A stretch of 64,000 bases of DNA, taken from NCBI RefSeq assembly GCF_019679435.2, contig NZ_CP139781.1, positions 5,700,001 to 5,764,000 of the forward strand, in the 5' to 3' direction. Made by a program: the position numbers and the translations under genes. Source of the stretch: Actomonas aquatica. Its GTDB lineage: Bacteria > Verrucomicrobiota > Verrucomicrobiia > Opitutales > Opitutaceae. Every line of letters begins with the position of its first letter. Within the stretch, counting starts at the first letter, position 1. Positions 1 to 64,000 of the stretch are shown piece after piece. The notes under the pieces were generated by a model. The model saw nothing but the letters and a program-made list of their open reading frames with translations, was not told the DNA's origin and did no database searches.

Positions 1-418
1 CGGCGTCGAAATAAAACACGTGGCGGATGCGCTCGGGGATGCGGTCCATCACGCCGGTGATGACCATGCCGCCGTAGGAGTGGCCGGTGAGCACGACGTC
101 GTGGAGGTCTTCGAAGAGGATGGTGTTCACCACGTCGTTGATGTGGGTGGTGAGGTTCACGTTTTCGGCGCTGAGGTGGGAACGTTCGCCGAGGGCGGTG
201 AGGGTGACGCGATAGACGGTGTGACCGGCTTCCTCGAGGTGGCGGCCGGTTTTCTTCCATTCGTAACCACCGGCGGTGGCGCCGTGGACGAGGACGAAGG
301 TGAGTTTTTGTGGAGCGGCGGCGGATCGGGACGCGGCGTGGTCGTCGGCGTGGACGGCGATGCTGCCGGCGAGGAGCACGGCCGCGACGAATGAGAGCAG
401 GCGGGGGAGGGTTTTCAT
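1..418 (-). CDS. Alpha/beta-fold hydrolase, 3' end cut off by window edge
   Basis: Translating the minus strand from ATG at 418 gives 139 residues before the window ends. Residues 1-24 form a Sec signal peptide (positive start, hydrophobic core, AVHA cleavage site), so the enzyme is exported. Residues 44-46 (VHG) form the oxyanion turn after the first beta strand. GHSYGG at 112-117 is the nucleophile elbow, with Ser114 as the catalytic serine. The LGERSHL stretch is typical of the small esterase/hydroxynitrile-lyase-like branch of the superfamily. The catalytic Asp and His would lie beyond the window. The family is secure; the substrate is unknown. The next gene upstream (permease, ending at 509) is on the same strand 90 bp away. 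Confidence 0.85.
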   Translation of the reverse strand, partial: MKTLPRLLSFVAAVLLAGSIAVHADDHAASRSAAAPQKLTFVLVHGATAGGYEWKKTGRHLEEAGHTVYRVTLTALGERSHLSAENVNLTTHINDVVNTILFEDLHDVVLTGHSYGGMVITGVMDRIPERIRHVFYFDA

Positions 419-508
419 CGGCTGGGGTGGTTGGAACCGGCGAGCGCCGGAGGGGTGTATCCAGTCAACCCTGACGCGACCGGCGGTCGAGCCGACTTTG
501 GCGCCGAC

Positions 509-1843
509 CTAACAGTAGCGCCACAACCAGTAGCCGTGGCAGATGGCGATCTGGACGAGCATCATAGGCAGGGCGTGTTTGGTGTAGGTGAGGAAGCGGA
601 AGGACACGCCGTTGCGCTCGGCGATGCCGGCGACGGTGAGGTTGGCGCTGGCACCGACGAGGGTGCCGTTGCCGCCGAGACAGGCGCCCAGGGAGAGTGC
701 CCACCAGAGTGGATCGAGTCCCTCGGCGCCGCCGAAGGCCGGGCCCATGGCTTTGATCATGGGGATCATGGTCGCGACGAAGGGAATGTTGTCCAACGCG
801 CTGGAGAGCAGGGCGGAGGACCAGAGGATGCCGAGGCCGGTGGGTTCGAGTTGGCCGCCGGTGGCGGCGACGAGTTTCTGGGCGAGCATATCGAGCACCC
901 CGGTGTGTTCGACGCCTTTGACGACGACAAAGAGGCCCATGAAGAAGAAGAGGGTGATCCACTCGACCTCGTTGAACACTTCGGTGACGTGTTCGGTTTG
1001 CTTCTCGGCGGAGCGGCCGAGGTTGTCGAGGAGCAGGAGCAGGGCGGCGCCGCCGAGGCCGATGGCGCCGGATTCCATGCCGATCTGATGGGCGAAGGAG
1101 AACGAGACCAGGACGAGGGCGAGGACTGACAGCGACTTGATGAGCAGGGCGCGGTCGGTGATGGCACGGCGGGCGTCCATGGCCATGATGTGTGCGCGGG
1201 CCTCGGCGGTGCTGCGCAGGTGGCGACCCCAGAACAGGTGCATGGCGAGGGTGTGGCAGGCGAGGATGACGACAATGACCGGCGCGAGGTTGGTCACGAA
1301 GGCGTTGAAGCTGAGCCCGACCTGAGCGCTGATGATGATGTTGGGCGGGTCACCGATCATGGTGGCGGTGCCGCCGATGTTGGAGGCGAGGACCTGCGAG
1401 AGCAGGAAGGGGTAGGGCGGGACCTTGAGCTGAGAGCAGATGACCAGCGAGACCGGCACGATGAGCAGCACGGTGGTGACGTTGTCCAAGAGCGAGGACA
1501 GCACGGCGGTGATCAGACTGAGCAGGACGAGGATGCCGGCGGGATGGCCGCGGGCGACTTGGGCGGTCCAGATGGCGAGGTATTCGAAGACGCCACTGCG
1601 ACGGGCCACCGCGACGATGATCATCATGCCGGCGAGCAGGCCGACCGTATTAAAATCGATGCCGGCGATGGCCTCTTCCTGCGACAGGATGCCGCTGCCG
1701 ATCATGACGATGGCGCCGATGAGCGCGACCACGGCACGGTTGATCTTTTCGGACATGATGACCGCATAGGTCACCAACAGGATGCCGACCGCCACCCAGG
1801 CGGGGTTGAGTCCGCCCAAGAGGGCGATGTGTGCTGGAAGCAT
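509..1843 (-). CDS. ArsB/NhaD-family ion permease (ion transporter superfamily)
   Basis: 444 residues, almost entirely hydrophobic, with about 11-12 predicted membrane spans. The two halves carry the duplicated signature of the ion transporter superfamily: Asp-Asn at about 120-121 (SSLLDN) and again near 351-352 (SSALDN). Each is followed by a glycine-rich hairpin, GGTATMIGDPPN at about 157-168 and GNGTLVGASAN near 391-401. This pattern fits ArsB/NhaD/SLC13-type permeases, which move arsenite, Na+/H+ or small anions across the inner membrane. The substrate cannot be read from the sequence. The ATG at 1843 lies 6 bp after the stop of the CBS-domain gene, so the two are probably co-transcribed and the CBS protein may be a regulatory subunit. 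Confidence 0.85.
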   Translation of the reverse strand: MLPAHIALLGGLNPAWVAVGILLVTYAVIMSEKINRAVVALIGAIVMIGSGILSQEEAIAGIDFNTVGLLAGMMIIVAVARRSGVFEYLAIWTAQVARGHPAGILVLLSLITAVLSSLLDNVTTVLLIVPVSLVICSQLKVPPYPFLLSQVLASNIGGTATMIGDPPNIIISAQVGLSFNAFVTNLAPVIVVILACHTLAMHLFWGRHLRSTAEARAHIMAMDARRAITDRALLIKSLSVLALVLVSFSFAHQIGMESGAIGLGGAALLLLLDNLGRSAEKQTEHVTEVFNEVEWITLFFFMGLFVVVKGVEHTGVLDMLAQKLVAATGGQLEPTGLGILWSSALLSSALDNIPFVATMIPMIKAMGPAFGGAEGLDPLWWALSLGACLGGNGTLVGASANLTVAGIAERNGVSFRFLTYTKHALPMMLVQIAICHGYWLWRYC

Positions 1844-1849
1844 GGATAA

Positions 1850-2347
1850 TCAGGCGCGACCCAAAACCGATTCCAGGACGTCCCAGGTGGAGATGATGCC
1901 ACAGAGCCGATGGTCGGTCGGGTCCACCACGGGCAGGAAATTCCGTCCGCGGTAGAGATAGTGGAGAGCGGTCACCAGGGGTTGATCGGGCCGCAGCACG
2001 GGAGTATCCAAGCAAGCGAATTGGGCGACAGGGAGGTCGGCGAGGGTCGCAAACCGTTCCTGCACCTGGCGCAGGTCGTCGCGGAGCAAACCGGCGTCGA
2101 CCATGCGAGTGATTTGATGAAAGTGGTCGTCGTAGACCGCGACCTGGGGGAGCACGCCGGCGATGACGCGGTTTTTGCGAAACACCCCGAGGTAGTGGCC
2201 CGCGGCGTCGACGACGGGCATGGCCAACAGCCGATGTTGCAAGAGGGCGGCGATCGAATCGCGAAACGACGTGTCGGCCTGCAGGACGGCGGGCGAGGCG
2301 TCCATCACGGAGCGGCAGGTGACATCGGGAACATCGGTGGGACTCAT
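1850..2347 (-). CDS. CBS-domain pair protein
   Basis: 165 residues made of two CBS domains, roughly residues 10-65 and 105-165. The second half shows the typical pattern of TPVLRPDQPLVTALHYL followed by LPVVDPTDHRLCGIIS and TWDVLESVLG. CBS pairs bind adenosyl ligands and gate enzymes or channels. The gene lies 6 bp upstream of the ArsB/NhaD-type permease, so regulation of that permease is a reasonable inference. The start is uncertain. The ATG at 2347 is preceded within 5 bp by a terminator-like hairpin and has no Shine-Dalgarno sequence; the in-frame ATG at residue 15 would sit inside the first CBS motif and is less likely. Confidence 0.8.
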   Translation of the reverse strand: MSPTDVPDVTCRSVMDASPAVLQADTSFRDSIAALLQHRLLAMPVVDAAGHYLGVFRKNRVIAGVLPQVAVYDDHFHQITRMVDAGLLRDDLRQVQERFATLADLPVAQFACLDTPVLRPDQPLVTALHYLYRGRNFLPVVDPTDHRLCGIISTWDVLESVLGRA

Positions 2348-2351
2348 GGCG

Positions 2352-2374
2352 AAAAACCCCGCACAGTGGCGGGG
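2352..2374 (-). terminator. Terminator-like hairpin abutting the CBS gene
   Basis: On the minus strand, CCCCGC (2374-2369) pairs with GCGGGG (2362-2357) across a 6-nt loop and is followed by TTTTT. It has the form of an intrinsic terminator for the VOC gene upstream (stop at 2517). The T-run ends only 4 nt before the CBS start codon, so it could also act as an attenuator or be part of a leader. Confidence 0.6.
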
Positions 2375-2395
2375 TAAATCGCAGCCTAGTCCCGT

Positions 2396-2418
2396 GCGGG
2401 CCGGACTGTCAGGCCCGC
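2396..2418. repeat. Perfect 7-bp inverted repeat between VOC and CBS genes
   Basis: GCGGGCC (2396-2402) and GGCCCGC (2412-2418) flank a 9-nt loop. It can form a stable hairpin in either strand, lacks a T-run, and lies 20 bp upstream of the terminator-like hairpin. Function unknown. Confidence 0.45.
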
Positions 2419-2516
2419 GCAGCGAGCGCGCGCACGGTATCAGCGAATCCGCAGCGCCGCATAAGCGGATGAAAAATCATGTGGGAGCGCCCGGAGGGGG
2501 AGGGAGATGGGGCGAC

Positions 2517-2939
2517 TTACTTCAGCGCGCCTTGAGTCGCGGGTTGCAGGAGGTCCCAGTGGTTTCCGAACGGGTCGCTGAAGACGGCGACTTTCCCGTA
2601 GGGCTCGTCGCGAGGGGCTTCGAGAAAGCGGACGCCGCGGGCGGTGAACGCGGCGTGGTCGCGGTCGAAATCGTCGGTATGCAAAAAGAGAAAGACACGA
2701 CCGCCGGTCTGATGACCGATCGCGGCGCGCTGGGGAGCGTTCGCTGCGCGGGCGAGGAGCAGGCGGCAACCGGTCGGGCCGGAGCCGGGCGGTGCGACGA
2801 GCACCCAGCGTTTGCCGTCGCCGAGGTCGGTGTCTTCGACCAACTCGAAGCCTAATTGGCCGGTGTAGTAGCGGATCGCCTCGTCGTAGTCCGGCACGAC
2901 AAGGGTAAGGGCGGCGAGATGCTGATGCGGCGCGGTCAT
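2517..2939 (-). CDS. VOC (glyoxalase/bleomycin-resistance fold) protein
   Basis: 140 residues with the paired beta-alpha-beta-beta-beta layout of the vicinal oxygen chelate superfamily. It opens with LAALTLVVPDYDEAIRYYTG and ends with the module FLHTDDFDRDHAAFTARGV then VAVFSDPFGNHWDLLQP. Members bind a metal and act as isomerases, dioxygenases or resistance proteins. The conserved DPFGNHWDL end resembles uncharacterised glyoxalase-like proteins rather than a defined enzyme. The gene is divergent from the giant repeat protein and probably ends at the hairpin near 2352-2374. No substrate can be assigned. Confidence 0.85.
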   Translation of the reverse strand: MTAPHQHLAALTLVVPDYDEAIRYYTGQLGFELVEDTDLGDGKRWVLVAPPGSGPTGCRLLLARAANAPQRAAIGHQTGGRVFLFLHTDDFDRDHAAFTARGVRFLEAPRDEPYGKVAVFSDPFGNHWDLLQPATQGALK

Positions 2940-3064
2940 GACTGCTATAACGACCGATGATATGGGAATACTTCCACGATAGACTGGCGTTGCTCGCGGG
3001 GAAATTTACAGTCCACCTTTCTGGTCCGACTGGCCGCGGTATCCGGAGTAACCCCCACTTCCTG

Positions 3065-6000
3065 ATGATAAGTCCCTCCAGTCGTTGCCGGTCGCTTGCG
3101 CCTCACGCTTTCCTGTCGCAGCAATGGCTGCATTGCTCCGAGCAACGGAATCGCTCCCTGGCGTGGAGACCGTTCGCAGGCATGGTTCTCTTCCTTATCG
3201 TGGCGTTTGGGCCTCTGCGCGCGGTCGCTGAGCCGCAAGGGTGGAGCCGGGTCGATCCTGTTTTGCCAGGGGATACGCCGAAAGTGGTGACTGGACCGGA
3301 CGGGATGTTTTGGGCGTTGGGATCAAGCGGAGCTCTGTCGCAATCCGTCGACGGATTGTCCTGGAACCGGGTCGAGACCGGCACCGCCGGTGCGCTGCAG
3401 GGGATGGCGTGGGGCAATGATGTCGCCATCTTGGCAGGAAACGAGGGACTGATTCTGCGTTCTGAAGACGGCCGGAACTGGACGACCGTTCGCGAGCCTG
3501 ACGAAGGCAGTTACCGGCGTTTAGTCGGGCTTGTTTTTGGTGACGGCCGGTTTCTCGCGATGATGCAAGATGGGTTGGTGTTGGAGTCTGTCGATGGGAG
3601 TAATTGGACTGAACGATCGATTTTGACGGTGGAAGAACCGTTGTCGTTGAGGCAGTTGATCCATGCCGCGGGGCGTTACGTCGCGGTGGGCAGCAAGGGA
3701 ATATCCAAAGCCGATATACTGTTCTCTAGTGATGGCTTGGTTTGGGAACGCCTCGAGGACACCATTGAAGCCTATGGCGGCAACGGATACACCAGCCTCC
3801 GTTCAGTCACCTACGGAAATGGACTCTTTGTGGCGGGCGGAGTCGGTCCCGTTTTCACGTCATCCAATGGCCGGGACTGGGTGCCCTCCGACGGGCCGTT
3901 GAGCAACGCGTTGGCGTTTCATCGCGGTCGGTTTTACGCGGGGTTCGAGGGGGCGCAGCGGTTCGAAAATGACCCCTCGACCGGCTGGGGGTTCTCAAAG
4001 GATTTCACCACCTTTGCCGTCTCGATCGATGGCCTGAACTGGGAGATGATCAACATCCCTTTCCAACTTTCGGTCAGTGGTATGGTCAGCAACGACAGCG
4101 TGCTTTTGGCGGTGGCGCAGGGAGGACTTGCTTGTCTTACCCCAGCTGGGGAATGGCAGCAGATCCGCGGCGTTCGGAGGGTGGTTAGAAACGGGATCGT
4201 AATGACAGAAGGCGCGCGCGCTTTTCTGCCGGAGAGCACCGATGGGGAAGAGGCGCGATACACTGGACTGGTATGGACCGTAGGATTGTCTTCGGCGGAA
4301 CCGATTGCCCGGCCTGTTTGGGGAGGCGGACGATTCGTGCTCGGTGATGGGGGTCGAGATGCGGTCTACTGGTCGGACGATGGAATCACTTGGCAAGCGG
4401 GGTCATTACCGGATGAGGCCACACTTTTCGATGTCGTCCATGGAAACGGAAAATGGGTAGGCGTCGGTTATGGGACGCTGGCGGAGTCGGTCGATGGCAT
4501 CACGTGGACCGCCCAACGTTTGGAGGGGATCGAGACCTTGCGATCCGTCGCTTATGGCAATGAGAGATTCGTGGCAGTCGGTTCCCGCGGGGCGGTGCGT
4601 TGGTCGGTCGATGGCACCGACTGGACGTTTGTGCAGGCACCGACGGACAAGACTTTGCACGCCGTCGCGTTTGGCGCCGGGCGCTTCATCGCGGTGGGTG
4701 ACCAGAGCAACGGCAACAACGGTTGGACCTCAGTCGACGGCGCGGGCTGGACGCCCATCAGCTGGCCCGTTGCTCCGGAGGGCGGCTATGATGCAACGTG
4801 GTTTCGGGATGTTCATTTCGAGAACGGGTGGTTCCTGGCGAGTCGTGGACGCGACCTACTGTTGTCGCAAGATGGGCTGAACTGGACGGTTCAGCCGCGC
4901 GCCTTCGGCCCGGAGGCGGAAAACGGTTGTCACTTTGCGTATGGGAACGGGCAGTTCTTGGCCATTTCGACGGGGGCCGTTTATACTTCGGAGTCGGATG
5001 GGACCGGCAGGAAGCTTGTGCTGCCAGTGCCCTCGCTGGCGCAGATAGGCTCAGGTGGCTCGGTTACTCTATCGATGGAAGCCACGGGAGCCGGTTTGGT
5101 GTATCAATGGTATCGCGGATCGAGCGGTGATTTTAGTGACCCCATTGAAGGTGCGAACGGTGCGAGCCTCACCTTGGATAGCGTCGAAGCGAACTCCCGG
5201 TTCTGGGTGCAGGTAGCCAATGACCGTGACCGAGCAAACAGCTGGACGTATGCTGTAGATGTGCTGGTTCCTCCGGAGGTGGGTGACCCCGGCCCGATGC
5301 GCGAGGTGGTGGCTGGCAACCGGGTCGTGATGACGGCCAGTTTGGTGGGGGAGCCGCTGCCTACGGTGCAATGGTATGCGGGAGATCCAGGTGATTTGTC
5401 CGTTCCACTGCAGGGCGAAACACGGGCATCTCTGTCGCTGGTAGCCGGTGAGGAAATGGGCCGTTACTGGCTGCGAGCCAGCAATGAGGTAGGGGCGTTT
5501 GACAGTGGCGCGTTTCAATTTGTGCCGTGGGTGCAAAGTAATCGGGCACCAAACTTGACCGGCGTGCGGGAGGACGCGGGAACCTTGCTGGGGGTGCTAG
5601 GCGAGTCGGTTTTTTCATCCGAAGACGGGGTGCGGTGGCAACCGCGCGCGAACATCTTCAATTCCTACCTGAAGGATATCATCAAGTTCAACGAGAGCTA
5701 CGTCGCCGTCGGAGATCGTGGGTTCTTCGTTTCGGACGACTTGGCCACTTGGACCCATGTCAACCTCCCCGCCGAATCGTGGCAGTATCACGGGGCTAAC
5801 GCGCTGGCGGTGGGGGCGGACCGGGTGGTTGCGGCAAGGGGCCGAACCATAGAGTCGTCTCTGGACGGAGTTGCTTGGACGACCTCAACCCTTCCGGAGG
5901 GAGTCGTGTTGACCGACGTCGAGTATGCCTTTTCAGGGTTTTATGCGGTCGGTCACGCCAGTGTCGCCGGCGATCCGACGCGGGCGGAAATCGGAGCCTT

Positions 6001-9000
6001 GTTCACTTCCCCGGATGGCGTGACGTGGTCACGTGTGGGACAGGATGCGATGCCGGAGGAGGTGGGGAATGCTCACACCAAACTTGATCGAATCGAGTAT
6101 TTGGATGGCCGCTTGGTGGCGCTGAGCGAGCGTGGTTACCGGGTTCTCGTGTCCACTGACGGGCTAAATTGGGTTTCGAGCGACATTGGTCGTTTTGTGG
6201 CAGGAGGAGTGGGTGGAATGTCGAGTTTGAACGGTCAAATCCTCATCAGTTGCGGCAGCGGTGTTCTGGTGTCCGAAGACGGCGAAGCGTGGGATCTGGT
6301 CGACGGTCCTTTCGCATCAACAGCCAGCCATTTGGTTCATTACGGAGACCGCATCATTGCGTTTGGCTCGGATGGTCTGAGGTCGGTATCGAACGATGGG
6401 CGCAGCTGGAGACTGTTAAGCGGACAGCAAGTCTTGATCTCTCAAAGTGCGTATGGAGGTGGGCGCTTTTTGGGATTTGGCATCAGCGAGACCTATGAGG
6501 CGAACGATGACCGCTTTTGGCGGCCCCATGCTTCAGATATTTCGAATGAGGGGTTCGGTCTGGTCTACTCCGGCGGGTCCTTTGCGGTTAGTCATGACTC
6601 CTCCGGTCGGTCGTTGTGGATGAAATCATCCGTGGACGATCGGTGGCAGTATCTGCATGCGATGCCCGGCGATCCGGCGGGCAAATACTTGGGGGCCGAC
6701 GAAGATAATCTGTTCACGCTGCCGACCGGAGCTACCGAGCTCGCGCACGCGGACGGAGTCTATGTGGCGGTTGGTCAGGGAATTTGGACGACATCCGACG
6801 TTGGCTCATGGCAACTGGTAGATGATTTGGACGGAGGTCGTCTCGATGGCATCGCCTATGGGCACGGCTTGTTTGTCGCCGGTGGATCGCCGCTACTCAC
6901 CTCTCCGGATGGCATCACCTGGACGGAGCGGGAAGTTCCGGAACTAAGCGGTAGGGTTCGGGGCATTGTTTTCCTTGGTGGCCGCTTTTTTATGGCGAGT
7001 GCTAATTCGGGTCTGCTCGTTTCCGATGACGGGATCGATTGGATGCCGACCGAAGATGCTCCCTCGTCAGGCGAAATGGTGTCGGCGAACGGTCAAATAC
7101 ACGTGGCTCCCACTTGGACGCGAGCGCACGACGGGATTGCCACTCGAATTTCGGCGATCTCGGAATCGATGTTTCTGCCTGCCGGAACGACGTTCGATTT
7201 GCAGGTCGAGGCCTTGGGTCGAAACCTGCAGTATCAGTGGTATCGCGGTAGAACCGGCGATTTGTCCGCCCCGCTTTCTGGTGCGAACGAATCGTCATTG
7301 TCGGTCACCGTGGACGAGGAGGTGTCGTATTGGGTAAGGGTCGTAGGCACCTTTGGAACGGTCGACAGCGCGACCGTAGACCTTGCGCTGGAAGGCCCTC
7401 CGTCCATTTCGTTGCAACCGTTCCCAGTCAGCAATTACGCGTCGACCGGAGGGGGATACCTCGAAGTAAGCGCGAAGGGGCAAGGCCCCTTGGCGTTTCA
7501 ATGGTATGAAGGCCTGGCGGGCGATGAGCGTTTTCCGATTCCCGGTCAGCGCTCCAGCCGCCTCTTCGTCGCTACAGGCGAATTCACGCGGCGATACTGG
7601 GTGAAGGTGAGCAACGCGTTCGGTTCAACCGCGAGCGCCAGCGTTCCGGTGGAGGCGTGGGCTGAAAGTGACTACGATATAGAGGGATACACTTTCAATG
7701 GTCGTGCCATCGCTTTCGGCAATGGCCGATTTGTGGTGAGTGGCGACCTGTTCAACCATGCTCCGCCGTATGAGGTGAGTCGAAGCCTCCGGATTTCCAG
7801 CGACGGAATGGGGTGGGAAACGATCGAAAGTCCCGCAAGGTTTAGCGCAATGGCGGGGAGCGCCGACGGATTCGTGGCGGTAGCTGGCACCTCAGTATGG
7901 TCTTCGGTGGATGGTCGAGTCTGGCAGGAGCATCCCATTGCATCCGAGAGCACGACTCTGACGGCGGTGCATTCTCTCGGCGGACGAATTATCGCCTACA
8001 ATCCTGCGCAAGCCGCGCTCACGTTTTCGAGCGACGGAGAGACGTGGCGGCAGCAGTCGGTCTGGGACGGGAATGTGGTGGGCATCGCGTTCGGGAACGA
8101 CCGTTATGTTATCGGTTCAGAAGACGGACGGATTGGATTATCGACGGACCTGCAAGGCTGGGAGATCACGACCTTGCAACCGACCTTGCTCGAAGGAGAA
8201 GTCATGCTCTCGCTCGCGTTTTCCGACGGGGTTTTCCTCACAATGACATCGGCCGGTCGCCTGTTTGTTTCCGAAGATAGCATGGCTTGGACCGAACGCA
8301 TCGCGGAACGACCGGATGGACGGTTGGGATTCCGGGAGGGATTTAAGATCATCCTAAGCGGCGGGCAGCTTTCCGCGGTAGGTGCTGGTCGCTGGAGTTC
8401 TCTCGACGGACTGCAATGGTTCGAACGACCCTTTCCCACCGGCTTCCTGGCTACCGGAAACGGTGTCAGCGTCGCGCTGCTCGGGTCCAAGGCGCGGGTG
8501 CTCCAGCGGGAAGTCGTGTCATCACCGATCTTCGAAAACGTGACGGGGGCCCAAAGCGTTCAACCGGGATCATCTCTGACCTTGGAGGTCGAGTTGGCCA
8601 ACCCCGCAGGATCGACGCTCCAATGGCGACGCAACGGAGTGGCGATCGACGGCGAGAACGAAGCCATGTTGCACTTGTCGAATGTTACGATTCGGGACGC
8701 TGGAGTCTATGATGTGGTGGCACGCAATCATCTCGGAACGGCCACCAGCTCGCCTGTGGCCGTGGTGGTGGCCAACGGGGACCTCGACCTCTCCGGTCTC
8801 CATGAAACTGCGCAGGGGTATCGGCGCGGTGAAACGATCACGGTGTCGAATACGGTGTCCTACGCGGGAGAACTCGATTCGTTGAGCTATTTGGTATTGT
8901 TGCCCGACCGATGGAGTTTCGCCGGCGACGACATTTCCGACCCAGTCGTCCGGCCCGAGGAGAACGCTGAATCGGTCGCGGAATGGACGTGGAGCGTGGT

Positions 9001-9490
9001 GCCGTCCTCGCCGTTCGTGTTTTCCTATCAGCTTAATGTGCCTGCGGACCAACTTGGCATGCAGGAGCTGGTGGCCCTGCTGGAAGCCAGCAGCGGAGGT
9101 GAGGTAGCTCAGGCCCTTGTTGATCCGGATCCTCTTGAACTCGGCATGGCTCCCCACAGTGCCGATTTCGATGGGAATCACCGGATCGATCTGTCGGAGC
9201 TGCTTCGTGTCATCGAGCTCTATAATTCCCGGACCGGCACCACCCGAACTGGAAAGTATGCGCTGCGGCCTGAATCCGTTGATGGTTTTGGTCCCGATGA
9301 TTCGGCCGACGACTTGGCAGCGCCGGCGAGATACCATTCCGCCGATGTCGATCGCGACCGTCGTTTGAGCCTTTCAGAGTTGTTGCGCGTGATCGAACTC
9401 TACAACCAACGGGAGGGAACCACTCGCACGGGCGCATATCGACCGGCTTCGGGGGCGACGAACGACGGTTTTGAGCCAGGCCCGCGTTAG
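3065..9490 (+). CDS. Giant secreted SxDGxxW-repeat / Ig-like / EF-hand surface protein
   Basis: About 2,140 residues. The frame stays open from 2957, but an ATG there would leave only 17 bp to the divergent VOC gene. I prefer ATG 3065; ATG 3182, directly before the hydrophobic core MVLFLIVAFGPLRAVA, is the other candidate. After the signal sequence come about 29 copies of SxDGxxW, one every 40-55 residues, as in BNR/sortilin-type propellers, in three blocks (nt ~3240-5020, ~5540-7150, ~7670-8530). Pairs of Ig-like domains (QWY...YWV pattern) at ~5020-5540 and ~7150-7660 separate them, and a classical Ig domain (GVYDVVARN) follows at ~8540-8770. Next are a beta-sandwich and two EF-hand loops, DFDGNHRIDLSE and DVDRDRRLSLSE (~9165 and ~9345), each followed by LLRVIELYN as in dockerin-like tails. 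Probably exported and Ca2+-binding. It is visibly less GC-rich than its neighbours. Function unknown; adhesion or glycan contact is speculative. Confidence 0.8.
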   Translation: MISPSSRCRSLAPHAFLSQQWLHCSEQRNRSLAWRPFAGMVLFLIVAFGPLRAVAEPQGWSRVDPVLPGDTPKVVTGPDGMFWALGSSGALSQSVDGLSWNRVETGTAGALQGMAWGNDVAILAGNEGLILRSEDGRNWTTVREPDEGSYRRLVGLVFGDGRFLAMMQDGLVLESVDGSNWTERSILTVEEPLSLRQLIHAAGRYVAVGSKGISKADILFSSDGLVWERLEDTIEAYGGNGYTSLRSVTYGNGLFVAGGVGPVFTSSNGRDWVPSDGPLSNALAFHRGRFYAGFEGAQRFENDPSTGWGFSKDFTTFAVSIDGLNWEMINIPFQLSVSGMVSNDSVLLAVAQGGLACLTPAGEWQQIRGVRRVVRNGIVMTEGARAFLPESTDGEEARYTGLVWTVGLSSAEPIARPVWGGGRFVLGDGGRDAVYWSDDGITWQAGSLPDEATLFDVVHGNGKWVGVGYGTLAESVDGITWTAQRLEGIETLRSVAYGNERFVAVGSRGAVRWSVDGTDWTFVQAPTDKTLHAVAFGAGRFIAVGDQSNGNNGWTSVDGAGWTPISWPVAPEGGYDATWFRDVHFENGWFLASRGRDLLLSQDGLNWTVQPRAFGPEAENGCHFAYGNGQFLAISTGAVYTSESDGTGRKLVLPVPSLAQIGSGGSVTLSMEATGAGLVYQWYRGSSGDFSDPIEGANGASLTLDSVEANSRFWVQVANDRDRANSWTYAVDVLVPPEVGDPGPMREVVAGNRVVMTASLVGEPLPTVQWYAGDPGDLSVPLQGETRASLSLVAGEEMGRYWLRASNEVGAFDSGAFQFVPWVQSNRAPNLTGVREDAGTLLGVLGESVFSSEDGVRWQPRANIFNSYLKDIIKFNESYVAVGDRGFFVSDDLATWTHVNLPAESWQYHGANALAVGADRVVAARGRTIESSLDGVAWTTSTLPEGVVLTDVEYAFSGFYAVGHASVAGDPTRAEIGALFTSPDGVTWSRVGQDAMPEEVGNAHTKLDRIEYLDGRLVALSERGYRVLVSTDGLNWVSSDIGRFVAGGVGGMSSLNGQILISCGSGVLVSEDGEAWDLVDGPFASTASHLVHYGDRIIAFGSDGLRSVSNDGRSWRLLSGQQVLISQSAYGGGRFLGFGISETYEANDDRFWRPHASDISNEGFGLVYSGGSFAVSHDSSGRSLWMKSSVDDRWQYLHAMPGDPAGKYLGADEDNLFTLPTGATELAHADGVYVAVGQGIWTTSDVGSWQLVDDLDGGRLDGIAYGHGLFVAGGSPLLTSPDGITWTEREVPELSGRVRGIVFLGGRFFMASANSGLLVSDDGIDWMPTEDAPSSGEMVSANGQIHVAPTWTRAHDGIATRISAISESMFLPAGTTFDLQVEALGRNLQYQWYRGRTGDLSAPLSGANESSLSVTVDEEVSYWVRVVGTFGTVDSATVDLALEGPPSISLQPFPVSNYASTGGGYLEVSAKGQGPLAFQWYEGLAGDERFPIPGQRSSRLFVATGEFTRRYWVKVSNAFGSTASASVPVEAWAESDYDIEGYTFNGRAIAFGNGRFVVSGDLFNHAPPYEVSRSLRISSDGMGWETIESPARFSAMAGSADGFVAVAGTSVWSSVDGRVWQEHPIASESTTLTAVHSLGGRIIAYNPAQAALTFSSDGETWRQQSVWDGNVVGIAFGNDRYVIGSEDGRIGLSTDLQGWEITTLQPTLLEGEVMLSLAFSDGVFLTMTSAGRLFVSEDSMAWTERIAERPDGRLGFREGFKIILSGGQLSAVGAGRWSSLDGLQWFERPFPTGFLATGNGVSVALLGSKARVLQREVVSSPIFENVTGAQSVQPGSSLTLEVELANPAGSTLQWRRNGVAIDGENEAMLHLSNVTIRDAGVYDVVARNHLGTATSSPVAVVVANGDLDLSGLHETAQGYRRGETITVSNTVSYAGELDSLSYLVLLPDRWSFAGDDISDPVVRPEENAESVAEWTWSVVPSSPFVFSYQLNVPADQLGMQELVALLEASSGGEVAQALVDPDPLELGMAPHSADFDGNHRIDLSELLRVIELYNSRTGTTRTGKYALRPESVDGFGPDDSADDLAAPARYHSADVDRDRRLSLSELLRVIELYNQREGTTRTGAYRPASGATNDGFEPGPR

Positions 9491-9507
9491 CCGCCCCTAT
9501 AGGAACA

Positions 9508-9547
9508 GACTGGGTCGCAAAGTCGGTATTCGTCTATCCGACCCAGT
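9508..9547. terminator. Inverted repeat at the giant-gene / purL convergent junction
   Basis: ACTGGGTCG (9509-9517) and CGACCCAGT (9539-9547) can pair across a 21-nt loop between the convergent stop codons; the right arm uses the last codons of purL. There is no T-run, so this is at best a weak bidirectional terminator. Confidence 0.3.
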
Positions 9548-12500
9548 TGCGGGCGTTTCTAAAGAGTTTCATCCACGGGGAATCTTCGCCCCATTCCTTG
9601 GGCGACCAGCTCATGCAGCGGCTGCGGAAGACACGCTCGGGGTGGGGCATCATGATGGTGACGCGGCCGGTGGTGGTGGTGAGCGCGGTCATGCCGAGGG
9701 GGCTGCCGTTGGGGTTGAGCGGATACTTTTCCGTCGGCGTGTGGTGGTTGTCGCAGAAGCGAGCGGCGACTTGACCGCTGGCACTGAACGCTTCGGCGGC
9801 GGTGCGGTCTGCGAACTCGGCGTAACCTTCGCCGTGGGCGACGGCGATCGGCAGCACGCTGCCAGCCATGTCTTTAAACAGGATGGACGGAGACTCCTCG
9901 ATCTTGAGGGAGACGTAGCGGCCTTCGTAGCGCTCGCTTTGATTCTGCACGAAGTGCGGCCAGGCCTCGGCGCCGGGGATGATCGACTTGAGGTTGCTGA
10001 GCATCTGGCAGCCGTTGCAGACGCCGAGGGCAAAGGTGTCCTCGCGGGCGAAGAAGGCTTCAAACTCGGCGCGGGCGCGCGGGTTAAAGAGGATGCTCTT
10101 GGCCCAGCCTTCGCCGGCGCCCAGCACGTCGCCGTAGGAGAAACCACCGCAGGCGGCGAGACCACGGAAGTCGGCGAGCGAGACGCGACCTTCGAGGATG
10201 TCGGTCATATGCACATCGACGGCGCGGAAACCAGCGCGGTCGAAGGCGGCAGCCATCTCGACTTCGCCGTTCACGCCCTGTTCGCGCAATATCGCCATCG
10301 GGGGGCGCTGATCCGTTGGGATTTGGGATTTAGGATTTGGGATTTCCGAAAGTGAGAACGTCACTTTCGGCGAGATGCCGGGGTCGGTGGCGTCGAGTTT
10401 GTGTTTGTATTCTTGCTCGGCGCAGGCGGGGTTGTCGCGGAGGGCCGCGATGCGACGGGTGACGTCGGACCAGATGGCGCGCAGGTCGCTGAGGTTTTCC
10501 TCGAGCAGGGTCTGGTCGCCGGCGGTGACGCGGAAGGTGTAGTCGGTATTGAGTTTGCCGATACGGTGGGTGCAGTCGGCCAGGCCGGCGGTTGCGAGGG
10601 CGGCTTCGACGGCGGCCAGGTCGGTGTCGGCGACTTGGATGACGGCGCCGAGTTCTTCGTTGAAGAGGGCTGCGAAGGGGATGTCGGGCGTAAAGCCCGA
10701 CCCACATAGAGGTGCAAGGTCGAGGTCGACGCCGACGTGGCCGGCGAAGGCCATTTCGACGGCGGTGGCGAGCAGGCCACCGTCGGAGCGGTCGTGGTAG
10801 GCGAGCAGTTTGCCGTCGGCGCCGAGTTGCTGGATGACGTTCCAGAAAGCTTTGAGGTCGGCGGCGGAATCGACGTCGGGGGTGGCTTCGCCCATCTGTG
10901 AAACGACTTGGGCGAGGATGGAGCCGCCGAGGCGGTTTTGACCGCGACCGAGGTCGATGAGGAGGAGGGTCGAGTCGGCGTTCTGCGCGAGCTGCGGAGT
11001 GAGGGATTTACGAATGTCGGTGACCGGGGCGAAGGCGGAGACGATGAGCGAGACGGGGGCGGTCATGCGCTTGGTCTCGTCGCCGTCGGACCAGACGGTG
11101 CTCATGGACATGGAGTCCTTGCCGACCGGGATGGTGATGCCGAGCTCGGGGCAGAGTTCCATGCCGACGGCTTGGACGGCGGCGTAGAGGTCGGCGGCGT
11201 CGCCGGGCACGGCCGGGGCGGCCATCCAATTGGCGGAGAGGTTGACCTTGCCGATAGGGCCGATCTGAGCGGCGGCGAGATTGGTGAGGGCTTCACCGAC
11301 CGCGAGGCGGGCAGAGGCGGCGGCGGCGTTGACCGCGACGGGCGTGCGTTCACCCATGGCCATGGCTTCGCCGGTGTTGACGTCGAAGGTGGTGGCAGTG
11401 ACGGCGCAGTCGGCGACGGGGACCTGCCAGGGGCCGACCATTTGATCACGGCAGATGAGGCCGGTCACGGTGCGGTCGCCGATGGAAATGAGGAAGGTCT
11501 TGTCGGCCACGGTCGGGTGCACGAGGACGCGACGAACCGCCTCCTTGAGATCGATGTCGAGGGACAGAGGCAGCAGAGGGCGTTGCAGGCGGGTTTCGCT
11601 GCGGTGCATGCGGGGCGGTTTGCCGAGCAGGACCTCGAGTGGCATGTCGATGGGGGTATTGCCGAAGTGCGGGTCGGTGAGGACGAGGCGCTTTTCTTCG
11701 GTGGCTTCACCGACGACGGCGTAGGGGGCGCGCTCGCGGGCGCAGATGGCGGCAAAGGTGTCGAGGCGGTCGGCGGGGACGGCCATGACGTAGCGCTCCT
11801 GGGACTCGTTGCACCAGATCTCGAGCGGGGACATGCCCGGCTCGTCGTTGGGGAGCTTGCGCAGGTCGAAGCGACCACCGCGGCCGCCGTCGTTGATGAG
11901 TTCGGGCAGGGCGTTGGAGACACCACCGGCGCCGACGTCGTGGATGAAGGAAATGGGGTTGGCGTCGTCCATTGCCCAACAGGCGTCGATGACCTCCTGG
12001 CAGCGGCGTTCCATTTCGGGGTTCTCGCGTTGGACGGAGGCGAAATCGAGGTCCTCACTGCCGGTGCCGCTGGCCATGGAGGAGGCGGCACCACCGCCGA
12101 GGCCGATGAGCATGCAGGGGCCGCCGAGCACGATGAGTTTGTCGCCCGGGTTGATGGCGCCCTTCTCGACGTGGCCGGCTTTGATGTTGCCGAGGCCGCC
12201 GGCGAGCATGATCGGCTTGTGGTAGCCGCGCAGCTCCGCTGCGGGGGGCGGTAGGCTGTCAGCTTTCAGCGATAAGCTCTCTTCTGACTGAGGCTGATCG
12301 CTGAGGGCTGACTGCTGATCGCTCTTCGAAGCGGCGGGCACGGCGGCTTCGAAAGTGCGGAAGTAGCCGTTGATGGCGGGGCGGCCGAATTCGTTGTTGA
12401 AGGCGGCGCCGCCGAGGGGGCCTTCGATCATGATGTCGAGGGCGGAGACGATGCGGCTGGGTTTGCCGAAGTCGGTTTCCCAGGGCTGCTCGGCACCGGG

Positions 12501-13550
12501 CAGGCGGAGGTTGGACACGGTGAAGCCGGTGAGGCCGGCTTTGGGTTTGGAGCCGCGGCCGGTGGCGCCCTCGTCGCGGATCTCGCCGCCGGAGCCGGTG
12601 GCGGCGCCGGGGAAGGGGGAGATGGCGGTGGGGTGGTTGTGGGTCTCAACCTTGCAGAGGAGGTGGATGTCCTCGTCGTGGGCGGCGTAGTCGTGGGTGG
12701 CCGGATCGGCGTAGAAGCGGCCGCCGCGGGAGCCGACGAGCACGGCGGCGTTGTCCTTGTAGGCGGAGAGGATGCCTTCGCTGTGCAACTGGTGGGTGTT
12801 GCGGATCATGGCGAAGAGCGACTTGGCCTGCGCCTCGCCATCGATGTCCCAAGAGGCGTTGAAGATCTTGTGGCGGCAGTGCTCGGAGTTGGCCTGGGCG
12901 AACATCATGAGCTCGATGTCGTTGGGGTCGCGGCCGAGTTTGCGGAAGGCTTGGGCGAGGTATTCGATCTCGTCGTCGGCGAGGGCGAGTCCGAGTTCGG
13001 TGTTGGCGCGCACGAGAGCGGCGCGGCCCTCGGCGAGGACCGGCACGCTGGTGAGGGGCTTGGGCGATTCGTGGCGGAAGAGGGCGTCGCAGTCCTCCAC
13101 GCGGTTGAACACCGCCTGGGTCATGCGGTCGTGCAGGGCGCCGCGGAGGGCACTGAGCTGGCAGGCGGAGAGGTTCGAGAGCGGCTTCGGCAGGGCGGCG
13201 TTGTCGAAGGCGATGGTGTAGGCGATGACGCGCTCGATGCGTTTGACGGCGGTGAGGCCGCAAATGTGAGCGATGTCGGTGGCCTTGGACGACCAGGGGG
13301 AAATTGTGCCGGGGCGCGGGGCGACCACCTGGGTGAGGCCGTCGAGGCGGGCGGGGGCGCGCTTGGGGCCGTAGGTGAGGAGTTTTTCGAGCACGCCCTG
13401 CTGGTCGGGCGAGAGTTCTCCTTCGGCTTCAACCACATGCACAAAATCGGCCGTGATGGCGCGAGCCGGGATGCCGACGGCCGTCAGGCCATCGAGGAGT
13501 TTTTGAAGCCGAAAGGGCGAGAGAGCAGGGGAGCCGCGCAGGATCAACAT
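9534..13550 (-). CDS. purL: Phosphoribosylformylglycinamidine synthase (large, fused form)
   Basis: Converts FGAR, glutamine and ATP to FGAM in purine synthesis. I start it at ATG 13550 ([16 protein letters not shown]), which matches the PurL N-terminus; the frame continues upstream to 13796, but that part is the purF leader. This gives 1,338 residues, slightly longer than the E. coli enzyme (about 1,295). Visible are the linker and FGAM-synthase domains ([57 protein letters not shown]). The C-terminal glutaminase has its nucleophile in GVCNGCQML. The extra length comes from three in-frame insertions made of intergenic repeat sequence (12254-12325, 10683-10706, 10318-10345), each at a surface-loop position by comparison with the recalled E. 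coli sequence. Divergent from purF with a 229-bp shared upstream region. Confidence 0.95.
10318..10345 (-). repeat. In-frame ATTTGGGATTT-type repeat inside purL
   Basis: Tandem GGATTT(G/A) units on the plus strand encode the residues IPNPKSQI (about PurL 1068-1078), immediately before the glutaminase domain ([10 protein letters not shown]). By comparison with recalled E. coli PurL this stretch replaces unrelated linker residues. The same sequence style recurs between genes at 39137-39168, marking it as a mobile or expanding intergenic repeat. Confidence 0.6.
10683..10706 (-). repeat. In-frame palindromic GTCGGGC repeat inside purL
   Basis: Carries GTCGGGCGTAAAGCCCGAC followed by CCACA, identical over 24 bp to the two copies between purM and the M16 gene (16974-16997 and 17022-17045). 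In purL it reads as CGSGFTPD (about residues 948-956), just before [14 protein letters not shown]. The frame is preserved. Confidence 0.75.
12254..12325 (-). repeat. In-frame TCAGC/GATCAGC repeat inside purL
   Basis: A degenerate run of TCAGC, GATCAGC and CTGAAAGCTGA words encodes [17 protein letters not shown] and following residues (about PurL 408-432). It sits between FRTFE and [10 protein letters not shown], where the recalled E. coli protein has a short loop about 28 residues shorter. Related sequence is intergenic at 30160-30189. Confidence 0.65.
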
Positions 13551-13779
13551 GGTCAGGAAAGGCGCGACCGTCCCAAACCAGACCGGCCCGGTCAAGCGGG
13601 GGGCGAGCCGGGGGGCGATTTCGTGGCATGGCCGGAAAAAGCCGTTGACCGGTCCGGGCATCCTCCCGTGATTGTCCCCTTTTGACGCCCGTGAGAACTT
13701 CATCCGCTGAACCGGCCGCCCCCTTCGGCCTCGTCCCAACCCGCGGCGCTGCGCCGCGATCTCACCGCGCCCGCTCCCA

Positions 13780-15690
13780 ATGAGCGACAAGATCACCCAC
13801 GAGTGCGGTATCGCGATGGTGCGGCTGAAGAAGCCGCTCCAATATTATCAGGAGAAATACGGCACGCCGCTGTGGGGCTTCACCAAGCTCTTCCTCCTGA
13901 TGGAGAAGCAGCACAACCGTGGCCAGGATGGCGCGGGCGTGGCTTGCGTGAAATTTGATGTGCCGGCGGGCGACCCGTTCATGTTCCGCGAGCGCTGCGT
14001 GAAGGCCAATCCGCTGGACCGCATCTTCAAGCGCCTGCTGGGCGACTACAACAAGCTGGTCTCGCACGGCGACGCTCACCCGGAGTTCGCCAAGACGGTG
14101 AAGGAGCAGTTCGACTTCGGTGGTGAGCTCCTCCTCGGCCATTTGCGCTACGGCACCAGCGGCGGCTACAGCCAGAGTTCCTGTCACCCGTTTTTCCGCC
14201 GCAGTCCGTGGCCGACGCGCAATCTGGCGCTGTGCGGCAATTTTAACCTCACCAATACGGATGAGCTGAATCGCAACCTGATCGCGATGGGGCAGCACCC
14301 GATCTTCGCCACCGACACGCAGGCGCTGTTGGAGAAGGTGGGATTCTACCTCGATGAGGAGCACGACGATCTCTACCGCCAGTTGCGTGAGCAGAAGATG
14401 CCGGGCAAAGAGATTTCGGCGCAGATCTGCCGCGACCTCGACGTGCACCGCGTGATTCAGCGCGCCGGCGAGAAGTGGGACGGCGGTTACGTGCTGGCCG
14501 GCGCGGTCGGCAACGGCGACGCCTTCATCGTGCGCGACCCGTCGGGCATCCGCCCGTGTTTCTATTTTGAGAACGACGAAGTCATCGCGGTCGCTTCCGA
14601 GCGCGCGCCGCTCATGACGGTCTTTGATCTCGAACTCGCCGATGTGGAAGAGATGCCGCCCGCCAGCGTGATGGTGATCAAGAAGGACGGCACCCGCACC
14701 ATCAAAGCCTTCCGCGAGGAGCTGCCGCGCACGTCCTGCTCGTTCGAGCGGATCTATTTCTCGCGCGGCAACGACATCGATATCTACCGCGAGCGAAAGA
14801 CGCTGGGCGCCAAATTGGCGGATCAGGTGCTGGCTTCCGTCGACCACGACTGGGGCAACACGGTGTTCAGCTTCATTCCCAACACCGCCGAAGTCGCCTA
14901 CTACGGTCTGGTCTCGGCGCTGCGCGAACGTCGTCGCACGGAGGTGAAGGATGAAATCCTGCGCCGCTCGCAGGACGGCACGCTCACGCCGGAGAAGCTC
15001 GACGATCTCATCCTGCGCAATTGGCCGCGCAGCGAGAAGGTGGTGAGCAAGGACATCAAGCTGCGCACCTTCATCGGCCAGGAAGGCATGCGCAACCACC
15101 TCGCCAGCCACGTTTACGACATCACCTACGGCTCGGTCGATCCCGGGAAGGACAACCTCGTGTGCGTCGACGATTCGATCGTGCGCGGCACCACCTTGCG
15201 CAAATCCATCCTGCGCATCCTCACCCGCCTCAACCCGAAGAAGATCGTGATCGTGTCGACGGCGCCGCAGATCCGTTACCCGGATTGTTACGGCATCGAC
15301 ATGTCGGAGATCGGCAAATTCATCGCCTTCGAAGCGGCGGTCGAGTTGCTCAAGGAAAACGGCAAGGAAGAGCTGCTGGGCGAAGTGTATCGCCACTGCC
15401 GCCGGGCGGTGGAGACCGAGGAAGCGGTCAACCACGTCAAAAAGATCTACGAGCCCTTCACGCCGGAGGAGATCTCGGCGCGCATCGCCCGCATCGTGTA
15501 TCCGCAAAACGTCGATTGGGCGGGCGACGTCGAAGTGATTTTCCAGAGCGTCGAGAACCTGCACTCCGCGGTGCCGAATCACTCGGGCGACTGGTTCTTC
15601 ACCGGCGACTTCCCCACCGCGGGCGGCTTCCGCGTGGTGAATCAGGCCTACATCAACTTCTTCGAAAACTCCGACCGCCGCAGTTATTGA
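13780..15690 (+). CDS. purF: Amidophosphoribosyltransferase, long form
   Basis: First committed step of purine synthesis: PRPP plus glutamine to phosphoribosylamine. 636 residues, well above the roughly 500 of E. coli PurF. The N-terminal class II glutaminase has Cys9 ([10 protein letters not shown]) as likely nucleophile after an 8-residue leader, with HNRGQDGAG and [10 protein letters not shown] motifs. The phosphoribosyltransferase domain has the PRPP loop [12 protein letters not shown] at about 461-472. The extra length lies in inserts and an extended C-terminus ([18 protein letters not shown] and beyond). Divergent from purL; purM follows after a 150-bp gap occupied by an inverted-repeat module. 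Confidence 0.95.
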
Positions 15691-15700
15691 ACGTTTTGGT

Positions 15701-15829
15701 TTTAAACCACGGATGGACACGGATGCGCTCCGCTACCGCTTCGCGAATTTTGTTTCTTAATTAACTTATCCAACCCCGGCTTGGTCGGCGGAACGTTAGT
15801 GAAGCCTATCCGTGTCCATCCGTGGTTTA
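15701..15829. mobile_element. MITE-like module bounded by AACCACGGATGG inverted repeats
   Basis: The left arm (15701-15725) reads TTTAAACCACGGATGGACAC then GGATG. The right arm (15808-15829) is its reverse complement, ATCCGTGTCCATCCGTGGTT then TA. About 80 bp lie between, including CGCTCCGCTACCGCTTCGCG. The module fills the purF-purM gap and ends 12 bp before the purM start. A single left-type arm recurs at 32914-32937 and a degenerate one at 21777-21807. There is no transposase; it would have to be moved in trans or be a remnant. Confidence 0.6.
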
Positions 15830-15841
15830 GAAATATTTCCC

Positions 15842-16948
15842 ATGAGCCTTTCCTACGAATCTTCCGGTGTCCGTTATGACGAACTCGATGCCTTCAAGCG
15901 GGCCTGTCAAAAGGCGGCGCGGGGCACGGCCGATCTGCTCGACGGTCATGGCTACCGTGAGCCGGCGGAGACGCGCGGCGAGAGCTGCTATCTGATGGAG
16001 GCCGACGACCACTTCCTCGCGCACGTCGAGGAGGGACTGGGCACCAAGAATCTGGTGGCTGACGCGGTCTACAAGCAGTCGGGCAAGTGTTTCTACCGCG
16101 AGGTGGCGATCGATACGGTCGCGACGATCGTCAACGATCTGATCACCTGCGGCGCGCTGCCGACTTCGCTGGCGATGCACGCGGCGGTGGGCGACTCGGG
16201 CTGGTTTGGTGACGCGCAACGCACGCAGGCGCTGGTCGACGGCTGGGCCGAGGCCTGCCGCATGTCGGGCGCGGTGTGGGGCGGCGGCGAAACGCCGACG
16301 CTCAAAGGTATCATCGAACCGGATACAATTTGCCTCGCGGGCTCGGCCGTGGGCCGACTTGCGCCTAAGTCTCTGCGCATCATGGGCGATGCCAAGGACG
16401 GCGACGTGCTGGTGTTTCTGGCGTCCTCGGGCGTGCAGACCAACGGCCTCACGCTCTGCCGCAAGATCGCCGACCAGTTGCCGGAAGGATACGCCACGCC
16501 GCTCGGTTTCGGTGATGAGCGCACCTACGGCGAGGCGCTGCTGGCACCGTCGGTGATCTACGTGAAGTTTGTGCGGGAGTGCCAGGTGCGCGGCATCAAG
16601 TTGAACTACGTGTCGCACGTCACCGGTCACGGCTGGCGCAAGCTGATGCGCCTCGATGAGCCCTTCGTGTATGAGATCACGGAGACGCGCGACGAGCCGG
16701 CGCTGTTCAAGTTCATGATGGAGAAGGGGCCGATCGAGCTGAAGGAAGCTTACGCCACCTACAACATGGGCGTGGGCTTCGCGGCCTACGTCGACCCCAA
16801 GGATGCCGAGGCCACGGTCGCCGCGGCGCAGGCCACGGGTTACGACGCCTGGATCGCGGGTCGCATGCACAAGGACGGCGATCGCAAGGCGGTCGAGATC
16901 CCGAGCAAAGGCATCACCTTCGGCGGCGACACCCTGCAGGTGCGCTGA
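15842..16948 (+). CDS. purM: Phosphoribosylformylglycinamidine cyclo-ligase (AIR synthase), divergent
   Basis: 368 residues; forms AIR from FGAM with ATP. I use ATG 15842 (MSLSYESSGVRYDEL), because the upstream frame is encoded by the inverted-repeat module. Family landmarks are VNDLITCGALPTSLAMH, GGGETPTLKG (PurM GGETAEMPG), SSGVQTNGLTLCRKI (PurM SGPHSNGYSL), VTGHGWRKLMR and YNMGVGF (PurM FNMGVGM). These place it in the AIR-synthase/PurM fold, though the substitutions make it quite divergent. The position next to purF and purL supports the purine role; an AIR-synthase-related paralogue cannot be fully excluded. Confidence 0.85.
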   Translation: MSLSYESSGVRYDELDAFKRACQKAARGTADLLDGHGYREPAETRGESCYLMEADDHFLAHVEEGLGTKNLVADAVYKQSGKCFYREVAIDTVATIVNDLITCGALPTSLAMHAAVGDSGWFGDAQRTQALVDGWAEACRMSGAVWGGGETPTLKGIIEPDTICLAGSAVGRLAPKSLRIMGDAKDGDVLVFLASSGVQTNGLTLCRKIADQLPEGYATPLGFGDERTYGEALLAPSVIYVKFVRECQVRGIKLNYVSHVTGHGWRKLMRLDEPFVYEITETRDEPALFKFMMEKGPIELKEAYATYNMGVGFAAYVDPKDAEATVAAAQATGYDAWIAGRMHKDGDRKAVEIPSKGITFGGDTLQVR

Positions 16949-16973
16949 GCAGTGTCGGGCGACCTGGACGGGT

Positions 16974-17045
16974 GTCGGGCGTAAAGCCCGACCCACAGCA
17001 AAGCACTAAGATCTCCTCCTCTGTGGGTCGGGCTTTACGCCCGAC
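16974..17045. repeat. Inverted pair of 24-bp GTCGGGC palindromic repeats
   Basis: GTCGGGCGTAAAGCCCGAC plus CCACA (16974-16997) is repeated as its exact reverse complement at 17022-17045, separated by 24 bp. Each arm is itself palindromic (GTCGGGC/GCCCGAC), and a partial copy (GTGTCGGGCGACC) lies at about 16953. The pair sits between the convergent purM and M16 genes and may help stop transcription, although no T-run follows. The same unit is inside purL. Confidence 0.75.
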
Positions 17046-17154
17046 TCGGATTGCGGATGGCGTATCCGTTTTATTGATATCGACTCAAATACGGGAGCGA
17101 GAATGACCCCGGACCGGCCTCACCGCGGCCGGCTACAGCGGACAGAGCGGCGGC

Positions 17155-20001
17155 TCACTCCAGCCTCGTGCCGGGCGGGATGGCGAGGATGCGGATGAAT
17201 TGGCGGGTGGAGAGGACTTCGCGGGCGAGGCGTTCGACCTCCTTTTCGCTGATCGACTGGAGGTCGCTCAGGCGGGTGTGCGGGAGTTGGAGGGCCTCCG
17301 GGTTGGTCTGGGCGGCGGAGACGACGTGGCGGATCCAATAGCCGTTGGAGTTGAGCTGAGCGTCGACGCCGTCGATGAGCGGGGCTTTGGCGCGTTCCAG
17401 CTCCTCCCGTTTGATGCCGCGTTTGGCCAGGCGTTGGGCGATCTTGGTGAGATGTTTCTGGGCTTCGGCGACATCGGCGGGGGCCACGGTGATGCTGGCC
17501 TGCAGGTATCCCTGTTCCGGATACACCTCACTGGTCCAATAACTCACGGAGGGCGCGTAGGTGGCACCGAGGTTTTCACGGATGTCCTCCAACACCCGAT
17601 TGCCGAGGACGTGGGAGAGGATCTCGAGCGTGCGGCGGCGGCGGGCTTCGCCGACGGCGTCGACGGGCCAGGCGAAGAGCAGGGAGGCCTGGGGTTCGCC
17701 GGACTGCACGGGCAGAAAGCGCAGGGCGGCGCCGCGTTCGAGGTTGAAGGGCGGCAGACGGTCGAGGGCGGCGGGCTCCTTGGCCGGCGGCAGCGTGCCG
17801 AGGGTCGAGGCGACGGCGGCGATGGCGGTCTCGAGGTCGAAGTCGCCGACCAGACCGATTTCCATGGGCGCGCGGTCGAGGCGGTTGCTGATCCATGCGC
17901 GCACCATCTGGGCGTTGAGCTGATCGAGCTGTTCGGGAGGGATGAGGGTGAAACGGTCATCCTCCTGGTAAAAGACGTCGGCGCTGAAGGATCCGACGGC
18001 GCGCTGGGCGTCGAGCAAGGCGGTGGCGGACCAGCTGCGAATTCCTTCGCGCGCGGTGGCGAAGGATTCGTCGTCCATGGCGGCATCGGTCAGGTAGGCG
18101 GTGAGGAGTTGGAGCAGGAGGTTGAGCTCCTCGACGTCGGCGCTGCCGTTGAAGGACATGGTCGAGGCGTTGATATCGAAGGACAGGCGCACGAAGTGGC
18201 CGGCGAGGGCGCCGGCGAGTTGTTCGGCGGGCAGTTGGTTGAGTCCACCGGAGGGCAGGACCGATTGAGCGAGGGCGGCGACGCCGTGCATCCCGCGGGG
18301 TTCGGCGAGTTGACCGCCGTTGTCGAGGCGGACGGTGAGGAACACAGAATCGGCGGTGAAGGTGGTGCGCTTGAGGTTGAGTTTCAGGCCGTTGGCAAAC
18401 TCCAGCATGTGCACGTCGAGGGACTCGTCATGGCGCCGGGTCACGACCTCGCCGGGCGGGCCGAAATCCGTATACGGAAAGTCGATACGCTCGGTGGCGG
18501 TGGGTGGAGAGAGTTCGCGGGTGATGACGGCGTTGATGTGGGTCGCAACCTCGTCGGCCGTGAGCATGGCGGCGGAGGCGGAGGTGAGCTGCATGCCGGG
18601 GAAACCTTCGGCGAAGAAGGGGCGCAGGGCGTCGAGACATTCCTCCGGGGTGATGGCGGGGAGGTGCTCGGAGGCGAAGGCGTAGTTAAAGGCTGGGGCG
18701 GTGGGCTGGTTGCCCCAGAGGAGCGTGGAGGCGAGGCGCGCGGCGAAATTGACGGCAGGTTCGGTGTCGCCGTGGCGCGTGGCGTATTCGTTTCCTCGCA
18801 GGAGATTGTCGCGGGGGGCGGCGAGTTCCTCGGTGGTGAAGCCGTAGATGCGGAGGCGGCGGTATTCGTCGAGCAGGGTGCTGGCGAGTAGCGGCCAGTT
18901 GTCGGGCTTGCTCTCGGCGTAGAACACGAGCTCCTCGTTGAAGGGCGTGGGGCTGTTGAGGTTGACGCCGAGGTTGCCGAAGGTGCCGGGCTGGGCGCGG
19001 GCGATGAGCTCGAAACGGCGTTGGAGGGCGGCGAGGGCGAGTTGCAGGGCGAGGCCGCGGCGGCGGGTGGTGAGGGTATCGGCGGTGGCCGGGTCGCGGG
19101 AGGCGACGAGGGCAAGCTCGGCCACGAAGGACTTCACCTCTTCGTTGACGACCAGTTTAGCTTGGGTGCTCGGTTGATTGCGGATCGTGCCGAGTTCGAG
19201 GGAGGGGAGCGGGTCGGCGGGGCGTTCCCAATCGGCAAAGTGAGCTGCGATGCGAGCGGCGATATCGGCCGGTGCAAAGTCGCCGGCGGCCACGAGGATG
19301 ACGTTATCGGGGCGATACCAACGTTGGTAGAAGGCGATGAGGTGATCGCGGGGCGTCTTCTCGATCTCCTCGGGCGTGCCGGAGACGATGCGGCGGGAGA
19401 GCAGCGACTCGGGGTAGAGGAAGTTGAGGCGGTTCTGGTAGAGGGCGTGGGCGTTCTGGCCGCGGGTGCGAAACTCGGAGATGAGGACGCCGCGTTCGCG
19501 TTCCACCTCGCGGCGTTGGAAGAGCAGCTCGCTGCCCCATTCGCGCAGGACGCTGAAGGCGAGGTCGAGTTTCTCGGGAGCGGCTGACGGCAGGTCGAGA
19601 TGGTAGATGGTATGGGACGGCCAGGTGAAGGCGGTGACGTCGGGGCCGAAGCGGATGCCGGCTTTTTCGAGTTCGGCGCTGAGGGATTCGCCGCGAAACT
19701 TCCGCGTGCCGTTGAAAGCCATGTGCTCGACAAAGTGGGCCACGCCGCGTTCGTCGTCGTTTTCGTGGAGGGAGCCGGCGAGCACGAGCATGCGCAGGCT
19801 GGCGGTGCCGACAGGGTGCGGTTGACGCTTGATCGCGTAACGCAGCCCGTTGGGCAGGGTGCCCCACGTGATGGTTGGGTCGGTGAGGATGCCCTCCGCT
19901 TCACGGGGCCAGGCGGAAGCGGTGGGGGAGGAAATCTCGGCGGCGGGCAGGTGAGTCGCGGAAAGCCATAGCGCCGAAACCAACAGAAGAACGGTCCGCA
20001 T
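17155..20001 (-). CDS. Secreted M16-family zinc metallopeptidase (first copy)
   Basis: 948 residues with a Sec signal peptide (residues 1-21, ending LPAAE). The inverted zinc motif HFVEH is at 89-93 in RGVAHFVEHMAFNGT. The third zinc ligand is expected in the VERERGVLISEF segment about 70 residues later. A second, inactive M16 repeat follows, with the C-terminal ENLGATYAPSVSYW segment holding the Tyr typical of the substrate-binding Arg/Tyr pair. The full-length two-lobed form (M16A/PqqL-like) degrades peptides in the periplasm or outside the cell. A paralogue of almost identical length lies at 21899-24718, with two small genes between. Start ATG 20001. Confidence 0.92.
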   Translation of the reverse strand: MRTVLLLVSALWLSATHLPAAEISSPTASAWPREAEGILTDPTITWGTLPNGLRYAIKRQPHPVGTASLRMLVLAGSLHENDDERGVAHFVEHMAFNGTRKFRGESLSAELEKAGIRFGPDVTAFTWPSHTIYHLDLPSAAPEKLDLAFSVLREWGSELLFQRREVERERGVLISEFRTRGQNAHALYQNRLNFLYPESLLSRRIVSGTPEEIEKTPRDHLIAFYQRWYRPDNVILVAAGDFAPADIAARIAAHFADWERPADPLPSLELGTIRNQPSTQAKLVVNEEVKSFVAELALVASRDPATADTLTTRRRGLALQLALAALQRRFELIARAQPGTFGNLGVNLNSPTPFNEELVFYAESKPDNWPLLASTLLDEYRRLRIYGFTTEELAAPRDNLLRGNEYATRHGDTEPAVNFAARLASTLLWGNQPTAPAFNYAFASEHLPAITPEECLDALRPFFAEGFPGMQLTSASAAMLTADEVATHINAVITRELSPPTATERIDFPYTDFGPPGEVVTRRHDESLDVHMLEFANGLKLNLKRTTFTADSVFLTVRLDNGGQLAEPRGMHGVAALAQSVLPSGGLNQLPAEQLAGALAGHFVRLSFDINASTMSFNGSADVEELNLLLQLLTAYLTDAAMDDESFATAREGIRSWSATALLDAQRAVGSFSADVFYQEDDRFTLIPPEQLDQLNAQMVRAWISNRLDRAPMEIGLVGDFDLETAIAAVASTLGTLPPAKEPAALDRLPPFNLERGAALRFLPVQSGEPQASLLFAWPVDAVGEARRRRTLEILSHVLGNRVLEDIRENLGATYAPSVSYWTSEVYPEQGYLQASITVAPADVAEAQKHLTKIAQRLAKRGIKREELERAKAPLIDGVDAQLNSNGYWIRHVVSAAQTNPEALQLPHTRLSDLQSISEKEVERLAREVLSTRQFIRILAIPPGTRLE

Positions 20002-20068
20002 GGGGGGCGATTAGAGTGATGCGAGGCGGCGAAGCAAGCGGGGTTGGTGCGGGCGGTGAATTTGGCGA

Positions 20069-20110
20069 CGTGAGGAAGGGGGCGTGAGGATGTGGACGTG
20101 AGGACGGGGC
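20069..20110. repeat. Three direct repeats of CGTGAGGA at 14-bp spacing
   Basis: CGTGAGGA starts at 20069, 20083 and 20097, an exact 14-bp period, 68-104 bp upstream of the M16 start codon (minus strand). It may be an operator-like array or a short tandem expansion; no known regulator is implied. Confidence 0.5.
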
Positions 20111-20162
20111 GAGGCCGATCGTGACGCAGACGCGGCCCGGAGGGGGCGGCGCGGGAACTGCC

Positions 20163-21017
20163 TTACTGTGGCCGTAGTGCTTTGGTTACGATGGAAGGGA
20201 GCGCGCCCTCATGTGAGAGAAAGGGTAGATTGTGGAAGCGCCAGGTTCCGTCCTCGCGGGACCAAAACATCACACCCGTTAATTGAGACCAGCGACCGTC
20301 AGTCGTCAGCTCGGCTCTATATACGACCATTCCGACGTCTTCATTATCGATGGCGGTGAGCAAGGTCCGCTCCGATTCGATATGCAGGCGCTCGAGAGCT
20401 GGTTTCAAAAATTGGACGGGGTTCTGACGCTGAAATTCTTCGGATCCCATGGTGTGGAGGCCCTCGGCGTCTCGCGCATTGATGAGTTGAATGATGCGAC
20501 CCAAAGAGGGCCAGCCATGCGAGGGGGGCTCGCTCGGCAAATCCGGGATGAGCGATTCAGCTGAGGATGGTTCGACTTGCTCAGTGGATGGGCGCCGTGC
20601 CTCACGCACCGCCGGAAGGTCCGGCACGTGGGTCACCACGATCAAGGTTTCCGAGGAGCCATCGCGGAGGATGTTGATCTGCATGAACTGATCCTCGTCG
20701 GAGGAAAGACCGCTCATGCCGCCGGAGTGGATCCCATTGCGGGAGATTCGGTTGGTCTGGAGGTTGTTGAGTTGCCAATCCGGCCCCGCGAACTGACGCA
20801 GGTAGTAATCTTGAACCACCTCGGGGTCGTCAGTTGTTTGGTAGCTCGTCCGCGTGGCACCCGGCGTTGAGTCGATGGTCTCGCTGTCCACGAGTTTTGC
20901 ACCGGGATAGTTCCATCCTTGGGACTCCGTGGCGACGTGGCGGTTGCAGCCGGATACGAACATAGCGACGAGGCTGATGCCGAAGAAGCAGAGAGAACGT
21001 GAGGTGGCTATTTTCAT
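20163..21017 (-). CDS. Putative lipoprotein, uncharacterised
   Basis: 284 residues from ATG 21017. The N-terminus has a lipoprotein signal ending in VSGC, with Cys at about residue 23-24, so the mature protein is lipid-anchored. The first half (GAKLVDSETIDSTPG, then TTDDPEVVQDYYLRQF) resembles small periplasmic proteins with an alpha/beta fold. A proline/serine-rich linker (about 140-165) leads to a second globular half (SLGRIIQLINARDAEGLHTMG...) that could be NTF2- or snoaL-like. No family name is justified. The coding sequence is visibly less GC-rich than the flanking M16 genes, which may indicate a different history. It lies 160 bp upstream of the first M16 gene on the same strand. Confidence 0.7.
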   Translation of the reverse strand: MKIATSRSLCFFGISLVAMFVSGCNRHVATESQGWNYPGAKLVDSETIDSTPGATRTSYQTTDDPEVVQDYYLRQFAGPDWQLNNLQTNRISRNGIHSGGMSGLSSDEDQFMQINILRDGSSETLIVVTHVPDLPAVREARRPSTEQVEPSSAESLIPDLPSEPPSHGWPSLGRIIQLINARDAEGLHTMGSEEFQRQNPVQFLKPALERLHIESERTLLTAIDNEDVGMVVYRAELTTDGRWSQLTGVMFWSREDGTWRFHNLPFLSHEGALPSIVTKALRPQ

Positions 21018-21072
21018 CAAGGGGCGGGCTGCGAAACGCGGACCATGAGGTGGATGGTTGAACGATGGGCGC

Positions 21073-21110
21073 GGAGGGGCAGCGTAGCGCGACCAAGGTC
21101 GCGGCCTACA
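21073..21110. repeat. GGAGGGGCAG-hairpin-CCTACA repeat, copy 1
   Basis: GGAGGGGCAG (21073-21082) is followed by a hairpin GCGACC/GGTCGC and GCCTACA. Sister copies are at 21810-21849 and 27281-27319. All three are intergenic, so this looks like a dispersed palindromic repeat family. Confidence 0.6.
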
Positions 21111-21137
21111 TGGCCGGATTTGCGACCTTACACAAAG

Positions 21138-21689
21138 TCATCCGATGTCGGGGTATTGTTCGGACCAGGGGACCCAGCGGTCGTTGGTCGCGTCGGGGTC
21201 GTTGGTGCGGGCGATGTTGAGGGTGATTTGGAGCTGCTTGAGCGCGGTCTCGAAACGGCTCTTCGTGCAGCGGGTGCGTTCGATGGCGAGGGTGCGGAGT
21301 TCGGCGGTTTCGGTCGGGTCGACGCGGATGATGTCGTAGAGTTTTTGGGCGAGTTCGCTGCAGGCGCTCACGGGCTGGTGGGCGGCCGGGTAGTGCACGT
21401 CGCGGAGGTGGTCCATCGACATGAGCACGGCGTGGCCGCCTTTGATTTTGCCGTAGAAGACGTCGTCGGGGTAGGCCGCGGGCAGCTCGTTTTTCCACGC
21501 CCAGATGGCTTCGACGCGAGCGCCCCACTTGGTGCGACCACCACCTTCGGCGGGGAGGGCGACGACATCCCAGAGCGCGGGCAAGCCGGAGCCTTTGCTG
21601 CTGAAGAGGGTGCACACGCCGATGCGCTGCACGTAGGCGAGCGCGTCTTCGCGGGTTTTGACGGTGGGGCGGGGCGGCTTGGACGGCAT
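21138..21689 (-). CDS. AlkZ-related conserved protein
   Basis: 183 residues, no signal peptide or membrane span. The recurring features (REDALAYVQRIGVCTLF, LPALWDVVALP, AVLMSMDHLRDVHYPA, CTKSRFETALKQLQITLN) match, from memory, small proteins annotated as AlkZ-related or winged-helix domain proteins. True AlkZ/YcaQ is a roughly 400-residue DNA glycosylase that unhooks crosslinks. This protein is about half that length and I do not see the QxQ catalytic motif, so glycosylase activity should not be assumed. It lies between the two M16 peptidase regions on the same strand and is flanked by hairpin repeats on both sides. Family call moderate, function unknown. Confidence 0.7.
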   Translation of the reverse strand: MPSKPPRPTVKTREDALAYVQRIGVCTLFSSKGSGLPALWDVVALPAEGGGRTKWGARVEAIWAWKNELPAAYPDDVFYGKIKGGHAVLMSMDHLRDVHYPAAHQPVSACSELAQKLYDIIRVDPTETAELRTLAIERTRCTKSRFETALKQLQITLNIARTNDPDATNDRWVPWSEQYPDIG

Positions 21690-21776
21690 GACCCGACGAT
21701 GGTCAGGTGGCGTGCGTGCGCAAGTTGCGCAGTGAGCGTGATTGTCGGCTCTGTGCAGGAAGGCGGGGACGAAGCT

Positions 21777-21807
21777 TTAAACCACAGATGGCACAGAGGT
21801 GCACAGA
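21777..21807. repeat. Degenerate AAACCACRGATGG-type repeat
   Basis: TTTAAACCACAGATGGCACAG and downstream CACAGATC form a diverged single arm of the family seen at 15701-15829 and 32914-32937. It lies in the 210-bp gap between the AlkZ-related gene and the second M16 gene, next to a hairpin repeat. Confidence 0.5.
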
Positions 21808-21809
21808 TC

Positions 21810-21849
21810 GGAGGGGCAGGAGGGAGCGGCCGACACGGCCGCTGCTACA
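21810..21849. repeat. GGAGGGGCAG-hairpin-CTACA repeat, copy 2
   Basis: GGAGGGGCAG (21810-21819) is followed by AGCGGCC (21825-21831) and GGCCGCT (21837-21843), a 7-bp stem with a 5-nt loop, then GCTACA. The hairpin bases differ from copies 1 and 3 but the stem and flanks are kept, suggesting compensatory change. Confidence 0.6.
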
Positions 21850-21898
21850 TTTTATTGTGCTGGCGAAAGCGCGGCCCGCGGGAGGCGAGCCCCGGCGC

Positions 21899-24718
21899 TC
21901 AGAACATGCTTTTGCCTTTTTCGCCGGTGCCGGCGTAGAGCTCGATGGCTTGGTTTTTGTCGAGGTATTGGCGGGCGAGTTCGCTTAGGCGCTGGGCGCT
22001 GATCGACTCCAGATCGGTGCGACGACTGTCGGCGTAAGTGAGTTGTTCGGGGTGTTCCGACAATCCGTCGAGCACGCTGTGCAGCCAATAGCGGTTGCTG
22101 CGCAGTTGGGCGTCGAGGCTGTTGAGCGCGGGGTTGAGGGCTTGCAGCAGGAGGTCATCGTCGATGCCGCGGCTCGCGAGTTGGTCGCCCACCTTGCGGA
22201 TTTCGCGGGCGGCGCGTTCGACGTAGCGCAGTTGGGTGATGAGCGAGAAACGGAGGTAGCCCACCGAGTCGTCCGTCTCCGGGAAGAAGGTTTCGATGCG
22301 CGGCGAGTAGGTGAGGCCGGTGTCTTCGCGGAGGCGCTCGACGACCCGTTCGCCGACGCACTTGGAGAGCAGTTCCAACTCGCGACGTTGGCGCACGGAG
22401 CCGTCGACCGGGATGGGCCAAAGCACGGCGGTGGCGGCGCGTTGGCTGTAGGACGAGGCGTGGAAAGTCTGGTCCTCGCGCAGCCAGTTGAACGGGGGGG
22501 GCGCGGGCAGGGGCTGGCGTGGCGGCAGGGAACCGAAGGTCGCGGCGACGGCATCGCGGGCGAGGTCGGAGTTGATGTCGCCGACGATGGAAACCTCGAT
22601 GGGGAGGGCGGCGAACTGGGGTTCGAGCCAGGCACGGAGGTCGGCGGGCAGGATGTTTTTCAGGTCATCTTCGAGGGGAGCGGCGAGGCGCGGATCTTCA
22701 TGCGCGAGGGCGTAGTGGAAGTTGGCGGCGAGGGAGGCCTCGGCCTGGTTGAAGGCGCGATCGGCGGCGGCGATGCTTTCGGCCACGGCGTGGCTGACGG
22801 CGTTTTCGGCGAGGGCAGGATCGGTCAGGTAGGCGGCAACGATGCGGCAGAGGAGGGGGAGTTGTTCGCGTTCGGTGGAGCCGGTGAAGAGGAGGGCGTC
22901 CTCGGTGACGGCGAAGGTGATCTCGGCGGCGTGGCCATCGAGGGCACGGGTGATGCCGGCGATGTCGAGTTGGCCGAGTCCGCCGGCGATGAGGGCGGCT
23001 TCCGCCACCTCGGGCACGCCGGGCTGGGCGGGATCGGTGCGCAGGTGGCCGCCGTTCTTGAGGCGCACGATGAACTCGACGGTGTCCTGCTCGAAGGAGG
23101 TCGGTTTGAAGTTGAAGGTCACGCCGTTGGCGTAGTGGACCTGTTCCACGTCGGTGGCGGGATCGGTGCGCTCGGAGACGATGGCGGCGGGCTCGCCGAA
23201 GGAGGTGTAGGGGAACTCGAGGTCCTCGTTGACGGACGGCGGGGTGAGCTCGAGGCGGGTGCCCTCTTGGAGGGCTTCGACGAGGTTTTTGCTCATGCCG
23301 GCTTCGCCGAGGTCGCCGTAGATGAAGTAGCGGGCCTGGCCGGTGGCGAGGTAGTCGGCCAAGGCTTCGCGACAGGTTTCCGGCGTGAGCGTGGGCAGGA
23401 TCTCGCGGGCGAGGGCGTGGGTGGTGGCATCGGCCGGAAGCACACGTTGGTAACGCACGGCGTCGGTGAGGCGGGACGCGTAGGCGGGCACGTCGGCGTG
23501 CGACGGATGGCTCTCCTCGTAGGTGATGCGGTTGAGCAACACCTCGCGGGCGTCTGCGACCTCCTCGGGGAGGAAGCCGTATTTGCGCAGGCCGCGGTAT
23601 TCGGTGAGCAGGGTGTGGAGGAGGGTTTTCCAATGCTCGGGGCGACCGCTGACGGAAAGGGTGAGCTCGGCAACGTCGGGGGACGGCGAGGCCTCGTAGA
23701 TTTGGAGACGTTCGACCTCGGAGGGCGCGAAAAGCACCTGGCGGTTGAGGCGCGACTGGATGACTTGGAGGGCGAGTTGAGTGATGAGGCTTTGGCGGAA
23801 GTTTTCGACCGAGTCGGTGGCGGGCGTGGGGCGGGTGTGGATGATCTCGAAGTTGAAGGACTTGATGGGGCCGATCTGGGTCCAGTGCAGGCGCGGGGAG
23901 GACGGGTTGACAGCGGGGGGCGCGGAGGGTTGCGGGGCGAGCGGACCGCGGGCGCGAAAGCTGCCGAAGTGGCGGGCGACAGCGGCATCGATCTCGGCGG
24001 AGGGTTTGTCGGCCACGATGGCGAGCACGACATTGTCGGGGCGATACCAGCGCTCGTAGAAGTCGCGCAGGTCGTCGGCGCGGGCGCGGTCGACGCTGTG
24101 CGGGGTGCCGGCGGGGTTACGTTCACCGAGCGGATGGTCCGGGTAGACGAAACCCATACGCTCCTGGGCGAAAGGGCCGGCGACGAGGCCGCGGGCATTG
24201 ATCTCGGCGAGGATGACCTTGGCTTCGCGCTTCACCTCGCGGGCTTCGATTTTGAGGCCGTCGCACCAGTCGCGCATGACTTGGAGGGCGAGCTCGAAGG
24301 TGGCGGGGTCGTCGTTGGGTAGGTCGAGTTGGTAGACCGTGTGGGAAGGCGAGGTGAAGGCGTTGACCTCGGGGCCGATGCGCACGCCAGCGCGGGCGAG
24401 GGTGGCGCGCAGGGTATCGGCGGGGAAGTTGCGGGTGCCGTTGAACGCCATGTGTTCCACGAAGTGCGCGTAGCCGAGCTCGTCGTCCTCCTCGTGATTG
24501 GAGCCGGCGTTGACGATGAGACGCACGCTGACGCGGTTGTTTTTATCGGTCGTCTGCGCGTGGAGATAGCGCATGCCGTTGTCGAGTTGGCCGGAGGAGA
24601 GGATCGGGTCGTAGGGCAGACCTTCGATTTCGGGCAGCCACGCGGCGTGGAGGGCGGTGAGCGGCAAAAGGCAGGAGGCGACGGCCGCGAGGAAAGGGCG
24701 GAGGGAAAGAGAGCGCAT
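21899..24718 (-). CDS. Secreted M16-family zinc metallopeptidase (second copy)
   Basis: 939 residues from ATG 24718; the frame extends 10 codons upstream, but this ATG opens a clean signal peptide (MRSLSLRPFLAAVASC, cleavage near ALHAA). HFVEH at 85-89 in LGYAHFVEHMAFNGT is the inverted zinc motif. The EVKREAKVILAEIN segment about 70 residues later holds the third ligand. The C-terminal EDTGLTYSPRIETFF segment matches the substrate-binding Tyr region. It shares gene length, layout and motif spacing with the 17155-20001 gene, so the pair are paralogues of a two-lobed periplasmic peptidase. Whether they act separately or as a heterodimer is unknown; unlike M16B pairs, both keep the zinc motif. 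Confidence 0.92.
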   Translation of the reverse strand: MRSLSLRPFLAAVASCLLPLTALHAAWLPEIEGLPYDPILSSGQLDNGMRYLHAQTTDKNNRVSVRLIVNAGSNHEEDDELGYAHFVEHMAFNGTRNFPADTLRATLARAGVRIGPEVNAFTSPSHTVYQLDLPNDDPATFELALQVMRDWCDGLKIEAREVKREAKVILAEINARGLVAGPFAQERMGFVYPDHPLGERNPAGTPHSVDRARADDLRDFYERWYRPDNVVLAIVADKPSAEIDAAVARHFGSFRARGPLAPQPSAPPAVNPSSPRLHWTQIGPIKSFNFEIIHTRPTPATDSVENFRQSLITQLALQVIQSRLNRQVLFAPSEVERLQIYEASPSPDVAELTLSVSGRPEHWKTLLHTLLTEYRGLRKYGFLPEEVADAREVLLNRITYEESHPSHADVPAYASRLTDAVRYQRVLPADATTHALAREILPTLTPETCREALADYLATGQARYFIYGDLGEAGMSKNLVEALQEGTRLELTPPSVNEDLEFPYTSFGEPAAIVSERTDPATDVEQVHYANGVTFNFKPTSFEQDTVEFIVRLKNGGHLRTDPAQPGVPEVAEAALIAGGLGQLDIAGITRALDGHAAEITFAVTEDALLFTGSTEREQLPLLCRIVAAYLTDPALAENAVSHAVAESIAAADRAFNQAEASLAANFHYALAHEDPRLAAPLEDDLKNILPADLRAWLEPQFAALPIEVSIVGDINSDLARDAVAATFGSLPPRQPLPAPPPFNWLREDQTFHASSYSQRAATAVLWPIPVDGSVRQRRELELLSKCVGERVVERLREDTGLTYSPRIETFFPETDDSVGYLRFSLITQLRYVERAAREIRKVGDQLASRGIDDDLLLQALNPALNSLDAQLRSNRYWLHSVLDGLSEHPEQLTYADSRRTDLESISAQRLSELARQYLDKNQAIELYAGTGEKGKSMF

Positions 24719-24752
24719 GGTGAAACGGATTAGGGGAGAAGCCGGCAACCGG

Positions 24753-24785
24753 TGAAACCGGTTTCAGCTCGGGGTGCAATGCACC
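24753..24785. promoter_or_regulatory. Two adjacent palindromes upstream of the second M16 gene
   Basis: TGAAACCGGTTTCA (24753-24766) is a perfect 14-bp palindrome. GGTGCAATGCACC (24773-24785) is a perfect palindrome around a central A. They lie 35-67 bp upstream of the M16 start, the position of an operator or promoter, but could also belong to a dispersed palindromic repeat or act as hairpins ending the Bax-inhibitor transcript. Confidence 0.45.
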
Positions 24786-24854
24786 TGGGATGATTGGTCG
24801 AGAGACCGGATCACTGGTCGGTGACGCGGTGGAGGGCGAGGGGGCGAGCGCGCC

Positions 24855-25559
24855 TCAGCGGCGGGCGGCCATCAGAATGCGCAGCACATACCAGAAGAGC
24901 AGCATGACGCTGGAGAACAGCGCGAGGGCCGCGGCGACGGGTTGGTCGGTGCGGTAGTGGTGGATGATGTTCGAAGTCGTGTAGAGGATCGAACCACCGG
25001 CAAAGAGCACCATGACGGCCGAGAAGAGGAGGCCGAGTTGGAAGCCAAAGAGCATGCTGCAGACGATGACGCCGAGCGCGACGAAACCGCCGATGGCGAG
25101 GATGCCGCGCATGAAGGAGAAGTCCTTGCGGGTCATGAAGGCCGTGGCGGTGAGGCCGGCGAAGAGCAGGCCGGTGATGATGGCGGCCATCGGAATGACA
25201 TCGGGCGAACTGAAGTTGGACGCGATGTAGAGCAGCGGCAAAAAGAGGAAGGCTTCGGCAGCGACGAAGAGCCCGAGGCCGACGTATTGCAGGGCCTGCG
25301 ACACATTGGAGCGTGCCCAGGCGTCGGCGAGCCATGAGACGCCCATGAAGGCGCCGAGCACGATGAGCCAACTGTATTGGCCGCCGGTCATGAGGCGGAC
25401 GACGTCGGGTGCCCAGGAGGAGCCGATGAAGACGGCTTCCAAGGCCACGAAGGCGAAGATGGCACCCGCGAGGGTGAAGTAGGTTTCGCGAATGAAGGCG
25501 GCGCGCTGCTCGGCGGGGGCCTGGGCGACGACGAAGGGATTGCCGGGTTGGCTTTGCAT
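24855..25559 (-). CDS. Bax inhibitor-1 / YccA-family membrane protein
   Basis: 234 residues with about seven hydrophobic spans after a cytoplasmic N-terminus (AEQRAAFIRETYFTLAGAIFAF). The order of spans, the internal FMTRKDFSFM loop and the ILYTTSNIIHHYRTD segment before the last helix fit the BI-1/TMBIM family (E. coli YbhL/YccA). Members are inner-membrane Ca2+-leak-like channels or regulators of FtsH. No operon partner is evident; the gene is transcribed toward the second M16 gene, 137 bp away, with two palindromes in between. Confidence 0.9.
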   Translation of the reverse strand: MQSQPGNPFVVAQAPAEQRAAFIRETYFTLAGAIFAFVALEAVFIGSSWAPDVVRLMTGGQYSWLIVLGAFMGVSWLADAWARSNVSQALQYVGLGLFVAAEAFLFLPLLYIASNFSSPDVIPMAAIITGLLFAGLTATAFMTRKDFSFMRGILAIGGFVALGVIVCSMLFGFQLGLLFSAVMVLFAGGSILYTTSNIIHHYRTDQPVAAALALFSSVMLLFWYVLRILMAARR

Positions 25560-25688
25560 GGTCGGACGAATCAGCAGGAGTGGAGGGTTGCGGCCAGCGG
25601 GCGCGTTTCTTCCTCAGATCCGAGCGAAGCTCAACGTCAAAGCGCGACGCGGCGCGGCACCGCACGGGGCCACGCGCCGGTCGGGAGC

Positions 25689-26597
25689 TCAGAAGCTCGC
25701 CGTGAAGGCGAGGGCGGCGAGGAAGGACGGATCGTAGTCGCTGCGGGCGAGGGTGTGGCCGCTGGCGTCGTCCCAAGTCAGCTCGCCGCCGACGATGGTG
25801 CCGAGGTAGAGATTGAGGTGGCTGCCCGGACCGAGCGGGCGGGAGGCGCGGAGGAAGGTGGCGACGCCCTTGTCCTCGCCATAGCTGGCCGTGGCGGGAT
25901 TGCCGTCGTCGAGTTTGAAGCGTTCGGAGCGGTAGCTGGCGCCGAAGCCCAGTTCCCAGGATTCGAATCCGGTGTAAACGAGCTCGAGGCCGGCGGGACC
26001 GGCGGGGCCGGGGCGGAAGGGATTGCCGAGGCGCCAGTCGTCGTTGATCTGCCAGCGCACGAGCACGACGGGAAAACCGCTGGTGTCTTCGAGACCGAAG
26101 AAGACGCCGGCACCGATGCCGAGGGTGAGGGTGGAGTCGACTTGGCGGGAGTAGCCGAAGATGCCGCCGTAGGTGAGGCTGTCGCTGTCGAGGCCACCGG
26201 ACTCGGCGGCGAAACCGACGGAGGGCGAGGCGAAGAGGGACGACGTGCGGGAAAGCGGATGGGAGTAGCTGAGGCCCAGATCGAGGCGCTCGATTTCAGA
26301 CCAGCCGCCGGGCGTGCTGAAGTCGTAGTCGAAAAGTTGATACTCGAGGCTGGCGCCGAGGGTGCGGCCGCCCTCGAGGCCGTAACGGCCGCCGAGCTGA
26401 ATGCGATAGTCGTTGCTGGAGACGTCACCGCCGGCGTCGACGTCGGAGCTGCTGCGGAAAATGCCCGAGGTGAGGAGTTGCCATTCCTGATCACCGGCGG
26501 CGAGGGGCGGGCCGCCTTGGGCCGATATCGAGACGGCTCCGGCGCTGATAGTGGCGAAGGCGGCAGAAAGGAAACGACGAAGGGAGGAGGTTTTCAT
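25689..26597 (-). CDS. Outer-membrane beta-barrel protein (DUF6268-like)
   Basis: 302 residues from ATG 26597; the frame continues 27 codons upstream but the signal peptide MKTSSLRRFLSAAFATISAG starts here. The mature protein is made of alternating amphipathic strands with short turns (NDYRIQLGGRYGLE; TLGASLEYQLFDYDF; LDLGLSYSHPLS; LGIGAGVFFGLED) and ends in FLAALAFTASF, the terminal aromatic residue typical of BAM substrates. It resembles uncharacterised outer-membrane proteins grouped as DUF6268; that family name is from memory. It faces the cupin gene divergently (111 bp). No ligand can be proposed. Confidence 0.8.
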   Translation of the reverse strand: MKTSSLRRFLSAAFATISAGAVSISAQGGPPLAAGDQEWQLLTSGIFRSSSDVDAGGDVSSNDYRIQLGGRYGLEGGRTLGASLEYQLFDYDFSTPGGWSEIERLDLGLSYSHPLSRTSSLFASPSVGFAAESGGLDSDSLTYGGIFGYSRQVDSTLTLGIGAGVFFGLEDTSGFPVVLVRWQINDDWRLGNPFRPGPAGPAGLELVYTGFESWELGFGASYRSERFKLDDGNPATASYGEDKGVATFLRASRPLGPGSHLNLYLGTIVGGELTWDDASGHTLARSDYDPSFLAALAFTASF

Positions 26598-26708
26598 GGC
26601 AGTGGCCGGAAGGACGCGAGAGGAGTGCGTCTTGTCAAACGGGGTGGGACGGATTGTGGGGCGGTCGCGGGTTGCCATGCCGGTCGCGCGTGGCAGACAG
26701 AGGAGATC

Positions 26709-27263
26709 ATGCCGTCATCCGCTGAAACGTCTGCCGAGAGTATCATCACCGCACTGGGGCTGCAGCCGCTGGATCAGGAGGGCGGGTATTTCCGCCGCAC
26801 CGCCGAAGCGGGCCTGTGGGTGAAGCCGGCGGAGCAGATTGGAGGAGGCGACGGCGATGGGGACGAAGCGCGGCGGGCCTATTCGGTCATCTATGCGCTG
26901 TTCACGCCGGAGGGGTTTTCGGCGATGCACCGTTTGAGCAACGACGAGATCTGGTGCTGGCACGCCGGAGATCCGCTGGAGTCGCTGCGGCTGCACGCGG
27001 ATGGCAGCGGCGAATGGGTGCGGCTGGGCGCCAATTTCGCGGCGGGCGAACGGCCGCAGGACGTGGTATTGGCCGGCGTGTGGCAGGGCACGCGGTTGGT
27101 GCCGGGGGGGCGCTGGGCGCTGGTGTCGTGTGTGCTCGCGCCGGAGTTTGATTGGGGCGATTTTGAGCTCGGCGAGCGGGCGGAGCTGACGGCGGCGTAT
27201 CCGAATTTCGGTGACGGCGTGACGGCGTTGACGCGGGAGGAGGCGCCGGCGGGGGCGCGGTGA
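26709..27263 (+). CDS. DUF985-family cupin
   Basis: 184 residues. ATG 26709 is chosen because AGGAG lies immediately upstream (26701-26705) and the cupin domain starts here; the frame is open far upstream only as antisense to the barrel gene. The family signature is clear: LGLQPLDQEGGYFRRT, YALFTPEGFSAMHRL, NDEIWCWHAGDPLESL, VLAGVWQGTRLVPGG and PEFDWGDFELG. This is a small single-domain RmlC-like cupin; His in MHRL and Glu in DEIW are likely metal or ligand residues. The enzymatic role of the family is unknown. The GDGDGDE stretch near residue 46-52 is an unusual acidic loop. Confidence 0.9.
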   Translation: MPSSAETSAESIITALGLQPLDQEGGYFRRTAEAGLWVKPAEQIGGGDGDGDEARRAYSVIYALFTPEGFSAMHRLSNDEIWCWHAGDPLESLRLHADGSGEWVRLGANFAAGERPQDVVLAGVWQGTRLVPGGRWALVSCVLAPEFDWGDFELGERAELTAAYPNFGDGVTALTREEAPAGAR

Positions 27264-27280
27264 GTGGCAGGGGGCAGGAC

Positions 27281-27319
27281 GGAGGGGCAGGGGAGCGCGA
27301 GCAAGCTCGCAGCCTACAC
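27281..27319. repeat. GGAGGGGCAG-hairpin-CCTACA repeat, copy 3
   Basis: GGAGGGGCAG (27281-27290) is followed by GCGAGC/GCTCGC and AGCCTACA, in the gap between the cupin and the first helicase. Compared with copy 1, the stem changed GCGACC/GGTCGC to GCGAGC/GCTCGC, a paired substitution. Confidence 0.6.
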
Positions 27320-27346
27320 GGTAGTTTCGGGCACCGAGCTTGAATC

Positions 27347-28639
27347 CTAACGGCGGCGGCGGGTGGGCTTTGCCGTGCGTCCTTTGGCTTTGGGCTTGGG
27401 GGGCGGGGCTTTGCCTTTGCGGGGCGCCGGCGGCGCGGCTTTTTTGGGCGCGGGTTTGCGGCTGGGTTTGCGGACCGGGACGCGGGTGTCGACGCGGGGT
27501 GGACCGCCGCCTTGGTAGGTGAAGCCGGGCAGGCTGATCTGCTGGATGCGTTCGCCGATGAAGCGTTCGATCTCGTGGACGGCGCCGCGGTCGGCGGGGG
27601 TGGCGAGGGTGAAGGCGTCGCCCTCATTCATGGCGCGGCCGGTGCGACCGATGCGGTGCACGTAGTCCTGCGAGTTGTTTGGCACGTCGTAGTTGATGAC
27701 GTGGGACACGCCGGAGATATCGAGTCCGCGGGCGGCGATGTCGGTCGCCACGAGCAGCGGGTAGGTGCCGTCTTTGAAGCCGCGCAGGGAGGTGTTGCGC
27801 TGTCCCTGGGAACGGTCGGAGTGTAGCACGGTGACTTTGAGTTTGGTCGCCTTGAGTTGGCGCACGACCTCGTTGGCCCCTTGTTTGGTGCGGGTGAAGA
27901 TGAGCGCGCTTTCGTAGTCGATGCGCCCGAGGAGGGCGAGGAGCAGGTCGAACTTCTGGTCGGGCAATACCGGGAAGAGCGAGTGGCTGACGGTGTTGGT
28001 GACGACTTGATCGCGGCCGACGACGATGCGGGCCGGGTTGTGCACGGCAAACTTGGCGACGCGCTCGATGGCCTTGGGCAGTGTGGCGGAAAAGAAGAGC
28101 GTCTGGCGGCGGCGCGGGCAGTGCGGGACGATGGTTTTGATGTCGGGGATGAAACCCATGTCCAGCATGCGATCGACTTCATCGAGCACGAGGACCTCGA
28201 TGCCGGAGAGGTCGATGAGCTTGCGTTCGAGCAGATCGAGCAGGCGGCCGGTGGTGGAGATGACGATGTCCGAACCGGCGGCGAGGGCGTCGCGTTGGCG
28301 ACCCAGACCGACGCCGCCGTGGAGCACGGTGGCGGTGAGGTCGTGGTCGCGGCCGAGATCCTGGATGACCTCCTCGACCTGCACGGCGAGCTCGCGGGTC
28401 GGCTCGAGGATGAGGGCGCGGGGCGCGGCGCCGGGGCGATGGCGACGCAGACGTTGCAGGATGGGCAACACGAAGGCGGCGGTTTTGCCGGTGCCGGTTT
28501 GGGCGGAGGCTACGAGGTTGCGCCCTTCGAGCACGACCGGGATGGCGCGGGCCTGAACGGGGGTGGGCGTGGTGTAGCCGGCCCGCTCGACGGCAGCGAG
28601 GAGGTCGGGGTTGAGGCCGAGATCCTGAAAGGCGGACAT
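27347..28639 (-). CDS. DEAD-box RNA helicase, RhlE-like (DEVD variant, first copy)
   Basis: 430 residues. ATP-dependent RNA unwinding: Q motif (PTPVQARAIP), motif I AQTGTGKT at 46-53, Ia PTRELA, Ib TTGRLLD, motif II DEVD (LVLDEVDRMLDMGF), motif III SAT, IV IFTRT, V ATDIAARGLD and VI HRIGRTGR. Motif II reads DEVD instead of DEAD; both metal-contacting acids are kept. A 55-residue Lys/Pro/Arg-rich tail (from about 375) would give non-specific RNA binding. Tandem with a second helicase 81 bp upstream that has the same motif II, pointing to duplication. Likely roles are ribosome assembly, RNA decay or cold adaptation. Confidence 0.93.
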   Translation of the reverse strand: MSAFQDLGLNPDLLAAVERAGYTTPTPVQARAIPVVLEGRNLVASAQTGTGKTAAFVLPILQRLRRHRPGAAPRALILEPTRELAVQVEEVIQDLGRDHDLTATVLHGGVGLGRQRDALAAGSDIVISTTGRLLDLLERKLIDLSGIEVLVLDEVDRMLDMGFIPDIKTIVPHCPRRRQTLFFSATLPKAIERVAKFAVHNPARIVVGRDQVVTNTVSHSLFPVLPDQKFDLLLALLGRIDYESALIFTRTKQGANEVVRQLKATKLKVTVLHSDRSQGQRNTSLRGFKDGTYPLLVATDIAARGLDISGVSHVINYDVPNNSQDYVHRIGRTGRAMNEGDAFTLATPADRGAVHEIERFIGERIQQISLPGFTYQGGGPPRVDTRVPVRKPSRKPAPKKAAPPAPRKGKAPPPKPKAKGRTAKPTRRRR

Positions 28640-28720
28640 GGTTCTGGGTGGCTGGTGGATGGGTGCTGGTCGCTGGGAGCTGGGAGCTGGGTGGCTGGTG
28701 ACTGGGTGCTGGTCGCGGGG

Positions 28721-30109
28721 TTAGCGGCGGAGGCGGGAGCGGCGGCGCGGGTTGGCGGGTTGGCCTGAGGGGGAGGGCGCGCCGGCGGGTTTGGGTCCGG
28801 AGGATTTGGATTTCGGACGAGAGGGCGACGACTTTCCGCCGCCGCCTTGCTGGCCGCGGCCGCCTTGGGGACGGTTTTGTTGCGGGCGCTGTTGGCGGTT
28901 GCCGCCACCACCACCGCCGCCGCCGCCTTTGGAGCGGCGCGGGTTCTTGAACGGGCGGGAGGTGTCGAGGGTGGGTTGTTGGCCGCCGATGTAGTCGAAG
29001 CCCTCGAGCGTGAGCTGCGGGATGCGGGCGCCGATGAAACGTTCGATGTCGTGGACGTCGCCCTGTTCGTCGGGGCAGGCGAGCATGTAGGCGTCGCCGA
29101 CGGTCATGGCTCGGCCGGTGCGGCCGATGCGATGCACGTAGTCCTCGGGGTTTTCGGGCACGTCATAGTTGATGACATGGGACACGCCGGAAACGTCGAT
29201 GCCGCGGGCGGCGATGTCGGTGGCGACCATCACCTCGTAACGTCCGTTCTTGAAGCCCTCGAGCGCGGCGGTGCGTTGGTTTTGCGAGCGGTTGGCGTGA
29301 AGGACGGCGACGGAGTGCGGGGACGATTTGAGTTTGCGGGCGATGCGGTCGGCGCCGTGTTTCGTGCGCGAGAAGATGATGACGCTTTGGTAGTCCTCGC
29401 GTTCGAGCAGGGCGTAGAGCAGTTCGAACTTTTGCTCGTAGGCGACGGGGAAGATGGCGTGTTTGACGGAGTCGTTGACGGAGCGGGTGCGGCCGATGAC
29501 GACGCGCTCGGGGTTGTTGAGGGCGAAGCGGGCGACCTCCTCGATTTCCGGCGGGACGGTGGCGGAGAAGAAGAGGGTCTGGCGGGACTTGGGGCAGAGC
29601 TCGACGATGCGTCGGACGTCGCGGATGAAGCCCATGTCGAGCATGCGGTCGACCTCGTCAAGGATGAGCACCTCGATGCCGCTCAGATCGATGGCCTTCT
29701 CCTGCACGAAGTCCATGAGGCGGCCGGTGGTGGCGATGACGATATCGGTGCCCTGGCGCAGGGCCTGGCGTTGTTTGCCGTAGCCGACGCCGCCGTGGAG
29801 CACGGTGGCGGTGAGGTCGGTGAAGCGGCCGAGATCGCGGAAAGAGGTTTCGACCTGGGCGGCGAGTTCGCGAGTGGGCTCGAGCACGAGGACGCGCGGG
29901 CCGCGGCTGCGGTGGCGGTCGAGGCGCTGGAGCACGGGCAGGGCGAAGGCGGCGGTTTTGCCGGTGCCGGTTTGGGCGGAGCCGATGAGGTCACGGCCCT
30001 CCAGCACGATCGGAATGGCGCGCAGCTGGATGGGCGTGGGATCGCCGTAACCCATGGCGAGGACGCCCTCGACGAGGTTGGATTGAAGACCGAGTTGTTT
30101 GAATGGCAT
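28721..30109 (-). CDS. DEAD-box RNA helicase, RhlE-like (DEVD variant, second copy)
   Basis: 462 residues with the complete helicase set: PTPIQLRAIP, AQTGTGKT, PTRELA, DEVDRMLDMGF, SAT, IFSRTKHGAD, ATDIAARGID and HRIGRTGR. As in the downstream copy, motif II is DEVD. The core is close in sequence and length to the 27347-28639 protein, but the tail differs, with a glycine run and Gln/Arg/Pro-rich segment from about 385 onward, so the paralogues have diverged in RNA-binding ends. The start at 30109 is divergent from a third helicase at 30373, with repeats in the 263-bp gap. Confidence 0.93.
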   Translation of the reverse strand: MPFKQLGLQSNLVEGVLAMGYGDPTPIQLRAIPIVLEGRDLIGSAQTGTGKTAAFALPVLQRLDRHRSRGPRVLVLEPTRELAAQVETSFRDLGRFTDLTATVLHGGVGYGKQRQALRQGTDIVIATTGRLMDFVQEKAIDLSGIEVLILDEVDRMLDMGFIRDVRRIVELCPKSRQTLFFSATVPPEIEEVARFALNNPERVVIGRTRSVNDSVKHAIFPVAYEQKFELLYALLEREDYQSVIIFSRTKHGADRIARKLKSSPHSVAVLHANRSQNQRTAALEGFKNGRYEVMVATDIAARGIDVSGVSHVINYDVPENPEDYVHRIGRTGRAMTVGDAYMLACPDEQGDVHDIERFIGARIPQLTLEGFDYIGGQQPTLDTSRPFKNPRRSKGGGGGGGGGNRQQRPQQNRPQGGRGQQGGGGKSSPSRPKSKSSGPKPAGAPSPSGQPANPRRRSRLRR

Positions 30110-30159
30110 GGGGCGAGGGCGACGGGTTTTGCGGGGAAGGCGAGGGAATTATGGGGGGA

Positions 30160-30189
30160 GCGATCAGCCATCAGCTGTCAGCGGTCAGG
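30160..30189. repeat. Intergenic TCAGC/GATCAGC repeat
   Basis: GCGATCAGCCATCAGC then TGTCAGCGGTCAGG: the same word family as the purL insertion at 12254-12325, here in the gap between divergent helicase genes. Confidence 0.55.
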
Positions 30190-30215
30190 GCGAACTCGAA
30201 GAGGCAGAGCGGTTT

Positions 30216-30315
30216 TTAACGCAAAGATCGCAAAGAGAACGCATCCTCCGTCGCTCTACGAGCTATGGCGGACAGGGACGGCGCTTCGCTACCTTTGCGA
30301 TCTTGGTGTTTTTAA
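30216..30315. mobile_element. MITE-like module bounded by AACGCAAAGATCGCAAAG inverted arms
   Basis: The left arm TTAACGCAAAGATCGCAAAG begins at 30217. The right arm, CCTTTGCGATCTTGGTG then TTTTTA (about 30293-30315), is an imperfect reverse complement. The interior (TCGCTCTACGAGC ... GGCGCTTCGCTAC) resembles in style the interior of the 15701-15829 module. It lies just upstream of the third helicase gene, where it could affect its promoter. Confidence 0.5.
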
Positions 30316-30372
30316 AAGATGAGGCTGGGGAATTCTGATCGCATGTGGCGGGACGGCTCGGTAGGGCGGGGA

Positions 30373-32088
30373 ATGGAAAAACGTAAATTTGCCGAACTCG
30401 GACTCAGCGACGAAGTGCTCAAAGCCGTCGATCGCATGGGTTTTGAAGAGGCGTCTCCGATTCAAACCGCGGTCATTCCGCTGCTGCTGGAAGGCCGCGA
30501 TGTGGTGGGCCAGTCGGCGACCGGGTCGGGCAAGACGGCGGCGTTTGCGATCCCAGCGATCGAGCGGGTGGACCCGAAACTGAAGCGCGTGCAGGTGCTC
30601 ATCCTGTGCCCAACGCGTGAGCTGGCGGTGCAGGTGGCGGAAGAGGTGGCCAAGCTCGCCAGCGGCAAGCGCGGCGTGATGGAGGTGCCGATTTACGGTG
30701 GGCAAAGTTACGAGCGCCAATACCGCGCGCTGAAGGCGGGCGCCCAGATCGTGATCGGCACGCCGGGCCGCGTGATGGACCACATGGAGCGCGGCACCTT
30801 GTCGTTGGACAGCCTGAAGATGGTGATCCTCGACGAGTGCGACCGCATGCTCGACATGGGTTTCCGCGACGACATCGAGCAGGTGTTGTCGGCCACGCCG
30901 CCGGAGCGGCAGTCGTTGTTCTTCTCGGCCACGTTGCCGCCGCAGATTCGTGGGCTAATCAACCGCTACACCAACAACCCGGAGTCGGTGAAGATCGCGG
31001 CCAAGGCGCAGAATGCGCCGCGGGTGGAACAGATCTATTTTGAAGTGAACCGCCGTTCGAAGATCGAGGCGCTGACGCGTTTGATCGACCTGCACGATTT
31101 CCGGCACGGCATCATTTTCTGTTCGACCAAGATCATGGTCGACGAGCTCGACGAGCACCTGCACGCGCGCGGTTATCAAACGGATCGCCTGCACGGTGAC
31201 ATCACGCAGGCGCAGCGCAATCGCGTGACGGAGAAGTTCAAGAAGCGCGGCTTTGAGTTCCTCGTGGCGACGGATGTGGCGGCGCGTGGTTTGGACGTCG
31301 ATGACCTCGAAGTGGTCTTCAACTACGACCTGCCGAACGATGCCGAGGACTACACGCACCGCGTGGGCCGCACCGGCCGCGCCGGTAAGTCGGGCATGGC
31401 CTTCACCTTCGTGAGCGGCCGCGAGGTCTACAAACTCCAAGGCATGATGCGCTACGGCAACCTGAAGATCCGGCGCGAGAATCTGCCGTCGCTCGATCAG
31501 GTGGAAGAGGCGCGCGAGAACGCGTTCTTCGAGAAGCTGCGCGGCACCTTGGAGGAAGGAAAGTATCGCAAATACGATCGCCTTATCGACCGCCTGCTTG
31601 ACCAAGGTTACGCCAGCACCGACATCGCCTCGGCGCTCATCCACCAGATGACCGCGCACAACGACGAGAAGCGCCAAGAGGTGGAGCACGCGGCGGGCTT
31701 CGGTCGCGAGGAGCGCGGTGGTGGCGGTGGCAGTGGTCGGGGAGGCGACCGCGGCGGCGAGCGTTTTGAGCGCGGTGGAGGTCGCGGTGGCGATCGCCAT
31801 GAAAAGCCGAGTTTCGATCGGCCGGGTCGCACCGGACGCGAGTCGGGTTTCACGACGCTGTTCTTCAACGTGGGCCGAAAGAACCTGGTGCAGCCGGGTG
31901 ACCTGGTGGGCAAGATCGGGGGCGTGACGCGCCTGCCGATCAACGTGGTCGGCGCGATCGACATCAAGCAGCGGCACTCGCTGGTCGACGTGGCGAATGA
32001 CGCGGTCGACACGGTGCTGCAGAAAATGGCCGGCGTGCGGATGAAGGGGCAGGTGTTGCAGCCGATCCCGGCGCAGGACGCGGAGTAG
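30373..32088 (+). CDS. DEAD-box RNA helicase with C-terminal DbpA-type RNA-binding domain (DECD variant)
   Basis: 571 residues from ATG 30373 (MEKRKFAELGLSDEVL), preceded by GGGCGGGGA; an upstream in-frame ATG at 30319 overlaps the repeat module. Motifs: PIQTAVIP, motif I SATGSGKT, PTRELA, motif II DECD (VILDECDRMLDMGF), SAT, FCSTK, ATDVAARGLD and HRVGRTGR. An RGG/glycine-rich linker (about 455-490) precedes a C-terminal domain (FTTLFFNVGRKNLVQPGDL ... INVVGAIDIKQRHSLVDV) that matches the DbpA/CsdA RNA-binding fold. This architecture (DeaD/CsdA-like) acts in ribosome biogenesis and cold response. Divergent from two RhlE-like helicases. Confidence 0.93.
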   Translation: MEKRKFAELGLSDEVLKAVDRMGFEEASPIQTAVIPLLLEGRDVVGQSATGSGKTAAFAIPAIERVDPKLKRVQVLILCPTRELAVQVAEEVAKLASGKRGVMEVPIYGGQSYERQYRALKAGAQIVIGTPGRVMDHMERGTLSLDSLKMVILDECDRMLDMGFRDDIEQVLSATPPERQSLFFSATLPPQIRGLINRYTNNPESVKIAAKAQNAPRVEQIYFEVNRRSKIEALTRLIDLHDFRHGIIFCSTKIMVDELDEHLHARGYQTDRLHGDITQAQRNRVTEKFKKRGFEFLVATDVAARGLDVDDLEVVFNYDLPNDAEDYTHRVGRTGRAGKSGMAFTFVSGREVYKLQGMMRYGNLKIRRENLPSLDQVEEARENAFFEKLRGTLEEGKYRKYDRLIDRLLDQGYASTDIASALIHQMTAHNDEKRQEVEHAAGFGREERGGGGGSGRGGDRGGERFERGGGRGGDRHEKPSFDRPGRTGRESGFTTLFFNVGRKNLVQPGDLVGKIGGVTRLPINVVGAIDIKQRHSLVDVANDAVDTVLQKMAGVRMKGQVLQPIPAQDAE

Positions 32089-32105
32089 GCTGGGTGCTGG
32101 GTTTT

Positions 32106-32186
32106 GTAGGGCTGCCGCTTGCGGCATGCCGTCGGCTGTTGGGGGAGGGCCGTCAGCCTGCGGCGCGCCGCAAGCGGCGGCCCTAC
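32106..32186. repeat. Inverted repeat with 20-bp arms, GTAGGGC...GCCCTAC
   Basis: GTAGGGCTGCCGCTTGCGGC (32106-32125) and GCCGCAAGCGGCGGCCCTAC (32167-32186) are reverse complements with one mismatch, separated by 41 bp. The arms themselves are palindromic around CGCTTGCG. It lies 18 bp after the third helicase and could form a large cruciform or hairpin; no T-run follows. Confidence 0.65.
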
Positions 32187-32251
32187 ACGGGGTGGCGAGG
32201 ACTTTCGCATGATGATTTGTCGGTCGTAACCGGGTCGTTACGGCGTGTTTC

Positions 32252-32280
32252 TTGACACGTCTCCAAACGCTCAATACTCC
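32252..32280 (+). promoter_or_regulatory. Candidate sigma-70-type promoter of the HNH gene
   Basis: TTGACA (32252-32257) is a perfect -35 box, followed after 17 bp by TACTCC (32275-32280), a poor -10. Upstream, CGTAAC (32225-32230) and GTTACG (32237-32242) form an inverted repeat that could be an operator. The -10 mismatch keeps confidence low. Confidence 0.35.
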
Positions 32281-32291
32281 GGGGACCCGAC

Positions 32292-32909
32292 ATGGATGCT
32301 GTTCTAGAACAACCCGTGTTGGTGTTGAACCGCCTCTGGCAGGCGGTGAATGTCATCGGCGCCAAACGAGCCTTTGGTCTGCTAGCGAGAGGGCATGCTC
32401 AGGTGGTGCACCACGCCACTGAGGATTTTCGCGTCTTCTCTTTTATGGATTGGATGGACTTCTCGGTCCACAACCCGCCCCTCGACGAACTGGACGCGGT
32501 GCACACGCCCAGCACGGTGGTGCGGTTGCCGCGGGTGATCCTGCTCACCGTCTTCGACAAGTTGCCGCGCAAGGAGATCAAACTCACTCGCAGCAACGTG
32601 TTCCAGCGCGACAAGGATACCTGCCAGTATTGCGGGCAGGTGTTTGACCGGGAGGACCTGAATCTCGACCACGTGATCCCGCGCGACCGCGGCGGCAAAA
32701 CGACGTGGGAGAACATCGTGTGCTCCTGCATCCGCTGCAATTCGCGCAAGGCCAACCGCCTGCCGCACCAGGCGCACATGCGGCTCATCCGCAAGCCGGT
32801 GCGGCCCAAGTGGCGTCCGGTCATCTCGCTGGTGCTGGACAACAAACAGCGCGAGCGGTGGAAGGACTTCCTCGATCTGGCCTATTGGAACGTGGAGCTG
32901 GAGGAGTAG
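32292..32909 (+). CDS. HNH endonuclease-domain protein
   Basis: 205 residues. The C-terminal half holds an HNH_5-type module: a first Cys pair CQYCG near residue 110, LNLDHVIPRDRGGKTTWENIV near 121-139 (His of the HNH core in LDHVIP, Asn in WENIV), and a second pair CIRC near 142-145 followed by NSRKANR. The four Cys form a zinc knuckle. The N-terminal half (LEQPVLVLNRLWQAVNVIGAKRAF) is the usual partner domain of this widespread bacterial family, which is generally chromosomal and not tied to a modification enzyme. No methylase or phage gene is nearby. Ends at a strong terminator (32938-32966). Confidence 0.9.
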   Translation: MDAVLEQPVLVLNRLWQAVNVIGAKRAFGLLARGHAQVVHHATEDFRVFSFMDWMDFSVHNPPLDELDAVHTPSTVVRLPRVILLTVFDKLPRKEIKLTRSNVFQRDKDTCQYCGQVFDREDLNLDHVIPRDRGGKTTWENIVCSCIRCNSRKANRLPHQAHMRLIRKPVRPKWRPVISLVLDNKQRERWKDFLDLAYWNVELEE

Positions 32910-32913
32910 GGTG

Positions 32914-32937
32914 TTGAACCACGGATGGACACGGATG
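32914..32937. repeat. Single AACCACGGATGGACACGGAT repeat arm
   Basis: Matches the left arm of the 15701-15829 module over about 22 bp. It stands alone between the HNH stop codon and its terminator, so half-copies exist. Confidence 0.65.
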
Positions 32938-32966
32938 AGCGCCACTACCGTGGCGCTTTTCTTTTT
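32938..32966 (+). terminator. Rho-independent terminator after the HNH gene
   Basis: AGCGCCAC (32938-32945) pairs perfectly with GTGGCGCT (32950-32957) across TACC and is followed by TTTCTTTTT. It lies 29 bp after the HNH stop and just before the convergent stop of the small conserved gene. Confidence 0.85.
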
Positions 32967-32968
32967 GC

Positions 32969-33364
32969 CTACTTCCTTTTGGCGGGGCGCTTCCTGAGCG
33001 TGGAGGGGGCGATGATGCCGACGCGCTCGTCGCGGGCTTGGGCACGGCGGACCAGCCAGCGGGCGTCGGTTTCAAAGCTATCGGATTCCTCGGGAAGGAA
33101 GAGCCACTTGGGCAGGATGGGGTGCGGGGCGAGCGCGGGGCAGTCCTCGATGAGCGAGGCTTGGTGTTCCCGCTCGGTCGGCACGAGCACGCCGCGCCAT
33201 GGCTCTTCGCGGTCGGCGAGGAAGAGCACAAACTTGCCGTGCAGGTAGGCGGCTTTGCCACCGAACATGGACTTGAGCAGGAAGGTGGGATCCTCCTCCA
33301 AGGGCTCGACCACCCAGAGGTGCCGGTTGAGGCGTTTGGCGGTTGGTTCGCGGCGCGGGGGCAT
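32969..33364 (-). CDS. Small conserved cytosolic protein, possibly TfoX-N-like
   Basis: 131 residues, no signal peptide or membrane span, rich in charged residues, ending in a basic KRPAKRK tail. LKSMFGGKAAYLHGKFVLFLAD resembles the start of TfoX/Sxy N-terminal domains (a MFGGxA...G.F.L pattern). The second half (HPILPKWLFLPEESDSFETDARWLVRRA) does not match TfoX well. I regard it as a conserved hypothetical with weak TfoX-like similarity. Convergent with the HNH gene and 16 bp upstream of the GDPD stop on the same strand, so it may be read with or after its neighbours; no role can be named. Confidence 0.7.
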   Translation of the reverse strand: MPPRREPTAKRLNRHLWVVEPLEEDPTFLLKSMFGGKAAYLHGKFVLFLADREEPWRGVLVPTEREHQASLIEDCPALAPHPILPKWLFLPEESDSFETDARWLVRRAQARDERVGIIAPSTLRKRPAKRK

Positions 33365-33380
33365 GCGCGCGAGTCAGGCG

Positions 33381-34343
33381 CTACCGGCGCAGAAAGGCAA
33401 TGGTGGCGGCGGCGTGATCGGTGAAGACGCCATCGACCTTCGCTTGGTGCAGGAGCAGATCGAGGAGCACGTCGATGTGCGGCACGCCGGGCGGCAGGGC
33501 GTCGGCGCGCACGGTGTAGGGATGGATCAACAGACCGCGGGCGTGGGCGGCGGCGACGGCCGGTTGCGGTTGGCCGTCGGCCCGGAGGATCTGACCGAGG
33601 TGTGGTCCGATGCCTTGGGCGTAGGTGGCGAAGTCGGTGAGGTTGGCGTCGGTCAGCGGCAAGTCGCCGCCGGTGAGCTGAATGAAGGGCAGGGTGGTGC
33701 CGGTCTCGCGGCGGAGGCGCTTGAGCTCGGCGGGATCGAAGCACTGGACGAAGACCGGGTCGTCGGCGGAGTCGTAGCCGTAGTGGGCGAGCAGGGCGAT
33801 GAGGGCGGTGCCGGGGTCCTTGCCCTCGCTGTGGTGCCAGGCGGGGTCCTTGATTTCCGGATACAGGCCGACGGTGCGGCCGGTGCTGTGGTTGAGGCCC
33901 TGGATCAGTTGAATTTGATCCTCCATGCGGCAGAGGCGGAACGGGCCATCGCCGCTCGGGAAACGCTGCGGGAACACGGCTTCGCCGGTGCGGGGATCGA
34001 AGCGTTCGCGCACGGTGAGGGTTTGCAGCTCGGCCCAATCAAAATCGATGGCGTAGAAGCGGCCGTCCTCGCGGTGGCGGGAGGGGTAGCGCGTGGCGAC
34101 ATCGGTGGTGGTGTCGAGGTGGATGTCGTGAAGCACGACGAGCACATCGTCGCGCGACATGACGAGGTCCTGCTCGATGTAGTCGGCCCCCTGCGCGTAG
34201 GCGAAGGCGGCGGCGGGTAGGGTGTGTTCCGGCAGCACGCCACTCGCGCCGCGGTGGGCAATCACGAGGGGGGAAGACGCGGCGGCTGCGGTGGTCATGA
34301 GGGCGCAGGCTAGCACCGTGGAGGCGAGGGCGGCGAGGGTCAT
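33381..34343 (-). CDS. glpQ: Periplasmic glycerophosphodiester phosphodiesterase
   Basis: 320 residues from ATG 34343, 5 bp after the PhoD stop (a TTG at 34352 overlaps that stop). A signal peptide (MTLAALASTVLACALMTTAAA) exports it. Core motifs: IAHRGASGVLPEHT (catalytic His and Arg), ADYIEQDLVMSRDDVLVVLHD (metal-binding Glu/Asp and second catalytic His), then GLYPEIKDPAWH and a C-terminal VDGVFTDHA. It hydrolyses glycerophosphodiesters to glycerol-3-phosphate and an alcohol. Being third behind a TonB receptor and PhoD fits organic-phosphate scavenging. The symbol reflects resemblance to periplasmic GlpQ. Confidence 0.93.
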   Translation of the reverse strand: MTLAALASTVLACALMTTAAAASSPLVIAHRGASGVLPEHTLPAAAFAYAQGADYIEQDLVMSRDDVLVVLHDIHLDTTTDVATRYPSRHREDGRFYAIDFDWAELQTLTVRERFDPRTGEAVFPQRFPSGDGPFRLCRMEDQIQLIQGLNHSTGRTVGLYPEIKDPAWHHSEGKDPGTALIALLAHYGYDSADDPVFVQCFDPAELKRLRRETGTTLPFIQLTGGDLPLTDANLTDFATYAQGIGPHLGQILRADGQPQPAVAAAHARGLLIHPYTVRADALPPGVPHIDVLLDLLLHQAKVDGVFTDHAAATIAFLRR

Positions 34344-34348
34344 CGGAA

Positions 34349-36412
34349 TCAAGTGAGCGGGAAGGGCTTTTCGCCCTCAAACTGCGGCGAGGCGAGTTTG
34401 GGGGCCGGGTCACCAGGTGCCCAGGCGGGCAGCTCGAAGTGGACGCGGCGTTGCAGCTCGGCCCCGACATCGCCACGGGGCGTGAGCGGTGGCACGATGG
34501 CGAGGTGTTCGACCTGTATCCGATCGGCGGTGACACGGGCCCGGGCGACGCCGTAGCTGTGGGTGTCGCAGTAGGCGAGGTGACGGTTTTGGCGCGGGTT
34601 GCGCGCGGCGGCGGCGGCGGTGAGGTCGCCGCCGGTTTTGGCGGCGGTCATGGCGGCCTTGGTGCCCCAGAGGAAACTGGTGTTGAGGTTGGCGGCCAGG
34701 GCGTTGCCGAGCTCGAAGGCCGTCAGGGGGCGCAGCGGGTTGTCGGGTTTGGTGTAGGAGAGCACCCCCTCGAACAGGCTCTGGGAACTGATGCCGGCGA
34801 CGGCGAACTCAGCGCCAACCCAACGCGGCGAATCGGCGTCGAAATCAGGGGCAACCGCGCCGGCAAAGTGGCAGTGATGATCACCGGTGAGGGACACAAA
34901 ATTGTTGATGCCGTGATCGTCGACGAAACCGAGGAGCTCGGCGCGCTCGGACGGGTAGCCGTCCCAGCAATCGGTGGTGAAGGCGAGTTCGGCGCCTTTG
35001 GCTGGATCGAGGTGATGGAAATCGAGACGCAGGGGCTGGAGGGGCAGGGAGTTGCCCCAGAGTTTCCAGGTGGCATCGGTTTCGCGGAGCACGTTTTTGA
35101 ACCAGTCCTTTTGCTCGGCACCGAGCATGGTGCCGGCGGGACGGTCGCGGCGGACGTTGGGGATGGTCTTGTCGCCGAGCGGGATTTCGGCGGGCGGCTG
35201 ACCGCCGTTGAAGGTGCGGCCGGCGTCGAAAATTTTGATGAGTTCCCACGGGGTGACGTAGCGGGCGGAGCCGGAGATCTGCTGATTGAGCTCGCCGGGC
35301 ACCGGGTGTTCGGAGCGGTGGGAACGGGTGTCGGTGACGACAAGTTCAACGTGGCGGCCGTAGCGGAAGGAGCGGTAGATCGACAGGGTGTCGATGGCGC
35401 GCAGGTTGTTGGGCTCGGTGTCCAGGCCGTGCGCATCGACGGTGCCGGCCAAGGGCGCGTCCTCGACGGCGGCGAAGGTGAAGTCGCGGGCGGCGTTGGG
35501 CACGATGGTGGAGGCGGGCAGATCGGAGAGGACGGCGGGGATGAACTCGAACCAAGCCTGATTGGCGGCGACCTTGCGGCGCTGCTCGGCGAGAGGCTGG
35601 GCGGTGTAGGTGGAGACCGATTGCCAGCAGTCGTCGGAGAACTCGTGGTCGTCCCAGGTGTTGATGAAGGGCCAGCGAGCGCGGGCGGCCTGGAGGTCGG
35701 GATCGGCGAGGTAGGTTTTGTAGAGGAAGCGGTAGTCTTCGAGGGTGAGCGCGTAGACGCCGCCGGCCCATTCGGGGGGCGTGCCGCCGCCGCTGGGCAG
35801 ACCGTCGATCTGGCGAGCGCCACCGTAGCCGAGGGCCTCGTAAATGAAGTCACCGAGGTGGAGGACGAAGTCGAGTTGGTGGTCGGCCGGAGCGGCGAGG
35901 TCCTCGTTCACGAGGGTGCGCCACGCGTGGTAATACCCGCCCTCGTAGCTCTGGCAGGAAGCGAAGGCGAGGTTGATGGCGCGGTCGCTGTCGGGGGCCG
36001 GGGCGGTGCGGGTGCGACCGAGCAGGTGGGTGACGTCGGCACCGGCGCGGAAGCGGTAATAGTAGATCGTGTCGGGCGACAGCTCCTCCACGTAGACGCG
36101 CACGGTGTGGTCGCTGGCGGCGGTGGCCATGACGGTGCGCTCGGCGACGACCTGGCGGAACTCGGTGTCGGTTGCGACCTGCAGCACGAGCGCGATGGGT
36201 TCGGCGGTTGGACCGGTGAGAGGTTCGACGCGCGTCCAAAGCATCACGCTGGACGGGGTCGGGTCACCGGAGGCGAGGCCCTGCGGGAAGTGAAACGCGC
36301 CGGGCTGCGCGCTGGTGGCGGCCCAGAGTTGGGAGCGAAAGGGCAGGGCGGCGGAGACGGCGAAGCAGCCCGCGCCCTGGAGGAAGCGTTGGAGGAAGTG
36401 GCGACGAAGCAC
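34349..36412 (-). CDS. phoD: PhoD-type alkaline phosphatase/phosphodiesterase
   Basis: 687 residues with a GTG start (36412). The N-terminus RRHFLQRFLQGAGCF looks like a twin-arginine signal, as in PhoD. A PhoD N-domain (residues ~40-145, GLASGDPTPSSVMLWTRVEP) is followed by the Ca2+/Fe3+ phosphatase domain. Visible motifs are LHLGDFIYEALGYGG, INTWDDHEFSDDCW, VTDTRSHRSEHP and LTGDHHCHFAGAV. PhoD releases phosphate from mono- and diesters outside the cytoplasm. It starts 13 bp after the TonB-receptor stop and ends 5 bp before the GDPD ATG, so the three form one operon. Confidence 0.93.
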   Translation of the reverse strand: MLRRHFLQRFLQGAGCFAVSAALPFRSQLWAATSAQPGAFHFPQGLASGDPTPSSVMLWTRVEPLTGPTAEPIALVLQVATDTEFRQVVAERTVMATAASDHTVRVYVEELSPDTIYYYRFRAGADVTHLLGRTRTAPAPDSDRAINLAFASCQSYEGGYYHAWRTLVNEDLAAPADHQLDFVLHLGDFIYEALGYGGARQIDGLPSGGGTPPEWAGGVYALTLEDYRFLYKTYLADPDLQAARARWPFINTWDDHEFSDDCWQSVSTYTAQPLAEQRRKVAANQAWFEFIPAVLSDLPASTIVPNAARDFTFAAVEDAPLAGTVDAHGLDTEPNNLRAIDTLSIYRSFRYGRHVELVVTDTRSHRSEHPVPGELNQQISGSARYVTPWELIKIFDAGRTFNGGQPPAEIPLGDKTIPNVRRDRPAGTMLGAEQKDWFKNVLRETDATWKLWGNSLPLQPLRLDFHHLDPAKGAELAFTTDCWDGYPSERAELLGFVDDHGINNFVSLTGDHHCHFAGAVAPDFDADSPRWVGAEFAVAGISSQSLFEGVLSYTKPDNPLRPLTAFELGNALAANLNTSFLWGTKAAMTAAKTGGDLTAAAAARNPRQNRHLAYCDTHSYGVARARVTADRIQVEHLAIVPPLTPRGDVGAELQRRVHFELPAWAPGDPAPKLASPQFEGEKPFPLT

Positions 36413-36425
36413 AGCGGCGGGCGGG

Positions 36426-38819
36426 TCAGTAGTTGAAGGTCGCGTTGAGGCCCCACAGGCGCGGGGAGCCGGCGATGAAGGTCGGAATCCCGAAGGAGCC
36501 GCCGGTGTTGCCCGCGTCGATGAGGTAGTCCTCGTCGGTCAGGTTCTGCGCCCAGGCGCCGATTTCCCAGCGGCCGTTGGGCGAGCGCCAGCCGGCGCGC
36601 AGGTTGAGCAAGGTGTAGCCGTCCTCGCTGAGGATGCCGCCGAACATGGCGTTGTTGTCGTCGAAGTAGTGCTTCGACTTGTATTGCACGACCGGGGTGA
36701 GCCAGAGGTTGCCGTTGTTGCCGAGCGGGAAATTGAGGGTGGCGCCGAGGGCCGCGGTATTGCGGGCGGTGAGACGGAAGCTGTAGCCGGCAAATTCCTG
36801 CGGCTGGCCGTTGTCGCCGGTCTCGTCAAAGGTGGCGTCGGTGTAGCCGTAGCTGGCGAAGAGGGTGATCGTGTCGGTCACCGCGCCTTGGAAGGTGGCT
36901 TCGAAGCCGGTGCCGGTGGCGTTGCCGGCGTCGGTCGCGATGAAGCGGCCGGGCGTGCTGGGATCGGCGATGGTGGTCTGGAAGTTGTTGTAATTGTAGG
37001 TGAAGGCCGCGGCGCTCCAGTTGATGCGGCGGTTGGCGGAGACGCCCTTCACGCCGACCTCGTAGTTCCAGACGATTTCCTCTTTCAGGTAGTTCGGCGT
37101 GCCGGTCGCGTCGATGGTGATGGCGTTGGGGCGGCGGCCGCGGGAGACGGAGGCGTAGGCGCTGGTGAGGTCGTTGAGGCTGTAGCGGGCGCTGACGCGG
37201 CCAACCCAACCGGTGGAGTCGTCGCTGGCTTCGAGCACGCCGTTGGTCGGGGTGAAGACGATATTTTCGCCGCCGCCGAGGATGAAGCCCACGGTGGAGG
37301 GGGTGGAGCTCAGGCGGCTGGCCTCGTAGCCGGAGGTGATGTCCTCGGCGGTGAAGCGCACGCCGCCGGTGAGTTCGAGGCGATCGGTGAGTTGGTAGGT
37401 GCCATCGGCGAAGAGATCCCAGGCGGTCGTCTCACCGTGGTTGGCGTATTCCTCGACGTGGGAGCCTTTGAGCGGGACGCCGGCGAGGAAGGCGAGGCCT
37501 TGCAGGGACGGCGGCAGGGCCGGGTTGGCGAAGAGGGCCATGGAGGCCGGGTAAGCGCTGACGGGGGCGAAGGGATTGACTGCAGGGATGGCGGCGTTGG
37601 CGAGGGCGGCGGGGACTCCGGCGGCGATGATGCCGTCGCGGAAGTTGCCGGAGAGGAAGGGCCAGATCTGTTGCTCGTTGCCGTAGAAGGGCACGACTTG
37701 GGAACCGGTCTCGTGGAAGTAGCCGGCGCCAATGAAGCCGACGAAGGGGCCGCCGTTTTTGTAGTTGAGGCGGAACTCCTGGCTGAACTGATCGCCGGTG
37801 GCGTCTTCGGCGAACTCGAGGAGGGGCACGAAGGAACCGTCGGCGTCGAACTGCTCAAAGGAGTCGAACTTGCGCCAACCGGTGATGGAGGAAAGCGACC
37901 AGGCGCCGGCGAGTTCGTGGTCGATCAGGAGGGTGGCGCCCCAGACGCTGCGATCGATGTAGAGGTCGCGGCCGCGGTTGAGGGCCGCGAAGGTGTAGGG
38001 GGAGGTATCGCCGCCGGGAGGCGCGATGGTGCCGCTCTTGAAGGAGGTGCCAGGCGGGGTGTCGACCTGGTAGTTGAGGATGAGGTCGACGGTGGTGGTG
38101 GGCTGCGGCTGCCAGCGGAGGGACGCGCGCACGGCCTGGGTGTCTTTGCCGTTGAGGGTGGAACCGTCGGCGACGTTGTCGATGGTGCCATCGTGTTGGA
38201 CGGCGGTGAAGGCGACGCGACCGAAAAGTTGGTCGGCGACGATGGGGGCGTTGACCATGCCCTCGATCTCGGTGCGGTTGAAGTTGCCAAAGCCGGCGGT
38301 GAGGCGGGCGGCGGTCGTGTTCTGGGCTTTGCGCTGGATGAGGGACACTGCGCCGATTTCGGCGCCGCGGCCGAAGAGGGTGCCCTGCGGTCCTTTGAGC
38401 ACCTCGACGCGTTCCATGTCGAAGAGTTCAACGACGCTGCCACGGGAACGGCTGATGGAGACGCCGTCTTGGAAGAGCGAAACGCGGGTCTCGCTGCGCG
38501 GGTCGCCGCTGTCGGTGGTGACGCCGCGGATGTTGATGCCGGGGTTGTTGGGCGACTGCTCCTGCACCATGAAGCCCGGCACGAATGGCGCGAGGTCCTT
38601 GTATTGGCGGATGCCGTAGGCTTCGAGGGCGGAACCGGTGAGGGCAGTGACCGGAATCGGCACGTCCTGGATCTCCTGCACGCGGAGCTGGGAGGTGACC
38701 TCAACGGCTTCGAGACTGATGACGTCGGAGGGAGCCTCCGAAGCGGATTGGGCGTGGACCGTGGCGGTTGAGACGGTCAGCGCGAGGGCAAGGCGGGCGA
38801 GGTGGCGCGAAGTGCTCAT
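36426..38819 (-). CDS. TonB-dependent outer-membrane receptor
   Basis: 797 residues from ATG 38819 (the frame extends 11 codons further). Signal peptide MSTSRHLARLALALTVSTA ends at VHAQS. The plug domain covers about 40-165 (VPIPVTALTGSALEAYG, PGINIRGVTTDSGDP, VEVLKGPQGTLFGRGAEIG), then a long beta-barrel ending in LWGLNATFNY with the terminal aromatic. A TonB box may lie near ISLEAVEVTSQ. It imports a scarce ligand through the outer membrane. Co-transcription with PhoD and GDPD suggests a phosphorylated organic compound rather than iron; this is inference. A phased Pho-box-like array lies 73-113 bp upstream. Confidence 0.95.
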   Translation of the reverse strand: MSTSRHLARLALALTVSTATVHAQSASEAPSDVISLEAVEVTSQLRVQEIQDVPIPVTALTGSALEAYGIRQYKDLAPFVPGFMVQEQSPNNPGINIRGVTTDSGDPRSETRVSLFQDGVSISRSRGSVVELFDMERVEVLKGPQGTLFGRGAEIGAVSLIQRKAQNTTAARLTAGFGNFNRTEIEGMVNAPIVADQLFGRVAFTAVQHDGTIDNVADGSTLNGKDTQAVRASLRWQPQPTTTVDLILNYQVDTPPGTSFKSGTIAPPGGDTSPYTFAALNRGRDLYIDRSVWGATLLIDHELAGAWSLSSITGWRKFDSFEQFDADGSFVPLLEFAEDATGDQFSQEFRLNYKNGGPFVGFIGAGYFHETGSQVVPFYGNEQQIWPFLSGNFRDGIIAAGVPAALANAAIPAVNPFAPVSAYPASMALFANPALPPSLQGLAFLAGVPLKGSHVEEYANHGETTAWDLFADGTYQLTDRLELTGGVRFTAEDITSGYEASRLSSTPSTVGFILGGGENIVFTPTNGVLEASDDSTGWVGRVSARYSLNDLTSAYASVSRGRRPNAITIDATGTPNYLKEEIVWNYEVGVKGVSANRRINWSAAAFTYNYNNFQTTIADPSTPGRFIATDAGNATGTGFEATFQGAVTDTITLFASYGYTDATFDETGDNGQPQEFAGYSFRLTARNTAALGATLNFPLGNNGNLWLTPVVQYKSKHYFDDNNAMFGGILSEDGYTLLNLRAGWRSPNGRWEIGAWAQNLTDEDYLIDAGNTGGSFGIPTFIAGSPRLWGLNATFNY

Positions 38820-38891
38820 GATAGGGATCGGAGTTGTCCGAAATCCCAGCACGAGCAGGCCGGAATGGGTGGGTCAATGCGGTGGCGGCGT

Positions 38892-38932
38892 GGTCACGCT
38901 AACTTAACCGCGGCGTAACCGCGCGGTCACGA
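38892..38932. promoter_or_regulatory. Pho-box-like array of four octamers in 11-bp steps
   Basis: Octamers GGTCACGC, CTTAACCG, CGTAACCG and GGTCACGA start at 38892, 38903, 38914 and 38925, exactly 11 bp apart with 3-bp spacers. PhoB-type regulators bind direct repeats at 11-bp spacing, and cyanobacterial Pho boxes use CTTAACCT octamers with 3-bp spacers, so the middle units are close to that form. It lies 73 bp upstream of the TonB-receptor start, in front of the phosphatase operon. The repeats read on the strand opposite the operon. Confidence 0.6.
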
Positions 38933-38933
38933 A

Positions 38934-39131
38934 TCAGCCTTTTATCTTCTGGCGGCCGAGCAGCCAGAGGGCGGCGGCGGCGGCGAGATCGGTGAAGGCG
39001 ATGAGGATGCGCAGCGGCTTGGGAATGATGCCGGGCAGCATGAGGATGAGCAGGGCGAAGAGGACGAGGAAGCCGACGGCGAACTTGAGCAGGATGAGCT
39101 GGCGGCCGGGGTCACCGGTGGGTGGAGGCAT
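38934..39131 (-). CDS. Small two-span membrane protein
   Basis: 65 residues: a short hydrophilic start (MPPPTGDPGRQ), a first span (LLKFAVGFLVLFALLILML), a PGIIPKPLR turn and a second span (ILIAFTDLAAAAALWLLG), ending QKIKG. It is the last gene of the signalling operon, 39 bp after the histidine kinase, with an ATTTGGG-type repeat in that gap. No family name is recognised; hydrophobicity pattern and gene position support it being real. It might be a membrane partner of the kinase. Confidence 0.6.
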   Translation of the reverse strand: MPPPTGDPGRQLILLKFAVGFLVLFALLILMLPGIIPKPLRILIAFTDLAAAAALWLLGRQKIKG

Positions 39132-39136
39132 GGAAG

Positions 39137-39168
39137 GATTTTCGATTTGGGATTCTTGATTTTCGATT
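39137..39168. repeat. Intergenic GATTTGGGATT-type repeat
   Basis: GGATTTTCGATTTGGGATTC then TTGATTTTCGATTC: short tandem words of the same family as the purL insertion at 10318-10345. It lies between the small membrane protein and the histidine kinase. Confidence 0.55.
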
Positions 39169-39170
39169 CG

Positions 39171-40928
39171 TCAGGCCAGCGGGAGGAGGAGGGCCATGGT
39201 GGTGCCTTCGGGGCCGGTGGAGCGCAGCTCGAGATCACCGTGGTGGCTGACGAGGATGCGTTTGGCTATGGAGAGACCGAGGCCGGTGCCGTCGGGGCGG
39301 CCGGAGAGGAAGGAGTCGAAGATGCGGTCGCGCATGCTCGGGTGAATGCCGGGGCCGGTATCCGTAACGCTGATACAAACCTGGCGACCGCCCTCGGCGC
39401 GGGTCTCGACGCTGGTGCTCACGGTGATGGTGCCGCCGTTAGGCATGACCTGGGTGGCGTTGAGCAGGAGGTTGAGCAGCACCTGTTGGAGCTGGCCCTT
39501 GTTGACGTCGATGACCAGTGGGATGTCGGGCGGCTCGAAGCGCAGGTGGATTTTGCCCTGGGTGAGTTTGAGGCGGATGAGGACGAGGGTGTCCTCGATG
39601 ATGTCGGTGACATTCCAGCGCGAGTGCAGGCTGGAGGGGGCTTTGGCGAAGTTGAGCACGCGCGAAACGATGGCCTCGAGTTGGTCGAGTTTTTCGGTGA
39701 TGACGCGCACGTCGGTTTTGCGCGGATCGTCGTCGGGGTATTCGAGGCGCAGGGTGCTGAAGAGGAGTTTGAGCACCGTGAGCGGGTTGCGGATCTCGTG
39801 GGCGATCTCGGCGGCGAGCAGACCCAGGGTGGTGAGCTGTTCGTTTTTGCGCAGGGTGGCTTCGCTTTGGAAAACGCGGGCGTAGAGGCGGGAGTTTTGC
39901 AGGGCGACGGCGCCGAGGGAGGCGAGGGCGCGGACGAGGCGTTTTTCGTCGTTGTTAAAGCGGTGGGTGGTGTCGGTGAAGATGGCCAGCACGCCGATGA
40001 TTTCGTCCTCGATCTGGAGCGGGGTGGCGAGGATGGAGCGCAGGCTGGCTTCGCGGGGCAGGTCGATCACGTCGACAAACTCGCGGGACTGGACGTTGGA
40101 GAATTCGACGGCGCGGCGGGTGTGAATGGCGGAGGCGACCAGGCAGGAGTCGAGCGGGAGGGCGCCCTCGGGCAAGGTGGTGGGCGTGGGGCCGTCGTAG
40201 GCAACGAGGCGGGCGGCGCCGCCGCTGGTTTCCGGCTCGTGGAGGTAGAGGGCGCAGGCACGGGCGGCGGTGATACTGCGGGCGTCCTGCGTGAGGCTGT
40301 TGAAGAGATCCTCGGGCTCGAGTTTGGTGACGAGGGTCTGACCGATGGAGATGAGGGACTGGAGTTGGCGTTCCTTGCCGCGGAGGTTTTGCAGCTCCCA
40401 GTGGCGCTCCATGACCGAGGTGGCTTCCTCGGTGAGGATGAGCATGAGCTCGAGGTCAGTATCGTTGAAACAACCCGGTTCTTCGCCATCGACATTGATG
40501 ACGCCCATCACCTGACCGTTGGAGCCGATCATGGGAGTGACCATCTCGGTGCGCACGTTGTCGCGAACGCGGACGTAGCGCGGATCCAGACCGACGTCGT
40601 GGACGAGTTGGGGGCGGCCATGGAAAGCGACCCAGCCGGTGATGCCCTGACCGAGACGCAGGGAAAGGTCGTCGTAGCCGGCGCTGTTGGTTTCGTCGGC
40701 GATCTCGATCTCCAGCTTTCCGGTGTCGGGATTGAGCAGGGAAATGTCGCCGGAGGTGGCTCCGACGGCTTCGATGACGGCCTTAAGAATGGCGAGCAGG
40801 ATCGCGCGCGGTTCGTCTTTGCGACCGGCGAGCGAACTGATGCGGTAAAGCGCGGGAAGGGTGCGTGAATCGGGCGGCAGCTCCACGGGGACAGTTACTG
40901 GAGTTTGGGCGGCAGGGGAGCCAGCCAA
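39171..40928 (-). CDS. Cytosolic GAF-domain sensor histidine kinase
   Basis: 585 residues, no membrane span. The start is probably TTG 40928, 9 bp after the GGCT stop; no ATG lies nearby in frame. Two GAF domains are visible: about 30-180 (DISLLNPDTGKLEIEIADETN; GITGWVAFHGRPQLVHDVG) and about 190-345 (ILATPLQIEDEIIGVLAIF). Then come the dimerisation/H-box LAAEIAHEIRNPLTVL (phospho-acceptor His about 367) and the ATPase domain with QVLLNLLLNATQ (N box), DTGPGI (G1) and GTGLGLSIAKRI (G2). A soluble NtrB/AtoS-like kinase sensing an unknown small ligand. No response regulator is nearby. Fourth in an operon with a mini-kinase and PP2C. Confidence 0.9.
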   Translation of the reverse strand: MAGSPAAQTPVTVPVELPPDSRTLPALYRISSLAGRKDEPRAILLAILKAVIEAVGATSGDISLLNPDTGKLEIEIADETNSAGYDDLSLRLGQGITGWVAFHGRPQLVHDVGLDPRYVRVRDNVRTEMVTPMIGSNGQVMGVINVDGEEPGCFNDTDLELMLILTEEATSVMERHWELQNLRGKERQLQSLISIGQTLVTKLEPEDLFNSLTQDARSITAARACALYLHEPETSGGAARLVAYDGPTPTTLPEGALPLDSCLVASAIHTRRAVEFSNVQSREFVDVIDLPREASLRSILATPLQIEDEIIGVLAIFTDTTHRFNNDEKRLVRALASLGAVALQNSRLYARVFQSEATLRKNEQLTTLGLLAAEIAHEIRNPLTVLKLLFSTLRLEYPDDDPRKTDVRVITEKLDQLEAIVSRVLNFAKAPSSLHSRWNVTDIIEDTLVLIRLKLTQGKIHLRFEPPDIPLVIDVNKGQLQQVLLNLLLNATQVMPNGGTITVSTSVETRAEGGRQVCISVTDTGPGIHPSMRDRIFDSFLSGRPDGTGLGLSIAKRILVSHHGDLELRSTGPEGTTMALLLPLA

Positions 40929-40937
40929 AGATGGGTC

Positions 40938-41351
40938 TCAGGTGGCGGGAAATCGCACCGGCCAGTGACCGTCGACGAAGGGGCGGCGGCCGCGAATGTT
41001 GCGCAAATAGATGTAGGTTTCGACCGGGGTGGTGTCGTGGGGCGGCAACAAGGGGATCGGGTCGCGGCGGTAGAGTTTTTCGTCGATGCCTTCGAGACGA
41101 TCGAGCTCGGCGAGGGTGGGGGTGTCGACCTCCCAGAGCTCGCCGGTGACGCCGCGTTGGTCGGATGGGTCGCGGACCATGCCCGGGTAGTCGGCGACCA
41201 GATAGAGTTTGTAGCCGGGCACGGTGCGGGCGTCGCCGAGGTAGGTCTGGCCCTCGAGGAAGGCGTGGTTGGAGCCGCCCTGTTTGAGGGTGCCGTAGAC
41301 GAAAACGCGGTGGCGGGTGGGCGCGGTGGTGGGCGCGGTGGAGGTGGTCAT
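40938..41351 (-). CDS. Gamma-glutamylcyclotransferase-fold (AIG2-like) protein
   Basis: 137 residues. After a Thr/Pro-rich start comes HRVFVYGTLKQGGSNHAFL, the conserved substrate loop of the GGCT/AIG2 fold. Then follow VTGELWEVDTPTLAELDRLEGIDEKLYRRDPIPL (the acidic residue in LDRLEG is the usual catalytic position) and the final strand PVETYIYLRN. Such proteins cyclise gamma-glutamyl compounds to 5-oxoproline or are of unknown substrate. The ATG overlaps the PP2C stop (ATGA), so translation is coupled; its place between a phosphatase and a sensor kinase is unusual. Confidence 0.88.
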   Translation of the reverse strand: MTTSTAPTTAPTRHRVFVYGTLKQGGSNHAFLEGQTYLGDARTVPGYKLYLVADYPGMVRDPSDQRGVTGELWEVDTPTLAELDRLEGIDEKLYRRDPIPLLPPHDTTPVETYIYLRNIRGRRPFVDGHWPVRFPAT

Positions 41352-42190
41352 GCGTGCACGTCGATCACCAGCGCGGTGGTATTGTCGCGGCCGGAGGCGC
41401 GCACGGCTTCTTCAACGAGGAGGCGGCCGATCTCGGGATCGTGGGACTCGCGCACGGCGTCTTCGATGCGGTGATCCCAGAGGCCGTCGATGAGCCCGTC
41501 GGAGCAGAGTAGAAAACGATCTCCGGCGTCGCAGCCGACGGCGCCGATCTGCGGCTCGAGAAATTGGAAACTGCTGCCGAGAGACTGTTGCAGAGAGTTT
41601 TTGGCAGGATGGTTGCGGGCCTCGCGCTCGTTGATCTCGCCGCGGCGGCGCAGCCAGCCGGGGCGGGTGTGATCGTGGGTGAGCTGTTTCATGCCCCCGA
41701 TCTTGGGGAAATAATAGATGCGGCTGTCGCCGACATGGCCGAAATAGAGCCAGCCGGGAGTGAACCAAGCCAGGCTGAGGGTGGCGCCCATGCCGGCGCA
41801 TTCCTCGTAGGCGGACCCGAGGTAGGTGAGGGCTTTGTGGATGCGTTGGAAGAGCTCTTCCAAGACATCGTTGAAACCGGAGGCCATGCCGGCGGCGCTG
41901 TGGCGGAAGCTGCGGGGGAGGAGTTGGGTGGTCTTCTCGATGGTGATTTTGGAGGCAAATTCACCGGCGGCTTTGCCGCCCATGCCGTCGCTGACGGCGA
42001 AGACGAAGTCGTTGTCGGAGAGCGAGGCGGAGCCGACCTTGCCGAGGTAGTTGATATCGTGGCCGTTGAAACGCAGACCAAGGAAGGTGTCCTCGTTGTT
42101 CTTGCGGAAGCGGCCCACGTCGGAGTGGCCGGACCAGTGGAGAGAGAGGGGGGGGCCACCCGGAGGGGGCGCGGACTCAGCTTCAGGCAT
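41348..42190 (-). CDS. PP2C-family serine/threonine phosphatase
   Basis: 280 residues from ATG 42190; the frame extends to 42271 but that part lies within the mini-kinase gene. It contains SGHSDVGRFRKNNEDTF (first metal-binding Asp), VFAVSDGMGGKAAGEFAS, GMGATLSLAWF, YFGHVGDSRIYYF, QSLGSS, LLCSDGLIDGL and GRDNTTALVIDV. All the metal-binding acids of bacterial PP2C (Stp/PrpC-like) are present, so it should be active against phospho-Ser/Thr. The start overlaps the upstream kinase-like gene by 8 bp, and its stop overlaps the GGCT start, giving a tightly coupled kinase-phosphatase unit. Confidence 0.93.
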   Translation of the reverse strand: MPEAESAPPPGGPPLSLHWSGHSDVGRFRKNNEDTFLGLRFNGHDINYLGKVGSASLSDNDFVFAVSDGMGGKAAGEFASKITIEKTTQLLPRSFRHSAAGMASGFNDVLEELFQRIHKALTYLGSAYEECAGMGATLSLAWFTPGWLYFGHVGDSRIYYFPKIGGMKQLTHDHTRPGWLRRRGEINEREARNHPAKNSLQQSLGSSFQFLEPQIGAVGCDAGDRFLLCSDGLIDGLWDHRIEDAVRESHDPEIGRLLVEEAVRASGRDNTTALVIDVHA

Positions 42191-42626
42191 CGGGGGCAGG
42201 CGTTTGGTCTTCGTCTTCGGGATCGGGGTCGGGCTTGAGGGAGACCGAGGGATCATCGAGCAGGGTGGCAAACTCGAAATCGATCAGACAGAAGCGACCG
42301 TCGGCCGCCCGGTAGGTGACGTTGCGCAAGAAAGGGTCTTCATGGCGCACGCCGTAGTCTTCGAGTTCACCGAACAGCAGCTTCAGCTTGCGGGAGCTGA
42401 GGTGTTCGACGCGGGTGCCGCAGTTGGTGGTGATGATCGAGAGGGCCTCTGGATCGGACTCGAGGAGTTTGGGCACAAATGGACAGTCGCGCTGCTCAAG
42501 ATGACGCAGGACGGCGACTTCGGTCTCAAAGCGTTCCCGGGCGCGGGCGCCGCGGTAGTGCTTGTGGACCCGACCGTCGAAGCCGATGTGAACGGTGGCG
42601 CGAGCGGTATCCTTGATCTCAGGCAT
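42183..42626 (-). CDS. Miniature protein-kinase-like protein
   Basis: Only 147 residues, with the core of a eukaryotic-type kinase fold recognisable. There is a beta3-like Lys in GRVHKHYRG, an alphaC-like Glu in ERFETEVAVLRHLE, a hinge region LSIITTNCG, a catalytic loop RHEDPFLRNV (HxDxxxxN pattern, close to Bud32/RIO/lipopolysaccharide-kinase families) and a DFG-equivalent LIDFEFA. The glycine loop is minimal and the C-lobe after DFE is replaced by an acidic/proline tail (PDPDPEDEDQTP). It may be a minimal active kinase or a pseudokinase. First gene of the five-gene operon and overlapping the PP2C start, so the two probably act on the same target. The assignment is motif-based. Confidence 0.75.
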   Translation of the reverse strand: MPEIKDTARATVHIGFDGRVHKHYRGARARERFETEVAVLRHLEQRDCPFVPKLLESDPEALSIITTNCGTRVEHLSSRKLKLLFGELEDYGVRHEDPFLRNVTYRAADGRFCLIDFEFATLLDDPSVSLKPDPDPEDEDQTPAPDA

Positions 42627-42739
42627 GATTAAAATTCATAACGGGAGGAACTTACGAGGTGAGGCAGCGGCGGCAAGGTCAGCGCGAGCGATTTGTAGGG
42701 TTTGCCGGAGGGGAACTATGCATGAATTTTGTTTCTTAG

Positions 42740-42755
42740 TGGCATATAAGGTGCT
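42740..42755 (+). promoter_or_regulatory. Candidate sigma-54 promoter upstream of glutamine synthetase (distal)
   Basis: TGGCATATAAGGTGCT fits the sigma-54 consensus TGGCAC-N6-TGCW in spacing: GG at 42741-42742 and GC at 42753-42754. The -24 element is nearly perfect; the -12 has G in place of the first T. Expected transcription start near 42767. Confidence 0.5.
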
Positions 42756-42772
42756 CAAACTACTTCCGCGTC

Positions 42773-42788
42773 TGGACAAACTTTTGCT
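42773..42788 (+). promoter_or_regulatory. Candidate sigma-54 promoter upstream of glutamine synthetase (proximal)
   Basis: TGGACAAACTTTTGCT has GG at 42774-42775 and a perfect TTGCT -12 element with GC at 42786-42787, in correct register; the -24 core is TGGAC instead of TGGCA. Start expected near 42800, 64 bp before the ATG. It lies 33 bp after the distal site. Confidence 0.5.
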
Positions 42789-42863
42789 CATGCGCGGAAC
42801 CGAGACGGTTACCCGTCCCCTTAAAGCAACCCAGCAACCCATTCGTTACTCACCCTAAGTCAT

Positions 42864-43898
42864 ATGGCCAAACTGAAACTGGAATACATCTGGCTCGACG
42901 GTTACACCCCCGTCGCCGGCCTCCGCGGTAAAACTAAGATCGTCGATGGCGATCCCGAGAAGTTCACCCTCGAAGACTGCCCGATGTGGGGCTTCGACGG
43001 TTCCTCGACCAAGCAGGCGGAGGGTAAGAGCTCCGATTGTTTGCTCAAGCCGGTCGGCCTTTATCCGGACAGCAGCCGTGAGAATGGCTTCATTGTCATG
43101 ACCGAGGTGCTTCTCCCGGACGGTTCCCCGCACCCGACCAACACTCGCGCCACCATCCTCGACGACGAGGGCACCTGGTTCGGCTTCGAGCAGGAATACT
43201 TCTTCTACCAAGACGGTCGTCCGCTCGGTTTCCCCGAGGGCGGCTACCCGGCCCCGCAGGGTCCCTACTACACCGGCGTCGGTTACAAGTCCGTCGGTGA
43301 CATCGCCCGCACCATCGTCGAGGAGCATCTCGACGCCTGTATCGATGCCGGCATCAACCACGAGGGCATCAATGCCGAGGTCGCCAAGGGCCAGTGGGAA
43401 TTCCAGATCTTCGGCAAGGGCTCCAAGAAGGCCGCCGACGAGATTTGGGTCGCTCGCTACCTCCTCCTCCGCATCGGTGAAAAGTATGGCGTGGACATCG
43501 AGTTCCACTGCAAGCCGCTCCTCGGTGCCTACGACGATCCGCTCGATTGGAACGGCTCCGGTATGCACTGCAACTTCTCCACCGAATACATGCGCACGGT
43601 TGGTGGTAAGGAATACTTCGAGAAGCTCATGGAAGCCTTCTCCAAGTATCGCGAAGAGCACATCGCCGTCTACGGTCCGGACAATCACCTCCGCCTCACC
43701 GGTCTGCACGAGACCCAGTCGATCGACCAGTTCTCCTGGGGCATCGCCGACCGCGGTGCGTCGATCCGCGTCCCGCACAGCTTCGCCAACAATGGTTGGA
43801 AGGGCTACCTCGAGGATCGCCGTCCGAACTCCGCCGGCGACCCCTACGCCATCGCCGGTCGCATCCTCCAGACGATCGCTACGGTTCCGACCAGCTAA
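42864..43898 (+). CDS. glnII: Glutamine synthetase, class II (eukaryote-like)
   Basis: 344 residues, far shorter than the roughly 470 of class I. Forms glutamine from glutamate, ammonia and ATP, the main route of ammonia assimilation. Class II landmarks: LEYIWLDGY, MWGFDGSSTKQAEG, GFEQEYFFY (metal-binding Glu), INAEVAKGQWEFQIF, WNGSGMHCNFST, GPDNHLRLTGLHET and ADRGASIRVPHS. It should form a decamer and lacks the adenylylation loop of class I, so control is likely transcriptional, in keeping with two sigma-54-type sites upstream. Ends at a perfect terminator (43936-43967). Divergent from the kinase/PP2C operon. Confidence 0.96.
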   Translation: MAKLKLEYIWLDGYTPVAGLRGKTKIVDGDPEKFTLEDCPMWGFDGSSTKQAEGKSSDCLLKPVGLYPDSSRENGFIVMTEVLLPDGSPHPTNTRATILDDEGTWFGFEQEYFFYQDGRPLGFPEGGYPAPQGPYYTGVGYKSVGDIARTIVEEHLDACIDAGINHEGINAEVAKGQWEFQIFGKGSKKAADEIWVARYLLLRIGEKYGVDIEFHCKPLLGAYDDPLDWNGSGMHCNFSTEYMRTVGGKEYFEKLMEAFSKYREEHIAVYGPDNHLRLTGLHETQSIDQFSWGIADRGASIRVPHSFANNGWKGYLEDRRPNSAGDPYAIAGRILQTIATVPTS

Positions 43899-43935
43899 CG
43901 GGAACTAGCTTAGAACCTAAAAGGACTTACACCGA

Positions 43936-43967
43936 ACCACCCCGCCGCGAGCGGGGTGGTTTTTTTT
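43936..43967 (+). terminator. Rho-independent terminator after glutamine synthetase
   Basis: ACCACCCCGC (43936-43945) pairs perfectly with GCGGGGTGGT (43951-43960) across CGCGA and is followed by seven more T. It lies 38 bp after the stop codon and ends 20 bp before the next gene. Confidence 0.93.
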
Positions 43968-43987
43968 GGGGTGGCGCCGGGGAGGTG

Positions 43988-45919
43988 ATGCGCCTTGCTG
44001 TGAGGCCGATGGCGTTGTCCCCGCGCGAAACGGTTGGTGTTGGAGCCTGGTTGGATCGATTGATCACTGGGCTGTATCTGGGCGTGCTGGCGTGGGTCGT
44101 CTGGAATCTCGGTGGGGTGATGGCGCGGCCGATGGGAGCGGGATTTGCCGGGGCGATGGCCGTGGTGGTATTGGTGTGGCTGCGTTGGCTGGTGCTGGAC
44201 GCGACCGGTCTGCCGCGCGGGTGGTGGTGGCCACTGCCGATGCTGGCTTATGCCGGGCTGCATGTGGGCGGGCTTTCGGCGACGCCGGGGCGGGCGGTGA
44301 TGGATGCCTTGCTGGGCGTTTGGGGCGTGGCCGGCTGGTGGGGGGCATTGCACCTGGTGCGGTTCAAAGAGACGCGGCGCTGGCTGTGGCTGGGCGTGGG
44401 GTTGATCACGGTGGTGATGGGGTTGCTGGCGTTTTACCAACGGGCGGTGGACCCGACGTGGCTGCCGCTGGACCGGATTCAATCCAAGCAATACCAAGAG
44501 CGTTCGAGCGGACCCTTTGGGGTGCCGAACAACATGGCGGCCTGGATGCTGATGGTGCTGCCGCCGGCATGGTGGTTGACGTGGCGTTGTCTGCGCAAGC
44601 GGCCGGAGGCGGCGCTCACGGCGGGCGTGGTGGCGGTGCTGGCGAGTGCGGCGCTGGTGTTGAGCCTGTCGCGCGGCGTGTGGCTGGCGGCGTTTCTGGC
44701 GCTGGCGGTGTGGGCGACCGTAGGGCGATCCGGAGGGTGGGGCCGACGTTTTGGCTTGGGCGTTGCGGTGCTGGTAGTGGCGGGCGGGTTGGTGGCGTGG
44801 AGTTATGCCAAGCTGCCGGTGGTGCGGGATCGGATGGACATCATGGTCGAGTATCGGGGCGAACGGACGCGTCCGATGATGTGGTCGGCAGCGTGGCAGA
44901 CTTGGCAGGACTCTCCTTGGACGGGGAGTGGGGGCGGCAGTTTTGAGGCGGTGTTGGAGAAACACCGGCCGGCGCCGTTTCGGGATGCGCCGAAGTGGGT
45001 GCACAACGACTACCTGAATGTATTGAGCGACTATGGGGTGGTGGGGTTTGGTCTGAGTTGGGGATTGGCGGCGGTGGTTTTGGCGGGCACGGCGTGGCGA
45101 CATAGCCGACGGCGAGTGGCTCAGGCGGATGGCGGGGAGCGGGTGGCGTTTGACGACGGCTGGCGGACGGCGGTGGGCGTGGGCCTGCTCGGCCTGTTGT
45201 TGGCGAGCGTGGTGGATTTTCATTTCCATATCCCTGCGGTGGTGTGGTTGGCCGCGCTGGCGGCGGCGGAGTGGACGGGAGGGCGGCGGCGGGGTGACGC
45301 GGTGCCGCGAGCTACAGTGCGCACGAGTAGGGTGAGGCGAATCGGAGCCGCGGCGGTCGGGCTGGTCGCGGTGGTATTGGCGGTGCTGGCTTGGCCGCGC
45401 TATGTGGCGGAGCAGCATCGGTTTTTGGGGCGGGAGCTCACGGACAAGCTGGCCGATAGGGGCGGGGCGCCGTCGGAGGAAGATCTTGCCGCGATTCTGG
45501 TGCATTTTGAGGCGGCGACGCGTTTGGCGCCGGAGCACGAACTAGGCTGGGCGGAGTTGTCGATGGCGATTGCGTTGCAGGCGCACGTCGAGCCGGAGCG
45601 AAAGGTGGAGTTGGGGCGAGAGGCCGAGGTCGCGGCGCGGCGGGCCTTGGCGCTGAGCGAGGCGGTGGCCTGGCATTGGGTGCGCCTCGGGGTGGCCTTG
45701 GATTTACAGGGGGAGTGGGCCGAGGGGGGCTTGGCCTTTGGGCGGGCGGTAAAATTAGCCCCGACCAACGCGCGGGTTTGGTTTTACCAAGGCTTTCATT
45801 TCAGCCAGAAAGCTCACACCCACGCTCTCGCGAGGGTCGCTTTAGCCACTTGCTTGCGTCTTGACGGTGGAATCCGGCAGGCAAAAGCTCTCCGCGCTGA
45901 CCTGGAGCGATCCCCGTAG
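43988..45919 (+). CDS. O-antigen-ligase-like membrane protein with C-terminal TPR domain
   Basis: 643 residues from ATG 43988; the frame is open to 43796, but that part lies within glutamine synthetase and its terminator. GGAGG lies 2-6 bp before this ATG, tight spacing, so ATG 44009 is an alternative. About ten membrane spans cover residues 20-440. A periplasmic loop (PFGVPNNMAAWML ... LSLSRGVWLA) and the Wzy_C signature HNDYLNVLSDYGVVGFG near residues 337-353 identify the O-antigen ligase/polymerase superfamily. The C-terminal 150 residues (YVAEQHRFLGRELTDKL; AATRLAPEHELGWAELS; LGVALDLQGEWAEGGLAF) form TPR-like helices. Role: polymerising or transferring a surface glycan, partner unknown. 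Confidence 0.85.
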   Translation: MRLAVRPMALSPRETVGVGAWLDRLITGLYLGVLAWVVWNLGGVMARPMGAGFAGAMAVVVLVWLRWLVLDATGLPRGWWWPLPMLAYAGLHVGGLSATPGRAVMDALLGVWGVAGWWGALHLVRFKETRRWLWLGVGLITVVMGLLAFYQRAVDPTWLPLDRIQSKQYQERSSGPFGVPNNMAAWMLMVLPPAWWLTWRCLRKRPEAALTAGVVAVLASAALVLSLSRGVWLAAFLALAVWATVGRSGGWGRRFGLGVAVLVVAGGLVAWSYAKLPVVRDRMDIMVEYRGERTRPMMWSAAWQTWQDSPWTGSGGGSFEAVLEKHRPAPFRDAPKWVHNDYLNVLSDYGVVGFGLSWGLAAVVLAGTAWRHSRRRVAQADGGERVAFDDGWRTAVGVGLLGLLLASVVDFHFHIPAVVWLAALAAAEWTGGRRRGDAVPRATVRTSRVRRIGAAAVGLVAVVLAVLAWPRYVAEQHRFLGRELTDKLADRGGAPSEEDLAAILVHFEAATRLAPEHELGWAELSMAIALQAHVEPERKVELGREAEVAARRALALSEAVAWHWVRLGVALDLQGEWAEGGLAFGRAVKLAPTNARVWFYQGFHFSQKAHTHALARVALATCLRLDGGIRQAKALRADLERSP

Positions 45920-45942
45920 ATCGTTTTGAAACCACTTTACCG

Positions 45943-47088
45943 ATGTCCTCCCTCAACTTTCGCCGGTTCCTCATCGCCTCAATCGCAGTTCTGCTCACCT
46001 CCGTCGTCGTGGCGCAGGCACCGGTGAAGCGAGGTTACGTGCGGCTGACCCGGATCGGGCCGACGGTGCAGGTGCAGGACAACGCGACCGGGGAACTGAA
46101 ATACGACCTGAAGGAACAGCCCACGGAAGAGATCCGAATTTTGGAGAAGAGCACTGTGCTGACGGTGGGGGACGACTCCCGGGTCATTCTGGTTTTCTCC
46201 AATGGAGCAACGATCACGGTAGCGGAGAAATCGATTCTCAATATCGAAAGCTACCGGCAGAATCCGTTTGCGGGCGACTACAAGCCGGCCTCCGCCTCGG
46301 AGGAGCCTCCGGCCGATTCGCATACACGCATCCGACTCGAATATGGTGAGTTGGTGGGCAACGTGAAGAAGCTGCGACCCGACTCTACCTTTACCGTGGA
46401 AACTCCGGTTGGTGCCGCTGGTATTCGCGGCACGACCTTCCGCGTGGTGTATCGCCCGCAGGGAGACGGTCAGGCTTTCTTTTCGGTGACGACGCTTGAG
46501 GGCGACGTTGGTGTCACGACCAACGAGGGCACGGTGGACGCACCGATTAGCGTCGTGGACGAGCAGGAGGTCGTGATCGTGATCGAAGTGGATGACGATA
46601 CCGGTGAGGTCACGGTCGTGACGCCGGTCGAGGAGATCGCTCCCGCCAACGCGGATACGGGGACGTTGGCGGACATGACGGCGGCGGTGCAGGATTTGGC
46701 CGAGGCGGTCGTGGATCTCGTGTTTACGGCTGAGAATTCCCAAACCGACGAGCCCGCCGAGGAAGGCGCCGGTGAGACGGGTGATGAATCAGCCGAAGAT
46801 CAGGAAGAGCAGGAAGACGAGGGTGATGACGAATCCGACCAGCAAGATTCGGAGGAAACCGATGAAGGCGAAGGTCAGGATGAGGGTGAGCCGGGAGATG
46901 AGGGCCAACCTGGCGAAGAAGGTGCAGGCCAAACACCGGAAGGTGAAGGCTCGGATAACGAGTTCACCGGAGGAGAAGAAGGGGATGATGACGGTGAGCA
47001 GTCCCAAACTCAAACGCCTCCCGAAAATGACATTCCCCCGGTGATTGATAACGCCGACGAGCAGACTCCTGGTGCGGGACAAGGGTAA
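45943..47088 (+). CDS. Secreted FecR-domain protein with long acidic tail
   Basis: 381 residues. Signal peptide MSSLNFRRFLIASIAVLL ends near VAQA. The FecR domain is visible in SRVILVFSNGATITVAEKS and in TVETPVGAAGIRGTTFRVVY, with a SVTTLEGDVGV strand after it. From about residue 265 the protein is extremely acidic and low-complexity (Glu/Asp/Gly/Gln), likely disordered and able to bind cations. FecR domains usually sense or scaffold at the envelope. A terminator follows (47114-47138), and the next gene encodes a CHASE2 adenylate cyclase; FecR and CHASE2 proteins are often neighbours. Confidence 0.9.
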   Translation: MSSLNFRRFLIASIAVLLTSVVVAQAPVKRGYVRLTRIGPTVQVQDNATGELKYDLKEQPTEEIRILEKSTVLTVGDDSRVILVFSNGATITVAEKSILNIESYRQNPFAGDYKPASASEEPPADSHTRIRLEYGELVGNVKKLRPDSTFTVETPVGAAGIRGTTFRVVYRPQGDGQAFFSVTTLEGDVGVTTNEGTVDAPISVVDEQEVVIVIEVDDDTGEVTVVTPVEEIAPANADTGTLADMTAAVQDLAEAVVDLVFTAENSQTDEPAEEGAGETGDESAEDQEEQEDEGDDESDQQDSEETDEGEGQDEGEPGDEGQPGEEGAGQTPEGEGSDNEFTGGEEGDDDGEQSQTQTPPENDIPPVIDNADEQTPGAGQG

Positions 47089-47113
47089 ATCTTCGGCTTA
47101 ATAACTCCTTTTC

Positions 47114-47138
47114 GCCCCGGCCGTCGGCCGGGGCTTTT
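47114..47138 (+). terminator. Rho-independent terminator after the FecR gene
   Basis: GCCCCGGCC (47114-47122) pairs perfectly with GGCCGGGGC (47126-47134) across a 3-nt loop, followed by TTTTGTT. It separates the FecR transcript from the cyclase gene 80 bp downstream. Confidence 0.88.
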
Positions 47139-47217
47139 GTTGGGCGGGCTTACTTAAAGCGGCTGAGGTGGGCGATTTACTGGACCTCGCGCTCGGGGCC
47201 GGACTAGCTTCGGCGGC

Positions 47218-49479
47218 ATGAGCTCGGCGCGCGTGAAGACACTGTGGGTGATCCTGGCCTTACTGCCGGTGCCGGTGCTGTGGTGCTTTTTATTTGAGTC
47301 GGGCTCGCTCAATCGAGCGCGGGATTGGTCGATGGACCTGCGCTACCGTATCCGTGGTCCGGTGACGACCGAGGCGAAGGTGGTTTACGTCGACATCGAC
47401 TCGCTGAGCATGAGCAAGATTGGCAATTTCCCGTGGAGTCGGGCTTATCTCGCCAAAGTGGCCCGCACCTTGATCGAAGAGGCGGGGGTGAAGGTGGTGG
47501 GCGTTGACTTGGTGTTGTCGGACGCAGGTTTGGCGGAATCGGCCGACATCAATTACATTGTGCAGGGCAACCGCGAACTGGCGGCCTATTTGTGGAACGA
47601 TCCGCCGGTGGTGCTGGCGAGTTCGTTCTCCGCGCAGGTGTCGACGGACATCAATGGCAATTTGATTTATCGGCAGCTCCCGCGGGTGGCGGGGGAGTTG
47701 CCACCCATCCATGAAATCGAGGGGCCGGAGGTGCCGGCCATACGCGTAGTGCCGGGCCAGCCGCCGTATTCGCCGGGCAGCACCGGGCTCATCGACACCG
47801 AGGATCGAGGTGTGCGACGGGTGCCGTTGTGGGCGCCGACCGATGTGCGCACCTACTACCATCTTTCGGTGGAGATGCTGCGACGCTATTGGGATCTCGA
47901 TATTGACGGGGTGAGGGTGGACGGCGACCGACTCCTGTTCGTGCGTCCGGACGGCGAGGTGTTGCGTTCGGTGCCGATGCTGCGGGGGCAGATGCTGGAG
48001 TTGAACTGGTTTTCCAAATGGGACTCTCCCGACCACAATCCGCGGATCAGTTTTTATGACGTCTACGCTTACGCGAGCGCCTTGGAAACAGACGATCCGG
48101 AGGTTGTCGCTACGGGGGAGGCCTTTTTTGCCCAGGAGCAGTTCAAGGATGCCCTGGTGTTGATCGGTCCGGTGGACCCTTTGCTACAGGATTTGGCGAC
48201 GACGCCCTTGGATGAAAATGCGGTGCCCAAGGTGGGGGTGCACGGCAACGCGTTGAAAACGATCCTGGCGGAGAAATATATCCGGAGACTGGATACGTGG
48301 CAGATCTATGTGGTGGTGGTGCTCTTCTCCGTGCTGGTGGCGACGTTGGCGATTTGGGGCGGGCATCGCAGCGCCCTGGCGCGGTTGGTGGCGGTGTTGC
48401 TCGTATTGGGCTACGTGGGGCTTTCGCTGTGGCTGTTCGGCTCGCAGCATCTGGTGTTGCCGTTGGTGACGCCGGTGGGATCGGCGCTGTCGATGACCTT
48501 CCTGGCGATCGGTTGGCAGGTGGTGCAGGAGCAGAAGGCGAAGGGCCGCATCAAGGGCATGTTTGGCACCTACCTCGCGCCGACAGTGGTCGAGTCGATG
48601 ATCAACTCGGGCAAGGACCCGGAGCTCGGCGGTCACGACGCGGAGATCACGCCGTATTTTTCGGATATCCAGAGTTTCTCCTCGTTCTCGGAGGTGCTGA
48701 CGTCGTCGCAGTTGGGTGAACTCCTGAACGAGTATCTGACGGCCTGCACCGACATCATTCAGGCCGAGGGCGGCACTCTGGATAAATACATCGGTGACGC
48801 GGTGGTGGCGATGTTTGGTGCGCCGGTGGATTTGGCCGACCACGCCTACAAGGCCTGTTTGACGGCATTGCTGGTGCAGCAGCGGCTGGATGAGCTGCGG
48901 GCCAAGTGGACAGCCGAAGGCGACAAATGGCCGGACATGGTGCACCGCATGCGCACCCGGATTGGGCTCAATACTGGCAAGTGTATGATCGGAAACATGG
49001 GCAGTCGGACGCGCTTCAACTACACCATGATGGGGGACAATGTGAACCTGGCGGCGCGCATGGAAAGTGGTGCCAAAGCGTGGGGCGCGTTCACCATGGT
49101 GGCGGACACCACGCGGGTCGCTTGCGAGCAGCATGGCGGTGACCGGATCGTGTTTCGTCGTCTGGGCCGCATCACGGTGCAGGGCCGTTCGCAGCCGGTG
49201 CCGATTCACGAGGTGACGGGCCTGCGCGAGCAGGTGAGCGACCGGACACTGGAGTGCCTGGCGCTGTTCGATCAGGGCTTGGAAAAGTATTACGCGCGGG
49301 ATTGGGAGGGCGCGGCGGCGCTCTTCAAGCGGTCGGCGGAACTGGAGCCACTCATTCCGGGGCAGGCACCCGGCGTGAAAGCCAACCCGTCCTTGGTTTA
49401 CCAAAAGATCGTCGCGGAGACAGCGGCGAAGCCGCCCCCGCCGGATTGGGATGGCGTTTACCACATGACGAGCAAGTGA
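47218..49479 (+). CDS. CHASE2-domain class III adenylate cyclase
   Basis: 753 residues. A first membrane span (VILALLPVPVLWCFLF) leads to a periplasmic CHASE2 sensor (about 30-360; VVYVDIDSLSMSKIGNFPWSR is typical). Three membrane spans (about 365-435) and the cytosolic cyclase domain (about 475-640) follow. The cyclase has YFSDIQSFSSFSE (first metal Asp), LDKYIGDAVVAMFGAP (second metal Asp and adenine-type Lys), RTRIGLNTGKCMIGNMGS and YTMMGDNVNLAARME. It should make cAMP in response to an extracytoplasmic signal. A TPR-like tail (LFDQGLEKYYARDWEGAAALF) closes it. The preceding secreted FecR protein may be linked to the sensing. Confidence 0.93.
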   Translation: MSSARVKTLWVILALLPVPVLWCFLFESGSLNRARDWSMDLRYRIRGPVTTEAKVVYVDIDSLSMSKIGNFPWSRAYLAKVARTLIEEAGVKVVGVDLVLSDAGLAESADINYIVQGNRELAAYLWNDPPVVLASSFSAQVSTDINGNLIYRQLPRVAGELPPIHEIEGPEVPAIRVVPGQPPYSPGSTGLIDTEDRGVRRVPLWAPTDVRTYYHLSVEMLRRYWDLDIDGVRVDGDRLLFVRPDGEVLRSVPMLRGQMLELNWFSKWDSPDHNPRISFYDVYAYASALETDDPEVVATGEAFFAQEQFKDALVLIGPVDPLLQDLATTPLDENAVPKVGVHGNALKTILAEKYIRRLDTWQIYVVVVLFSVLVATLAIWGGHRSALARLVAVLLVLGYVGLSLWLFGSQHLVLPLVTPVGSALSMTFLAIGWQVVQEQKAKGRIKGMFGTYLAPTVVESMINSGKDPELGGHDAEITPYFSDIQSFSSFSEVLTSSQLGELLNEYLTACTDIIQAEGGTLDKYIGDAVVAMFGAPVDLADHAYKACLTALLVQQRLDELRAKWTAEGDKWPDMVHRMRTRIGLNTGKCMIGNMGSRTRFNYTMMGDNVNLAARMESGAKAWGAFTMVADTTRVACEQHGGDRIVFRRLGRITVQGRSQPVPIHEVTGLREQVSDRTLECLALFDQGLEKYYARDWEGAAALFKRSAELEPLIPGQAPGVKANPSLVYQKIVAETAAKPPPPDWDGVYHMTSK

Positions 49480-49519
49480 GGGATGAGCATCGGCGCGGCG
49501 TGGCGCCGGGGTCCGTTGC

Positions 49520-51652
49520 TCACTCGATCACGATGTCGCGGATGTAGAACCAATCGAAGTTTTTGCGGCCTTCCGGTCCCGGGTCGGAGCGAATGAGCAG
49601 CTTGTCGTCGGGCGCGAGTTGCAGGGGCAGGCGCAGGATCTGCATCGGCCGGTGGGCTTCGTTGCCGCGCGGGTTGATGTGGCGCTGGAAGAGGTTTTCC
49701 ACGGTGCCGTCGGCGGCAAGACGCTCGACGATGAGGGTCGCGCCATCGGTGTCCATGTAGTCGTTCTGCCAGACGCTATCGAACATGCCGTATTCGACCA
49801 GCAGGCTGGTCGCGCCGGGGGGCGGCGTGAACCAGAGGCGGGTGGTCGGATGCGCGTTGATGAGCATGCCGTCGGTGGTGTTGAGCACGGCCGGGCCAAA
49901 CTCGAAGTAGAAGCGATCGGGCAACGGCGAGAGGTTGGCGAAGAGGCGTTGCTGACGCTTGGTCAGGTTGGCGGTCTCGACGGTGGCGCCCTTCATGGTG
50001 TCGGCGTAAACCTGCACGGGATCGCCGCCCACGTCGTTGGGATTGGCGTCGGCGGGGAGGAGTTCGGACATCACGCGCTGGGTGAAATACACGTCGGCGT
50101 AGTCCAGGCGCAGCATCGGCTCGCGGGTGATGTCGAAGGCGCGCATGACGTGCTCAACCAAGGCGTCGTTGCCGCGTTGGTCGCGCACCAGCACGAGACC
50201 GGCCACCTCGTTGGGGTCCAACTTGGCGAAGGCCTCGTCGAGCACCGCCGGGTCATAGATGGTGCCGAAGGCCAGCATGAGGGCGCGGCGTTGCGCGTAG
50301 TAGGGGATGACTGAGCTCCATTCGTCGCCGGCGATGATGAGGACTTCGTTGTCCTCGGTGAGCTGGAGCAGACCGTTGGTGAGGTTGTCGCCCGAGCTGC
50401 CGCGGACCATGCCGGCGCGGTAGTGTTCGTTGAAGGTCTGGATTTGTAGGCCGGCGACGAGCGCGAGCAGGCCGAGGGCGGGGAGGCGGGTCCAGCGTGA
50501 GCGCTCGGCGAGACCGGAGAGGGCGAGTCCCCAACCGAGGGCGGCGACGCCGGCGATGGCGACGAAGTAGTAGTCGTGAATCGAATACAGGTTGGGGAAG
50601 ATGGCCTGAGTGCCGAGGAAGGTGGCGAGGCAGAGTAGGGCGGCCCAGCGCAGGCGGCCGGCGAGGGTGGCGGCGATGAGGGCGAGGACGACGATCAGCA
50701 GGGGCGGGAGCAGGCCGAGCTCCCATTGGCGAGCGAGTTGGGTCCAGCGATCGATGGAGAAACGGTCGGCGAAAAGGTTTTGGCCGAAGTTGAAGCCAGT
50801 GAGGTTGTCGGAGCGCAGGATGCGTCCGATGGGGTTGAGGGCTTTGGTGGCGTCGGCAAAGTGAGTCCACCACCACGTAGCGATAAAGGCGGGCAAGGCG
50901 GCGGCCGCGCCCCAGCCGACGAGGACGAGCGCCTCACGTGGGTTGCGCTCCCGCAGGGCGCGGATGAATGGGGTGAGGCCGATGGCGGCGCAGGGCAGGC
51001 CGGCGGCGAGCAGGGTGGTGGCTTTGGTGAGACCGGCGAGGGCACCGAAGACGCCGGTCGCGACGAGCCAGCACAGTGAACGTCGGCGCAACATGAGCGC
51101 GAAGCTGAGGACGAACCAGGCGGCGAAACACAGGGCCATGGTTTCGATAAGAAAGGCGCGGCCGTAGAGGATGTTGACCGGACTGAGCAGCACGGGAATG
51201 AGGCACCACCAACGGCGGGCGACGGGCACGCCGGCCAATCCGAGGAGCAACCAGAACGCGGGCAGCGTGGCGTAGAAACAGACGAGGGAGACCGTGCGGG
51301 CGACCTCGGTCATGGAGAGGTCGCCGTGCTGCGTGATCCACGCGACGGTCCACTGGTAGAGGGGAAACTCCATCGGGATGGACCAGGGACGGCCGAGGAT
51401 CGGCGTGGGGTAGGCGAGGTCGTAGTTGTCCTCGGCGATGATAAAGTGCGTCGAGTGAGCCGTCTGAGTTTGGCGGAAGGAGTTGCCGGGCAGGGCGGTG
51501 GAGCTCCAGCTGATCGTGACGGCCTGGATTTGCCAGACGAGCGCGCCGAGCAGGCAGAGCAGCGCCAGGAGGTGTTCGAGTCGGCCCGGCGTGGTGATGG
51601 CGGGGGCAGGGGACCCGGGGGAATCGGGGGAGGCGGCGGAACGAGGGCTCAA
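49520..51652 (-). CDS. GT-C fold glycosyltransferase, GT39/PMT-like (paralogue 1)
   Basis: 710 residues. I use TTG 51652; the frame is open to 52483, but that part is antisense to the TraB/GumN gene. A short Pro/Ser-rich start is followed by the first span and a periplasmic loop with FRQTQTAHS, DLAYPTPILGRPW and MEFPLYQW. These three motifs are shared with two paralogues at 56415 and 58603. About ten further spans follow, then a beta-rich periplasmic C-domain (residues ~480-710). GT-C enzymes of this class use polyprenyl-phosphate sugars. The substrate is unknown. Divergent from the TraB/GumN gene. Confidence 0.8.
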   Translation of the reverse strand: MSPRSAASPDSPGSPAPAITTPGRLEHLLALLCLLGALVWQIQAVTISWSSTALPGNSFRQTQTAHSTHFIIAEDNYDLAYPTPILGRPWSIPMEFPLYQWTVAWITQHGDLSMTEVARTVSLVCFYATLPAFWLLLGLAGVPVARRWWCLIPVLLSPVNILYGRAFLIETMALCFAAWFVLSFALMLRRRSLCWLVATGVFGALAGLTKATTLLAAGLPCAAIGLTPFIRALRERNPREALVLVGWGAAAALPAFIATWWWTHFADATKALNPIGRILRSDNLTGFNFGQNLFADRFSIDRWTQLARQWELGLLPPLLIVVLALIAATLAGRLRWAALLCLATFLGTQAIFPNLYSIHDYYFVAIAGVAALGWGLALSGLAERSRWTRLPALGLLALVAGLQIQTFNEHYRAGMVRGSSGDNLTNGLLQLTEDNEVLIIAGDEWSSVIPYYAQRRALMLAFGTIYDPAVLDEAFAKLDPNEVAGLVLVRDQRGNDALVEHVMRAFDITREPMLRLDYADVYFTQRVMSELLPADANPNDVGGDPVQVYADTMKGATVETANLTKRQQRLFANLSPLPDRFYFEFGPAVLNTTDGMLINAHPTTRLWFTPPPGATSLLVEYGMFDSVWQNDYMDTDGATLIVERLAADGTVENLFQRHINPRGNEAHRPMQILRLPLQLAPDDKLLIRSDPGPEGRKNFDWFYIRDIVIE

Positions 51653-51760
51653 GGTGCTAGTGGCTAGGTGGACGGGGGCGCGGGCACAAGGGTTTTGCCG
51701 GGGATCGGCCGCGCGTCGAAAGTGCTGGCCGGGTGAACCGGCAAAAGCAAACTGCTGGCC

Positions 51761-52633
51761 ATGAAACGAACTGGTGCGATGTTCCTGGCGGCGGTGGTGG
51801 CGGCGACAACGGTCCTGGCCGGATCGTCGGTGTGGCGGGCCGAGTTGGACGGCGAGGTGGTTTACCTGGGCGGCACCTGTCACATGCTGCGGGCGAGCGA
51901 CTTTCCGCTGCCGGCGGAGTTCGACGCGGCTTACGCCGAGGCCGACACGCTTTACTTCGAAACCGATCTCAACGCGATGCAGTCGCCCGCGGTGCAAATG
52001 AAGATCCTGGAAGAAGGCATGTTGGGAGACGGCACGGTGTTGTCGGATCACCTGAAGCCCGAGACGTGGGCCGCCTTGGAGGAGCACTGCGCCAAACACG
52101 GACTGCCGTTGGCCGCCTTTGCGCAGATGAAGCCGTGGTTGCTCACCGTCACGCTGGCGGTGTTGGAGTGGCAGAAGAACGGGGCGGTGCAGGAAGGCGT
52201 GGACATGCACTATCACGCGCTGGCCGAAAAGGACGGCAAAACCACCGCGGGGCTCGAAGACATCGATGCGCACCTGCAGTTCGTCATCTCCATCGGTGAC
52301 GGACAGGAGGATGAGATGCTGTTGAGCACTTTGCGCGACTTGGAGACCTTGCCGCAGATGGTGAGTGAACTCATCGCGGCGTGGCGCAGCGGCGACATTG
52401 AGACCATGGACACGGCGATGATGGCCGACATGCGCAAAGAATTTCCCAAGGTCTACACCGACCTCGTCACGGGCCGTAACCACGACTGGGTGCCCCAGGT
52501 GCTGGCGATGTTTAAGCAGCCCGGCACGGAATACGTGTTAGTGGGCGTCGGCCATTTTGGGGGCGAGGAAGGCTTGATCGCGCTGCTCGAAGCCGAGGGC
52601 GTGACGATCGAGTTGGTCGAAGTGGAAGAGTGA
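51761..52633 (+). CDS. TraB/GumN-family protein
   Basis: 290 residues with a Sec signal peptide (MKRTGAMFLAAVVAATTVLAG). TraB/GumN landmarks are VYLGGTCHMLRASD near the N-terminus (GxxH), EADTLYFETDL, VTGRNHDWVPQV and the C-terminal YVLVGVGHFGGEEGLIALLE (GxxH again). The paired His motifs suggest a metal-dependent hydrolase related to Tiki proteases; the role of bacterial forms is unclear. It lies between the divergent GT-C gene and a sigma-factor gene transcribed in the same direction 68 bp downstream. Confidence 0.92.
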   Translation: MKRTGAMFLAAVVAATTVLAGSSVWRAELDGEVVYLGGTCHMLRASDFPLPAEFDAAYAEADTLYFETDLNAMQSPAVQMKILEEGMLGDGTVLSDHLKPETWAALEEHCAKHGLPLAAFAQMKPWLLTVTLAVLEWQKNGAVQEGVDMHYHALAEKDGKTTAGLEDIDAHLQFVISIGDGQEDEMLLSTLRDLETLPQMVSELIAAWRSGDIETMDTAMMADMRKEFPKVYTDLVTGRNHDWVPQVLAMFKQPGTEYVLVGVGHFGGEEGLIALLEAEGVTIELVEVEE

Positions 52634-52701
52634 GTTTTGGCAGCTCGGGTCGGTTTATTTGAACCGATCCGGCGGATGCGAACGACTTGGGGGGCGAAAC
52701 C

Positions 52702-53259
52702 ATGGAAAGAGACGCCCGCCAAGTGCTGAGTGAGTTGCTGATCCTGCGAGCGCAGGGCGGTGATGAACGCGCGTTTGCCGAGCTCCACCAGCTTTGGTGC
52801 GGCGACGTGGAGCGTTACGCGGCAGGAAAAGTGGGGGATAGGCATGGCGCGGAGGAGGTGGCCCAGTCGAGCTGGGTGGCAATCGCCCGCGGGCTGGGGC
52901 GGCTGGACGATCCGGCGCGTTTTGCGGGGTGGGCGTTTCGCATCGTGGCGCGGCGGGCGGCGGACTGGATCCGGGGCCGTCAGACCGCGCGGCGGCAGGC
53001 GGAAGAGCTGCAGGGGCAGGTTGCGACGGAAGTGGACGACGGTCCGGCGCCGGCGAGGGACGATGACATCACGCGCCTCCAGGAGTGTATCGCGGGTATG
53101 GATACGGCGACACGGGAGCTGCTGGAACTCTTTTACCAAACGGGGCTATCGGTCGGCGAAATCGCCGACGTGTTGGGCGTGCCGGCGGGCACGGTAAAAT
53201 CCCGCCTGTTTCACGCCCGCGAAGCCCTCAAACGCCAAATCGAAAGGGAATCACCATGA
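52702..53259 (+). CDS. ECF-like RNA polymerase sigma factor
   Basis: 185 residues from ATG 52702, with GGGGG 8-12 bp upstream. Region 2 (residues ~20-95: RAFAELHQLWCGDVERYAAG; GAEEVAQSSWVAIARGLGRL; RFAGWAFRIVARRAADWIRG) and region 4 (~130-180: ATRELLELFYQTGLSVGEIA; LGVPAGTVKSRLFHAREAL) make a compact group-4 sigma factor without region 3. Its stop overlaps the start of the next gene (ATGA), whose membrane product is the obvious candidate anti-sigma or partner. The target regulon is unknown. Confidence 0.92.
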   Translation: MERDARQVLSELLILRAQGGDERAFAELHQLWCGDVERYAAGKVGDRHGAEEVAQSSWVAIARGLGRLDDPARFAGWAFRIVARRAADWIRGRQTARRQAEELQGQVATEVDDGPAPARDDDITRLQECIAGMDTATRELLELFYQTGLSVGEIADVLGVPAGTVKSRLFHAREALKRQIERESP

Positions 53260-53624
53260 ACGACAGCATTGATGAAAAAATCCGCGCGGCGCTGCGCGAT
53301 TCGACCGATGGAGATGCGCTCGCCCGCGAGCCCAACCTTGCCCAGGAGCTGATCACGGCCTTCCGGGGGCGCAACCGCTTCACCAACGTGATGGCCTTCG
53401 TTATGAGCATCGTCTCGATGGCCGTCTTTGTGTGGTCGGTGATGCGTTTCTACGACGCTGCGGTCGTGCGGGACCAGTTGGTCTGGGGCGGCGTGGCGCT
53501 GTTCACGCTGATCTTCATCTCCTTCATGAAGGTCTGGTTCTGGATGGAGATGCACAGCAACCGGGTCCTGCGCGAAGTGAAGCGGGTGGAACTGCTGCTG
53601 TTGAGCAAGCTGCAGGAGCGCTGA
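53256..53624 (+). CDS. Two-span membrane protein coupled to the sigma factor (DUF6768-like)
   Basis: 122 residues from ATG 53256, overlapping the sigma-factor stop by ATGA. The cytoplasmic N-terminus (MNDSIDEKIRAALRDSTDGD; LAQELITAFRGRNRFTN) precedes two spans (VMAFVMSIVSMAVFVWSVM and LVWGGVALFTLIFISFMKVWFW). It ends in MEMHSNRVLREVKRVELLLLSKL, a likely helix or coiled coil. From memory it resembles DUF6768 proteins that follow ECF sigma genes. It lacks the zinc HxxxCxxC motif of ZAS anti-sigma factors. An anti-sigma or membrane-tether role is inferred from coupling only. Confidence 0.85.
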   Translation: MNDSIDEKIRAALRDSTDGDALAREPNLAQELITAFRGRNRFTNVMAFVMSIVSMAVFVWSVMRFYDAAVVRDQLVWGGVALFTLIFISFMKVWFWMEMHSNRVLREVKRVELLLLSKLQER

Positions 53625-53636
53625 GCGGCGCAGGTG

Positions 53637-53672
53637 GAAAACAAAACGCCCGCGCCGGGAAGGGCGCGGGCG
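53637..53672 (-). terminator. Rho-independent terminator of ilvB
   Basis: On the minus strand CGCCCGCGCC (53672-53663) pairs with GGCGCGGGCG (53656-53647) across a 6-nt loop and is followed by TTTTGTTTTC. It is 31 bp after the ilvB stop; the same hairpin closes the convergent sigma-factor operon from the other side. Confidence 0.85.
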
Positions 53673-53702
53673 GAGAGTTGGTAGGTAAACGGTGGATACC
53701 GC

Positions 53703-55478
53703 TTACTTGAGGATCATTTCCTTCACCGTCTTGCCGGCGGGGACCATCGGCATGACGTGTTCGGTGTAGGGCACGATGACGTCGAGCAGGTAGGGGCCTT
53801 CGCAGTCGAGCATCTCCTGCATGGCCTCGCGCAGGTCTTCCTTGCGGATGACGCGACGGCCGGGGATGCCGTAACCTTCGGCGATCTTCACGAAGTCCGG
53901 GTAGAGCGCTTCGGGATTTTCCGGGCCACCGATGTTGTTCTCGTCGCCGAGAATGGTGTTACCGCGGATGGAGCCGTAGAAGCGGTCTTCCCACTGCACG
54001 ACCATACCGAGGTGCTGGTTGTTGAGGATGAGAGCCTTGGCGCCGATCTTCTCGATCTTGGCGGTGGCGAGCTCCTGGATGTTCATCGCAAAGGAACCGT
54101 CGCCATCGATGTCGACGACCTGCTTGTCGGGCGCGGCGACCTTGGCGCCGAGGGCGGCCGGGTAACCGAAGCCCATCGCGCCGAGGCCGAGGGAGCTGAT
54201 GTAGTGGCGGGGCTTGTCGAAGCGGTAGAACTGGGCGGCCCACATCTGGTGCTGACCCACGCCGGTGGTGATGATGGCTTCGCCCTTGGTGAGCTCGTAT
54301 AGGGTCTTGATCGCCTCTTGGGAGGTGATGTGCGGACCGTCTTCGTAGGCGAAGGGGTGGTCGCGCTTCCACGCCTGGAGTTGGGCGTGCCACTCGCTGG
54401 TATCGGGCGGGGTGAAGTTGTGGGTGGCGATGAGCTCGTTGAGGCGGGTGAGGGCCTGCTTGATGTCGGCCTGGATCGGCAGCTCGACGCGTTTGTTTTT
54501 GTTGTGCTCCGAGGCGTCGATGTCGATGTGGACGATGGTCGCTTCGGGCGCGAACTTGTTGACATCGCCGGTGATGCGGTCGTCGAAACGGGCACCAAAG
54601 CCGAGCAGGAGGTCGGCCTGATCGACGGCCCAGTTGCCGTAGGCGGCGCCGTGCATGCCGAACCACTGCAGCGAAAGCTCGTGGGTTTCGGGGAAGGCAC
54701 CGACGCCCATGAGGGTGGTGGCCACGGCGACGTTGGTGGCTTCGGCAAAGGCTTTGAGCTCGGCGGAAGCCTCGGCGGAGATGATGCCGCCCCCGCAGTA
54801 GAGGATGGGGCGTTTGGCCTTGGCGATGAGGTTGAGCACCTCTTTCAGCTGCTCGTCGCTGGCGGCGTGCTGCTGACCCACGTAGGGGTTGGCGAACTCG
54901 ACGGAAGCCGGGAAAACCGGAGTGAGGCGGGTCTGTTGGACGTCCTTCGGGATGTCGATGACGACGGGGCCGGGACGACCGCTGCGGGCGAGATGGAAGG
55001 CCTCTTTGAAGACGCGCGGCAGATCGGCGGCGTCCATCACGAGGTAGGAGTGCTTCACGATCGGCAGGGTCATGCCGTAGAAGTCGGTCTCCTGGAAAGC
55101 GCTCTTACCGATGAACTTGGAGTAAACCTGACCGGTGATGGCGACCATCGGGATGGAGTCCATGTAGGCATCGGCGATGGCGGAAACGAGGTTGGTCGCG
55201 CCGGGGCCGCTGGTGGCCATGCAGACGCCAACGTCGCCCTTCACGCGGGCGTAGCCCTCGGCGGCGAAGGAACCGCCCTGCTCGTGACGCGGCAGGATGG
55301 TGCGGATCTTGTCGGTGCGGGCGAGAGCCTGATGGAGCTCTTGGGACGCGCCGCCCGGGTAGGCGAAGATTACGTCCACCCCTTCACGAATCAGGCACTC
55401 GACAACTACGTCGGCACCATTCATTTCGCGGCCAATTTCAGGCGAGGGAAAGTCGGTGGGTTGGGAGGACGTTTTCAT
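53703..55478 (-). CDS. ilvB: Acetolactate synthase, large subunit
   Basis: 591 residues. Makes acetolactate or acetohydroxybutyrate in valine, leucine and isoleucine synthesis. Typical features: [25 protein letters not shown], the cofactor Glu in [53 protein letters not shown], a central FAD-binding domain ([12 protein letters not shown]) and the thiamine-diphosphate site [15 protein letters not shown] then [16 protein letters not shown]. The length and Met/Gln pattern fit the anabolic enzyme rather than pyruvate oxidase. The regulatory subunit ilvN is not next to it, so it must lie outside the window. Divergent from ymdB. Confidence 0.95.
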
Positions 55479-55646
55479 AGCGGTTTATTTGTGGACAAAG
55501 GAGAACGAGCAAAGCGCAGGGCGGTTCGCGCTGGCAAGCGCTTAAACCCGTCGGTTGCCAGAGGTAAAACGGTCACGGTGGGTGGGGCGCCAAGGTGTTG
55601 GATTTTGGAGTTGGTATTGCGTGCGACCGAGGTGCAGGGTGCCGCG

Positions 55647-56432
55647 GTGATACGGATTCTTTTTATTGGCGACATCGTGGGCCGTCCGGGCCGGGACAAG
55701 ATCGCGACCTGGTTGGGTCGATTGCGTGAGAAGCACCGCCTGGATTTTGTGGTCGCCAATGCGGAAAACGCCGCGGCGGGCGCGGGCATCACCGGCTCCA
55801 TCGCCAAGACCCTGCTGGGCCAGGGCGTGGACGCGATCACACTCGGCGACCATGTGTGGGATCAGCGTGGTTGGGAGCACGAGATCGACGGTTTTCCGAA
55901 GGTCTGCCGGCCGGCCAACCTGCCGACGGAGTGCCCGGGGCGGGACCATGTGGTGCTGGAGAAAAACGGTTTCCGGCTGGCGGTGTTTACGGTGCTGGGA
56001 CGCACCTATCTCAACCTGAAGGCGGAGTGTCCGTTTAAGGGGGCAGACACGATGTTGTCGCGCACGGTAGGGGCGGGCGTGGCCGATGCGGCGCTGGTTG
56101 AGATTCACGCCGAGGCGACCTCGGAAAAGATCGCGTTGGGTTGGTATTTGGACGGGCGCGCGGCGGCGGTGCTGGGCACGCACACCCACGTGCCGACGGC
56201 GGATGCGACGGTGTTGCCCAATGGCACCGCGTTCATCACCGACGTCGGCATGACCGGGCCTTACCGCGGGGTGTTGGGCCGGCAAATCGAGCCGGTGGTC
56301 GGGCGTTTCGTAGATGGGATGCCGCGTCGGTTTGGCGTGGCGGAGGAAGACGTGCGTTTGTCGGGCGTGTTGATCGATTTTAATCCCGAGACGCGCCGCG
56401 CCGAGCGCTGCGAGTTATTGGTCGTGAAGTGA
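55647..56432 (+). CDS. ymdB: YmdB-family metallophosphoesterase
   Basis: 261 residues with a likely GTG start (55647), giving [19 protein letters not shown], the family's usual N-terminus; the frame is open far upstream only as antisense to ilvB. Metal-site motifs: [23 protein letters not shown] (Glu/Asn), [12 protein letters not shown] (His), [14 protein letters not shown] and [11 protein letters not shown]. These enzymes hydrolyse 2',3'-cyclic nucleotides or act as phosphodiesterases influencing biofilm and development in Bacillus. The stop overlaps the convergent GT-C gene by 18 bp. Confidence 0.93.
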
Positions 56433-58577
56433 GGCCTGGGCGTCGTCGCGGCGGACGTCGACGCGGCCCCAGTAGGCCCAATCGCGGGTGAGGGTTTCAC
56501 CGGGGCTGGTTTGCAGCACGAGTTGGCGGGTGCCGGCGGGTAGCGCGAGTTGGTGCTGCTGCGGGTTTTGGAAATCCGGATCTTGGTGAGGCCGCAGTGC
56601 GTGCTCGGCTTGGGCGAGCGGGGCGCCGTTGTCGTTGAGGGCGACGATGGTGAAGGTCACGCCGTCGGTGGTCTCGGTGGCCGTGGGATCGTTGTAGGCG
56701 GCGGGTTGCAGACCGATGGTGTAGTCGACGGTCGCGGCGGCGGGGGACACTTGGATCCAAAGCTCCGAGGAAGGGTGGGCGCCGAGGGCTTGAGTGCCGT
56801 CGGGCAGATCCACGACGTTGAAGCCGAATTGGGTGCGGTATTGGAAAGGCGCCGGGGTGATGAATTTGAAAATCTGGTCGGCCTGGATCGGCTGGACGGC
56901 GGTCAGCTCCGAGCCGGTTACGAAAGGTTCGGGCGGGGGCGGCGGGGGCATCTCGGCGTGTAGCGTGACATCGTCGAAAGCGGGGTTGTGCAGCAGGGCG
57001 GAGATGACCCCGATGGAGAATTGCGGGACGATGTAGGCATCGGTGATGGGTCCGGAGGCGATGCGGTTCGGGCCGATGCCGTAGCGCTCGTGCACGTCTT
57101 GCAGCAGTCCGGTGTTACTGCGCTGGTGAGAAGAGAGCCAAAGCGCCACGACGGACGTATCGCCGAGCGCGTCGAAATAGCGGGCGCGAGCGGCGGGGTC
57201 GTCGGCGACTTCATCGACGAGCATGAGGGCGCGGCGCTGCATGTAATAGGGCGTGGCGGCGTTCCAGTTTTCGCCGGCGATCACCACGACGCCTTCGGGC
57301 GGGAGTTGGTCGCGCAGCACGTGGATGAGGTCGTTGCCGCCCCAGGAGCGCAGGGTTTGGGAGGGGTGGAAGAGGCGGAGGTAGCTGCCGGTTTGAGCAG
57401 CGATCAGCGCGACGACCAGTAGTGCGGGCACGCCGCGACGGAGTGGCGCTGGCAATGCCGTGCTCACGCGATCCAGCGCGGCGGCGAAGGCGACGACGAC
57501 GAACGGACCAATGGCGTAGAAGTAGTAGTCGTGGCGCTGATACAGAACCGGGAAGAGGAGAATCGTGCCGAGGACCAGGAGGAGAGGGATGAGGAGGAGT
57601 CGGCGCGTGCCGGACGGCGCTCGCCAGGCGGCAAGCAGTGCGAGCGGCAGCAGCCACCACGGCAAGAGGCTGCCGCTGATGTGGCCGGACACGGCGGACC
57701 AACCGGCGGGGTCGGTGCGATCGGCCCAGGTGCCAAAATTGGTGTCGGAGAGCGCGGCGGAGGAGAGTTCCTGGCCCCCGGGAGACTGGGCTTTGATGGC
57801 GTCGGCAAAGGACAGCCACCACAGGATACTCACGGCGGGCAGCAGGGCGGCGACGAAACCGAGGCGAACGAGGTGGAAGACGCGAGGGAGGTCTTTCGCG
57901 CGCCACGCGGTCCACGTGTGATGCAGTCCGATGAGGGCCGCGGCCGCGCACCACGGCACGAAGGTGGTGACTTTGACGAGGATGGCCAACGCTCCGAGCA
58001 CGGCGGTGAGGCCGGCGTAGGCGAAGCTGCGGGTCTCCGGTTGGCACATGCGAATGAAGGCGACGAGAAACCAGACACTGAACCCGAGTGCCATGGTTTC
58101 GATGAGCACGGAGCGCGTGTAGAAAATGTAGAGCGGCGCGGTGGCGGTGAGCGCAAGCGTGGTCCCGGTGACGATACCGGGCGCGCGCAGTTGGCGCAGG
58201 AGCACGTAGAGCCCGGCGAGGACGCCGGGGAAGAGGATCACATTGACGGTGCGGGCGGCGACCGGGATGGACCAGCCAGTGAGTTCGACGAGACCAGCGA
58301 CACTCCATTGGTAGAGCGGGAACTCGAAGGGGATGGACCACGGGGGGCCGAAGAGCGGGGTGGGATATGCCAGACTGAAGTCGTGATCCTGCACCATATG
58401 GTGCACGCTGAGGGCGGTCTGGGACTGGCGAAACTCGTGGCCGACGAGGAAGCCGGCCGTGAAGTTTTGGGTGACCCACCACGTATTGAGCAGGATGGCG
58501 GCGAGCACGAGCCAACTCCAGAAGGGGGGAAGCCGGCGGGAGTCGGGAGACGGAGCGGGAGAGGGCTCTGGCACCAT
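56415..58577 (-). CDS. GT-C fold glycosyltransferase, GT39/PMT-like (paralogue 2)
   Basis: 720 residues from ATG 58577. Same design as the genes at 49520 and 58603: a first span ([15 protein letters not shown]), loop motifs [25 protein letters not shown] and FEFPLYQW, about ten more spans, then a beta-rich periplasmic C-domain. The Asp/Glu residues of the first loop are likely catalytic or donor-binding. It lies 25 bp downstream of paralogue 3 on the same strand and is probably co-transcribed with it and accA. It may glycosylate proteins or a lipid-linked glycan. Its 3' end overlaps ymdB by 18 bp. Confidence 0.82.
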
Positions 58578-58602
58578 GACGGAAGGTGAAACGGGCCGGG
58601 GC

Positions 58603-60762
58603 TTACTTGACCTCGATGCGTTGCCAATAGGCCCAGTCGAAGCTGTAGCCCTCGTTGCGGCGGGTGGCAAAAATCAGGTGAGCCGGGAGGGGCGACGGCA
58701 GCGGGAACGAAACGGTTTGCGCACCGCGGTCGGCGGGGGCGGAAACGGGGGTGAGGGTGCGGGTAAAGAGCGGGGTTTGGGTGCCGGCGGCATCGACGCC
58801 GTAGACGATAAACTCGACGCCATCGGAGAGGGTTTCGGCGCGTTCGTAGCTCTCGGGGCGCATGCCGAAGGTCATCTTCACGGTGTGGGCGGTGGGCGGC
58901 GGTTGAATCCAGATGTCGGCGTCGGGATGGGCGGTGAGCACGAGTTGGCCGTTGATGTTGGCGACCTCGAGATCGTATTTCGCGCTGTAGTGGTGGGGGC
59001 GCGGGCTGGCGAAGGAGAAGAGGCTCTCGGCCAGCTCGGGGGGGACGGCTTGGAGCGAGTTGTCGGCGACGATGGAGGGCGGGAGCACGGGTTCGTCGGC
59101 AGCGCGGTTGACGACGAGGGTGCGGTAGTTGGGGTCCTGTTCGGTGGCGTAGCGGACGACGCCGCGCAGGTGATTGCTGAGGTAGAGATCGTGGTGGCCG
59201 TCGGTGATGGAAATCTGGGGATCGAGGTCGAGGGCAGTGGTGATGGGTTCGATGAGGGTGGGTTTATCCCGCATCTCTCGAGCGACGAGCAGGCCGGCGA
59301 TCTCTTCGTCCTCGAGACAGCCGAGCAGCTTCACGGCGGTGGCCGGGTCGCCCATGATCTGGTTGTGCAACATGAAGGCGCGGCGATCGGCGTAGAAGGG
59401 AATCGAGGCGGCCCAATCGTCGCCGAGCACGATGAGCACGCTGTCGGTGGGCAGTTTTTCGCGGATGAGGGCAGTGACGAGGGTGCCGCCGGGCGAGTCG
59501 ACCAGCTGGATCTCGCGGTAGTCGCGGATGTAGCCGTGGAGTTGGGCGGCGCAGACGGCGATCAGCAGGAGCGGAGCGGCGTAGCGCAAGCGATGGCGCA
59601 GGTTTTGCAGCCCGGCCAGACACCAGGCGGCGGCGGTGAGCAGGGCGATGCCGTTGGCGTAGAAATAGTAGTCGTGATACGAATACAGGATCGGAAAGCC
59701 GACTGGCACGGCGATGAACCAGGCGAGGGCGATCCACGGCCAGCGATCCCGACGGCGCCAGGCGAGGGCGGTGGCGGCGACGGCGACCGCGAGGATGATC
59801 CACGCGGGCGAAACGGCGCGGGCGGCGTTGGTGGCGGCTTCGGCCCAGGTGGTGGGGTTGGTGCGGTCGGCCCAGGTGCCGAGGTTGAAGCTGCGCAGGT
59901 TCTCTGATTGCAGCCAACTGCCGCCGGGGGAGGTGGCTTTGATGGCATCGGCGGTGCGCAACCACCATACGGTGAGGCCGCCGGGCAGGACGGCGGTGAC
60001 GGTGCCCAACCAGAGCGTGCGACGCCAGGCGGCCCAGCCGGCGGCGCGCCATTGTTGCCAGCTCCAGAGGATGCCACCGAGAGCGGCGGCGCCACACCAG
60101 GCCATGAAAGTGGTGACTTTGACGAGGGCGGCGAGGCCACCGAGCACACTGGCGACGACGGCCCAGCTCAGACTCGAGCGGTGGCACATGCGGGCGAAGG
60201 CCCAGAGAAACCATACGCTGAACATGAGCGCCATGGACTCGATGAGCACGGCGCGGGTGAAGAACAGGTAGACCGGCGAGCAGAGCAGCAGGGTCGGTGC
60301 GAGCCAGCGACCGATGGTCTCGCGGGGACGCAGTTCGCGGAGCAGCAGGACGAGACCGACGAGGGAGAGGTAGAAGCAGGCGAGATTGAGCGCGCGGCCA
60401 CTCTCGACGACAGACCAGTCCGTGTGGGTGGAGAGCCAGGCCGTGCCCCATTGGTAGAGCGGAAACTCCATCGGGATCGACCACGGCGGGCCGAAGAGGG
60501 GCGTGGGGTAAGCGAGGCTGTAGTTATCTTCCCGCGCGATGAAGGTCGCGGAGATGGCAGTCTGCGCTTGGCGGAACTCGTGACCCGGCAGGAAGCGCGC
60601 CGACCAATTTGCGGTGACGAGATGGAAATGCAGCCCGAGGGCGAGGAGCAGGGCGAGCTTGGGCCAATGGGCCAACCAGAGCGCGAGCGGTCCGCGCGGG
60701 GAGGCGGCCACCACCGTCGGAGCGGGGGGGGCCGCGGAGGCTGCAGAATCAGGCTTTGGCAA
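58603..60762 (-). CDS. GT-C fold glycosyltransferase, GT39/PMT-like (paralogue 3)
   Basis: 719 residues with a TTG start at 60762, chosen because AGGAGG sits 7-12 bp upstream, inside the end of accA; the gene overlaps accA by 14 bp and is probably translationally coupled to it. The N-terminus is Pro/Ala-rich, then a first span (LALLLALGLHFHLV), the shared loop motifs [26 protein letters not shown] and MEFPLYQW, about ten spans and a beta-rich C-domain ending FDWAYWQRIEVK. Together with paralogue 2 downstream it forms a tandem pair. Function as for the other copies; no donor or acceptor can be read. Confidence 0.82.
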   Translation of the reverse strand: MPKPDSAASAAPPAPTVVAASPRGPLALWLAHWPKLALLLALGLHFHLVTANWSARFLPGHEFRQAQTAISATFIAREDNYSLAYPTPLFGPPWSIPMEFPLYQWGTAWLSTHTDWSVVESGRALNLACFYLSLVGLVLLLRELRPRETIGRWLAPTLLLCSPVYLFFTRAVLIESMALMFSVWFLWAFARMCHRSSLSWAVVASVLGGLAALVKVTTFMAWCGAAALGGILWSWQQWRAAGWAAWRRTLWLGTVTAVLPGGLTVWWLRTADAIKATSPGGSWLQSENLRSFNLGTWADRTNPTTWAEAATNAARAVSPAWIILAVAVAATALAWRRRDRWPWIALAWFIAVPVGFPILYSYHDYYFYANGIALLTAAAWCLAGLQNLRHRLRYAAPLLLIAVCAAQLHGYIRDYREIQLVDSPGGTLVTALIREKLPTDSVLIVLGDDWAASIPFYADRRAFMLHNQIMGDPATAVKLLGCLEDEEIAGLLVAREMRDKPTLIEPITTALDLDPQISITDGHHDLYLSNHLRGVVRYATEQDPNYRTLVVNRAADEPVLPPSIVADNSLQAVPPELAESLFSFASPRPHHYSAKYDLEVANINGQLVLTAHPDADIWIQPPPTAHTVKMTFGMRPESYERAETLSDGVEFIVYGVDAAGTQTPLFTRTLTPVSAPADRGAQTVSFPLPSPLPAHLIFATRRNEGYSFDWAYWQRIEVK

Positions 60763-61729
60763 CTCCGGCCTCCTCGTAGACGCCCATGTGACGGAAGCGT
60801 TCGTAGCGAGTATCGAGGAGTTGCTCTGGAGAGAGACCCTTGAGGTCGTTGAGGTGCTTTTGCAGGGCGTAGCCCAGAGTCTGGGCGGTTTGGGCGGGGT
60901 CGTGATGGGCGCCGCCGAAAGGTTCGGGGATGACCTCGTCGACGATGCCAAACTTGTCGAGGTTGATGGCGTCGATCTTGAGGGCGGTGGCGGCGCGGGG
61001 CGCCTCGGCGGCGTCCTTGTAGAGGATGGCGGCGCAGCCCTCGGGGGTGATCACGGAGTAGTAGCTGTTCTCCATCATGAGCACGCGGTTGGTGACGCCG
61101 ATGCCGATGGCGCCGCCGGAACCGCCTTCACCCACCACCACGGAGATGGTCGGGATGCGGAGCATGGCCATTTCGCGGAGGTTGACGGCGATGGCTTCGG
61201 AAACGTGGCGTTCCTCGGAGCCGACGCCCGGGTAGGCGCCGGGGGTGTCGATGAAGGAAAGGAGGGGCAGGCCAAACTTCTCGGCCATTTCCATCAGGCG
61301 CAGGGCCTTGCGGTAGCCCTCGGGCTGGGGGTGGCCGAAATTGCGGGCAATTTTGTCCTTGGTCTCGCGGCCCTTTTGCTGGGCCACGATCATAACGGGT
61401 TCGCCGCGGAAGAAGGCGGTGCCGCCGATGAGCGCCTGGTCGTCGCCAAAACGGCGGTCGCCGTGCAGCTCCTGGAAATCGGTGCACAGGGCGTTGATGT
61501 AATCCAGCGAGTAGGGGCGCTGGGGGTGGCGTGCGATCTGGACCCGCTGCCACGGCGTGAGGTTGGAGTAGATGTCGCGCTGGGTGGCCTCGATCTTCTT
61601 TTTGATGCCGGCGATCTCGTCGCTCAGATCCAAATTGTTCTCGAGGGATTGCTGACGCAGCGCGTCGAGCTGCGCGGTGAGGTCGCGCAACGGCTTCTCG
61701 AACTCCAGCGTATAGGCGGGCTTATCCAT
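60749..61729 (-). CDS. accA: Acetyl-CoA carboxylase, carboxyltransferase alpha subunit
   Basis: 326 residues, the usual length. First step of fatty acid synthesis: transfers the carboxyl from biotin to acetyl-CoA with AccD. Family features: EFEKPLRDLTAQLDALR, RVQIARHPQRPYSLDYI, LHGDRRFGDDQALIGG, MIVAQQKGRETKDKI, SFIDTPGAYPGVGSEER, VVGEGGSGGAIGIGVTN and MMENSYYSVITPEGCAAIL. The stop lies inside the start region of the GT-C gene. No other fatty-acid gene is nearby. Confidence 0.97.
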   Translation of the reverse strand: MDKPAYTLEFEKPLRDLTAQLDALRQQSLENNLDLSDEIAGIKKKIEATQRDIYSNLTPWQRVQIARHPQRPYSLDYINALCTDFQELHGDRRFGDDQALIGGTAFFRGEPVMIVAQQKGRETKDKIARNFGHPQPEGYRKALRLMEMAEKFGLPLLSFIDTPGAYPGVGSEERHVSEAIAVNLREMAMLRIPTISVVVGEGGSGGAIGIGVTNRVLMMENSYYSVITPEGCAAILYKDAAEAPRAATALKIDAINLDKFGIVDEVIPEPFGGAHHDPAQTAQTLGYALQKHLNDLKGLSPEQLLDTRYERFRHMGVYEEAGVAKA

Positions 61730-61807
61730 GCGCGGCGGAGGCTAGGTGGCTCAGGGAACGGCTGTCAACGGGCAGGAATAGGCCCGGATGGTGCCAAAAA
61801 AGAGGGG

Positions 61808-62170
61808 TCAATTGATGCCGTCGGTCTGGCCGGGCGGGGTCTTGAGCTGGTCTTTCCAGCCAAGCATTTTGGCGCGGGCACCGAAACGTTCGGCGGCTTC
61901 CTTGTCGCCTTTGCCCACCCAAATGCGGGAGAGGGTGGTGTTGATGAAGAGGTCGTCGGGCTGAAGCGCGTGGGCCTGTTCGGCGGCGTGGAGGGCCTCG
62001 TCGAGGCGCTCGAGGTTGAGGTGGATCTCGGCGCTGGCGTGCCAAGCGGCAAAGGACTGGGGGGCGGCGGAGGTGGCCTCGTTGATTTTGGCCATGGCTG
62101 CATCGTGGTCGCCCATGGTGTAGTCGAAGGTGGCGTCTTCGATGAGGGTTTGGAGGGCGTCTTCGGTCAT
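61808..62170 (-). CDS. Small TPR protein
   Basis: 120 residues, no signal peptide. It consists of about three TPR helical hairpins: LIEDATFDYTMGDHDAAMAKINEA-type first repeat, then SFAAWHASAEIHLNLERLDEAL, then LFINTTLSRIWVGKGDKEAAERFG. This suggests a scaffold or chaperone role in the cytoplasm. It sits 78 bp upstream of accA on the same strand and may be part of the accA operon, but no functional link to lipid synthesis is known to me. Confidence 0.85.
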   Translation of the reverse strand: MTEDALQTLIEDATFDYTMGDHDAAMAKINEATSAAPQSFAAWHASAEIHLNLERLDEALHAAEQAHALQPDDLFINTTLSRIWVGKGDKEAAERFGARAKMLGWKDQLKTPPGQTDGIN

Positions 62171-62200
62171 AGGCGCAGTGAAGGCGAACGGGCGGAAGTG

Positions 62201-62240
62201 GAAAGAAAAAGAAAAGACCGGCTCAACGAAGAGCCGGTCT
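62201..62240 (-). terminator. Rho-independent terminator of the yceI transcript
   Basis: On the minus strand AGACCGGCTC (62240-62231) pairs perfectly with GAGCCGGTCT (62224-62215) across 6 nt, followed by a T-rich tract (62215-62201, TTTTC repeated). It lies 31 bp after the YceI stop. Confidence 0.92.
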
Positions 62241-62270
62241 GGAAAACCGATGGGAGGATGCTTTGGGCGA

Positions 62271-62891
62271 TCAGGCGTCGGGCGCGCTGCCGACCATGGC
62301 GATGCTGAGGTCGATTTGGTCGGCGACCTTGTCCTCGTTCTGGCCGGGACGGATGCCGTAGTCGGAGCGGCTGATGGAGAATTCGCCGCGCACGACGAGC
62401 AGGTCGCCGCCGATCTCGGGCTTGTTGATGCGCTTGCCGAAGGCGTCGGCGAGGTAGGTGAGTTTGACCGGCACAGAGATGTCCTTGGTCACGCCCTTGA
62501 GGGTGAAGGAACCGTGGGCGGTGGCGGTGGTGGTGGTGCCGGCGGTGGAGACGTCGGAGAGGCTCTCGATGGCGAAGGTGATCTCAGGATGACCGGCGGC
62601 ATCGATCCAGCCCTCGCTGAGGAGGTGGTCACGCATGGTGTCGTTGGTGACCTTGAGCGACGGAGTGGCGACGACGATGGTGCCGGTGGTGGCGGCCGGA
62701 TTGGCCGGGTCGAAGGACACGGTGCCGGAGATGCCGTTGGCGGTGCCGGCGATGGGCTCGAGCAGCGAGTCCAGATGGAAGGAAATCGCGTTCACGCCCT
62801 TCGGGTCCTTGAAGTCATAGGACGCCGGAGCGGCCATCGCAGCACCGGCGATGGACAGGGAGAGGAGGAAGGCAAGGATGGTCTTTTTCAT
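62271..62891 (-). CDS. YceI-family periplasmic protein
   Basis: 206 residues from ATG 62891 (MKKTILAFLLSLSIAGAAMA signal peptide); the upstream frame belongs to the neighbouring gene. The lipocalin-like YceI fold is seen in AISFHLDSLLEPIAGTANGI, VTNDTMRDHLLSEGWIDAAG, HPEITFAIESL, AHGSFTLKGVTKDISVPV and EFSISRSDYGIRPG. Members bind polyprenoid or fatty-acid-like lipids in the periplasm. It is second in a two-gene unit after a small membrane protein and ends at a strong terminator. Confidence 0.93.
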   Translation of the reverse strand: MKKTILAFLLSLSIAGAAMAAPASYDFKDPKGVNAISFHLDSLLEPIAGTANGISGTVSFDPANPAATTGTIVVATPSLKVTNDTMRDHLLSEGWIDAAGHPEITFAIESLSDVSTAGTTTTATAHGSFTLKGVTKDISVPVKLTYLADAFGKRINKPEIGGDLLVVRGEFSISRSDYGIRPGQNEDKVADQIDLSIAMVGSAPDA

Positions 62892-62929
62892 GTTGGTTTG
62901 GGAAAGGGAAATGAGGGAGCCGCCGAGCA

Positions 62930-63199
62930 TCAGACCGCGGCGGTCGGTCGGCGCTTGACGAAGAGCGACACGCCGAAGAGCACGACACCAAGAGCGACGC
63001 CGCCGACCAGGTATTCCATGCCGGGCACAAAACGATCTTCGTAGGTCGTGTATTCGAGGCCGGTGATTTCGTCGATTTGGGTGACGGGCACCTGGTCCAT
63101 GCTCCAGCCGGAGTGGGCCCCGGCGTTCACCCACCAAATGACGGTGGCGACGACGAGCAGGAGGGAGAGGAGGCGGAGAGGAAGGCGCAGGGCTGCCAT
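62930..63199 (-). CDS. Small two-span membrane protein upstream of yceI
   Basis: 89 residues: first span (LRLLSLLLVVATVIWWVNAG), a conserved-looking periplasmic loop (HSGWSMDQVPVTQIDEITG, then EDRFVPGMEYLVGG), second span (VALGVVLFGVSLFV) and a basic KRRP end. No named family comes to mind. The gap to the yceI start is 38 bp and there is no terminator, so the pair are probably co-transcribed; a role with YceI in lipid handling is only suggested by position. Confidence 0.75.
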   Translation of the reverse strand: MAALRLPLRLLSLLLVVATVIWWVNAGAHSGWSMDQVPVTQIDEITGLEYTTYEDRFVPGMEYLVGGVALGVVLFGVSLFVKRRPTAAV

Positions 63200-63272
63200 G
63201 CGCCGTAGCGAGGGCGTTCCGCGTTGAAAGGCAAATGGCCCGGAACGAAATTTCAGGGCGTGGCCAGCTCGC

Positions 63273-64000
63273 TCATCGGTGCTGATGGCGGCGGCGACTG
63301 TAGGCGAATGCCAGCCCCACGAGGCCGGAGAGCAGGGCGAAATTGGTGGGCTCGGGCACCGCGCTGAGCGAGTTGGCGGAAATGTAAGCCGCGATATCGG
63401 TGGCGTAGTTTCCGACGTAGGAAAAACCGCTGGCCTGGTAGGTGGTGGTCGAGGTTGCTACGCTGCCGGTCCACCAATTGATGCCCGTCAGGTAAAGGGT
63501 GTCGCCGGACGTGAGAAACAGGGGGGCACCTGAATCGCCGGGTTCCAACAAGGCCTCGTAGGTCAAACCGCCGGGGGTGTTATAGAGCGAAACCAAGGCG
63601 TGATCCGTGGTGCCGGCGACCTCGTTGTTGGAAATCCAGGACTCGAGATAGTTTTCGCCGACGGCGAGATCCTGGGTCGTCGACCACGTGGTGTCGGAGT
63701 GGCCCGTGATCTTGGCCCGGCGACCGGCGATACTGGAGGAGGCAAATTCGGCGAAACTGGAGATGGTCTCCGTTTGATAGTCGTAGCTCGTGTAAGTCGA
63801 CGTGAGGGGAGTCGCGAGCAGGCCGATCCAGAGGTCGGAAGAGCCGAGGCGTTGGCCGCCGGTCACCGTGACCGTGGTGCTGGCTCCGGCGGGGTCGTTG
63901 CTGTTGTAGAAGGTGACCGAGGAGCCCACTTCCGGGTGGTAGTGGTTGGCGCTGAGAAAAACGTCCAGCGCCACCAGGGTCGCCCATTGGCCGGCGCTGC
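63273..64000 (-). CDS. Trypsin-like serine protease with PEP-CTERM tail, 5' end cut off
   Basis: The reading frame runs off the window at 64000, so the N-terminus and signal peptide are missing; 242 residues are visible. Trypsin-fold features: QWATLVALDVFLSANHY, where the His of ANHY occupies the catalytic-His position; TTDHALVSLYNTP, with the likely catalytic Asp; and LEPGDSGAPLFL, with the catalytic Ser. The C-terminus, AVPEPTNFALLSGLVGLAF then AYSRRRHQHR, is a classic PEP-CTERM signal: PEP motif, hydrophobic span, basic end. The protease should be processed by an exosortase/archaeosortase-type system and delivered to the surface or matrix. No exosortase gene is in the window. Confidence 0.9.
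   Translation of the reverse strand, partial: SAGQWATLVALDVFLSANHYHPEVGSSVTFYNSNDPAGASTTVTVTGGQRLGSSDLWIGLLATPLTSTYTSYDYQTETISSFAEFASSSIAGRRAKITGHSDTTWSTTQDLAVGENYLESWISNNEVAGTTDHALVSLYNTPGGLTYEALLEPGDSGAPLFLTSGDTLYLTGINWWTGSVATSTTTYQASGFSYVGNYATDIAAYISANSLSAVPEPTNFALLSGLVGLAFAYSRRRHQHR

Follow-up and report, generated by a model that had tools for sequence, protein, structure and literature searches.

The window, that is, the whole 64,000-nucleotide stretch of DNA analysed here, belongs to a genome of one contig (6.11 Mb) that was rated 100% complete. On its minus strand, positions 9534–13550 hold purL, the gene of the large-type phosphoribosylformylglycinamidine synthase, as a single open frame of 1338 aa. 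The assignment was made from Pfam domains (GATase_5, FGAR-AT_PurM_N-like, AIRS_C, FGAR-AT_N, and FGAR-AT_linker) and from a PDB match, of which the best was 1t3t, the PurL of Salmonella. The start codon is probably the ATG at 13550, where the homology to 1t3t begins; alternative starts lie at 13661 according to a codon-model gene caller and at 13796 for the mechanical open reading frame. An AlphaFold model spanning residues 190–1338 (mean pLDDT 73, pTM 0.77) resembled Salmonella PurL with a TM score of 0.87.

Three repeat elements are read within this one open frame, as the preliminary description had reported. The first, in loop A (positions 12254–12325, minus strand; anchor residues 405 and 439), consists of NNTCAGC units followed by inverted GCTGANN-like units. 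Loop B (10682–10706, minus strand; anchors 940 and 962) contains one whole unit of a repetitive extragenic palindrome (REP), T-GTGG-GTCGGGC-TTTAC-GCCCGAC-A, read as CGSGFTPDI. The third element comprises four GGATTT-type heptamers (10318–10345, minus strand), read as IPNPKSQIP, and occupies loop C (anchors 1065 and 1083), the linker before the glutaminase domain. Loops A and C are both tandem arrays with a period of seven: the units in loop C are near-identical to one another, and the TCAGC units in loop A vary at two of seven positions and are therefore neither near-identical nor classed as a simple repeat. The chance of finding all three families in one gene was estimated post hoc at 1.6e-8 for PurL and at 2e-5 for PurL-sized bins of coding DNA. 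A search of Rfam gave just two matches, with miRNA names and far under the gathering scores, which we disregarded.

The elements differ in how much they add to the protein. Loop A measures 33 aa, compared with 5 aa in eight gammaproteobacteria and a family median of 11 aa, and thus exceeds its relatives by 22–28 aa; the alignment to 1t3t was split precisely there, with residues 1–404 and 438–1338 of PurL matching residues 10–404 and 410–1303 of 1t3t. Loop B, at 21 aa, is approximately 7 aa longer than the family median (14 aa), and the gammaproteobacterial loops measure 15–20 aa. Loop C has 17 aa, compared with 16 aa in the gammaproteobacteria and 11 aa in two relatives of the same genus; judged by its sequence, this linker is rewritten rather than extended, showing no net gain over the gammaproteobacteria, and a small gain in length is possible. 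The earlier reading of all three elements as extra peptide therefore applies to loop A and, relative to the family, to loop B, but not to loop C. In the model, each of the three loops lies between secondary-structure elements. Loop A is predicted to be disordered between two strands, with pLDDT <50 at residues 412–433 (223–244 of the model fragment); loop B is flanked by two short helices and coincides with a local dip in confidence (block means of 91, 70, and 93); and loop C appears as an unstructured linker preceding the glutaminase domain (block mean of 63).

The palindrome of loop B is abundant throughout the genome. With up to three mismatches, it had 118 matches (66 + 52), compared with none for the reversed pattern, and the window contained three occurrences where 0.01 was expected. 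Positions 10683–10706 (24 bp) are identical to 16974–16997 and to the reverse complement of 17022–17045, exactly as first described; these two copies form an intergenic inverted pair (REPIN-like; 16974–17045) whose arms both match over 24 bp and which is the closest relative of loop B. Many of the other matches were likewise inverted pairs lying tens of bases apart. To define the consensus, we used the window and 58 fetched stretches (661,557 bases), 57 of which surround copies among the matches listed (the first 100 places). This sample held 110 copies with up to three substitutions, and their consensus was T-GTGG-GTCGGGC-TTTAC-GCCCGAC-A. The GTGG tag at positions −4 to −1, which lies outside the stem, was kept in 107, 106, 106, and 104 of the 110 copies, respectively. 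The 7-bp stem (GTCGGGC/GCCCGAC) and the 5-base loop (TTTAC) are inside the limits of the GTAG superfamily, namely stems of 5–13 bp and loops of 2–20 bp (Table 1 of PMC3733652). According to the codon-model caller, 100 of the copies were intergenic, 5 were at gene edges, and 5 were within genes, in sampled DNA that is 86% coding. By its tag, its stem and loop size, its high and mainly intergenic copy number, and its frequent dimers, the loop B element is classified as a tagged REP of the GTAG superfamily.

Among the five REPs within genes, those in PurL, in an HI0933-like flavoprotein, and in FdhD look real. The one in an aspartokinase (L203) was set aside as a chance match over residues that we take to be conserved in aspartokinases. 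The fifth, in an ASPIC/FG-GAP protein (L215), is no more than about a dozen residues away from the start that was called, and the true start may lie after it.

The heptamers were also repeated across the genome. TCAGCNNTCAGCNNTCAGC had 58 exact matches, compared with none for the reversed pattern, and GGGATTTGGGATTT, with up to one mismatch, had 28, compared with 2; matches overlap within arrays, and these counts are not counts of sites. Within the window, the two patterns at three mismatches gave 10 and 14 matches, barely above the 5.2 and 8.5 in shuffled sequences, respectively, so that the excess rests on the genome-wide search. The 72-bp element of loop A had 15 other matches in the genome (E values of 7e-4 to 0.7) at 14 distinct places. 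Two relatives are found in the window on the plus strand and outside the genes called by the codon model, namely a TCAGC array at 30155–30190 (related to loop A) and a degenerate GATTT array at 39135–39170 (related to loop C). Together with the REP pair at 16974–17045, they bear out the report of intergenic relatives within 30 kb. The 13 classified sites of GGATTT-type arrays, which include 20 of the 28 GGGATTT matches (the other eight being at 1361075, at 1451778–1452123 with six, and at 1453442), were divided into four in genes, one at a gene edge, and eight intergenic. The TCAGC-type arrays were in genes at 3 and intergenic at 12 of 15 classified sites; these sites derive from the search with the 72-bp element, and the search with the exact pattern listed further TCAGC places.

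The genome search thus located the repeats in other genes as well: REPs in the HI0933-like and FdhD genes, and heptamers in those of two SNF2 helicases, a flavodoxin/FAD reductase, a tRNA U5-methyltransferase-like protein, and the methionine synthase MetH. PurL is therefore not the only gene with in-frame heptamers, and among the genes examined it is the only one in which all three families occur together. In the tRNA U5-methyltransferase-like gene (L168, approximately 1460–1560), TCAGC and GATT heptamer stretches adjoin each other in frame.

In the 0.66-Mb sample, degenerate arrays with a period of seven were in excess, with 8 arrays of at least four units compared with 0 in shuffled sequences and 20 compared with 5 at three or more units; at the latter threshold, periods of 6 and 9 were likewise in excess, perhaps because of codons. 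The TCAGC elements (L164–L179 and 30155–30190 of the window) have five constant and two variable bases per unit and are arranged in two inverted arms. In four elements that fitted this scheme strictly, opposed variable dinucleotides were compared from the outer ends inwards, and none of 16 could pair; a TCAGC hairpin would therefore pair the constant blocks only. Of 120 genomes of the family, 50 contained the three-unit TCAGC pattern and a few its reversed control. Loop C of L017 showed a comparable 9-mer element, CACAGAG-NN, likewise with inverted arms, whose two-unit pattern was present in 73 of the 120 genomes (reversed control in two).

To place the three loops in a wider context, an alignment was made of 106 related PurL rows with 8 from gammaproteobacteria. 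The best named matches belonged to Puniceicoccaceae bacterium K14, Didemnitutus mandela, and an Opitutus metagenome-assembled genome, and the family is accordingly taken to be of the Opitutaceae type. The 106 rows include L025, which belongs to a sister family within the order, and the named metagenome-assembled genome L058, whose PurL is identical to that of L041; the cut loci L018, L020, L023, and L024 were replaced by L031–L034, and L013 was excluded as its frame is broken. The alignment showed loops A and B to be longer than their family medians and revealed six recurrent sites at which length mainly varies, namely 405–439 (A), 664–668, 854–862, 940–962 (B), 1065–1083 (C), and 1268–1273. 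When a long loop was defined as being at least 8 aa above the base length, the six sites carried 124 long loops; 68 of the 106 rows had one or more, 33 had two or more, and 14 had three or more, up to five in one gene, and 38 had none. By this threshold, PurL of the window is long at A only (B and C are 7 and 1 aa above base, respectively). The preliminary description had called three families in one gene unusual; within this family, a purL with several long loops is no rarity, at least three being present in 14 of 106 rows.

Length has changed repeatedly at these sites. A FastTree tree computed with the loops excluded required at least 25, 3, 17, 14, 17, and 7 changes to or from the long state at the six sites in order, or at least 83 overall, gains and losses being counted together. 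Two other kinds of length variation were set aside: region 107–139, which exceeds the gammaproteobacterial length in 45 of 106 rows with no repeat recognised there, and six cells of the 106 rows that were long at four other, N-terminal sites. In one genus (g51), all nine listed genomes (e.g., G057 and G090; completeness of 87–98%) were without a match to the large PurL at an E value of 1e-80; their PurL may instead be of the small type, which relatives at the order level also seem to have.

Many of the long loops consist of recognisable hairpin repeats, namely REP doublets, heptamers, or 9-mers. Within the window's genus, loop B contains a GTGG REP in the window, a GTAG doublet in G001, and a GTGG doublet in G002, and loop A contains one GTGG REP in G002 and two, as a doublet, in G003. 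The loop at 854–862 of G023 contains the inverted pair GGCACGGGCGTCCCGCCCGTG, and loop C of G011 contains CACAGAG-NN units in two inverted arms. Hairpin z-scores, which were calculated from plain shuffles preserving base composition alone, were below −2 in 54 of the 117 loops that reach 60 nt, compared with 6.8% of 351 control pieces from the same genes. The proportion was high at A (18/37), 854–862 (11/17), C (17/31), and 1268–1273 (4/7), and the excess was weak at loop B (3/21) and 664–668 (1/4). One element also turned up in different loops in different species, for example with 98% identity over 51 nt, compared with 66% at fourfold core sites, and in four genomes one element occurred in two loops of a single purL. 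Near-identical inserts in two loops of the same purL were observed in L291 and L303 (98% over 104 nt and 96% over 84 nt, respectively), reflecting either another insertion event or copying between the loops.

For two relatives, the loops were searched against whole genomes. In its own genome, the purL element of G010 had at least 50 matches, purL itself accounting for two; 40 of 222 candidates were scored, and at some places both strands were counted. The loop element of G001 had at least 59 matches in G001 (40 of 94 candidates scored) and at least 65 in the window's genome (40 of 98), mostly to one half of the doublet, and none in the whole genomes of G002 and G003. In 1.57 Mb of searched sequence, approximately half of which came from the window's genome, 30 of the 124 long loops matched outside purL, compared with 45 of 620 control pieces; the repeat origin of the 94 long loops that had no match outside purL in this sequence is putative.

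Other proteins behaved differently. PurL in the same relatives had 39 long loops in 23 rows and a length standard deviation (sd) of 47 aa, whereas RpoB had one long loop in 19 rows (sd of 4.2 aa) and PurF had none in 30 rows (sd of 1.3 aa), these being the 30 of the 106 purL loci that carry a whole PurF. CarB, for which lengths, matched spans, and inserts in sense rows were used, ranged from 1049 to 1068 aa (sd of 4.5 aa) with two real inserts in 20 rows; L323, one of the 21 family loci, gave no row. The rows of RpoB, CarB, and PurF are thus nearly free of inserts relative to PurL, three control proteins being few. A second CarB of G009 has an insert of approximately 50 aa, and other insertion-tolerant proteins therefore exist. 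The suggestion of insertion-tolerant PurL loops, with repeats as a possible source of new ones, gained support, in that six loops are recurrently long, many of them with repeats, and the control proteins have almost none.

By construction, each of the 106 PurL rows is a single open frame. Among 20 further purL loci, 13 were complete and open, and in the other 7 contig ends were the only interruption. One purL is broken, in the draft genome G007 (L013) from the window's genus: an in-frame stop is present shortly upstream of loop A and the usual conserved stretch is absent, which represents either a sequencing error or real decay. The aligned pieces of the homology search pass over this part of the gene and therefore showed no stop.

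We consider it highly probable that hairpin repeats insert widely in these genomes and that selection keeps in-frame copies in a few tolerant PurL loops. Short hairpin repeats, that is, GTAG/GTGG-tagged REPs and their doublets, heptamer arrays with inverted arms, and 9-mer arrays, would spread in the genomes of the family, with REP copies presumably moved by RAYT-type transposition. Most copies would persist solely in intergenic DNA, as insertions into coding sequence would mostly be purged, and several PurL loops would tolerate added or replaced residues, so that in-frame and stop-free insertions are retained there. Repeats active in a given lineage would then refill the loops time after time and would be translated as part of a protein that presumably stays functional. 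Direct observation covers the repeats themselves and the number of copies that the window's genome holds, the loop sites common to many species, their turnover, frames that are open in all but one case, and the low rate in controls; tolerance rather than targeting would determine the sites of insertion.

For the heptamer loops only, replication slippage in place, within low-complexity linkers and with no mobile element, is possible, but we regard it as doubtful. It overlaps with the explanation by inserted and selected hairpin repeats, which still covers the REPs, and the likelihoods of the two need not sum to one. Heptanucleotides are the most abundant class of 5–11-nt repeats in most genomes surveyed in PMC4679880, and loop C of several members of the genus shows differing heptamer-like runs, as judged by eye; both would suit slippage. 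However, the TCAGC and GGATTT families occur at 15 and 13 separate genome sites, respectively, several heptamer sites combine inverted arms with a varying dinucleotide, which is unexpected from simple slippage, and the REPs would be left unexplained. A further proposal, which we put forward only tentatively, is that the heptamer and 9-mer arrays, whose units have 5 or 7 constant bases and two variable ones and which are arranged in two inverted arms, might constitute a widespread and undescribed class of mobile hairpins whose mover enzyme has yet to be named. The large PurL would record the activity of this class as its loops accept in-frame copies, and some copies might now be working loops.

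Retention for function, whereby the repeats supply useful segments for interaction, regulation, or stability, seems improbable. The A-loop element of L038, L043, and L053 is 89–96% identical, compared with 70–86% at fourfold core sites, indicating that its DNA, at least, is well kept; recent arrival may also account for this identity, and the fast turnover (at least 83 changes), the very low model confidence of loop A, and the 38 of 106 rows without a long loop all speak against adaptation. Even less probable is that purL is a preferred DNA target, with movers recognising a sequence or structure there, and targeting rather than tolerance explaining why the loops are hit. Recurrence at six sites, with as many as five long loops in one purL, and the presence of the same element twice in one purL of four genomes would be expected of a target, but distinct repeat classes (REP doublets, heptamers, and 9-mers) enter the same loops, gammaproteobacterial B loops already differ in length (15–20 aa), and loops A, B, and C lie between the secondary-structure elements of the model. 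A sequencing or assembly artefact, or a chance likeness of linker codons to repeats, can be dismissed with near certainty, as one chance match among five in-gene REPs (aspartokinase) and one draft purL with a stop near loop A are outweighed by a complete single-contig genome, by exact 24-bp identity with exact REP copies that share tag and flank, and by the recurrence of the pattern in many independent genomes.

Insertion and selective retention of hairpin repeats in PurL has partial precedents. Intragenic GTAG-tagged REPs were reported in Opitutus terrae in 2013, GTGG being the tag of most of its GTAG-20 elements (PMC3733652). The elements described here agree with that account in their tagged stem-loops, their GTGG tag, their occurrence as singles and doublets, and their mainly intergenic location with some copies in open reading frames; they differ from it in that several classes repeatedly invade one enzyme and in-frame heptamers take part. 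The main text of PMC3733652 names neither purL nor phosphoribosylformylglycinamidine, and its Additional file 3 may list purL. The Rickettsia palindromic elements (RPEs), cited as an analogy in the preliminary description, are similarly translated in frame within proteins, but RPE-4 and RPE-6 are tagged with CGTC (PMC3733652) rather than GTGG, and heptamer arrays are also involved here; O. terrae is therefore the closer precedent. The heptanucleotide repeats of Beggiatoaceae, cyanobacteria, and Xanthomonas are also tandem 7-base units over-represented between genes, including GGGAATC units that resemble GGGATTT (PMC4679880, PMC4692102); unlike the repeats as presented there, the TCAGC family has five constant and two variable bases, inverted arms, and in-frame copies in enzymes. 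Intragenic REPs in O. terrae and RPEs in Rickettsia were thus already known. A search of one open-licence library listed no paper on repeats in purL, and, as far as this search reaches, it is new that several repeat classes, in-frame heptamer elements among them, converge throughout a family on loops of the same housekeeping enzyme.

The system amounts to a natural, replicated experiment on new protein segments, with one housekeeping enzyme, six loops, and dozens of independent length changes. Several purL inserts have an identifiable DNA source, with near relatives that lack each insert, which makes the feeding of protein evolution by selfish repeats directly testable; purL could also act as a sensor of the repeats that are active in a lineage. 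The doublets of tagged palindromes recall REPIN/RAYT systems, and two Y1_Tnp genes of this genome lie amid tagged REPs. In contrast to those systems, the GTCGGGC family was found within 1.5 kb of none of the genome's nine Y1_Tnp matches; its own gene may have diverged, been lost, or lie farther away. The two genes amid REPs (L186 at genome position 5784837 and L187 at 3120960) are surrounded by tagged REPs that are repeated but belong to other families (GTAGCCGCGGGCGTGTCGCCCGCG and GTGGCCGAGGCTTCCAGCCTCGG, for example), and both loci likely represent RAYT–REP pairs.
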